Positions 1 to 39,952 of a stretch of 39,952 bases of DNA are shown here, one piece after another. The position numbers and the translations under genes were made by a program. The notes beneath the pieces were generated by a model that was given only the letters and a program-made list of their open reading frames with translations, was not told the DNA's origin and searched no databases. Origin of the DNA: Allomuricauda sp. (GTDB taxonomy: Bacteria; Bacteroidota; Bacteroidia; Flavobacteriales; Flavobacteriaceae); the NCBI GenBank assembly GCA_030148305.1, contig JASBTS010000228.1, positions 1-39,952 on the forward strand, given 5' to 3'. Numbering within the stretch: the first letter of the stretch is position 1; the number at the start of each line of letters is the position of its first letter.

Positions 1-2
1 TT

Positions 3-1658
3 AATGGTCAGTGGATTACAAAGAAGCTTGAAAGCAAACTTCAAGAAGGATTTGGTATAAGCGTAGACAACATGGCCGAAGATGTTGTTGTTCTTAGTCC
101 TAAATGGTCGGATCATGCATTGGATTCAATAAACGGCTCAAAAATTACAATGGCTATTTTTAACCTTAACAATGTTCCATTCATTCATCAGTATGAGCTC
201 GATAGAGACAAAAATGCCATCTCTGTAAATCGAAATCAAATCCCAATTGGAATAAATACAGCTGTGATTTTGGATGAAAAAATGAAACCGCTCTCACAGC
301 GTATGTTCTTCAATAAACGTTCAACTAGTACAATGGTCCATGCAGTAGAGGTGAGATATTGCCTGACCAAAAATCAAGATTCCCTACAGTTGGATCTAAT
401 ACTGCCTGAAGGAATGACGATGGCCAATTTAAGCATGTCAGTGCTTCCTGCTGAATCAAGTGCATATTTGCCAAACAATTCTATTGGCTCCTCATTTTTA
501 GTACAGCCTTACCTCAAGCAGCAGTTTGTTGATGGCAACTATTTTTTTGAAGCGACAAAACGTTCAAAGGATTATCAGTTGGATACAAGATTGTTAATGG
601 AGGGCACAGAAAAGTTTAATTGGAATCTTAGGGCGAATAATATCCAAAATCTCCTTTTTGAAATGGAAAATAACATTGCCATAAAGGGAAAGATTTTAGA
701 TGCAGATACAAGTATTGAAACACAGGTTTCATTAATGTCCCAATCATTTGGCACTGTCAATCTTTTTGATCTTTCCTCCGATAAGAGTTTCCAGGGTAAC
801 CTTCCAGTTTTCGAGGGGGATTCTATTTTGATCAGTGTTCTGAACAATAAAGGAAAACTCAGAAAGCCAAAAGTGGAGCTCAATTTTAACAATGACCACG
901 ACCCTTTTGATTACAACAACTGGTTAAGCAATGTAAATCAGGTTGGTAAGGAACCTGTACAATTGGATACGGATGAAAATACGGTTCTAACGGATAGGAC
1001 CATATCTTTGGACGAAGTTGTGGTTTCGGAAAAGGCGAAGGAGATCAAAAAATATCAAATAACCGCAAACACCGAAATACGGATTATTGATGAAGCAGCT
1101 TTAAAACGATACACTTTTGAAAGTTATATCCGCATGTTGGGCTTTAAGATACTTCCAAATTATGTTAAAGGGGAAGGCGGTATCAATATTTATATATCAA
1201 ACCCTCCTGGATTGCAACAAGTGCCAGTATTTATTGACGGCTTGTCGAGTAGTCCTGGAGAACTGATTTCCAGACCTCTTTCATCCATAAAATCAGTTGT
1301 TTACAATAAAAGTAGGCCAACACCTTTCATTTCGATGTATTTGCGAAACAATTATGATCGATTGTACGGCAGAGGAGGGAAATTTTTAAGTTTGACAATC
1401 CCAAATGGATTCAGTCGAGCACAAGACTATTTTACTCCAAATTACCCTGATTATAGTTCATTTTTATATAAGAAGTACGGTGCAATTTGGTGGGAAAGTC
1501 AACTTGAAGTCAACTCAGAGGTACCCAACTCAATCATTGTGCCCTTAAATGAACAGAAAGAGGTGAAAGTCATTGTTGAGGGTATGTCCGCCGATGGGTA
1601 TTTGTACTATACTGAACTAATTTGTAGTCCTTTTGAATATAAATATTCAGCTAATTAA
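3..1658 (+). CDS. C-terminal part of a large secreted/outer-membrane-associated protein with a TonB-dependent-receptor plug-like region (partial at 5' window edge)
   Basis: Frame stays open upstream of the listed ATG at 72 (NGQWITKKLESKLQEGFGISVDN-M...). Contains TISLDEVVVSEKAKE and a plug-like VPVFIDGLSSSPGELISRPLSSIKSV stretch. Stop at 1658. Confidence 0.7.
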   Translation, partial: NGQWITKKLESKLQEGFGISVDNMAEDVVVLSPKWSDHALDSINGSKITMAIFNLNNVPFIHQYELDRDKNAISVNRNQIPIGINTAVILDEKMKPLSQRMFFNKRSTSTMVHAVEVRYCLTKNQDSLQLDLILPEGMTMANLSMSVLPAESSAYLPNNSIGSSFLVQPYLKQQFVDGNYFFEATKRSKDYQLDTRLLMEGTEKFNWNLRANNIQNLLFEMENNIAIKGKILDADTSIETQVSLMSQSFGTVNLFDLSSDKSFQGNLPVFEGDSILISVLNNKGKLRKPKVELNFNNDHDPFDYNNWLSNVNQVGKEPVQLDTDENTVLTDRTISLDEVVVSEKAKEIKKYQITANTEIRIIDEAALKRYTFESYIRMLGFKILPNYVKGEGGINIYISNPPGLQQVPVFIDGLSSSPGELISRPLSSIKSVVYNKSRPTPFISMYLRNNYDRLYGRGGKFLSLTIPNGFSRAQDYFTPNYPDYSSFLYKKYGAIWWESQLEVNSEVPNSIIVPLNEQKEVKVIVEGMSADGYLYYTELICSPFEYKYSAN

Positions 1659-1847
1659 GCTTGGCTTTTTGGTTGTTCAAATTTTGGTAAAAATTGCATC
1701 AATATGATTGAAAATGGCAAAAAAAGTAAGACAATATCCGAATAGTTCGTTTACAGTTTTAAAGAAAAACTTTTCGAGAAATCAAAGCAATATTTAACCA
1801 ATGATGTCATCTTAAAGCTAAAAAAAAACAATGGTCCAAATCTAGAT

Positions 1848-2942
1848 TTAGCTAAAAAAGCGCATTAATTTCTTATTTGCCATTAAAACAATAGAACAAA
1901 TAGCGATAAGGAAAAGCACTGCCCCAAGGAAAACATGTAAAAGGGATAGGGAGTGATGGTAATATCTGCTTAAGCCATATCCCGTGATACTGCCGTATAG
2001 AACAATGGCATGAAGAATATAAATGGACAATGTATTCCGACCAATATCAAGTAAAATCTTCTGGTTCAGAATGTTTCTCAAGCAAATGAAAATGGCAAAA
2101 ACCGAAAGAACCACGCCCAAACGGGCAAAAAGGTAACTGTCGTCAAGTGCAACATGAAAAAACTGGATATCGATCAGGTTTCCAAGGTACTTTACGAAAC
2201 CATAGGATTGAAAGATCAGTAGTGCCCCAATGGACAGGGTTATTAAAATTGCCTTCAAGTAGAACCTCTTTTTACTGAGATGAATATGGAAGAACCCGGA
2301 AATAGATGCTCCGGTCGTTGCAAAACCAAACCAAGGGACAATGGTAAAAACGGAACCGTTATCACGTGTAATATAATTCGAGAGCCAATCGGGCAATACA
2401 CCAAATTCCCATTGTTCAAATGTGGCGTTTGACAGGAAAAGTAAAATGGTAATGGAGCCTAACAAAATCAGGAACACATACTTATTGAACCTAAATGTCA
2501 TCAAGTAAAGCGCTATAATCAATAATATGGAGAGTCCCAGACATTGGAGTACGTGGACGATATCAAAATCAGGGTTGGCGGAACCGCTAAACAATTTATC
2601 TAACCGGACCTGCAACAAATAGCCGATGAAAATGAGGAGAACACCTCTTTTTATTCCCTTCTTTACGCGTGGATTTGACCATCCCATTTCATATTTCTTG
2701 AAGAGCAAATAAGTGAATATAAATCCCGATACAGTAAAGAACACAGGAGCAGTCACTCCTCTAAGGTATGCCCAAATGAAATAGATGTAACTGTCTTCTT
2801 CACGATATCTGTCTGCCAATAATGCGGACACAAAATGTCCCTGAAGCATCATTAAGATGGCCCAGCCACGAAGGGCATCAATAAAGTATAGCCTTTCTGT
2901 TCCTGATCGATCATGTGGAGAAGTTGTTATATGGTTTTTCAA
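1848..2942 (-). CDS. Multi-pass membrane acyltransferase-like protein (DUF1624/HGSNAT-catalytic-like)
   Basis: RLYFIDALRGWAILMMLQGHFV N-terminal motif, about 10 hydrophobic segments, FFTVSGFIFTYLL. Confidence 0.75.
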   Translation of the reverse strand: MKNHITTSPHDRSGTERLYFIDALRGWAILMMLQGHFVSALLADRYREEDSYIYFIWAYLRGVTAPVFFTVSGFIFTYLLFKKYEMGWSNPRVKKGIKRGVLLIFIGYLLQVRLDKLFSGSANPDFDIVHVLQCLGLSILLIIALYLMTFRFNKYVFLILLGSITILLFLSNATFEQWEFGVLPDWLSNYITRDNGSVFTIVPWFGFATTGASISGFFHIHLSKKRFYLKAILITLSIGALLIFQSYGFVKYLGNLIDIQFFHVALDDSYLFARLGVVLSVFAIFICLRNILNQKILLDIGRNTLSIYILHAIVLYGSITGYGLSRYYHHSLSLLHVFLGAVLFLIAICSIVLMANKKLMRFFS

Positions 2943-3127
2943 GGGGAATTTGTTTTATCCATTTCAAGGGGCATGGGTTGCTAGAAATACGTAATTATTG
3001 GACAATCGGACTATTCAGCATACCTTTAATGAAAGGTACTTTCAAATTCTTTGATGTACAGGAAAGGTACAATTATGTTATGTAAACGTTTGAATAAAAA
3101 TTAAAGATCAAATAAACAATCAATACT

Positions 3128-3871
3128 TTGACCATACCCTTCGAGCCTTCCCTTTTCGGAATTAAGATCAATGTCCATCTCATACTGGAATATCTGGCTT
3201 TCTTTATTGGTTTTAGATATTATATCAGGTTGCGAAGGTCGTCCAAAGACAACATATCCAACGGGAACAGGCTTTCGATTATACTCGGAGCCATTGTTGG
3301 CGCTTTTATAGGTTCAAGACTTATGGGATTTTTGGAAAATCCATTGATCCCAATGAACACCGATAATCTGTTGCAGTTGCTCAACACAAAGTCAATAATG
3401 GGAGGTTTGTTTGGCGGATTGATCGGAGTTGAATTATCAAAAAAAATAATACGGGAAAAACAATCATCAGGCGACCTATTCACTTTTCCGATTATCGTAG
3501 GAATACTTATTGGCCGTTTAGGTTGTTTTTTAAGCGGCACCAACGAATTTACCTATGGTAAGGAAACCCGTTTTTTTATAGGGATGGACTTGGGCGATGG
3601 CTTGCTAAGGCATCCAACCTCACTTTATGAAATGCTATTTTTAATACTACTGTTCGTCCTTTTGAAGCGATTTTCGAATTACCTTGAACAGGAAAATGGA
3701 TTACTGTTCAAGGTTTTTATGTTGGCGTACTTTGGATTTCGTTTCTTTATAGAGTTCCTTAAACCCAATGTTTTTTATGTTTTGGGATTGAGCAGTATTC
3801 AATGGCTTTGTGTAGTGTGCTGGATGTATTACCTGCCCACTTTAAATAAATTGGTTAGAAATGCCTACTAG
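3128..3871 (+). CDS. Prolipoprotein diacylglyceryl transferase (Lgt)-like membrane protein, divergent
   Basis: Multi-pass; GRLGCFLSGTNEFTYG resembles the Lgt GR-x-G-N-F-x-N-G-E-x-x-G signature and HPTSLYE resembles HPTQLYE. TTG start. Overlaps the next CDS by 11 bp. Confidence 0.75.
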   Translation: MTIPFEPSLFGIKINVHLILEYLAFFIGFRYYIRLRRSSKDNISNGNRLSIILGAIVGAFIGSRLMGFLENPLIPMNTDNLLQLLNTKSIMGGLFGGLIGVELSKKIIREKQSSGDLFTFPIIVGILIGRLGCFLSGTNEFTYGKETRFFIGMDLGDGLLRHPTSLYEMLFLILLFVLLKRFSNYLEQENGLLFKVFMLAYFGFRFFIEFLKPNVFYVLGLSSIQWLCVVCWMYYLPTLNKLVRNAY

Positions 3872-5255
3872 AAAATATACCTATTACGATTATACGATCA
3901 GCTTGTGCCCTGAATGCCTAAAGCGCATTGATGCAAAAATAGTATTTGAAGACGGGAAGGTCTACATGTTGAAAAGATGTCCGGAACATGGCAACTCAAA
4001 GGTTTTGATAGCCGATGATATTGAGTATTATAAAAACATCAGAAACTACAACAAGCCTTCCGAAACACCCTATAAGTTCAATACAAAAACCCATTATGGG
4101 TGTCCGTATGACTGTGGGCTTTGTCCGGATCACGAGCAACATTCTTGCCTAACCATTATTGAAATAACGGACCGATGTAACCTCACATGTCCCACGTGCT
4201 ATGCTGGTTCTTCCCCAACCTATGGAAGACATAGAACCTTCGAGGAAGTGAAAACCATGCTGGATACCATTGTCGCAAACGAAAAGGAACCGGATGTGGT
4301 GCAGATCAGCGGGGGTGAACCCACCATACACCCTCAATTTTTTGAAATCCTGGATTATGCCAAAACCCTACCCATAAAGCATATTATGGTAAACACCAAT
4401 GGGTTGGCAATTGCAAAGGATTTTGAATTTGCAAAGCGGTTAAAAAGCTACTCGCCCGACTTTGAAATTTATTTGCAATTTGATTCCTTCGAAGAAGATG
4501 CCTTGGTAACGTTGCGAGGGGCAAACCTGAAGAAAATCAGGGAGAAGGCCATTGACCACTTAAACCAACTCAATCTTTCAACCACGTTGGTGGTTACCCT
4601 TCAAAAAGGGTTGAACGATCATGAGATTGGGAAGGTAATCGATTATGCCCTTCAACAAAAATGCGTAAGGGGCGTTACTTTTCAACCTACACAAATTGCG
4701 GGCAGGCTGGATAATTTCGATGCGGAAAAAGATAGGATTACCCTAACGGAAGTGAGACGGAAGATACTGGAACAAACACCCATTTTCACTCCGGATGATC
4801 TCATACCCGTGCCCTGTAATCCTGATGCATTGGTAATGGGCTATGTATTAAAACTGGATGGCAACAACATTCCGCTTACAAGATATGTGAACCCAACAGA
4901 TCTGCTGGACAATGGGAAAAATACCATTGTGTATGAACAAGATGAGGCCTTACATCAAAAAATGTTTGAAATATTCAGCACAGGTACCTCCACGGACAAG
5001 GCATCATCCAAATTGCACAGTTTACTTTGTTGCCTCCCCTTTGTGGAGGCACCCAATCTCGGGTATGACAATTTGTTCAGGATAATCATCATGCAGTTTA
5101 TTGATGCCCATAACTTTGATGTGAGGGCCATAAAAAAATCATGTGTCCATATCGTTAACAAGGACTATAAAATAATTCCATTTGAAACCATGAACCTATT
5201 TTATAGGGATGACAAAGTGGAATACTTGGAAAAACTTAAGGAAAATGCAATTTAA
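3861..5255 (+). CDS. Radical SAM protein of the Tes/MJ0619-like type (extra Cys clusters)
   Basis: CNLTCPTCYA radical SAM motif (CxxxCxxC), N-terminal CPEC...CPEHG zinc-ribbon/rubredoxin-like Cys pairs, and CPYDCGLCPDHEQHSC auxiliary cluster motif. Confidence 0.85.
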   Translation: MPTRKYTYYDYTISLCPECLKRIDAKIVFEDGKVYMLKRCPEHGNSKVLIADDIEYYKNIRNYNKPSETPYKFNTKTHYGCPYDCGLCPDHEQHSCLTIIEITDRCNLTCPTCYAGSSPTYGRHRTFEEVKTMLDTIVANEKEPDVVQISGGEPTIHPQFFEILDYAKTLPIKHIMVNTNGLAIAKDFEFAKRLKSYSPDFEIYLQFDSFEEDALVTLRGANLKKIREKAIDHLNQLNLSTTLVVTLQKGLNDHEIGKVIDYALQQKCVRGVTFQPTQIAGRLDNFDAEKDRITLTEVRRKILEQTPIFTPDDLIPVPCNPDALVMGYVLKLDGNNIPLTRYVNPTDLLDNGKNTIVYEQDEALHQKMFEIFSTGTSTDKASSKLHSLLCCLPFVEAPNLGYDNLFRIIIMQFIDAHNFDVRAIKKSCVHIVNKDYKIIPFETMNLFYRDDKVEYLEKLKENAI

Positions 5256-5266
5256 ACTTTCAACCC

Positions 5267-5452
5267 ATGGATGAAACTATGATACTATTGCTGTTTTTGT
5301 TGTTGATTGTTTATTGGTTGACCCCGATACTATTGTTCATCATTGGCATTGTAAAACTAAAGTCGAAACCAAAAACCGCAAAAATCCTTTTTATTGTTGC
5401 AGCGGTCATGTTGGTAGTTGGTTTTGGGGTTTGCGGAGCGATGTTGTCTTAA
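5267..5452 (+). CDS. Small two-TM membrane protein
   Basis: 61 aa, two hydrophobic segments, starts 11 bp after the radical SAM stop. Confidence 0.55.
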   Translation: MDETMILLLFLLLIVYWLTPILLFIIGIVKLKSKPKTAKILFIVAAVMLVVGFGVCGAMLS

Positions 5453-5627
5453 AATGGGAGTATACCAAACTATTCCGTCACCTTTTGTTCTAAACTCAAA
5501 AAGTGGAAACTCCAGTAAATATGGGGGGATCTAGGAAATAGTTAGATTCTTACCTAGGCTACTATTCTACAACCGAATGAAAGCAATAAAATATTGTTTC
5601 CGCAACGGGTGACCTGCACTCTAAGTA

Positions 5628-7292
5628 TCATATAGCAAAAGGAATTTCTGTTGTGATTTTCATCGGTTTTTTGGTCATTGGATGCATAAATTCCACCTGT
5701 TGCGCATGCAAACAAAGTCGCTCTGACGGGGTGCCATATAAATTATCCCCAACAATAGGTGCATGTAGGCCCAATTTATGCGCACAATGCACCCGCAATT
5801 GATGCGAACGTCCCGTTACAGGATTCAATTTGATCATAGTTTGGGTGGCTGTTTTTTGTATCACTTCATAAAGTGTCAATGCCGGTCTGCCATGTTCATA
5901 ATGTACCATTTGCATGGGTCTGTTGTTAATGTCCAAAACAAGTGGGAGCTCAATTTGTCCCAACGTTTCATCAATGGGTTTCTCCAGTAATGCATAATAG
6001 GTTTTGTGAATGGTACGTTCCAGGAATTGCTGTTGTAGCAACTTGTGCGCTTTTTTAGAAAGGGCAACAATCATGATTCCCGAGGTATCTTGATCCAACC
6101 GATGTACGATCATTGGGCCATTGGCATTGGCATATTTTTCCAGAATACGGGACTTGACCGAGTCCTTTATGTGCCTTCCCGGAACAGACAGCATGCCGGC
6201 TGGTTTGTTCACGACCACCAAATGTTCGTCCTCAAAAAGAACTTCCAGTTTCTTTCCTGCTCCAAAATTTTCCAACAAGGGGTTTGGTTTTACTGGAATT
6301 CCCTTGAGCATATGTGCCAAAATAGGGCGGCATTTACCTTTGCAGGCAGGGTAAAACTTACCATGTTCCCTTATCTCCGAATTTGGGGAAGACCCCCACC
6401 AAAACTCAGCCAGTGCCACGGGTTTCATTCCTTGTTGAAAAGCGTACTGAAACAGTTTTGGAGCAGCACATTCACCAGCTCCGGCTGGTGGCACATCTAC
6501 CCCAAAATCGGAAAAGACCGTCTTGACATCTTTGCCTTCTCCGATGCTGTTCAAAAAAATGTAGGATTTAAAAATGGCATCCTGCAGTTCTATGGACTTG
6601 ACTTTTCGTTGGGTTTTCAGCGCTTCAATGCGTTCATGGAACTCTCCATATGCTGTTATTGCCTTCTCTAGTCGCAAGTTCTCTGAACGGGTAAAACGTC
6701 TCAGGTCCATTCCTTCATTGGCTCCTTGATTTGCCAATTCTTCCAGGAGTTTCTTGCGTTTTTTTTCAGGAAGTTGAATGGACTCTTTTCTAAGTCTATC
6801 GCGTTCCGATTTGCTCTTTTTTGCCGCTTTCTTGGCTACCAGTATATTTTCCTTGGTCTCTTCGATGATTTTTTTTAATTGCTGCTTGGCATTGATGAAC
6901 CCATCACTTTCTTCCAACGCCATAACTTCTTTGTTAATGGTATTGATAGTGGCCATTTCTGGAAAATCCTTTCCTTTTGGTAATTGATGAACGGGCGGTA
7001 CAAAGGGTAAGATTTCCAGTTCAGGTTGTAGCTCCCCCGAATAAGCACTGAGATATCCAAGTCCAGCGTCTTTGGGTTGAACCACAAGCACGCCCAACAT
7101 ACGTCCGGTTGGTTGATCCATCAATTCCGGTAGATTTTGTTTCAATCTATGTTGAAGGTCTTGTGCCGCTTTTTTGGCAATAGCAATCGGTGTATAAAAA
7201 TGGGGATATTCAAATGAATCAGGAAGTGGGTCCTGTTCATTCGTTGTCAAATAAACTATTTTGGAATCTTCGAAAGGTGAACCAGTTGCCAA
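5628..7292 (-). CDS. RluA-family pseudouridine synthase with long N-terminal coiled-coil region
   Basis: VVNKPAGMLSVPG, HRLDQDTSGIMIVALS, TGRSHQLRVHCAH motifs; Lys/Glu-rich coiled-coil in the N-terminal half. Confidence 0.9.
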   Translation of the reverse strand: MATGSPFEDSKIVYLTTNEQDPLPDSFEYPHFYTPIAIAKKAAQDLQHRLKQNLPELMDQPTGRMLGVLVVQPKDAGLGYLSAYSGELQPELEILPFVPPVHQLPKGKDFPEMATINTINKEVMALEESDGFINAKQQLKKIIEETKENILVAKKAAKKSKSERDRLRKESIQLPEKKRKKLLEELANQGANEGMDLRRFTRSENLRLEKAITAYGEFHERIEALKTQRKVKSIELQDAIFKSYIFLNSIGEGKDVKTVFSDFGVDVPPAGAGECAAPKLFQYAFQQGMKPVALAEFWWGSSPNSEIREHGKFYPACKGKCRPILAHMLKGIPVKPNPLLENFGAGKKLEVLFEDEHLVVVNKPAGMLSVPGRHIKDSVKSRILEKYANANGPMIVHRLDQDTSGIMIVALSKKAHKLLQQQFLERTIHKTYYALLEKPIDETLGQIELPLVLDINNRPMQMVHYEHGRPALTLYEVIQKTATQTMIKLNPVTGRSHQLRVHCAHKLGLHAPIVGDNLYGTPSERLCLHAQQVEFMHPMTKKPMKITTEIPFAI

Positions 7293-7450
7293 TACCCGTT
7301 AATTTTCTAGCCGATTACTTGTCCTGTATGGACTTGATCATTCTTGCAAATTTAATGCTCTTATGTGGATAAGCTATTTTTGGGTTTAAAAGTAAGACTT
7401 GACTTTTGCCGGGACATCAAAATGCGATTAAACGAAGGATAAGGTCGGGG

Positions 7451-8095
7451 TTATTGAATCAATCCCCAGTCCACGGCTTTCTTGATCATCCCAACGGAGT
7501 TTTTCACATCCATTTTTACAAAGAGGTTGCGTTTGTGGGTCACTACCGTATTGGTGCTTACAAATAAAAGATCGGCAATTTCCTGTGTGGTATGTTCCTT
7601 GGCAATCAATTTAATCACTTCTATTTCCCGTTTGGTAATCATGGGAATGGAACCCTCCTTTGGTTTGGGTTCTTCGGTGAGACTCTCGATCATTTTAGCG
7701 GTTAAATGGGAACTGATGACCTTTTTGCCTTCATGGGCATCCTTTATTCCTTGGATGAGGTATTCCTTGGAGGCATTTTTGAGCAAATACCCATTGGCCC
7801 CTATTTTGAACAGGGAGGTGATGATGCTGCCTTCGTCATTGGTGGTGAGCATGATCACTTTTACTTCCGGGTATGATTTTTTTACATGCATGGTGGTTTC
7901 CAGCCCATCCATTACCGGCATTTGAAGATCAAGCAGCAAGACATCCACAGGTTCTTTTTTGAGAAACTCCAGAACTTCAAGACCATTACTGGCCGTACCT
8001 ACAATGCTCAGTTCCCTGTCTTTTGCAAATATGGCCTTTAAACCATCCAACATGATTTGGTGGTCATCCGCTAGCAATACCTTGATCTTTTCCAT
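7451..8095 (-). CDS. NarL/FixJ-type response regulator (REC + LuxR HTH)
   Basis: KVLLADDHQIMLDGLKAIF, DVLLLDLQMPVMDG, and ITKREIEVIKLIAKEHTTQEIADLLFVSTNTVVTHKRNLF. Confidence 0.93.
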   Translation of the reverse strand: MEKIKVLLADDHQIMLDGLKAIFAKDRELSIVGTASNGLEVLEFLKKEPVDVLLLDLQMPVMDGLETTMHVKKSYPEVKVIMLTTNDEGSIITSLFKIGANGYLLKNASKEYLIQGIKDAHEGKKVISSHLTAKMIESLTEEPKPKEGSIPMITKREIEVIKLIAKEHTTQEIADLLFVSTNTVVTHKRNLFVKMDVKNSVGMIKKAVDWGLIQ

Positions 8096-8115
8096 ACTAT
8101 TTTCAATTTATAATG

Positions 8116-10029
8116 CTAAGTATTGTGCTTTTTGTTTAATGGAATGTTTATGGTTACCAATGTTCCCATGCCTTCTCGGCTGTTGATGTCGAAAGTGCCC
8201 CCAATAAATTCTGTCCTGAACGCGATGCTTTTCAATCCCATACCTTTATCCGCTTTTAGGCTATTGGGGTCAAAACCGACGCCATCGTCCTCAATGGTAA
8301 GGTCAAACCAGTCATCGCTATAGGTAATCTGCACCAATACTTCCTTTGCATCGGCATACTTTACAATGTTGTTCAAAGATTCTTGTACAATCCTGAAAAT
8401 CATGATATTGGTATTGTCATCAAATACCTTCTCCGTGCCATGTACCTGAAATTCGGCATGGAAAGGATGAATGGCATCCATTTTTTTCACCAAGTCCTCA
8501 ATGGCTTTTCTCAATCCCAGTTTCTTTAGGGACTGCGGCATCATTTCGTGGGCGATCTTTCGGACTTCGGTGCAGGCCTCATCGATCATTTGACTGGCGG
8601 AAACATATATTTTTTTGGAATTGTTGTCATCAAAATTGATCTGCAAACTTCCGATGTTCACTTTTAAACTCGATAACAGATTCCCCAATCCATCATGTAG
8701 GTCCCTAGCAATTCGGGTGCGTTCCTTTTCTTGCCCTTCCAACATGGAGCGCATGGAAACGATCTGCTGCTCCCGCTGTGCCTCGTGCAGCTCCAGCTTG
8801 GCGGTATTCATCCTGTTTTTATAATATAAAAAACCGACTAATGTAATCAACAAGAGTCCTCCCAAAGAGAATAGCAACATGTTCACGTGATCTTGTTTTT
8901 TTTGGTTCAATACTTCTTCTTCCAGCAATTGGATCTTTAATTGATCCTTTTCAAATTTTATCTTCATGTCGGCCAGGGCCTCAATACTGCTTTCACTCAG
9001 TTTATATTCTTCCTCCATTTGCTTTTGCTTTAGGAGAAGGTCATAGGCGGCCTTATAATTCTTGTTCATTAAAAATTGTTCCCGCCTCACATCCATGATG
9101 TAATTCTTTAGTCCGATCCTGTCATCAAGCCCAGGAGTTTGCTCTGCTTTTTGGATTATATCATTTGAACTTAAGAAGCCATATTCTTTGATCAAATCCG
9201 AAATAGCAGCGGTGTCTATTTTTTTTTGCGCCGCTTCATACATCATGGAAACAATACTCATCATGGATTCCACAACACCAACATCCTCTGCATCTTTTCG
9301 GTGTTCATATCCTTTTAAGTAGTTGGTTGCTGCCGATTCCAGGTTACCGTTCATCTTATGGCATTCTCCCAAACCTTGATAGAGCCTCGCAATCTCTACA
9401 TGGGCAACAGGAATTTCCGTCAACCTATATTCCAAAGCTTCCTGATATTTCTTTAATCCTTCTTCGGCATTCCCAGAAGTGTATTCCGCAACGGCCCAAT
9501 TGTTCAATATGCCTGCTTTCCGTTCCTCGTTGGGTATCTGGGCGAAGTAATCATACGCTTTTTTGAAGGCCATCTTTGAATCTTCCAAAGAGCCATAGGT
9601 TAATAGGATTACCCCCCGCGTATCATAAACATTCCCTAATCCGTACAAGTCCTTGATTTGGAAAAAATAGACTGAAGCACTATCCAAATAAGCCGTCTTT
9701 TTCTCCATTTCGTCAAAACCTGTGCACCAGCCCAACCGGTGAAACGACTTTCCAATAAGTCTAGGGCTACCCAATTTTTTGGCCAAGGCCAAACCAGATT
9801 TTGACTGCTGCACCGCCTCTTCACCATCATACAACAGATATGCGATTCTTAAATGAGTTTCACATTTAAGGGAGTCATCCGGCATGTTAATGACCACTGC
9901 CCGCAGACTATCCAATTCCTGCGATTGTCCAAGGACCATCTCGCTGCCCAGTAGCACGAAAAGAATCAATAATCGTGTACTTCGGATGGCAATCTTGTAT
10001 TTGGATGGAATAATATCCTCCACAGACAT
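8116..10029 (-). CDS. TPR sensor histidine kinase (HisKA_3 type), cognate to the adjacent response regulator
   Basis: TPR-rich N-terminus, one TM, ERTRIARDLHDGLGNLLSSLK (HisKA_3 H-box), HATPase DDGVGFDPNSLKADKGMGLKSI. Confidence 0.92.
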   Translation of the reverse strand: MSVEDIIPSKYKIAIRSTRLLILFVLLGSEMVLGQSQELDSLRAVVINMPDDSLKCETHLRIAYLLYDGEEAVQQSKSGLALAKKLGSPRLIGKSFHRLGWCTGFDEMEKKTAYLDSASVYFFQIKDLYGLGNVYDTRGVILLTYGSLEDSKMAFKKAYDYFAQIPNEERKAGILNNWAVAEYTSGNAEEGLKKYQEALEYRLTEIPVAHVEIARLYQGLGECHKMNGNLESAATNYLKGYEHRKDAEDVGVVESMMSIVSMMYEAAQKKIDTAAISDLIKEYGFLSSNDIIQKAEQTPGLDDRIGLKNYIMDVRREQFLMNKNYKAAYDLLLKQKQMEEEYKLSESSIEALADMKIKFEKDQLKIQLLEEEVLNQKKQDHVNMLLFSLGGLLLITLVGFLYYKNRMNTAKLELHEAQREQQIVSMRSMLEGQEKERTRIARDLHDGLGNLLSSLKVNIGSLQINFDDNNSKKIYVSASQMIDEACTEVRKIAHEMMPQSLKKLGLRKAIEDLVKKMDAIHPFHAEFQVHGTEKVFDDNTNIMIFRIVQESLNNIVKYADAKEVLVQITYSDDWFDLTIEDDGVGFDPNSLKADKGMGLKSIAFRTEFIGGTFDINSREGMGTLVTINIPLNKKHNT

Positions 10030-10112
10030 AGTTGGTTTTTATGGTTTACAGCAAGTATGTTTTGCCAAGGATAAAGTTATCGAATTAAAAAAGTCGCACA
10101 ACACATAAAACC

Positions 10113-11606
10113 ATGATTATCAATATCACACAATTGTGTGATGCTGGATACAACAATAGGATGATTTTTAAAAATCATAGAATAGGGTGTAAAATAGCCG
10201 AAAGTGTGGTTCTAACTTTGGCACTATCGATGAGCAGAAAAAATAACCTCTTTAATTCCAAAGCAATGACCAATAAGATTACGTATGCCGCAATTAATAG
10301 ACAGGTTGAATCTAATTCCACCACCGATTCGTTGTTGGATATATCGATCAAGAACAAAATACCACATTTGCACGAATGTGGGGGTAACGGGGTGTGTACT
10401 ACTTGTAGGGTAAGGGTGCTGGAAGGCATTCAAAACCTAACCCCTAAGACCCAATACGAAAATGCGAGCTGTAATGCCAGACAATGGGATCCCTCCATTC
10501 GCTTGGCCTGCCAGGCTCGTCCGAAGGGAGATGTGACCATTCAGAGGTTGATCTGGTCCAGCGGCGAGGTCAATACGCTACAAAAAGAATTGGTCCCAAC
10601 AGGATTAGCGGAGGAAAGACCGATTGCTATATTATTCTGCGACCTTAGGAATTTTACCAACCTATCTTCCAACAACTTGAATTTTGACATCGCCTATATG
10701 TTGAACAAGTTCTATACCGCATTGGGTGAACCCATTTTAATGAACAACGGCATCATCTATCAATATGTAGGGGATGAAATTATAGGAGTTTTTGGCACCA
10801 CTGGTGGAACCGCCCAAAAAAATTGTGAGGATGCCATCCGAGCCGCTTTGGGCATGCAATACGCTTTGGAGTTTTTGAACCGTTCCGATTTAAAAGATAT
10901 TGGTGTGAAATTGAAATCGGGGATCGGCATCAATTTCGGGAATGCATTCATTGGTCATTTGGGTCATCCTACCCATAAGCAGTTTTCGGTAATCGGGGAT
11001 CCGGTAAATGTGGCCAGTAGGATACAAAATGAGACTAAGGTTACTAATACCGACATCCTAATTTCCGATACCGTATTTGAGAATATTAACAAGGAAACTG
11101 TTGTAGTCGGAAAAAATTTCCTCAACAAATTGGCGGGGAAAGACGATCCCTTAAGCTTGTATGAATTGATCGGGTTCAATGACATGGACCTTCAGTTGGA
11201 ACTCCAGTCTTCCATGAACATTATGCTGGCCGATGAGGAGGGATTTGCAAAAGTCTTTTATGATAAAGTTTTTGCCCTGGCTCCTTTTGTGAGGCAGTTG
11301 TTCAAGAGCAATATGGCCGATCAAGGCAGGTTGCTCACCCATATGTTGGGCGGAATTGTTTATTCCCTTTCCCGACCCGAGCACCTTAAAAAAGGGTTGA
11401 TGAAATTAGGTCAAAGCCATGTTCAATATGGGGTGAAAGAAGAGTATTATCCAGTGGTAAAGCAAGCCATGATGGAAACCATTGAAGAGGTAATGGGTGA
11501 AAATGGTACCTCCCAATGCCTTAAAGCATGGAACGCCGCCCTTGATTTTGTGATAGATACCATGAAATCCAGTGCAAGGCCCAATGTTGAACATGTTTAT
11601 GCTTAA
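10113..11606 (+). CDS. 2Fe-2S ferredoxin / class III nucleotidyl cyclase / globin fusion protein (true start may be 10230 or 10266)
   Basis: HECGGNGVCTTCRVRV...RLACQ (Cx5Cx2C...C 2Fe-2S ligands); cyclase FCDLRNFTNLS, YQYVGDEIIGVFG, VIGDPVNVASRIQ; C-terminal globin VFYDKVF...LGQSHVQYGVKEEYYPVVKQAMMETIEEVMG...AWNAALDFV, which aligns by eye with flavohaemoglobin globin domains. Confidence 0.88.
   Translation: MIINITQLCDAGYNNRMIFKNHRIGCKIAESVVLTLALSMSRKNNLFNSKAMTNKITYAAINRQVESNSTTDSLLDISIKNKIPHLHECGGNGVCTTCRVRVLEGIQNLTPKTQYENASCNARQWDPSIRLACQARPKGDVTIQRLIWSSGEVNTLQKELVPTGLAEERPIAILFCDLRNFTNLSSNNLNFDIAYMLNKFYTALGEPILMNNGIIYQYVGDEIIGVFGTTGGTAQKNCEDAIRAALGMQYALEFLNRSDLKDIGVKLKSGIGINFGNAFIGHLGHPTHKQFSVIGDPVNVASRIQNETKVTNTDILISDTVFENINKETVVVGKNFLNKLAGKDDPLSLYELIGFNDMDLQLELQSSMNIMLADEEGFAKVFYDKVFALAPFVRQLFKSNMADQGRLLTHMLGGIVYSLSRPEHLKKGLMKLGQSHVQYGVKEEYYPVVKQAMMETIEEVMGENGTSQCLKAWNAALDFVIDTMKSSARPNVEHVYA
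10125..10142. promoter_or_regulatory. Perfect 18-bp palindrome ATCACACAATTGTGTGAT
   Basis: Sequence equals its own reverse complement; lies between the divergent histidine kinase and cyclase genes. Confidence 0.55.
10161..10178. promoter_or_regulatory. Perfect 18-bp palindrome ATGATTTTTAAAAATCAT
   Basis: Sequence equals its own reverse complement; centre is 36 bp from the centre of the first palindrome. Confidence 0.5.
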
Positions 11607-11621
11607 TGAATTTCATAGCTG

Positions 11622-12209
11622 ATGTATAAAAACCACAAAAAAAGAGTGCCCAACTTTCAAAATGAACTCCTTAAAAGCATTGAGACAAGGGGTCATGCGG
11701 AAGAGCTTGTGGACCACTATTGGGGTAGCATCAACTATGTGCTGGGATTAATCAGAGCCTCCGAAATAAAGGCAGGTTTGTTACTTTCCTTCTACGGGAT
11801 CCTTATCAATTTTATCTTTCAAAAAATAGATTTGATCATTTCTGAAGGACCACAACAATTCATGCTCTACATTCTTTTAGGTTTTTGGTTCCTATCCACG
11901 GTGGTGTCCATCTATTACAGTATCCGGTGCTTTATGCCCTCTATTGAAGGCAAGTTTGAGAAGAATGTCTTCTTTTACGCAGATGTCATCACCAAATTTG
12001 GAACGATCAATGACTTTTCAAAAACCTTTTACAAATTAAGTTTGAAGGAGGAGGAATTGTTTGACCAGTTGGGACAACAGATTTTTATCATCTCAAAAAT
12101 CGCAGACCAAAAATTTCGATGCGTCAATAAATCGTTACGTTTTTTGGCCATAGGTCTTCTCTTGTTTTTGCTAGTGGTGATCGTGTATACCATTCATGTA
12201 ATTTTATGA
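11622..12209 (+). CDS. PycTM/DUF5706-like Pycsar effector-type membrane protein
   Basis: IRASEIKAGLLLSFYGILINFIF then a second TM helix, FFYADVITKFGTINDFSKTF...EELFDQLGQQIFIISKIADQKFRCVNKSLRFLAIGLLLFLL: the layout and motifs of PycTM proteins. Directly follows a nucleotidyl cyclase. Confidence 0.75.
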   Translation: MYKNHKKRVPNFQNELLKSIETRGHAEELVDHYWGSINYVLGLIRASEIKAGLLLSFYGILINFIFQKIDLIISEGPQQFMLYILLGFWFLSTVVSIYYSIRCFMPSIEGKFEKNVFFYADVITKFGTINDFSKTFYKLSLKEEELFDQLGQQIFIISKIADQKFRCVNKSLRFLAIGLLLFLLVVIVYTIHVIL

Positions 12210-12404
12210 TCATTCGGGAGCGATCGATTGCACCATATCCCGGATATTGGATTTGGAGTCTAAAATGCATCGTTCATGGTTGTTAAATTCTTCGGGTTTT
12301 GAAGAAGACAATACAATAACTTCCTACTTTTATTGGTTGTATTCCAAATAGATTACAACACATTTAATTTGTTGTTCATACAAAAAGTAGAACGGACCTA
12401 CCAT

Positions 12405-13487
12405 ATGGAAGTGAAGCAGCTAAATCCAACGAACCTGCAATTGGACCCTTTTTTTGACCTATCCAAGGATTGCCTCTGTATAGCCGATTACGAAGGCTAT
12501 TTTGTTAAAATCAACCCAGCTTTTATAGCATTATTGGGCTATTCCGAAGAGGAACTAAAGTCGAGGTTGATCTCTGATTTTATTTACCATGAAGACAGAC
12601 AGCTTACCGCATCCCACAGGCAGCGATTGAAGGATAATGTTCCATTGATCAATTTTGAAAACAGATACGTGTGCAAATCCGGGGATTTGGTTTGGTTGCA
12701 TTGGACATCTACCCCAATGGAGAATGAACGGTTGATTTACGCCATTGCTAAGGATATCACCCATAAAAAGAAACTTGAGGCCGACCGAATATCGCACTTG
12801 GGTGAACTTTCCGAGGCAAATGACAAGCTTAAGCAACTCAACTATACTACTTCGCATGATCTAAGATCACCGTTGAACAACTTGTTGTCCCTCATGGATT
12901 TAATCGATTTGACGAAAATAGATGATGAGGAAACCTTGGAACTGATCCGTTACATTAGGCTTTCCGCTGAGGGGTTGAACACATCCTTGAATTCATTTGT
13001 AGATACCTTCAAGGAAAATGATATTTCAAGAAAAAACTTGGAAGAAGTCGATTTTAAGGCCTCGCTTCAAAAAGTCCGGAATTCGATTGGCACTTTGATT
13101 CAAAATGCGGAAGCCAAATTCCATCTGGATTTTTCAGGTTTGGAAAGTGTGCGCTTCAATAAAGCCTATATGGAAAGCATTTTCCTGAATTTCATCACCA
13201 ATTCCATTAAATATGCACGGCCAAATGTTGCCCCGTCCATTTCAATCGTTACGGAACAAAGAGACGGGGTACAGACATTGACCTATTCCGATAACGGGCT
13301 TGGCATTGATTTGGAGAAAGTGGGACACCTTATTTTCAACTTGAACCAAAAATTCCATGACAATGAAGACAGTAAAGGGGTTGGCCTTTATTTGATATAT
13401 AATTACATCACTGGCCTTGGGGGTACCATTGAAGTGGATAGCAAGGTCAATGAAGGAACTACTTTTACCATTCAGTTCAAAGCATAA
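12405..13487 (+). CDS. PAS-domain sensor histidine kinase
   Basis: PAS region DCLCIADYEGYFVKINPAFIALLGYSEEEL; HDLRSPLNNLLSLMDL H-box; NSIKYARPN, DNGLGIDLEKVG, KGVGLYLIYNYITGLGGTIEVDS. ATG at 12405 preferred over 12333. Confidence 0.9.
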   Translation: MEVKQLNPTNLQLDPFFDLSKDCLCIADYEGYFVKINPAFIALLGYSEEELKSRLISDFIYHEDRQLTASHRQRLKDNVPLINFENRYVCKSGDLVWLHWTSTPMENERLIYAIAKDITHKKKLEADRISHLGELSEANDKLKQLNYTTSHDLRSPLNNLLSLMDLIDLTKIDDEETLELIRYIRLSAEGLNTSLNSFVDTFKENDISRKNLEEVDFKASLQKVRNSIGTLIQNAEAKFHLDFSGLESVRFNKAYMESIFLNFITNSIKYARPNVAPSISIVTEQRDGVQTLTYSDNGLGIDLEKVGHLIFNLNQKFHDNEDSKGVGLYLIYNYITGLGGTIEVDSKVNEGTTFTIQFKA

Positions 13488-13638
13488 AGGTTTCATATGC
13501 TTGAGCTTTGGCGCCCGCCGAAATAATCCGATGTAAGGTGTTTCAGCGTAAAAACATCAGATTATCATCTAAATTATCGGTTTATAAATACCTTTATATA
13601 GGTTGAAATCATTCCCATTGTATAAAGAATCTTTTAGG

Positions 13639-16554
13639 ATGAAATTGAAATTTGCTTTTCGGGTACCACTTCTTCTCTTCTCATTGGCCGTACTTCAGGT
13701 TGCGGCACAAAAAAAAGAGACTGCACAGATATCAACTTTAATACAAAATCTAAAAAAGGACATCCGCGGCCCATACAAGGACATTCGATGGTTCTGTACC
13801 GATGGAAGTATTCGTGCCCCAAAAGATCCCTGTCCAGATGAAATTGGACCAGGTGTGCAGCATGCCCGTTATAAGGATGAGGTAGAAGCCTTGGGCAAGG
13901 CCAATCACATCTATTTGGGCCAGATTTTGGCATACACCGATCAAGAACCTTTTTGGGATGCGGCCAATGACCATTCCCGATTGAAGCAATATCAACTTGA
14001 TAAATATTTAAGAAGTGTAGACAACGGTTGGATCAATCAAAAGGGACAATACTATCGTGGTGCCATCCAGTCCGAAGATGAGGAAGCATGGGGCATCGAA
14101 TTCTACAAATGGGTTTTGGCGAATGATGAGTTCCTAAAGAATGAATTTTTCTTGGTTCGCCAGTCATTGAAGGATATTCCACATAATGGGGACGACAATG
14201 TGGCCCAGAAAATGCGGAGTGAATCCAAGGTCATTTCCGACCTGTATGAACCCTTCATGGATCTTAGAACGAAAATCCACAGTCAACCTGAAGATAGTGA
14301 TATCCAAAAAGTGCTTCAATTCAAGCAAAAACATAGCACCAAGTTAACAACGGATCTGTCCAAAAAATTGGACGAACTGGTGGCCACCATGAGGGAATTC
14401 CACAAACCAGTGGATATTACCTCTTTGCCCAAAAGGGCCTCGCTCACAAAAGGTACTCCTTTGGGAAAGGCCATCGAAAGCTTTGCTTCCAACAAGGAGT
14501 TAATGGGTAATCCCAAACTGTTGATGGAACAGGCTTCACAGCTATTGTTCGATATCAGGAACGGACTTTTGGAGGAAAAGCGACCCATGGCCAGATTGCA
14601 ATTGCTCGATATTTCCTTAAAATTGGAAGAGATTGTTTTCAAAAGCTCACCCGATTACCAGCCTGAAAACTTAAAGGAACTGCTGCATAAAATCTGCTAT
14701 TTAGGAATGGCCGTTACAGGTTCAGGGTACTTGGAGCAATGGGAGTGGGGACAATTGGCTAGCAACCTTACCAATTACGAAGCAGACGAACGCTCCCTGG
14801 GCGAATTGACCGAAGTGTTGAACCGAGCCCGTTCCGCAGTGGAATGGAGTGCGGCCATGGTAAAGGCCAATTATGATGCGATCGTGAAGGAATATGTTGC
14901 TTTTGAGCCGCTTACCGCGGGTTTTGTGGACGACAAGATCAGAGGTTCTGTTGCTTTACATTTGGGCCAAAGTGTCGGGGAATTGGGCAATCTCATTTCT
15001 GCTGAATCCCAATTGGCCAATAAAGTGATGGATATCCAAAACCAGAGTACTATACGCGGTCTGAATCCTGGCTATGCCTTTGGGGAATTGGTCGTAGTAG
15101 GTGGCAGTTCGGATGATATTGAGGTGTCTTCGGACAAGATCTACGTGTTCCAACGGCCCCCATCCGATTTAAAGCCCGTTGCAGGTATTGCCACGGTTGC
15201 CGAAGGCAATATGGTTTCCCACGTGCAATTGTTGGCCCGTAATCTCGGAATCCCGAATGCGGCATTGTCGGACCAAAACCTTCAAGACCTTAAAAAGTAT
15301 GATGGCTCAAGGGTGTTTTATGCCGTTTCCAATAAAGGGAATGTGATTTTGAAATCCGAAAGCCAAATGACCAAGGACGAATTGGCCCTTTTTGAAAAAA
15401 AGGAACGCAAAGAGGAACGCATCGAGGTACCCATTCAACAGATTCGTTTGGATGAAAACAAGGTGCTGAACATGCGGGATGTGGATGCCGATGATTCCGG
15501 AAAATTGTGTGGACCCAAAGCTGCCAACCTAGGCCAGCTTAAAAAAATGTTTCCCGAAAAAGTAGTGGAAGGTTTGGTGATTCCCTTCGGGATTTTCAGA
15601 ACACACATGGACCAAAAAATGCCCGATCAGGAAGGATCTTATTGGAATTTCCTCACCAAAATGTTCGAAGAGGCCAATCGCATGTTGGCATCCGGTATTT
15701 CCGATAAGGAAGTAGAAAATTATCAATTGCGCCAACTGGAAATTTTGAGGGATGCCATTAAAAAAATGCAGCTTAGGGATGATTTTATCAATCAATTGGA
15801 AACAGGTTTTAAAGACGTTTTGGGTTCTGAATTGGGTTCCGTTCCCGTGTTTCTGCGTAGCGACACCAATATGGAAGATTTAAAGGATTTTACCGGGGCC
15901 GGACTCAACCTGACCATTTTCAATTCGGTGGAAAGGGAAAAGATACTGGAAGGAATCAAGGATGTTTGGGCCTCTCCCTACACCGAACGCAGTTTCAAAT
16001 GGCGTCAAAAATACCTATTGAATCCCGAAAACGTGTTCCCGTCCATTTTGGTCATCCCTAGTGTGGATGTGGATTATTCTGGAGTGTTGATCACCAAGGG
16101 CATCAGTATGGGCACGGATAAGGACCTGACTGTGGCATTTAGCAGAGGTGCAGGCGGTGCTGTGGACGGACAAGCTGCTGAACAGTATCTCATCAAAGAT
16201 GAGGGCGGTTATGTTTTGTTGGCGCCCGCACGGGAACGTTTTTATAACGGACTGCCCAAAACCGGTGGCACCGAAAAGAAGAAAGCCACCTTTCAAGAGC
16301 GTGTGCTGAACGAACGCAATATCGATGAGATTAGAGGATTGGCCCATCAGATTCGGGAGCGCGTTCCGAAAGAAACGCATTCGGACTACCAAGGGGCCTA
16401 TGATGTAGAACTGGGTTTTAAGGACAACAAGCTTTGGCTGTTCCAGATCAGGCCTTTTGTGGAGAATAAAAAAGCGTTGGGTTCCACCTATCTGGAGTCC
16501 ATCACGCCAAAAATCGACCTGACCAAACGAATTTCACTTTCCAAAAAAATCTAG
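13639..16554 (+). CDS. Secreted PEP/pyruvate-binding dikinase-like protein (phosphohistidine swivel domain followed by PPDK_N ATP-grasp; GWD-like order)
   Basis: Signal peptide MKLKFAFRVPLLLFSLAVLQVAAQ; swivel motif GNMVSHVQLLARNLGIPNAAL; GPKAANLGQLKKMFPEKV; LRSDTNMEDLKDFTGAGLNLTI; AYDVELGFKDNKLWLFQIRPF. Confidence 0.82.
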   Translation: MKLKFAFRVPLLLFSLAVLQVAAQKKETAQISTLIQNLKKDIRGPYKDIRWFCTDGSIRAPKDPCPDEIGPGVQHARYKDEVEALGKANHIYLGQILAYTDQEPFWDAANDHSRLKQYQLDKYLRSVDNGWINQKGQYYRGAIQSEDEEAWGIEFYKWVLANDEFLKNEFFLVRQSLKDIPHNGDDNVAQKMRSESKVISDLYEPFMDLRTKIHSQPEDSDIQKVLQFKQKHSTKLTTDLSKKLDELVATMREFHKPVDITSLPKRASLTKGTPLGKAIESFASNKELMGNPKLLMEQASQLLFDIRNGLLEEKRPMARLQLLDISLKLEEIVFKSSPDYQPENLKELLHKICYLGMAVTGSGYLEQWEWGQLASNLTNYEADERSLGELTEVLNRARSAVEWSAAMVKANYDAIVKEYVAFEPLTAGFVDDKIRGSVALHLGQSVGELGNLISAESQLANKVMDIQNQSTIRGLNPGYAFGELVVVGGSSDDIEVSSDKIYVFQRPPSDLKPVAGIATVAEGNMVSHVQLLARNLGIPNAALSDQNLQDLKKYDGSRVFYAVSNKGNVILKSESQMTKDELALFEKKERKEERIEVPIQQIRLDENKVLNMRDVDADDSGKLCGPKAANLGQLKKMFPEKVVEGLVIPFGIFRTHMDQKMPDQEGSYWNFLTKMFEEANRMLASGISDKEVENYQLRQLEILRDAIKKMQLRDDFINQLETGFKDVLGSELGSVPVFLRSDTNMEDLKDFTGAGLNLTIFNSVEREKILEGIKDVWASPYTERSFKWRQKYLLNPENVFPSILVIPSVDVDYSGVLITKGISMGTDKDLTVAFSRGAGGAVDGQAAEQYLIKDEGGYVLLAPARERFYNGLPKTGGTEKKKATFQERVLNERNIDEIRGLAHQIRERVPKETHSDYQGAYDVELGFKDNKLWLFQIRPFVENKKALGSTYLESITPKIDLTKRISLSKKI

Positions 16555-17817
16555 ATGAAAAAGATTGTTGCACTCGGGATATTGGGGTTAATAGGATTGG
16601 GTTTCACCGAGTTTGTAGAATATCCCATCGATGGATACGAACGAACGGGAATCAAAAGGCTCAAAAGGCTGGAAATGATCAAAAATGGGGAGTTGAAAGA
16701 TACTTCACCTTTGCCCGAAGGCGCCAAAAAATCATGGGAAGACATTGAGTTGAACCTGCTTTCCAGAAAAGGGGACAGCGTGGGCAGTTTTTTTGTGGTG
16801 GATGAAACCTTTCAAAAGGAAATCAATGGGCTTTTCCGAGGACTGGACAAAAGTTATTCCTTGACCATTCTCGATATTTCCGAACCGGATAGTGTTCGGT
16901 ATGCGGAACGCAACAAAACCTTGGGATACCAACCGGGGAGTGTAGGCAAATTGGCGGTATTGACAGCCCTTTTTGAGCAATTGGCCAAAATTTACCCTGA
17001 TTCCTTTGAGCTACGAACCCAATTGCTCAAAAATAAGGTGGTAAAAGCAGGGGTATGGGGGCTAACGGATGAACACACCATTCCCATTTTTAATGTGGAA
17101 AAAAACACCTTGGTAAAACGGCAGGTCATTGCCAGTGATGTGTTCAGTTTGTACGAATGGGCCGATCATATGCTTTCCGTGAGTAACAATGGTGCGGCCA
17201 GCATCGTATGGCGCGAGGCCCTTTTAATGGCCGCTTTCGGGGAAAAATATCCTGATCTTACCGAAGAGGAGGCCATGGCCTATTTTAAGGAAACCCCTAA
17301 AAAGGACCTGACAGATCTGGCCAACGATGTGGTCAATCTTCCCCTGCGAAGCTTGGGCATCACTTCAGATGAATGGAGGTTGGGCAGTTTCTTTACCACC
17401 GGGGCCAATACCTATGTGGGCGACAAGGGTGGAAGCATTGGTACGCCCTATGGATTGATGAAATTTTTGATCCAATTGGAACAGGGCAATGTTATTGATG
17501 AGGTCAGTAGTCTGGAAATGAAGCGGTTGATGTACATGACTGACCGAAGGATCCGTTATGCACAATCCCCTGCATTGAAGGATGCAGCCGTTTATTTTAA
17601 ATCGGGAAGTTTGTACAAATGCGACAGGAGCAAGGGCGAGGAATGTGGAAAGTACATGGGCAACGTGCAAAATTTCATGAACTCTGTCATCATTGTGGAG
17701 CATCCGGACAATTGTAGGTATATGGTGGTGTTGATGACCAATGTACTGCGAAAGAATTCCGCTTCGGACCACATGTATTTGGCCTCGGCAATAGATAAGA
17801 TCGTTAGGAAGGGTTGA
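16555..17817 (+). CDS. Beta-lactamase-fold serine hydrolase (class A-like), N-terminal signal/anchor
   Basis: PGSVGKLAVL (SxxK), SNNGAAS (SxN), KSGSLY (K[T/S]G); ATG directly abuts the preceding stop. Confidence 0.75.
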   Translation: MKKIVALGILGLIGLGFTEFVEYPIDGYERTGIKRLKRLEMIKNGELKDTSPLPEGAKKSWEDIELNLLSRKGDSVGSFFVVDETFQKEINGLFRGLDKSYSLTILDISEPDSVRYAERNKTLGYQPGSVGKLAVLTALFEQLAKIYPDSFELRTQLLKNKVVKAGVWGLTDEHTIPIFNVEKNTLVKRQVIASDVFSLYEWADHMLSVSNNGAASIVWREALLMAAFGEKYPDLTEEEAMAYFKETPKKDLTDLANDVVNLPLRSLGITSDEWRLGSFFTTGANTYVGDKGGSIGTPYGLMKFLIQLEQGNVIDEVSSLEMKRLMYMTDRRIRYAQSPALKDAAVYFKSGSLYKCDRSKGEECGKYMGNVQNFMNSVIIVEHPDNCRYMVVLMTNVLRKNSASDHMYLASAIDKIVRKG

Positions 17818-20605
17818 TTTCCGCCAAGGCGTTTTGGGCAAAATCCCTTATTTTTTGGTTTTCGTCCGTGGCAAATCTTTTCAATAGAGGTTCGTACTTA
17901 CTTTCCTTTTGTTTTCCGATTAGATAAAGCACTGCCAGTTTTAAGTTCACGTCCGGCACTTGGAGCAATTGCTCAAAGCATTCCATTTCGGATGGAATGT
18001 TGTGTTTGATTTTCTGAATTGCTTCCTCCGATGAAAAATCCATGGTGGCTTCTTCAATAATAGGCAGCAATTTCTGTTTCAGGTTTCCAGTCAATAGGTT
18101 ATCCAAAAACTCGATGGATTTGTTCCGCGCCTCTTGTTTTGGGCTTAAAAGTCCCAAATAGGCATTCTGTACATCCTCCTGTACATATTTTAATCCCAAA
18201 AGCTTAAAAATACGTTCAAGACCTGCATCCAATCGTCGTTCCAAAAGTTCCAAAAGCGAAGCCCTGGCATCCCTTTCTTCTACATCGATTCCTGTCCCCG
18301 ACTTTTTCCTGTTGCGATACGAAATGATAATCTGCGTATGCATGGCCGATAAAGTCTGGTGGTACAACCTGCATTCGTCAAAAACTTTGGAAGCCACTTT
18401 AAAACGGTTGAAACGTAGGTTAGGACGCTCCTTTCTGATATCGCTGAGCGCACGGACCACTTCCAACCGGATACTCAGATCTACATCATCAAAAAGCTGG
18501 AACAGACAGTGTACCGCTTCCTTCGATTTAAAGGATTTGATGACCAAGGGTACAAACCGGCATGTTTCCAAATCTATCGTCCTTTTACTGACCTGTGAAA
18601 CCAAAATGGGCAAAATACCCGGGCCATAATTGTTCAACGATTCAATTACGATTGGGCGATAGGCTTTATGGGGCAATAAATGCAGCAATTTGTCGATGAA
18701 CATCGGATGCATGCTGATTCCTGCTGCAGTGATGGCCGCTTTTTTCAAAACTTCGTCATGGTTGTCCAGACCATCTATGATCACTTGGTAAAACTGTGGG
18801 TAACCAGAGGCGCCAACGGCTTTTAAAACAAGTGGATTGATGGGGTTTTCGTTATCGGATAAACGCTTTTCCAGCCTTCCTTGGAGGTTATGGTTCGTTC
18901 TTAAGGTCATGTTGCCGGCACTTTCCCTTGCCAAACAGAATAGGGCCGTGTCCCGGACCAATGCATTTTCGGAATCCAAGAACCGATCAAAGACATATTC
19001 TTCCTTCTGATCGGAATGTAGCAAGAGGTATTCAAAAGTGGCCAAAGTGAGGTCTTCATCCCCATATTCCAACAATTCGTTGATCTGTACCACCATAGAA
19101 GAGCTGTTCAAAAAATACAGGTTGCGCATGGCGGCGGCTTTCACTTTTAGGGATGGATGGTCCAGTAATCGCAATACATCGCTGGTAAACCGCCTGTCGT
19201 TGATTTCCATTAGCTTGTTGAGCATGAACAAAATCTGATCCTCATTACCGGATGAGAAGACACTTTTCATGCCCTCCACTACGGACACATTTTTGGCTTT
19301 TGATACCGATGCGTTCTTGTCCTTGGCGGTGGCAGATTCCAAATTGTTTTTGAAGGTGGCGTAATATTCCTTCCGCAATTCCCCGATGAAAAAAATCCAG
19401 ACCAAAACCAAACCAATGATTAGAAGGGTTACACTCAAAGTACCCAGCTCAAGTCCATTGACAAAGAAAACCAGCAAAAGCCCCGCAAAGCCAGTTGCAA
19501 TGCTATCCACTACCACATCAATGAACGATTTGGTCCGGTTCTTCAGGTCGAATGGAAGGGGCAAAGCCAGTAATTCGGAGGCACTTTTGTTGATGGATTG
19601 CTTCATGATTCCATCCATGGCCTTTATGGCCACAATGGCGGAAAGCTCCGGAAGAAAGAGGAAAAAAACAGCTCCAAAAAGAATGCCCAACGGTAAGAGC
19701 AACAAGGAAAAACCAACTCCCCAGATGCCTACGATCCGATGCGTTAAAAATAACTGTACGGCCAAGGAAAGCAAATTGAAGGTAGAGAACCAAAACGCAA
19801 AAAACGAGGTGAGCTCCTCAGGGTCTTCAATGGATTTGGCCGCAAAATCGCTGAAAAGATAATCCACCAGTTTGGCCACCAAAACCCCAACGGCAACGGT
19901 TAATGCCATATAGGTAAGGTGTCTGGACTTTTTGATGAGTTTATAAGGGTGTCCATCGGTGAGGGAGATCCTTTTTTTTTGTTTAAACTCATCCAGTTTG
20001 TTCACGCGCAATCTCCAAATGTAACGTAGTATTGGAAAACAACCCATCAACAAAACCGCGGCAATAAAGATCATGGCGTCGTTGCCGAACACAGGGGCAA
20101 ATATGGAAGTCAAATAGCCACCGAAAATACCTCCCAAAATGGCCCCAGAACCTATAAATCCGAATAGTCTTTTGGCATCCCTAACGTTGTAGACCAGATT
20201 GGCCAAAACCCAAAACTGGGAAGCGGACAACACCGCATAGATCGATACCCATATATAGAAGAAAAACAAAAGGTAGGTATTCATCAACCCAAAAATCAAC
20301 AGAAAGCCGAGTGCGATCAAAATGATAATCGAGGTTGAAAGGGTAGTTTTTATAATGCGGTTCAGTTCAAACTTGGCAAGTATCTTGGTGTAGAACATGG
20401 AACTTGCCACCGCGGTAAGGGCTACTAAAATATAGGCTAATGACAATTTTTCGGCACCGAGTTCGGAAAGGAACAGGGCATTGATGGTCGGTTTAATGAT
20501 CAACAATACCGAAATGATCAAAAAAATATAGCAGAACATAAAAAGGGAGATTTTGTATTCTCCCTTTCGTATATCAAAAAATTGATTTGCCAGTCTATAG
20601 ATCAT
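17804..20605 (-). CDS. NTP/NDP-exchange (TLC/NTT ATP:ADP antiporter)-like membrane protein with C-terminal HEAT repeats
   Basis: About 11-12 N-terminal TM segments; SASQFWVLANLVYNVRDAKRLFGFIGSGAILGGIFGG resembles the TLC/NTT signature; helical HEAT-like repeats in the C-terminal half. Confidence 0.72.
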   Translation of the reverse strand: MIYRLANQFFDIRKGEYKISLFMFCYIFLIISVLLIIKPTINALFLSELGAEKLSLAYILVALTAVASSMFYTKILAKFELNRIIKTTLSTSIIILIALGFLLIFGLMNTYLLFFFYIWVSIYAVLSASQFWVLANLVYNVRDAKRLFGFIGSGAILGGIFGGYLTSIFAPVFGNDAMIFIAAVLLMGCFPILRYIWRLRVNKLDEFKQKKRISLTDGHPYKLIKKSRHLTYMALTVAVGVLVAKLVDYLFSDFAAKSIEDPEELTSFFAFWFSTFNLLSLAVQLFLTHRIVGIWGVGFSLLLLPLGILFGAVFFLFLPELSAIVAIKAMDGIMKQSINKSASELLALPLPFDLKNRTKSFIDVVVDSIATGFAGLLLVFFVNGLELGTLSVTLLIIGLVLVWIFFIGELRKEYYATFKNNLESATAKDKNASVSKAKNVSVVEGMKSVFSSGNEDQILFMLNKLMEINDRRFTSDVLRLLDHPSLKVKAAAMRNLYFLNSSSMVVQINELLEYGDEDLTLATFEYLLLHSDQKEEYVFDRFLDSENALVRDTALFCLARESAGNMTLRTNHNLQGRLEKRLSDNENPINPLVLKAVGASGYPQFYQVIIDGLDNHDEVLKKAAITAAGISMHPMFIDKLLHLLPHKAYRPIVIESLNNYGPGILPILVSQVSKRTIDLETCRFVPLVIKSFKSKEAVHCLFQLFDDVDLSIRLEVVRALSDIRKERPNLRFNRFKVASKVFDECRLYHQTLSAMHTQIIISYRNRKKSGTGIDVEERDARASLLELLERRLDAGLERIFKLLGLKYVQEDVQNAYLGLLSPKQEARNKSIEFLDNLLTGNLKQKLLPIIEEATMDFSSEEAIQKIKHNIPSEMECFEQLLQVPDVNLKLAVLYLIGKQKESKYEPLLKRFATDENQKIRDFAQNALAEINPS

Positions 20606-20627
20606 TGGTCAATATGCTATCCAATGT

Positions 20628-21533
20628 CTAAATTTCGGGTTTTTTCAATACTTTTTCCACTGGTTTTACCAGATTTCGGATGATTTGCTCGCCATCCGGA
20701 TCATCAACAAGGGCCACCAATATGTATCTGCGATTGGATTCTTTTCCCCAGACTAAAATGGAATCGGAGTGGAACGTTTTCCAGGATCCCGATTTTCGGA
20801 ACAAGCGTGCCGAAGGGGCAATGATGTCCAAAGTATTCACGAATTTATGGTGCAACTCAGGGTTTTCCATGATGTTCAACATCTGTTTGGACCTTTTTTC
20901 GTTCACCAATTGGCCATTGGCCAAAAGATAATAGAACCTACAAACCTGGGTTACCGAAGCGGCATGGCTTAGATTTTTCAAGGGTTCCCTATTGGTGTCA
21001 CCACCACCGCCATACCGTTTGCCTACCCAAAGTCCTCCGCCGTTTTCCTCATCGTAAAAGGCATATTTGGGGTCCGTCATAACCGATTCTATTTTAGCAT
21101 ACCCAACACGGTCTATCATTCGGGTGGAGGCTGCATTGTCCGACTTGCTTATCATCAACCTCATATCCTTTTTCACCTCTTGGGTTTCCACCAGCTCTCC
21201 CTTTTCAATGGCGTCCATGGCTGAAAGGAGAATGGCTATTTTAGGCAAGCTTGCGGCATACATCATGTAATTGCCATTGATCCTTGCAAATCGAACATTT
21301 TCGGGATTGCTAAGATCCACAATCCCAACGGCCATCTTTTTTTGTGAAATCAAATGGGACCAGGTTTCGTTGCTCATAATTTCCTCTTCCAAACTGTTTT
21401 GAAGGGAAGTGTCTACCAACTTGGTGAGCGGCTTCATGTTTTGGCTTCCCATTTTCAGAGGCAAAGCTTGTTGTCCTGAAACGGATGGGATTAGGCCGGA
21501 AAAAAATAAAACAACAAAAAAGTTCCTCATCAA
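20628..21533 (-). CDS. Secreted class A beta-lactamase-fold serine hydrolase
   Basis: Signal peptide MMRNFFVVLFFSGLIPSVSGQ; AASLPKIAILLSAM (SxxK), SKSDNAAS (SxN), RKSGSWK (KSG). Motifs parallel the 16555-17817 product. Confidence 0.8.
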   Translation of the reverse strand: MMRNFFVVLFFSGLIPSVSGQQALPLKMGSQNMKPLTKLVDTSLQNSLEEEIMSNETWSHLISQKKMAVGIVDLSNPENVRFARINGNYMMYAASLPKIAILLSAMDAIEKGELVETQEVKKDMRLMISKSDNAASTRMIDRVGYAKIESVMTDPKYAFYDEENGGGLWVGKRYGGGGDTNREPLKNLSHAASVTQVCRFYYLLANGQLVNEKRSKQMLNIMENPELHHKFVNTLDIIAPSARLFRKSGSWKTFHSDSILVWGKESNRRYILVALVDDPDGEQIIRNLVKPVEKVLKKPEI

Positions 21534-21741
21534 TAAGTGGGGTATAAAAAACTAACCAAAATTATATAATCCAAAGATGTACAATGTGTTAAAAATTAAA
21601 TTTTAGATGAAATGTCAACGCGAGCAACGGTGCAGGCTTTGTTTCGATTTCATCAAATCAATTGTTAAAAAAACACGTTGAGTCATGAACAACGCACTTC
21701 AGGTAAAACGCTGTCCCTGTTACTTTTATTTTTCAATTAGG

Positions 21742-24036
21742 CTATAGTAATGGCATTTTAATTCCTAATGAAATATTCCGCCCAGGACTGTAGATCTCGT
21801 ACGACCGGAATCGGCTCATGTGATCTAAATATTTATGATCCAACAGGTTGTTGGCGTTCAGGAAAAATTCCATTTTACGGTAGTGGGTGTCCAACCCCAA
21901 ATGTACCAAGGTATAGCCAGGAGTTTCCATTTCGTTGGATGCCACTTGGTGCTGCTCAAAACTTGTGTTGGTGCCAATATTGAACGTCCATTCGGTCAAT
22001 TTGCCCCAGTGGTCCCAAGTGATAAACAGGTCGTTGTTCCATTTGGTGGGTGGCATTTGGTAGAGGTACTCGTCCTCATCGGCCAATTTTCCTTTTAAGG
22101 AAGAAAGGGATGTTTCCAAATGCCCCCATGAAATGGCAGTTGGATGGAGATTTAACATGAACTCACCCCCATAAATATTCGCATCGTGTTGCTGAAATTC
22201 ATGCAGGGGAACCAATACTTCCGGATCCAAATTGCTGTTGGTTTCATCTCCGGTGGGAGTTATGTATATATAATCGTTTATGCCATTATAAAATAGGCTT
22301 CCTTCCAAGGAAATTTGTTTGCCTTCATAAGAAATGCTAGCGTCCCATTCGGTATTGGTTTCCTTCTCAAAATCTGGGTTGCCAACTTCATACCGTTGAC
22401 TTTCCAGTTTTACGCCATTGGACATCAACTCGTTGAGGTTCGGAGATCGGTAACCAGTGGCTACACTTGCCCTTAATACCACATGTTTCATAGGCTCAAA
22501 AGCGGCACCCAAGGAATAACTAAGATTGTTATAGGTTCTGGAAACGGCAGGTTGGGTCACGGTTGTGTTTGTGCGTTCCTCCGTATCCAGGTTTCGGTGA
22601 TCATAACGGGCCCCAATGCTGAGGGTGAAATGATCTTCTTCCCATCGGCTGACCCCAAAAAAGCCAATATCGTTAATATCGGCATCCGGAATCAATTGTG
22701 TAGTGCCCTTATTGCCGTTCGTGTTGTTCTTGTGCATGCCCTGTGAACCTACAATGGTGTGGAAATGCCCCATTTCTGGAAGTAACCATTTTACATCATA
22801 GGTGTAGGATTTTAGGATCATGTCCAGATACGTATATCCTTTTTTGTTGCCTGCGAGTTCCTCGTTTTCGGTGCGGTGGTTGTTCTGGTAGCCCAAAGTG
22901 GCTTTTATGGTGGAGGCACCGGCCAAAATAGTGGTTTTGGATATGATTCTATGGTCTACGACCCCATGGAAAGGCGCTTCGGTCTCAAAGGGAAATTTTT
23001 CCTTTTCCAAACTATCAATGTTGATGATGCGGCCGTCTTCGTCCTTTACAATATCCTTTCCGTCCAAAATGCCATAAAAAGCTTGGTTGAAGGTGTACGA
23101 AAGCTTGGAATTCCCCCAAGACCTGTTGATTCCCGCAAAACCTTTGGCACCATATTCCAAAAGACGTGTATTGGGCACCCTAAAATCAAATCCGTCATAA
23201 AAGTAATCGGAGAGCAATTTGCCAAGGGCGCTGACGCCCCAATTGAATTTTTCTGTGGAACTTTTTACCCCGGCCTCGGCTCTTCCTCCCCGGTTGTTGG
23301 AGTAGGCCATGGCCTCCATGTCGGCTTCCGTAGCGCCCACTTCGGCTGGTTTTTCTTCCACAAAACGAACAATGCCACCCATGGCTTCAGGACCATAAAG
23401 TAACGAGGATGGGCCTTTGATGATCTCAATATGGTCCATCCCCAATTCGTTAACACCGATACCGTGTTCGTCATCCCATTGTTGCGTCTCAAAACGGATT
23501 CCGTCCACCACGGTCAAAACGCGGTTGCTGGAAAGTCCCCTGATCACCGGTCTGCTGACCAATGGCCCTGTGGAAACGGCACTTACCCCAGGTGTTTTGG
23601 GGATGATGTCCATAACGCTCATACCACCGGTCTTGGCCAATTGTTGCTTGGGGATCACATCAATTTTAAAGGTTTCCTCTTGTTGGGGTTTTTCGTAAGC
23701 TGCGGCTACCACCACTTCATTGATAGCAAAAGGTTGTGGTTCAAGGGCAATGTTCAGGTTGAGTTCCTGTTCATCATCTATTTCAAAGGTTTCCACTTCT
23801 GTTTCAAAACCCACAAAGCTCACTTGTATGGCATAAACGCCTTTCCCAAAGCCTGAAAGGCGAAAATTTCCCGAGGCATCCGTTGCGGTTGCCTTGTTGA
23901 TGGCACTCACATAAATGGATGCGCCCTCCAAAGGTTGGTTAGTTTCATTATTGGTGATAGTGCCTTTTATTGTGGTTTGGGCCTGGATTGAGAACATGGT
24001 GCCCAAACAAAGTAGGACAGATAAAAATTTGGTCAT
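21742..24036 (-). CDS. TonB-dependent outer membrane receptor with CarboxypepD_reg-like N-terminal domain
   Basis: Signal peptide, ITNNETNQPLEGASIYVSAINKATATDASGNF, plug VSRPVIRGLSSNRVLTVVDGIR, terminal beta-strand ISLGIKMPLL. Confidence 0.92.
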   Translation of the reverse strand: MTKFLSVLLCLGTMFSIQAQTTIKGTITNNETNQPLEGASIYVSAINKATATDASGNFRLSGFGKGVYAIQVSFVGFETEVETFEIDDEQELNLNIALEPQPFAINEVVVAAAYEKPQQEETFKIDVIPKQQLAKTGGMSVMDIIPKTPGVSAVSTGPLVSRPVIRGLSSNRVLTVVDGIRFETQQWDDEHGIGVNELGMDHIEIIKGPSSLLYGPEAMGGIVRFVEEKPAEVGATEADMEAMAYSNNRGGRAEAGVKSSTEKFNWGVSALGKLLSDYFYDGFDFRVPNTRLLEYGAKGFAGINRSWGNSKLSYTFNQAFYGILDGKDIVKDEDGRIINIDSLEKEKFPFETEAPFHGVVDHRIISKTTILAGASTIKATLGYQNNHRTENEELAGNKKGYTYLDMILKSYTYDVKWLLPEMGHFHTIVGSQGMHKNNTNGNKGTTQLIPDADINDIGFFGVSRWEEDHFTLSIGARYDHRNLDTEERTNTTVTQPAVSRTYNNLSYSLGAAFEPMKHVVLRASVATGYRSPNLNELMSNGVKLESQRYEVGNPDFEKETNTEWDASISYEGKQISLEGSLFYNGINDYIYITPTGDETNSNLDPEVLVPLHEFQQHDANIYGGEFMLNLHPTAISWGHLETSLSSLKGKLADEDEYLYQMPPTKWNNDLFITWDHWGKLTEWTFNIGTNTSFEQHQVASNEMETPGYTLVHLGLDTHYRKMEFFLNANNLLDHKYLDHMSRFRSYEIYSPGRNISLGIKMPLL

Positions 24037-24311
24037 ACGGTTGAATTTAGAAGGTTGGTCTGTTTTGGAAGGGAAATTACAAAACGAAAAACCAAAATAT
24101 AATAGGTTTTTGAACTTTGTGGAGATGCGCGCATCATCAAAAAAGGATAAAAAATGATATCGATGTAAACAGGATACTCCCCTCTGTTTCTGCTAGTTTG
24201 AGCTTTACTGAAATGGCAAAAATTGGTAGCGAACGATTTTTTTCATAATTTTTTTCCGAGGAATCAGTTTTATTCTAATTTTAGCTCGATCATTTAGATA
24301 ATACAAGCACC

Positions 24312-24737
24312 ATGAACAACAACCTCAGAAGAGTGATAGTGGATTATAAGAAGTTGACCCCAGAGGTACTTAAACTATTGGTGGAAAAGTACCCCGACGG
24401 TTATGGGGACAATGATGTAATTACCTTCCGCAACTTAAAGGGCGAATTGATAGAAGCCGTTGAAGTGTCTACCGATGACACCAAATATTTGGTGAAGATC
24501 AGTTTGAAATTGGAACATAGTATGGCCAATTATGACGAAGACGAGGACGACGTTGATCTTGACTCCGAAGATTTGGGCAAAATTCCAGGTAACGATGATG
24601 ATTTCTCCGGGTCAGACGGTGATGATGTAGATGCCGATGATGATGACGATCGTGATGATGTTGACAACGACGATGACGACGATGTGGATGATGTTGCGGA
24701 CGACATCGACGAGGATGACGACGAAGACGACTATTGA
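24312..24737 (+). CDS. Hypothetical protein with extreme Asp/Glu-rich C-terminal tail
   Basis: Folded-looking ~75-aa N-terminus (RRVIVDYKKLTPEVLKLLVEKYPDGYGDNDVITFRN), then an almost purely acidic tail. Confidence 0.75.
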   Translation: MNNNLRRVIVDYKKLTPEVLKLLVEKYPDGYGDNDVITFRNLKGELIEAVEVSTDDTKYLVKISLKLEHSMANYDEDEDDVDLDSEDLGKIPGNDDDFSGSDGDDVDADDDDDRDDVDNDDDDDVDDVADDIDEDDDEDDY

Positions 24738-24744
24738 TCAGTCC

Positions 24745-25686
24745 CTAATTCCCTAAGTTTTTTAGCATTTCCTCGGTAGTCTGATCCAAATCGAACCTAG
24801 GCTCCCATCCCCATTGTTCACGTGCTTCGGTATCATCAATGCTGCCTGGCCATGAATCGGCGATTTGTTGCCTGAAATCTGGGGCATAACTCATTTTAAA
24901 ATTGGGGATGTGTTTTTGGATGCTGTCGGCGATTTCCTCCGGTGCAAAACTCATACCTGCCAAATTGTAGGAGGAACGGACCTTGATCTGTTCCGCCGGA
25001 CTGTCCATCAAACTGATGGTGGCCCTAATGGCATCGTCCATATACATCATTGGCAATTTGGTGCCCATTTTCAAAAAGCTTTCATATTGCCCATTTTTAA
25101 GGGCTTCGTGGTAAATCTCCACGGCATAATCCGTAGTGCCGCCACCGGGCATGGTCTTCCAACTGATCAATCCGGGATATCGAACACTTCGCACATCCAC
25201 CCCATATTTTTTAAAATAGTATTCGCACCAACGTTCCCCTGATTGTTTGCTGATCCCATACACAGTGCTGGGTTCCATGATAGTGCTTTGGGGAGTGTCC
25301 TCTTTTGGGGTGTTCGGCCCAAAGACGGCGATGCTCGATGGCCAAAAAATCTTGTTGATCTTGCTTTCCTTGGCCAAATTGAGCACATTGAACAGGGAAT
25401 TCATGTTCAGGTTCCAAGCCCGCATCGGGAATTTCTCCGCGGTGGCACTGAGCATGGCGGCCATTAGATAAATTTCATCAACATCATAATGCATCACTAC
25501 ATCTTCAATGGCGGCATAATTGGTGGCGTCCAATAGCTCAAAGGGTCCGGATTGCATCAGGGAATCGTTACCTTCACGGATATCGCTGGCAATCACATTG
25601 TCCGCACCATATTTGTTCCTAAGTTCAATGGTAAGTTCTGTGCCGATTTGGCCACAAGCGCCAATAATAAGTATAGGTTTGTGCAT
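24745..25686 (-). CDS. NAD-dependent epimerase/dehydratase, L-threonine 3-dehydrogenase-like (short-chain type)
   Basis: ILIIGACGQIGTELTIELR Rossmann motif, YGISKQSGE (YxxxK), SVRYPGLISWKTMPGGGTTDYAVEIYHEAL. ATG at 25686 preferred over the longer ORF. Confidence 0.82.
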   Translation of the reverse strand: MHKPILIIGACGQIGTELTIELRNKYGADNVIASDIREGNDSLMQSGPFELLDATNYAAIEDVVMHYDVDEIYLMAAMLSATAEKFPMRAWNLNMNSLFNVLNLAKESKINKIFWPSSIAVFGPNTPKEDTPQSTIMEPSTVYGISKQSGERWCEYYFKKYGVDVRSVRYPGLISWKTMPGGGTTDYAVEIYHEALKNGQYESFLKMGTKLPMMYMDDAIRATISLMDSPAEQIKVRSSYNLAGMSFAPEEIADSIQKHIPNFKMSYAPDFRQQIADSWPGSIDDTEAREQWGWEPRFDLDQTTEEMLKNLGN

Positions 25687-25750
25687 TAAAATTGAAGTTA
25701 ATTCGGTTTGGGGGCAAAGATACCCTTTATTAAAATTTGTACATTCGCCT

Positions 25751-26251
25751 ATGCAAAAATTGTTAGTTGTCCTTTTTGTTTTTTCAGTTTTGGCAGGATG
25801 TAAAAAAACTGATGAAGGTACTACGGACCAGTCCAACAATTTGGAATTGGTCTTTGACTACCAGAAATTACCTGCAAGGGCCACCATCAACCCCAAGGCT
25901 ACCGAAATTTTGGATGGCTGGGAGGAGTTCAAGGCGTTCGATACCAGTTTTGATGTGTTGTACAAGGCAACCAATACTGAAGATTTGGCGTTGGCTGTTG
26001 ACGACCTTATCGAAAAAGAGAAGAAATTGAATGCGAGCAATTATCCAGAATTATTCGATACTTTTCAGATTAAGAGTAGGCAACAAGTAATCAGAACCTA
26101 TCTGTACAAGGTAAAGGCCAGTATTCTGGAGAATCAGCCCACAACGGAACCAACCGTAGATATGTTACAGGCCTACAATGCCATGCGCAAACAATTCAAT
26201 ACCATAGTGAACAGTCAATTGGACAAAAAATTGATTTTGGATGAAAACTAA
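25751..26251 (+). CDS. Small lipoprotein
   Basis: MQKLLVVLFVFSVLAGCKKT lipobox; the longer ORF start at 25520 overlaps the divergent gene. Confidence 0.7.
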   Translation: MQKLLVVLFVFSVLAGCKKTDEGTTDQSNNLELVFDYQKLPARATINPKATEILDGWEEFKAFDTSFDVLYKATNTEDLALAVDDLIEKEKKLNASNYPELFDTFQIKSRQQVIRTYLYKVKASILENQPTTEPTVDMLQAYNAMRKQFNTIVNSQLDKKLILDEN

Positions 26252-26750
26252 AACCGTTATTTTCTTTGGCTGTTTGTTGGCTACGTTAGCTGTTAGTGCT
26301 CAGGTTTCCGACAAACAAAAAATCAATGAAGTGTTGGATAACTGGCACCTAGCCGCCGCCAATGCCGATTTTGATACTTACTTTGGATTGATGACCAAGG
26401 ATGCCGTTTTTTTGGGGACCGATGCCATGGAAAATTGGCAGAATGAAGAGTTCAGAAGTTTTTCTAAACCCTATTTTGATAGGGGAAAGGCATGGAGCTT
26501 CACTTCTGTCCAGCGAAATATTTACATGAACGAAGGCAAGACCTTTGCTTGGTTCGATGAGTTATTGGACACCCAAATGAAAATATGCAGGGGTTCAGGG
26601 GTGCTCAAAAAAGTAAATGGGCAATGGAAGATTGCCCATTATGTATTGTCCATCGCCGTCCCCAATGAAAATGTGGACGAACTTATCCAGATAAAGGAGA
26701 AAAAGGATGATGAGTTGCTCCTTGAGCTAAAGGCCAAGCAGCAAAACTAG
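26241..26750 (+). CDS. Secreted SnoaL/NTF2-like domain protein
   Basis: Signal peptide MKTKTVIFFGCLLATLAVSAQ; NEVLDNWHLAAANADFDTYFGLMTKDAVFLGTDAMENW...GSGVLKKVNGQWKIAHYVLSI. Confidence 0.8.
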   Translation: MKTKTVIFFGCLLATLAVSAQVSDKQKINEVLDNWHLAAANADFDTYFGLMTKDAVFLGTDAMENWQNEEFRSFSKPYFDRGKAWSFTSVQRNIYMNEGKTFAWFDELLDTQMKICRGSGVLKKVNGQWKIAHYVLSIAVPNENVDELIQIKEKKDDELLLELKAKQQN

Positions 26751-27445
26751 TTTCCTTCGGTCGTTCCTTCTTTCTTTCTAGCTTCCAAAGCTTGTTTGCT
26801 CAAACTGGCCAAATTAAAATTGGGCGCAATTTTAAGGGCTTCATCAATAGGACCAATAGCGGCATCGAAATTGTTTCTGTCCTGGTTAAAGGCCACCAGA
26901 CCCTTAAGATGGAAGAATGCTGCTTTTAATGGTACTTCGTATGGTTGTTGTCTTTCATAAAAAGCATAGAGCATATCATCTTTGGCATTGGCGATACCGT
27001 ATTCAATATTAGTGGCTGCTCCGGCAATATCACCTGTCTGAATTTTAAGATCGGCCATTTCGTAGGCCACATAAGGAGACGGTTCTCTCTTATAAAGTTC
27101 TTCGAACTGTTCCAATGCCCTTTTGGGTTGGTTCAGGGCTTTTAAAGAAACGGCTTTGATCTGTACGGCCAAATCGGAATCGGTTGTGTTCGCCTCAATA
27201 CCAATAGTGTTCAAGGCCTGCATGTGCTGTCCGTTGTTCATGTAAACAAAGGCCAAGGTGTCCTTTCTTTCCTTCGATGGGGAAAGTACATTCAAGTGGG
27301 TCAAGGCCCCAATGATACCATTCACATCGCCTTGCAAGCGCATTTCGTTGTAAAAAGCTTCATAATGCTTCAATAGTTCGCTCTTGGTTTGAGAAAATCC
27401 ATTGATTCCCATGAATAACAACAGCACAAATACAATCTTTTTCAT
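26747..27445 (-). CDS. Secreted TPR-like protein
   Basis: Signal peptide MKKIVFVLLLFMGINGFSQ; repeated helical TPR-like segments. Confidence 0.65.
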   Translation of the reverse strand: MKKIVFVLLLFMGINGFSQTKSELLKHYEAFYNEMRLQGDVNGIIGALTHLNVLSPSKERKDTLAFVYMNNGQHMQALNTIGIEANTTDSDLAVQIKAVSLKALNQPKRALEQFEELYKREPSPYVAYEMADLKIQTGDIAGAATNIEYGIANAKDDMLYAFYERQQPYEVPLKAAFFHLKGLVAFNQDRNNFDAAIGPIDEALKIAPNFNLASLSKQALEARKKEGTTEGN

Positions 27446-27527
27446 TGATCTTCAAATTAGTGCGCCAAAACTAAAAAAATTATTGCTACCCTCCTGTTAA
27501 GAATCCCATAAGTAAGGGTTATGCGCA

Positions 27528-28337
27528 TCAAGAAAGGATCGAAGTGGTAAATTGATGCCCTTTTTGAAGGAATTTTTCACTTTTTACGCGTTTGCCTTCA
27601 TCCTGAATCTGAAGATTTTGGTATTCAGGCGGAGGAACACCACGTTTTTTGGCCTCATTGGAATAATATTCTTTTTTACTGGGATGAAGTGGATACACCC
27701 CGTTGAAGATTTCACCCCAATACCCATCACTGATAATGATGTTGATCATGTGGATGCAATCTTCCAGTTGGATCAGGTTAACCGGATGATGCCCATTCTT
27801 CAAATCCTTTTTATCCGATAATTGTTTGATGGGATGCCGGTTTGGGCCAATCAATCCCCCGAACCTTAAAATAGTAGTCAATCGGTCGGAATCGTTGCTG
27901 AAAAGTTGCTCGCTGGCCAACAATTGCTTGCCCGACTGTGTAACGGGACTGGGAGGAGTGTCTTCGGTAACATCACCGTCTTTATCACCATACACGGCCG
28001 TACTGCTCACAAATAGGATTTTGGAAACGGAACTATTTTGAATCTTATAATGCAGTAGTTTCATTTTTTCAATAAAACTTTCGGCATTACCATGTCTTAG
28101 TTTGGGAGGCACGTTGAGGACCAAAATATCGACATGTGACAGAAAGCCTTCGATATCCCCATCGATTGCATTTTCGGACAGCGCAATCTGGTAAGGAACA
28201 ATTCCCAATTTCTGAAGTTGCTGCACTTTCTCCATGGAAGTCGTGGTACCGTGGACCTCGAATCCACTTTCAACCAAGTGTTGTGCCAAGGGTAATCCCA
28301 GCCAACCACAACCTAAAACCCCAATGCTGTTACTCAA
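27528..28337 (-). CDS. NAD(P)-binding SDR-family oxidoreductase (YeeZ-like)
   Basis: IGVLGCGWLGLPLAQHLVESGFEVHGTTTS, ILFVSSTAVYGDKDGDVTEDTPPSP. Confidence 0.8.
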   Translation of the reverse strand: MSNSIGVLGCGWLGLPLAQHLVESGFEVHGTTTSMEKVQQLQKLGIVPYQIALSENAIDGDIEGFLSHVDILVLNVPPKLRHGNAESFIEKMKLLHYKIQNSSVSKILFVSSTAVYGDKDGDVTEDTPPSPVTQSGKQLLASEQLFSNDSDRLTTILRFGGLIGPNRHPIKQLSDKKDLKNGHHPVNLIQLEDCIHMINIIISDGYWGEIFNGVYPLHPSKKEYYSNEAKKRGVPPPEYQNLQIQDEGKRVKSEKFLQKGHQFTTSILS

Positions 28338-30600
28338 ATTTTAAGGTTTTAATGGTCAATATGGCATCGTTCAGCACAAACGGCATGGGAATGCTGGTTT
28401 CGGGTCTTTGGGGAACACTGAACTCCTTGTTGGTGAGCAGGTCGTTGGATGCTTCATAAAAGCTAAGCTCCAAAACGGAATCTTTAGGAAAACTCAGTTC
28501 CAGTTCCGTGAAATCATTATTGGTGATGTAGTGGGTGATCAATCTGCTGTTCCGGTTTTGTAAAAAATAGGGCGACAGGGGAATACGGTTCACCGTGGCA
28601 GCATTTACTGGGGTGGCGTTCGTGTACACATCCAAGCGGTTTACATTTCGTTTTGGGGTAACACAAAGTTCAATAATGCGTTCTTCACCAATTACGGTGT
28701 CTTTTACCATATCGATTCGTGGAAGGGCAATATCCTTTTTAGGGGCATCCGAAATATAGTTCAATTTGGTCCTGTACTTGCTAAAAAGGGTCTCTGCTTC
28801 CGGTTTTCTTTTATCATTTCCCAAAAATTGGGCGTTCCAACCGATCAATTGTTGGTCATACGTGCCCCAAACCGAAGTATCGTTATCGGCATTGTAAATG
28901 TAGACCAAGCTACTGGGTTTTGGTCGTTTTTTGTTGAATTCGGATTGTAAATGACTCATGATGCCAAAAACAAAGAAGAGGAACAGAAATAGATAGGACA
29001 ACCGCCCTTTACTTTTCAATTGACCGAAAAAAGGGAGCACCAAAAGAAACAGTAATGTAGTGAATATAGTAGCGGCCACCATCATTTTAAGTCCGAGCCC
29101 CACAGGAAACATTTTGATGAAGGGCGAATAGATCAACACCGCTGGTAATGCCAAAAACACCAAAAGGTACGGACTTGGTTCTTCTTGGTTGATGGTCACC
29201 ATAAAAGCCGCCAACAAGCCGAATAACGGGATAATGAAAAAGCTGGCTCCTTTTAGATAGGCGGCCACCAATCCACAAATGATCAGCCAAATAACAATAG
29301 GGGCCACCAATATATTGGGAGTGCTTATTTTTTTGAACTTGTGATAGGTATAAAAACAAACGAACAAGGCAAAGGTCACATAAACAGCGATGTAGGTATA
29401 CCCATTATAAGTGAAGCCATGGAGCATATCCTTAAAACCGGGATACCACCAGGTGATAATGGTCCAACAGAAATAACCCACCACACCATTGACCACTACG
29501 GTGATCAACAGGGGCAAAAAACTTTTCAGGATTTCCTTGGCGTTCAGACGTTCTTTCTTAAAACCGAGTACGAGCAATGCCAAAAATGCCAAAGCTGCCA
29601 AGCCAAACATGGGCCAGATCCATTCGAAAGGGTAGGAGACCAACCTAAAAAAGGGAAGGTTGAAATAAATGTAATCATCCAGACTTTTTAGATCGTTTAA
29701 ATCGGCATTGCTGAAATATTGGAGCAAGGGCATCAGGTAGCTACCCTGATGGGCCAGCGTCTTCTTGTCCAACCGATCATAGGTGTCCAAAGCCGTGTGG
29801 TAGTCAAAATGGTCATCGATGAAGGCAAAATTAAAACCATCAATATCACCATCTTCCCTAAACACGGTAAGGTCGGTATCGTTGGGGAGCATCTTGTAAA
29901 TGCTATAGGCCAGCGAATTGGCTACGGGGTATTTGGGGTTTGCCTTGGTGAATTCCTTGATCAAGGTGCCATTGCCCCGGTTGGTTTCAATGAGCATGTA
30001 ACTCGGTCCCCCGCTGCCCCGTGCCTCAAAATTGAGCACAAGTCCCACATCTTTGGCCCAGGGATGGTTGTTCACAAAAAGGTCGGCCCCATTGAGGCCC
30101 AGCTCCTCCGCATCCGAAATAAGGATGATGATATCATTCTTTGGGGTTTCGTTACTGGCCAAAAGGGCGCGTACTCCTTCCAAGATGGTGGCCACCCCGC
30201 TACCGGCATCGCTGGCACCGTAGGATGAATGGGGACCGCTATCGTAGTGCGATAGCAACAGAAGTGCTTTCCCATCCCCGGAGCCTTTTATTCTAGCCAA
30301 AATATTGGTGGCCCGGCTCAGGTTGGCCCAATCCCCAGCGGTATAACCTTCTTGGGTGGTGGTCTCCAAGCCCATTTTTTTCAATTCAGCGATGATATAG
30401 CTTTTGACCCGGTCATGTCCGGGAAAACCCACTGCGTGGGGTTCCATGGATATGTTTTTCACATGCACCAATGCCCGATCTGTGGAAAATGATTCCTTGG
30501 AAATAGTGGAATCGGGGTGGTAAGTAGGCATCAAAGATGTAAAGCTCCAATATACGGCAATACAGAGGAGCAAAAGGGCAAGCGTTCGGGAGAATTTCAT
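28330..30600 (-). CDS. M28-family metallopeptidase with multi-TM C-terminal region
   Basis: LLLLSHYDSGPHSSYGASDAGSGVATILEGVRAL, IILISDAEELGLNGADLFVN; multiple TM helices after residue ~320. Confidence 0.88.
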   Translation of the reverse strand: MKFSRTLALLLLCIAVYWSFTSLMPTYHPDSTISKESFSTDRALVHVKNISMEPHAVGFPGHDRVKSYIIAELKKMGLETTTQEGYTAGDWANLSRATNILARIKGSGDGKALLLLSHYDSGPHSSYGASDAGSGVATILEGVRALLASNETPKNDIIILISDAEELGLNGADLFVNNHPWAKDVGLVLNFEARGSGGPSYMLIETNRGNGTLIKEFTKANPKYPVANSLAYSIYKMLPNDTDLTVFREDGDIDGFNFAFIDDHFDYHTALDTYDRLDKKTLAHQGSYLMPLLQYFSNADLNDLKSLDDYIYFNLPFFRLVSYPFEWIWPMFGLAALAFLALLVLGFKKERLNAKEILKSFLPLLITVVVNGVVGYFCWTIITWWYPGFKDMLHGFTYNGYTYIAVYVTFALFVCFYTYHKFKKISTPNILVAPIVIWLIICGLVAAYLKGASFFIIPLFGLLAAFMVTINQEEPSPYLLVFLALPAVLIYSPFIKMFPVGLGLKMMVAATIFTTLLFLLVLPFFGQLKSKGRLSYLFLFLFFVFGIMSHLQSEFNKKRPKPSSLVYIYNADNDTSVWGTYDQQLIGWNAQFLGNDKRKPEAETLFSKYRTKLNYISDAPKKDIALPRIDMVKDTVIGEERIIELCVTPKRNVNRLDVYTNATPVNAATVNRIPLSPYFLQNRNSRLITHYITNNDFTELELSFPKDSVLELSFYEASNDLLTNKEFSVPQRPETSIPMPFVLNDAILTIKTLKFE

Positions 30601-30722
30601 GGTTTGGTCATGTTGGAAGATAAATGTATGAATTTATGAAAGGTTCTCATATTTTAAGGTAAAAAATTAGGTTATTCGTTAAAAAAGGGTATATTTAATG
30701 TTCAACTTTAAATTCTAACCAT

Positions 30723-31193
30723 ATGGCAATCAAAAGTTTTCAAGGCGTACGATCCAAGGAGGAGAACAAGAAGAAATATAATGCCCCTATTTTGGTAGAA
30801 GATTATATGACCAAAAAATTGATCACTTTTTCCCCTGATCAATCCATTTTGGAAGTTATGGAGACTTTTGCAAAACACCATATTTCTGGAGGACCAGTTA
30901 TTGACAATAATGGTTTTTTGGTGGGAATCGTTTCCGAAGCGGACTGTATGAAGCAAATTTCAGAGAGCAGATACTTCAACCAACCCATATTGGATAAGAG
31001 CGTGGAACGTTTTATGACCAAAAACGTGGAAACCATTCCCCACGATATGTCCATTTTTGATGCGGCAGGTGTTTTTGCCCGTCATAACAGGCGTAGGCTG
31101 CCCGTCATGAAAAACGACATTCTGGTGGGGCAGATCAGCCGAAAGGACATCGTGGTGGCGGCCCTTAAACTGACGGCCCATAGTTGGAAATAG
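30723..31193 (+). CDS. CBS-domain pair protein
   Basis: VEDYMTKKLITFSPDQSILEVMETFAKHHISGGPVIDNNGFLVGIVSEADC plus second repeat VERFMTKNVETIPHDMSIFDAAGVFARHNRRRLPVMKND. Confidence 0.9.
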   Translation: MAIKSFQGVRSKEENKKKYNAPILVEDYMTKKLITFSPDQSILEVMETFAKHHISGGPVIDNNGFLVGIVSEADCMKQISESRYFNQPILDKSVERFMTKNVETIPHDMSIFDAAGVFARHNRRRLPVMKNDILVGQISRKDIVVAALKLTAHSWK

Positions 31194-31194
31194 A

Positions 31195-31548
31195 CTACTC
31201 CCTTTTCACGATCATATAAAAATCATTGTCAAGCGGCAGATAGCCCAGATCATACACAAAATAATAGGTGCTCCCTTTTTTTGTGGTGTACAGGTTGGTG
31301 ATGTATTCAAAATCAAAACCCTTATCGAGCAAGCGCATTTTGGTGGTCTTGGTCTTTCCTTCCTTTAAGGGAAAGCTATTGAGGATGCGGTAATTTTTCC
31401 TGAGTTTGTTGTTGATGTTACGAACCAAGTTCTTGCTATCGCGGTTCAGTTTGTTGTTGTAGGAGTTTCGGCAGTGGTCCGAGCAGAATTTTTGGTCTAT
31501 CCGCCCCACCAATTTTGCACCGCACTCCAAGCATTTTCTTTCAGACAT
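31195..31548 (-). CDS. Small zinc-ribbon protein
   Basis: CLECGAKLVGRIDQKFCSDHCRNSYNNK four-Cys ribbon. Confidence 0.7.
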   Translation of the reverse strand: MSERKCLECGAKLVGRIDQKFCSDHCRNSYNNKLNRDSKNLVRNINNKLRKNYRILNSFPLKEGKTKTTKMRLLDKGFDFEYITNLYTTKKGSTYYFVYDLGYLPLDNDFYMIVKRE

Positions 31549-31557
31549 GGCATAAGA

Positions 31558-32130
31558 TTAGGTGACCACCATCTCATACTTTTTCAACAAACCGATCAAT
31601 CCCTCTTTACTGAACTTGCTTTTTTTCAAATGGTTGACAGTCGGATCAATCGAAAAATTAAAGGCCGAGGTAAAATCCACTTGTTCCAATTGGGTGTTGT
31701 CGAAAATGGCATTTTCGAGGTCCGAATCAGGGAATTGCGACATTTTGAGATTGGCCTCGGAAAAATCCACTTGGTGCAGTTTGCAGTTGGAAAAAGTGGT
31801 TTTGGGTATTTCCATGCCATAAAAAGAAGCTACCGAAAGGTTACATCCTTTAAATGTGAAAGCAAGCAAGAGTGGGTTACAGGTCTCGAACTGGACCCCG
31901 ACCATTTTGCAGTCCACAAAGGTTGCCCCATTAAAAATGGTATGGGTAATATTCGTATTGGTGAAGTCGCAACCCTCAAAGGTACATTCCACAAAATTTT
32001 GGTTGTCCAAAAGCCCCTTGGAGAACAGGCAGTCCACAAAACGGCAATTCTCATAATCGCCCTTGGGCAATTTGTTTTGCGAATAATCCTGCTTTGTGAA
32101 CTCCTGATCGAACCAAAAGGGTTGTGCCAT
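31558..32130 (-). CDS. Pentapeptide-repeat protein
   Basis: Repeating central F/L with 5-residue spacing: CRFVDCLFSKGLLDNQNFVECTFEGCDFTNTNITHTIFNGATFVDCKM. Confidence 0.85.
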   Translation of the reverse strand: MAQPFWFDQEFTKQDYSQNKLPKGDYENCRFVDCLFSKGLLDNQNFVECTFEGCDFTNTNITHTIFNGATFVDCKMVGVQFETCNPLLLAFTFKGCNLSVASFYGMEIPKTTFSNCKLHQVDFSEANLKMSQFPDSDLENAIFDNTQLEQVDFTSAFNFSIDPTVNHLKKSKFSKEGLIGLLKKYEMVVT

Positions 32131-35100
32131 TATTCTTCAGATAATATGATGGCCGGAATTTCCAGAGATTTGAACATGTCGTTGTACGCTTTCATGCCAT
32201 CGTTTACAATGGCATTTTTTTCATCCTCGTAGGTTTTCCATTGGGCCAAAAGATCTCTTAGGCGTTCCTTGGCACCGTTGGTAACCTTGGGCTCGGCCAC
32301 ATCCACAAAATCTTTTAGGTTCATGAACTCGGCATTCAACTGGTTACGGAAGTTGATCACATCCTGAAAAGTCTTCTGATTGGGCTGAATCAATTTTTCT
32401 TCCCAAACGGTGATGCGCTCCAAAAGTTTGTCCCCATTTTCTATCAAGCCTTTGGCTTTCTCATTGTCCTTCAATAAGTCTTTGTAGGTTTTAAGCTGAT
32501 TTTTGGCCTTTCTGATCTGGTTGACCCCCTTGTGCATATTGTTGATGCTCTCATCAATTTTAACAAGGACGGACTGTTGTTCCGCGTAATCTGCGGGCGT
32601 TCCTTCCACATTGGGATCGGCCAAAACTACCGCGTTGGTCTCTACGGATGCATCACCCAAAGAAAGGCGTAACGTGTAGGTGCCGGGTGCCACACGGGCC
32701 CCTCGATACCCGCCATAGGCGAAAACCTGATCCACGGGAATCACAGACTCCCGGCTAAAATCCCAGGTAAATCGGTTATATCCTTTTATGGAAGGCAAAA
32801 CCGCTGGTTTGGAAGGTCCACCAGGCCAACTTTTGAAATCTTTTGGTGCTTGATTGGTGATGGTTCGGATGACTTTTCCTCCGGAAAGCACTTCCAGTTT
32901 TAGCTCTGTGGAGTCCAATTTGATGGGCAGGTAATAATCAAAAGTTACCCCCGATTTTGGATTTTGCCCCAACCCTTGAACGGGTTTATCGGTACTGCCA
33001 TTAAAAATTCGATAGGAAGGTTTTGGGGTCACAATACTCAACTTTGTGGCTGGGTTCAAACTGGTTTGAATGGCCCCAAGGTCGTCCAAGATCCAAAAGG
33101 AACGTCCTGCCGTGGCAGCGATCAAATCGTTGTCATGGATGGCCAAATCGTTGATGGGAACAATCGGTAAATTGAGTTGTAGGGGTTGCCAGTGTTGTCC
33201 GTCATCCAAAGAGACAAACAACCCTGTTTCGGTACCCGCATACAGGAGCCCTTTTTGTTTTGGATCTTCCCTTACCACACGTGCAAAGGTGTGTTCGCCA
33301 TCAATGCCTTGGGTGATTTTGGTCCAAGTTTGGCCATAATCGGAGGTCTTGAAGATATAGGTGTCCAAATCCATGAACTTGTATCGCATGGCCACCATAT
33401 AGGCCGTTGCAGGATCATGGGGAGATACCTCAATGCTGTTGATGATACTTTCCTTTAAATTGGGAGGGGTAATGTTTTCCCAGCTTTGGCCACCGTTTTT
33501 GGTGATGTGCACCAAACCATCATCCGATCCGGCATAAAGCACCCCTTTTTCATGTGGGGATTCCACTAAGTACATCAGGGTGTTGTAGTTTTCGCCTCCG
33601 GCTGCTTCGTTGGTGTACGGACCACCTCCTGGGCCTTGTTGTTTCGGGTCGTTGCGGGTAAGATCAGGACTCACTACTTCCCAGGTGTTGCCACCATCCT
33701 GTGTTTTGAAGACCACATTCCCGGCATGGTAAATGATGTTCGGGTCGTGTGGCGAACTGATAATGGGTGCATTCCAATTGTACCGGAACTTAAAATCTTT
33801 CGGCACTTTACTGAGTCCCAACTCAGGATATTCCTGGATGGGTTTAGCTTCTCGGGAAGCACGCACCCATTTCTCGATGATCCCTTGGTAACAGCCCCCA
33901 TAAATAAACTCGGGATTGTTGGGATCAAAGGCCAAATAGGCACTTTCACAACCCGAAACGGCATACCAATCCTTCCAATCGATGCCATCGTCATGGGTCC
34001 TGCTGGCAATGGCTACCGAAGTATTGTCCTGCTGGCCACCATACACATGGTAAGGCACCAAATTGTCCGTGATCACCCGATAGAATTGGGAAGTGGCCTG
34101 GTTCTCCTGTGAACTCCAGCTTTTACCGCCATTATTGCTGATGTTGGCACCTCCGTCGTTGGAGTTGATCATGATGTTGTTGTCGTGTGGATGGATCCAA
34201 AGATCATGGTTGTCGCCATGCGGGGTGGATAAAGGCGCGAAGGTCTTTCCACCGTCAATGGATTTGGTCACGGGGGCGTTCAACACGTACACTACGTTTT
34301 CATCTTGGGTATCGGCAAAAATTTCCATGTAGTACCAGGAACGGGCAATGTTGATGCGGTCCTTGCTGGTCTGTTGCCAGGTCTTTCCGGCATCCACGCT
34401 TTTGTACACCCCGCCTTTTTCCCCTTCGGCCTCCAAAACGGCATAAACAATATCGGAATTGGCCCTGGAAACCGAGATACCCGATTTGCCAAATTCCTTT
34501 GGAAGTCCCTTGTCCATTTTGGTCCAAGTGGTACCCCCATCGGTGGATTTGTACAGTCCGGACGAAGCTCCGCCAGATTCCATGGTCCAAGGATACCTAC
34601 GGTGTTGCCACATGGCGGCATACAGGATCAAGGGGTTGTTCATATCCATGGAAAGGGAGGAAGCCCCTGTGTTTTCATCCACATAAAGGACTTTTTCCCA
34701 AGTTTCGCCCCCATTCAGGGAGCGATACACGCCCCGGTCTTCGGATGGGCCATATTGTGCACCTTGGGCGGCCACAAAAAGGATATCGGGATTGGTTGGG
34801 TCGATGATCACATCACCAATATGTCGGGTGTTGTCCAACCCGATATGTTTCCAGGTTTTGCCCGCATCGGTGGATTTATACACCCCATCTCCCATGGAAG
34901 TCATCACCCCACGGGCAGGATGTTCTCCCATACCCACCACAACTAGGTTAGGATTGGTTTCGGAAACGGCAATGTCGCCCACGGTGCCAGTCTTCAAGAA
35001 ACCATCGGAAATGTTCTCCCACGTAATGCCATCATCCGTGGTTTTGTAGATGCCACCACCGGTAGAACCCATGTAATAGGTGTGTGGTTGACCCACTACC

Positions 35101-35279
35101 CCGGTAGAGGTAACACTTCGACCTCCACGGTACGGCCCAATGTTACGCCATTTCAGTCCCGGGAAAAGGGAATCGTTGACGACAACTGCGGGAGTGTCGG
35201 ATTTTTTGTTTCGTTTTTGGGCATGCGAAGGGTAAATGGCCAGCAACAGGGCACATAGGAATAGTAGTCTTGGTTTCAC
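32130..35279 (-). CDS. Secreted sortilin/BNR-repeat beta-propeller protein (glycosyl-hydrolase-like)
   Basis: Signal peptide; many SxDxGxTW repeats ([55 protein letters not shown]). Confidence 0.9.
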
Positions 35280-35379
35280 GAGTGTTGGAATTAGTTATCC
35301 TGTTAAAGATACTAATTCAAAGCCATTAGTGGCACAACAAGCATCGTAAAACTAGCGGTAAAACAGCAGCAAAAAAAGG

Positions 35380-35871
35380 TCAGGGCTTTCTTGTATAGGC
35401 AAAAAGGATTTCCTCGGCTTCGCCATTTTCCTCGATGAGCACGTAGACGTTCATGTGGTTTTTATCCACTAACTCCATGGTAAGCCCTTCAAAGTACACC
35501 TTGTTCTTTTCCAGTTTCACCAATTTGAAGTCGACGGTCTCGATTTTGTCCTCCCAGCCCTTCAAATTGCCATCAAAATGTTTTAGCTGGAGAATGAGGG
35601 AATTCTCCAGCTGTTGAATGTGTCCCACTTCATAAAAGGAGACCTTATTGTCGTTCACCAAACGGAACACGAACATCATGGAGTCGCCCAAAGGCGCGCT
35701 CCAAATCTCTTCCGCGGTGCCGCCAAAGGCTTCTCCTCCCCAATGCCCCTCTATCCATGCAACATCGTTCAAGGAAGCTCTGGGCGATTCCTGTCCTTCG
35801 GACAGTTGCATGGTTTTTTGGGCGGAAACGATTCCGGTGCCCATCAATAAAAGGAACAATAAGCGTCTCAT
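35380..35871 (-). CDS. Secreted DUF6265-like protein
   Basis: Signal peptide MRRLLFLLLMGTGIVSAQ; LNDVAWIEGHWGGEAFGGTAEEIWSAPLGDSMMFVFR. Start set to 35871. Confidence 0.65.
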   Translation of the reverse strand: MRRLLFLLLMGTGIVSAQKTMQLSEGQESPRASLNDVAWIEGHWGGEAFGGTAEEIWSAPLGDSMMFVFRLVNDNKVSFYEVGHIQQLENSLILQLKHFDGNLKGWEDKIETVDFKLVKLEKNKVYFEGLTMELVDKNHMNVYVLIEENGEAEEILFAYTRKP

Positions 35872-35890
35872 GTGTGGTGGTTTTTGTGGT

Positions 35891-36592
35891 TTAGTTGGAA
35901 AGGGCAAACTTGACGTTCACCAAGGATTCCACTTTTATTTTTTCAAAATCGATATCCAAGGGTTGATTCATGCTTGCATCTGCGGCCATTTCCATTTTGA
36001 CCATCATAGCAGGCTGATTGTATCTGGGGTAATACGGCTGTGAATTGTCCACAATATGGATGGCCATGCCCACTTTTCGGCCCAATGGCTTGGTCAGGGC
36101 AACCGCTTTCTGCTGGGCTTTTTTCACGGCCCTGGATTTCAGTTCCAGTTCCAGTTCATCCATTTTGGAATATTCCGTCTTTTCCACAAAGGCGTTGGCA
36201 ATGTCGAGTTGTTCCAAGGCCACCATGACCTCCCCGACCTGCTTTCCGGAATGGACTTCCAACGAGTATTGTTTGCTTTTCAGCACTTCCTTGTCCCGCA
36301 GGAAGTATTTTTTAAAATCGCTGCTAAAATCCTTGACCACCAACTGTTTGTCTATATCAATGCCCATGGCCTTGAAACGCTGCGCCATTTTGTTCTCCTG
36401 CTCCTCCACGGACACACGGCCTTTGGTGTCCTTTTCTTGAATGGTAATGCTGAGGTAGATTTTGTCCGGTGTCACCAAGGTGTCCACTTGGGCGGACGTT
36501 TCCAGATAGGGCACATCTAAAAAGCTTTTGGTCTGGGCAAAAAAGGCGGTGGTGCATAGCAATGCGGCAATCGATAGGATACATTTTTTCAT
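35891..36592 (-). CDS. SIMPL (DUF541) domain secreted protein
   Basis: Signal peptide MKKCILSIAALLCTTAFFAQ; VTPDKIYLSITIQEKD, ARAVKKAQQKAVALTKPLG-like segment. Start set to 36592. Confidence 0.75.
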   Translation of the reverse strand: MKKCILSIAALLCTTAFFAQTKSFLDVPYLETSAQVDTLVTPDKIYLSITIQEKDTKGRVSVEEQENKMAQRFKAMGIDIDKQLVVKDFSSDFKKYFLRDKEVLKSKQYSLEVHSGKQVGEVMVALEQLDIANAFVEKTEYSKMDELELELKSRAVKKAQQKAVALTKPLGRKVGMAIHIVDNSQPYYPRYNQPAMMVKMEMAADASMNQPLDIDFEKIKVESLVNVKFALSN

Positions 36593-36818
36593 AGTTTCAT
36601 TTTTGTTTAAAGGTAAATACTTCCCTGTGAGATACAAAACCTATACCACTTTACACATGCGAATACGCTATTCCGTAAAAGGGTTGGAATTGTTTGATTA
36701 TCTTGAGTACAGAATAGGGGATGCGGAAGGGGGTGATTGGATGCGTCGATAGTACTCCAGATTTGGGGTACGGGGATGTGTTTTATATTTATATAAACAA
36801 GTTGAGTGTAATTTGAAT

Positions 36819-37559
36819 ATGAGTAAAAAATCAGAAATAGTAAAGGAAATAAAAAACTTGATTGATGAGGCTAACCCAATTATTGAATTTCTTCAAGGAA
36901 AGAGCGATGATGGAAAATACTCTTTCCATATGAATTATCAACCGTGGTATACTAAAGCTATTAAAGTAGTAGAAGTTTTGGCACCTGATAGATATTTGGA
37001 ATTTAAAAGCTTTTATGAAATTGATCCTAAAAGGAAATCATTGGGCTATGGAACTTACGTAATTCAAGATTATATTAAAGGAATTGCTCCTTCATATTAC
37101 AGACATCCAGATTTTGACACTAAAAACGAAGCTTTGACTTGTATGTATAATCAATATACAATTCTAGTATCGTTGATTTCTCGAATTGACAGTATTTTGA
37201 CGGATATAGAAACAACACTCTTATCTGAATTACAAGAAGATGAACTTTCATCAGCAAGACAAGTAATGAAAGTAAGTTTAAGAGCCTCTGGAGCAATATG
37301 CGGAGTAATAATCGAAGGGCATCTTCAAAAGATAGCCAAAAATCATAAGTTGACCTTACGAAAAAAGAACCCTACTATATCTGACTTAAACGAGTTACTT
37401 AAGAGTAATGGAATTTACGACATTATTGAATGGAGAAAAATAGGCTACTTAGGTGATATCCGAAACATCTGTTCACATAAAAAGGATGTAGACCCTACCA
37501 AAGACCAAATTATTGAATTAATTGATGGAACTAATTGGGTGATGAAAACAATAAATTAA
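36819..37559 (+). CDS. Hypothetical protein with C-terminal HEPN-like RX4H motif
   Basis: Helical protein; GDIRNICSHKKDVDPT contains R-N-I-C-S-H. AT-rich gene; ATG at 36819 preferred over TTG 36813. Confidence 0.5.
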   Translation: MSKKSEIVKEIKNLIDEANPIIEFLQGKSDDGKYSFHMNYQPWYTKAIKVVEVLAPDRYLEFKSFYEIDPKRKSLGYGTYVIQDYIKGIAPSYYRHPDFDTKNEALTCMYNQYTILVSLISRIDSILTDIETTLLSELQEDELSSARQVMKVSLRASGAICGVIIEGHLQKIAKNHKLTLRKKNPTISDLNELLKSNGIYDIIEWRKIGYLGDIRNICSHKKDVDPTKDQIIELIDGTNWVMKTIN

Positions 37560-37631
37560 AAACTAGGCCTCAAAAGGCGATTATTTATTGTGGTCTTATG
37601 CCACGCTAAGATAAAAGTATAAATCAAACGG

Positions 37632-37655
37632 CAGGATTTCGGTGTAATAATCCTG
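37632..37655. repeat. Intergenic inverted repeat CAGGATT-N10-AATCCTG
   Basis: Perfect 7-bp arms read directly from the sequence, in the gap between the two island genes. Confidence 0.45.
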
Positions 37656-37724
37656 TGGATGATTCCATAAATAAAATCATAGCTGAGACCATTAGCAGTT
37701 ATCTAAAAACCAATCTATAATAGA

Positions 37725-39422
37725 ATGAAATATAGTGTTTCAATAACCTACAAAGATTTATTTGAAGATTACTCAACCGTCAATGTGAAAAAACTTTTGG
37801 CAGATATTCCAACGGAAAATGCTATACCACTAATTACATATTTTTTAGCGCAAATTCATATTGAGAAATTAGACGAAAGCTTACAAGTTGAATTAATTGA
37901 ATTTTGGTCACAAAGACTGCCGGCAGATTTAAAAAGTAAAATTCAAAAATTCACAACCCAAATAGTAGCAGACAAAAAAACAGAGTTCACGTTCATAAGT
38001 AATTTGTCTGGATTAATGTTCATCGAAACAATTTTAGAAAATCATAACGACTTAAAGAAATTAGACGATTTAACACCAGAACAGGAGCTAAATTTTTTTA
38101 AAGCATATTTGATTTCAACTCAGACTTGGATAGATAAGCAAGGAGAAGTTCTTTTTGATATTAAACCATTCGAAACTGATATGGACTTCGTCAAAACGTA
38201 CCTGCCTTCTCATATTGCAATTGACGAATTTCATACAGTCAAAGACTTTAGAACACAATTTATAAAGGCAAAATACTTTTTCCAATTTTGTGAACAAGAT
38301 GAAGAGTTTCAAGTTTATTTGGAAATTTTCCTCAAAGAATATGGATTAGATTCTTGGGCTACTTATTTGAAAAACATACTATCTCTTTATGTAAGAAAAT
38401 TTGCTCGATTGAAGACGCCTTCGGTAATAAATATTGATACTAAACATAAGGAACAAATAAATTTTTTGGAGCAATTAAGTATCGAAATAGAAGGTTTTTC
38501 CAAATCGGAAGATTTTCTTCAACTTAGAGAAAAGCCAATTTACAGATTAAGTGAAACTAATTTTGCCTTTTTAAATCTTAATTTTTTTGTAGATAAAATT
38601 TATCAAGGAATTCAGTTTGATTTTGCAAACGTTTTAGTTAAAAATTCTGCAACATTTAAGGGAAAAAAAATAATTTCAAGAGTTCAATTTTTGAGCATTT
38701 TTGGGGATGAATTTTCAGAAACTGGTTTATTCTATAAGATAATGGAATATTGTTTTGAAAAGTCAAAGTACAACATTCATACTGGACTTGATGTTAAGGA
38801 AATAATTATAGATGGAGAACCAGATTATTACATTAGAGATAAAGCAAAAGTTTATCTTTTCGAATTTAAAAATGTTTTTCTAAGTGGTAAAATCAAGCAT
38901 ACTTTTGACTACGAAACTATTAAGGCAGGAATTTATGAGAAGTTAGTTGAAAATTCAAAAGGTCATGCAAAAGGCATAAAACAACTAACTTCGGTTATTC
39001 AAAAAATCAGGGAAAAAGAATTCAATAAATTTGATGATTACAATTTCGACGACACCATAATCTATCCAATTATAGTATTTACAGATTTTGCATTTAATAC
39101 AGCTGGTGTTAATTATATGCTCAACAAAGAATTTCGCGAAGTCTTGCTAAATGAAAAAATCAAATTGGGGTCTAAAATCAAAAATTTAATATTAGTAGAT
39201 TTAGATGATTTCATTAAATATCAAGATTTATTCAGAAACAAAAAAATAAAGCTAAATAATTTATTTAACGGTTATCTTGATGATGTTAAAGGCTACAAGG
39301 ATTTTACAAAAAAATTCACGCCGTTTGAAATATATATTGAGAATCGCACTAATAAAATAAAGTCTGATTTATCTAAAAATACTATTGAAGAAATAGCAAT
39401 TTTATTAGGAATACCAGAATAA
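37725..39422 (+). CDS. Hypothetical protein with candidate PD-(D/E)XK nuclease-like motif
   Basis: GEPDYYIRDKAKVYLFEFKN fits PD-x(n)-ExK with hydrophobic beta-strands around it; AT-rich gene. Confidence 0.5.
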   Translation: MKYSVSITYKDLFEDYSTVNVKKLLADIPTENAIPLITYFLAQIHIEKLDESLQVELIEFWSQRLPADLKSKIQKFTTQIVADKKTEFTFISNLSGLMFIETILENHNDLKKLDDLTPEQELNFFKAYLISTQTWIDKQGEVLFDIKPFETDMDFVKTYLPSHIAIDEFHTVKDFRTQFIKAKYFFQFCEQDEEFQVYLEIFLKEYGLDSWATYLKNILSLYVRKFARLKTPSVINIDTKHKEQINFLEQLSIEIEGFSKSEDFLQLREKPIYRLSETNFAFLNLNFFVDKIYQGIQFDFANVLVKNSATFKGKKIISRVQFLSIFGDEFSETGLFYKIMEYCFEKSKYNIHTGLDVKEIIIDGEPDYYIRDKAKVYLFEFKNVFLSGKIKHTFDYETIKAGIYEKLVENSKGHAKGIKQLTSVIQKIREKEFNKFDDYNFDDTIIYPIIVFTDFAFNTAGVNYMLNKEFREVLLNEKIKLGSKIKNLILVDLDDFIKYQDLFRNKKIKLNNLFNGYLDDVKGYKDFTKKFTPFEIYIENRTNKIKSDLSKNTIEEIAILLGIPE

Positions 39423-39481
39423 AGACTACTGCTAACAATGTTTATAAGTAATTGCTTTTTTTCGGCCAACTCCCAAAACCC

Positions 39482-39592
39482 ATGAAATTCCTCCTCGCTC
39501 CCGATAAATACAAAGGCTCCCTAACCGGGCAGGAATTCTGCGAAGCAGTGGCCAGTGGTATCCAAAAGGTCTCTCAAGTCCTCTTAGCTTAG
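39482..39592 (+). pseudogene. 5' remnant of glycerate kinase gene
   Basis: Translates to MKFLLAPDKYKGSLTGQEFCEAVASGIQKVSQVLLA*. The first ~30 aa match the glycerate kinase N-terminus (APDxxKGSL), then the reading frame ends. Confidence 0.75.
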
Positions 39593-39668
39593 GTGTTGTA
39601 CCGCATTTTGAAAACACAGACAACCCTTTGCATATTATGAACGTCTATAATTGTAGATGTACTTTTTA

Positions 39669-39952
39669 ATGAAAAAAAACCAACTGATCATCCTTGTAGC
39701 CCTACTGACTTTTGGGGCCAACCTTGCCCAAACCTATAACGCTGGCTATAGATCTTTCCAACTAAAAGACAGTACAAGAACCTATAAACCAAACACGGTA
39801 CAGACGGACAAACTCCATTATAGACCAGTGGATTTGGACATTTGGTATCCATCAAATGACAAAAAGGCAAGCACCTTAAAATTCGGGAACCTGTTCAACC
39901 TTTTTGAACAGCGAGCGGTCAACTATCAAGATACCGAAGATTATTCTGGAAT
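39669..39952 (+). CDS. Secreted protein, possibly an alpha/beta hydrolase (partial at 3' window edge)
   Basis: ATG at 39669, signal peptide MKKNQLIILVALLTFGANLAQ, frame open to the window end; RPVDLDIWYPSND resembles the start of secreted dienelactone-hydrolase-like proteins. Not in the supplied ORF list. Confidence 0.6.
   Translation, partial: MKKNQLIILVALLTFGANLAQTYNAGYRSFQLKDSTRTYKPNTVQTDKLHYRPVDLDIWYPSNDKKASTLKFGNLFNLFEQRAVNYQDTEDYSG

Follow-up and report, generated by a model that had tools for sequence, protein, structure and literature searches.

A predicted soluble class III nucleotide cyclase flanked by ferredoxin and globin domains in Allomuricauda sp.

Three domains in a single reading frame

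The locus described here raises the question of what controls a nucleotide cyclase whose catalytic domain lies between a [2Fe-2S] ferredoxin (Fer2) domain and a globin in the same polypeptide, and how its product might be read by the cell. The window, i.e., the whole 39,952-nucleotide stretch of Allomuricauda sp. DNA that was analysed, was originally predicted to encode these three domains in one chain at positions 10371 to 11585. Their occurrence in one chain is borne out by Pfam matches to Fer2, cyclase, and globin, each of which exceeds its own cut-off, in a single unbroken frame. The span was too short: the gene extends from an ATG at 10266 to position 11606, and the first 35 residues of the Fer2 fold precede position 10371. 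The open frame itself runs from 10113 to 11606; the ATG at 10113 was rejected as the start because conserved palindromes (detailed below) fall within the additional stretch and the extension is closed in the orthologue of locus L035, and the ATG at 10266 is the start common to the orthologues. The gene and its domains are as follows.

10266 to 11606, forward strand: Fer2-class III nucleotide cyclase-globin gene, 446 aa, stop codon included in the coordinates (Pfam; start set by orthologues)
10296 to 10526, forward strand: [2Fe-2S] ferredoxin domain, residues 11 to 87 (PF00111, 2.7e-9; ligands C38, C44, C47, and C82)
10617 to 11102, forward strand: class III cyclase catalytic domain, residues 118 to 279 (PF00211, Guanylate_cyc, 6e-15; fold match 1wc1)
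11256 to 11564, forward strand: C-terminal F-type globin, residues 331 to 433 (PF00042, 2.6e-12; Y332 at B10, F346 at CD1, Q353 at E7, and H385 at F8)

No membrane domain was recognized by Pfam in this protein, in which Fer2 begins at residue 11 of 446, and the product is probably a soluble, homodimeric cyclase. An AlphaFold model of the 446-aa protein, based on an alignment of 19 sequences, reached a mean pLDDT of 83.8 and a pTM of 0.70, the latter value leaving the relative placement of the domains uncertain. Public records label proteins of this architecture merely as cyclase-domain proteins, and a search of the literature available without subscription retrieved no paper on a Fer2/cyclase/globin fusion.

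Distribution and conservation of the fusion

Full-length versions of the protein, at 55 to 82% identity, were found in 16 of 398 sampled genomes of the family, that of the window included, and the gene is rare in the phylum (4/396 genomes at E <= 1e-40). Its holders include Flagellimonas, Allomuricauda, Robiginitalea, Christiangramia, Eudoraea, Algoriphagus, Echinicola, and Agaribacillus; Chondrinema litorale carries a copy on a plasmid, and more distant homologues (38% identity) are encoded by Bradyrhizobium altum and B. oropedii. The assessment of conservation covered 36 full-length Bacteroidota and Bradyrhizobium homologues, the counts leaving out a Pseudomonadales metagenome-assembled genome (L097) in which Fer2 and cyclase-globin lie in different frames, probably owing to a sequencing frameshift. 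A chance or frame-shift origin of the fusion is excluded by the full-length orthologues (55 to 99% identical) in many genera and by the residues that are invariant in all 36 homologues. The invariance of both cofactor and catalytic residues further indicates that the fusion is old and that both cofactor sites are under selection, which constitutes strong sequence-based evidence that these sites and the active site are in use.

A tree built on the Fer2-cyclase region united the three-domain proteins, including those of Bradyrhizobium, in one group (support of 0.87, or 1.00 for the Bacteroidota alone) beside the soluble Fer2-cyclases, with the membrane Fer2-cyclases grouped separately.

The ferredoxin domain

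The nearest solved structure to the Fer2 domain by sequence is E. coli ferredoxin (1i7h, 7e-8). The ligand set of the predicted [2Fe-2S] cluster is complete, as had been claimed, with C38, C44, C47, and C82 being present in 36/36 three-domain proteins. The existence of soluble Fer2-cyclases without a globin in the same family (loci L018 to L020 and L133 to L136) implies that Fer2 precedes the globin and, with the globin as an added sensor, favours an alternative in which one cofactor domain alone would sense, most likely through the globin haem, and the [2Fe-2S] domain, inherited from Fer2-cyclases, would be structural or assembly-sensitive. However, the same four Cys residues are also invariant in the sampled membrane and soluble relatives, which suggests a working cluster, and we consider it unlikely that only one of the two domains is a sensor.

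The cyclase domain and its product

The catalytic domain retains the metal-binding residues D126 and D170 and the transition-state residues N248 and R252 of a class III cyclase, the first three in all 36 homologues and R252 in 35 of them; the enzyme is, on this evidence, probably active. The cyclase dominated a structure search with the whole model, the matches including CyaC of Spirulina (1wc1; TM by target of 0.88) and Cya2 (2w01).

The base-selecting positions are less conventional. Alignment revealed Q166 and S241 in place of the Lys plus Asp/Thr pair of ATP-specific adenylate cyclases, a departure due to which a CyaC-like cAMP output is not assured. Other Bacteroidota homologues combine Q with S, A, or T, and the K/T pair is confined to those of Bradyrhizobium; CyaC-like membrane relatives carry K/T, and soluble Fer2-cyclases have D or E at the Q166 position. 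The mycobacterial cyclase Rv0386 has a Q-containing base-selecting pair and uses purines. Judged by its fold, the Allomuricauda enzyme would most likely produce a purine cyclic nucleotide.

The globin domain

Helices are predicted throughout the C-terminal third of the protein (residues 309-338, 340-345, 350-367, 371-387, 394-413, and 416-437), with pLDDT values of about 80 to 94 across residues 309 to 437, as a globin requires; we take these helices to represent globin helices A/B, C, E, F, G, and H. When folded alone and without an alignment, the domain gave a poor model (pLDDT 49), which in a structure search retrieved globins exclusively but with E values above 0.001, and this result was, therefore, dropped as proof. 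The haem-pocket residues named in the original prediction, i.e., the B10 Tyr, the CD1 Phe, and the F8 His, the last being correctly located at a CAT codon at 11418 to 11420, are invariant in 36/36 homologues, as are Q353 (E7) and Y395. The globin fold, together with this residue set, identifies the domain as an F-type globin that is predicted to bind haem.

The comparison with E. coli Hmp on which the original prediction drew holds in part: Hmp (1gvh) matches the full protein at 1.3e-4, but single-domain F-type globins are closer. The nearest solved relatives of the globin by sequence, with E values from 1.6e-15 to 3e-13, comprise 3wfw (1.6e-15), Hell's Gate globin I (3s1i, 4.4e-14), and thermoglobin (7dih); flavohaemoglobins are more distant (1cqx, 2.2e-9).

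The flavohaemoglobin likeness nevertheless bears on a second alternative, in which the globin would be mainly a catalyst, acting as an NO dioxygenase or a haem reductant-sink, while the [2Fe-2S] domain, supplied by an external reductase, would stand in for the FAD/NAD domain found in Hmp, with the cyclase reporting turnover. The invariant B10 Tyr, E7 Gln, and post-F Tyr395, a set which matches flavohaemoglobin-type pockets, are in keeping with such a role, as is the NCBIfam model for NO-inducible flavohaemoprotein, which matches the globin at 7.3e-13 (score of 48 against a cut-off of 432), and the haem could be reduced by an electron carrier that belongs to its own chain. Pocket residues of this type, however, also occur in globins of other function; Pfam recognizes no FAD/NAD(P) reductase domain in the protein, and the window contains no neighbouring reductase gene. 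As the membrane relatives use haem with a Fer2-cyclase unit for sensing, a mainly catalytic globin appears improbable.

Divergent regulatory genes and putative operators

Upstream of the cyclase gene lies a divergently oriented two-component pair, separated from it by an intergenic region with two palindromes.

7451 to 8095, reverse strand: LuxR-type response regulator, partner of the kinase (open reading frame; the orthologue in L035 is Response_reg plus GerE)
8116 to 10029, reverse strand: divergent TPR sensor histidine kinase (HisKA_3/HATPase_c; Pfam)
10125 to 10142, no strand: perfect 18-bp palindrome ATCACACAATTGTGTGAT, putative operator in the kinase-cyclase intergenic region
10161 to 10178, no strand: second perfect 18-bp palindrome ATGATTTTTAAAAATCAT, putative operator, its centre 36 bp from that of the first

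The kinase/regulator/cyclase gene order is kept in Flagellimonas, Allomuricauda, Robiginitalea, and Algoriphagus. Both palindromes are conserved across genera, standing out in a seven-way alignment amid otherwise diverged intergenic DNA; the first precedes every kinase-linked orthologue examined and is the sole such site in its own genome when up to two mismatches are allowed. The neighbouring LuxR-type regulator is likely to bind these palindromes, through which the divergent pair probably controls expression of the cyclase gene.

A PycTM-family gene downstream

Two features of the locus were absent from the original prediction: the non-canonical Q166/S241 pair described above and a membrane protein gene that begins 15 nt past the cyclase stop codon.

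11622 to 12209, forward strand: PycTM-family membrane protein, 195 aa, probable effector (PF18967, 3.3e-13; PADLOC PycTM, 4.3e-28)

The encoded protein has three hydrophobic segments. Within the genus (73 genomes), the three-domain gene and this PycTM are each present in five genomes, and in the same five (the window and four congeners), an agreement that does not represent five independent events if, as may be the case, these genomes are close kin. PycTM in these pairs shows at least 77% identity and shares the strand of the three-domain gene, at a distance of about 19 nt to 1.6 kb; the two genes are separated by a berberine-bridge-type FAD oxidase gene in Flagellimonas amoyensis and Allomuricauda taeanensis. 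In Flagellimonas, Robiginitalea, and Algoriphagus (L035 6381-7772, L037 6370-7767, and L038 6263-7828), the conserved neighbour on the downstream side is an oxidase of this kind (FAD_binding_4/BBE), which is missing from the corresponding position in the window. Farther along the window, a 983-aa protein is encoded at 13603 to 16554, in which Pfam recognizes a C-terminal PPDK_N domain only.

Outside the genus, PycTM was absent near the three-domain gene in every locus examined; it cannot, therefore, be the general output of these cyclases, and its candidacy as their universal partner was rejected. For this genus, the chance that PycTM is the output of the cyclase is close to even. Across the wider family, a class III cyclase is located within 3 kb of a close PycTM homologue in 33 of 36 genomes, 27 of these 33 pairs being on the same strand and within 1 kb, such that PycTM beside a sensor-bearing cyclase is the rule. 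Most of these partners are REC-cyclases, about 350 aa long, that carry a canonical K/T pair; GAF-cyclases also occur among them. The regular position of Flavobacteriaceae PycTM genes beside response-regulator, GAF, and Fer2-globin cyclases suggests that, besides its part in phage defence, the PycTM family serves in ordinary signalling.

The PycTM gene 15 nt away, together with matches of PADLOC PycC models to the cyclase (best, 6.8e-19), could instead denote a Pycsar-type anti-phage system whose cyclase has gained extra domains. The PycC matches were rejected as proof of this, since the same models match ordinary class III cyclases equally well or better, among them an unrelated REC-cyclase (3.2e-27) and a membrane Fer2-cyclase (5.4e-26), and thus do not discriminate. 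The fold, furthermore, is nearer to CyaC and Cya2 than to the cUMP synthase 7r65, which ranks only 50th and far behind them; most three-domain orthologues have no PycTM nearby; the pairing of PycTM in the family with two-component REC-cyclases that keep K/T points to general signalling; and the flanking genes in relatives are chromosomal (an era-like GTPase and an alanine symporter). A Pycsar-type defence role is, on this evidence, very improbable.

Gene neighbourhoods in relatives

The Bradyrhizobium altum homologue follows cydA and cydB as the third gene, with 24 nt separating it from cydB (L053 2575-6344; likewise in L054), and is situated between an NDH-2-type dehydrogenase gene (ndh-2) and fixN/fixP-type cbb3 oxidase genes, a context seen in two related Bradyrhizobium genomes only. 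A pyruvate:ferredoxin oxidoreductase gene directly precedes the three-domain gene in Seonamhaeicola, and OsmC genes adjoin it in Christiangramia and Seonamhaeicola. These neighbours agree with oxygen or redox control of the cyclase.

Other arrangements were also observed. In one genome (G376; L006 376-1452), the three-domain gene is arranged end to end with a second class III cyclase gene, whose response-regulator region is partial, and in Agaribacillus and Chondrinema an O-acetylhomoserine sulfhydrylase-type gene is located divergently upstream (L050 3399-4724 and L148 4378-5688, respectively).

Proposed mode of action

The protein is proposed to be a cytosolic, gas- and redox-controlled class III cyclase that represents a counterpart of CyaC and that, in this genus, probably signals through PycTM, an account which we hold with moderate confidence. 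The cyclase would work as a homodimer whose catalytic core is preceded by a [2Fe-2S] ferredoxin and followed by an F-type haem globin, and its rate would be set by the haem, through either its ligand (O2 or NO) or its oxidation state, together with the redox state of the cluster. In this genus, the product of the adjacent downstream gene, the PycTM membrane protein, would read the resulting cyclic nucleotide, while the kinase/LuxR regulator pair would govern expression of the cyclase gene through the two palindromes. The parallel with CyaC lies in the reporting of respiratory redox state by haem b and a [2Fe-2S] cluster to a similar catalytic domain, the globin here presumably replacing the membrane haem.

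The dual redox/gas gating of the original prediction fits an architecture in which two cofactor domains flank a probably active cyclase, and control of the cyclase by its cofactors appears likely; the gating itself is a reading of that architecture, to which the known behaviour of CyaC (PMC10463352) and the respiratory context of the Bradyrhizobium homologue lend support. Direct electron transfer between the cluster and the globin haem, which had also been raised, is doubtful. Similarly speculative, if slightly less so, is a broader scheme in which electrons would pass between the [2Fe-2S] cluster and the haem across the cyclase, O2/NO and redox signals would be integrated, and PycTM would be driven in physiology rather than phage defence. 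If this were true, Flavobacteriaceae would have in PycTM a general membrane effector operated by cyclic nucleotides, and Pycsar would form one branch of it.

Comparison with known systems

The closest functional parallel is CyaC of Sinorhizobium meliloti, which contains two haem b groups along with a [2Fe-2S] cluster and whose activity follows the redox state of quinones (PMC10463352). Its membrane relatives, in which a ferredoxin and a cyclase are joined to a cytochrome-b-like anchor, have been predicted to be haem proteins (PMC4821796). As in CyaC and the other membrane Fer2-cyclases, with which its Fer2-cyclase region aligns at 30 to 36% identity, the three-domain protein has a class III cyclase immediately preceded by a [2Fe-2S] ferredoxin and, in the same chain, a predicted haem. 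CyaC, however, possesses a six-transmembrane diheme-b anchor with four haem-ligating His residues and a K/T pair, whereas the three-domain protein is predicted to be soluble, without an anchor, and to carry globin haem and a Q/S pair. It is thus a protein that would work like CyaC and yet lies outside the CyaC membrane family, being without the six-transmembrane haem anchor. The soluble Fer2-cyclases of Flavobacteriaceae (about 306 to 337 aa), its sister group in the tree, share the order of Fer2 and class III cyclase but have no globin and differ at the Q166 position, as described above.

The globin sequence and pocket residues resemble those of Hmp, Hell's Gate globin I, and Vitreoscilla haemoglobin; Hmp carries a C-terminal FAD/NAD reductase, whereas here the globin is fused to Fer2 and a cyclase. 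A globin and a signalling output enzyme are also joined in one chain in globin-coupled sensors, which include Leishmania HemAC. The globin of such sensors, however, is N-terminal and of the S family (PMC1457004), whereas that of the three-domain protein lies at the C-terminus and matches PF00042 as well as F-type structures.

The succession of a class III cyclase gene and a PycTM-family membrane gene, in the window and four congeners, is shared with Pycsar (PycC plus PycTM). The locus differs from Pycsar in the sensor domains of its cyclase and in the absence of PycTM beside most orthologues; no pyrimidine-specific feature was recognized, and F124/Q166/V168, in a register set by our own motif count, does not match the published PycC clade B, D, or E sets (PMC11224242).

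Set against these systems, the fusion looks like a soluble gas/redox messenger switch absent from the papers searched, bringing together the proposed functions of gas sensing, Fe-S redox sensing, and cyclic-nucleotide synthesis in a soluble chain of 446 residues. Such a soluble and likely tractable protein would allow haem/[2Fe-2S]/cyclase coupling to be measured without membranes, and an ordinary signalling role in Flavobacteriaceae for proteins now named Pycsar effectors represents a testable wider point.
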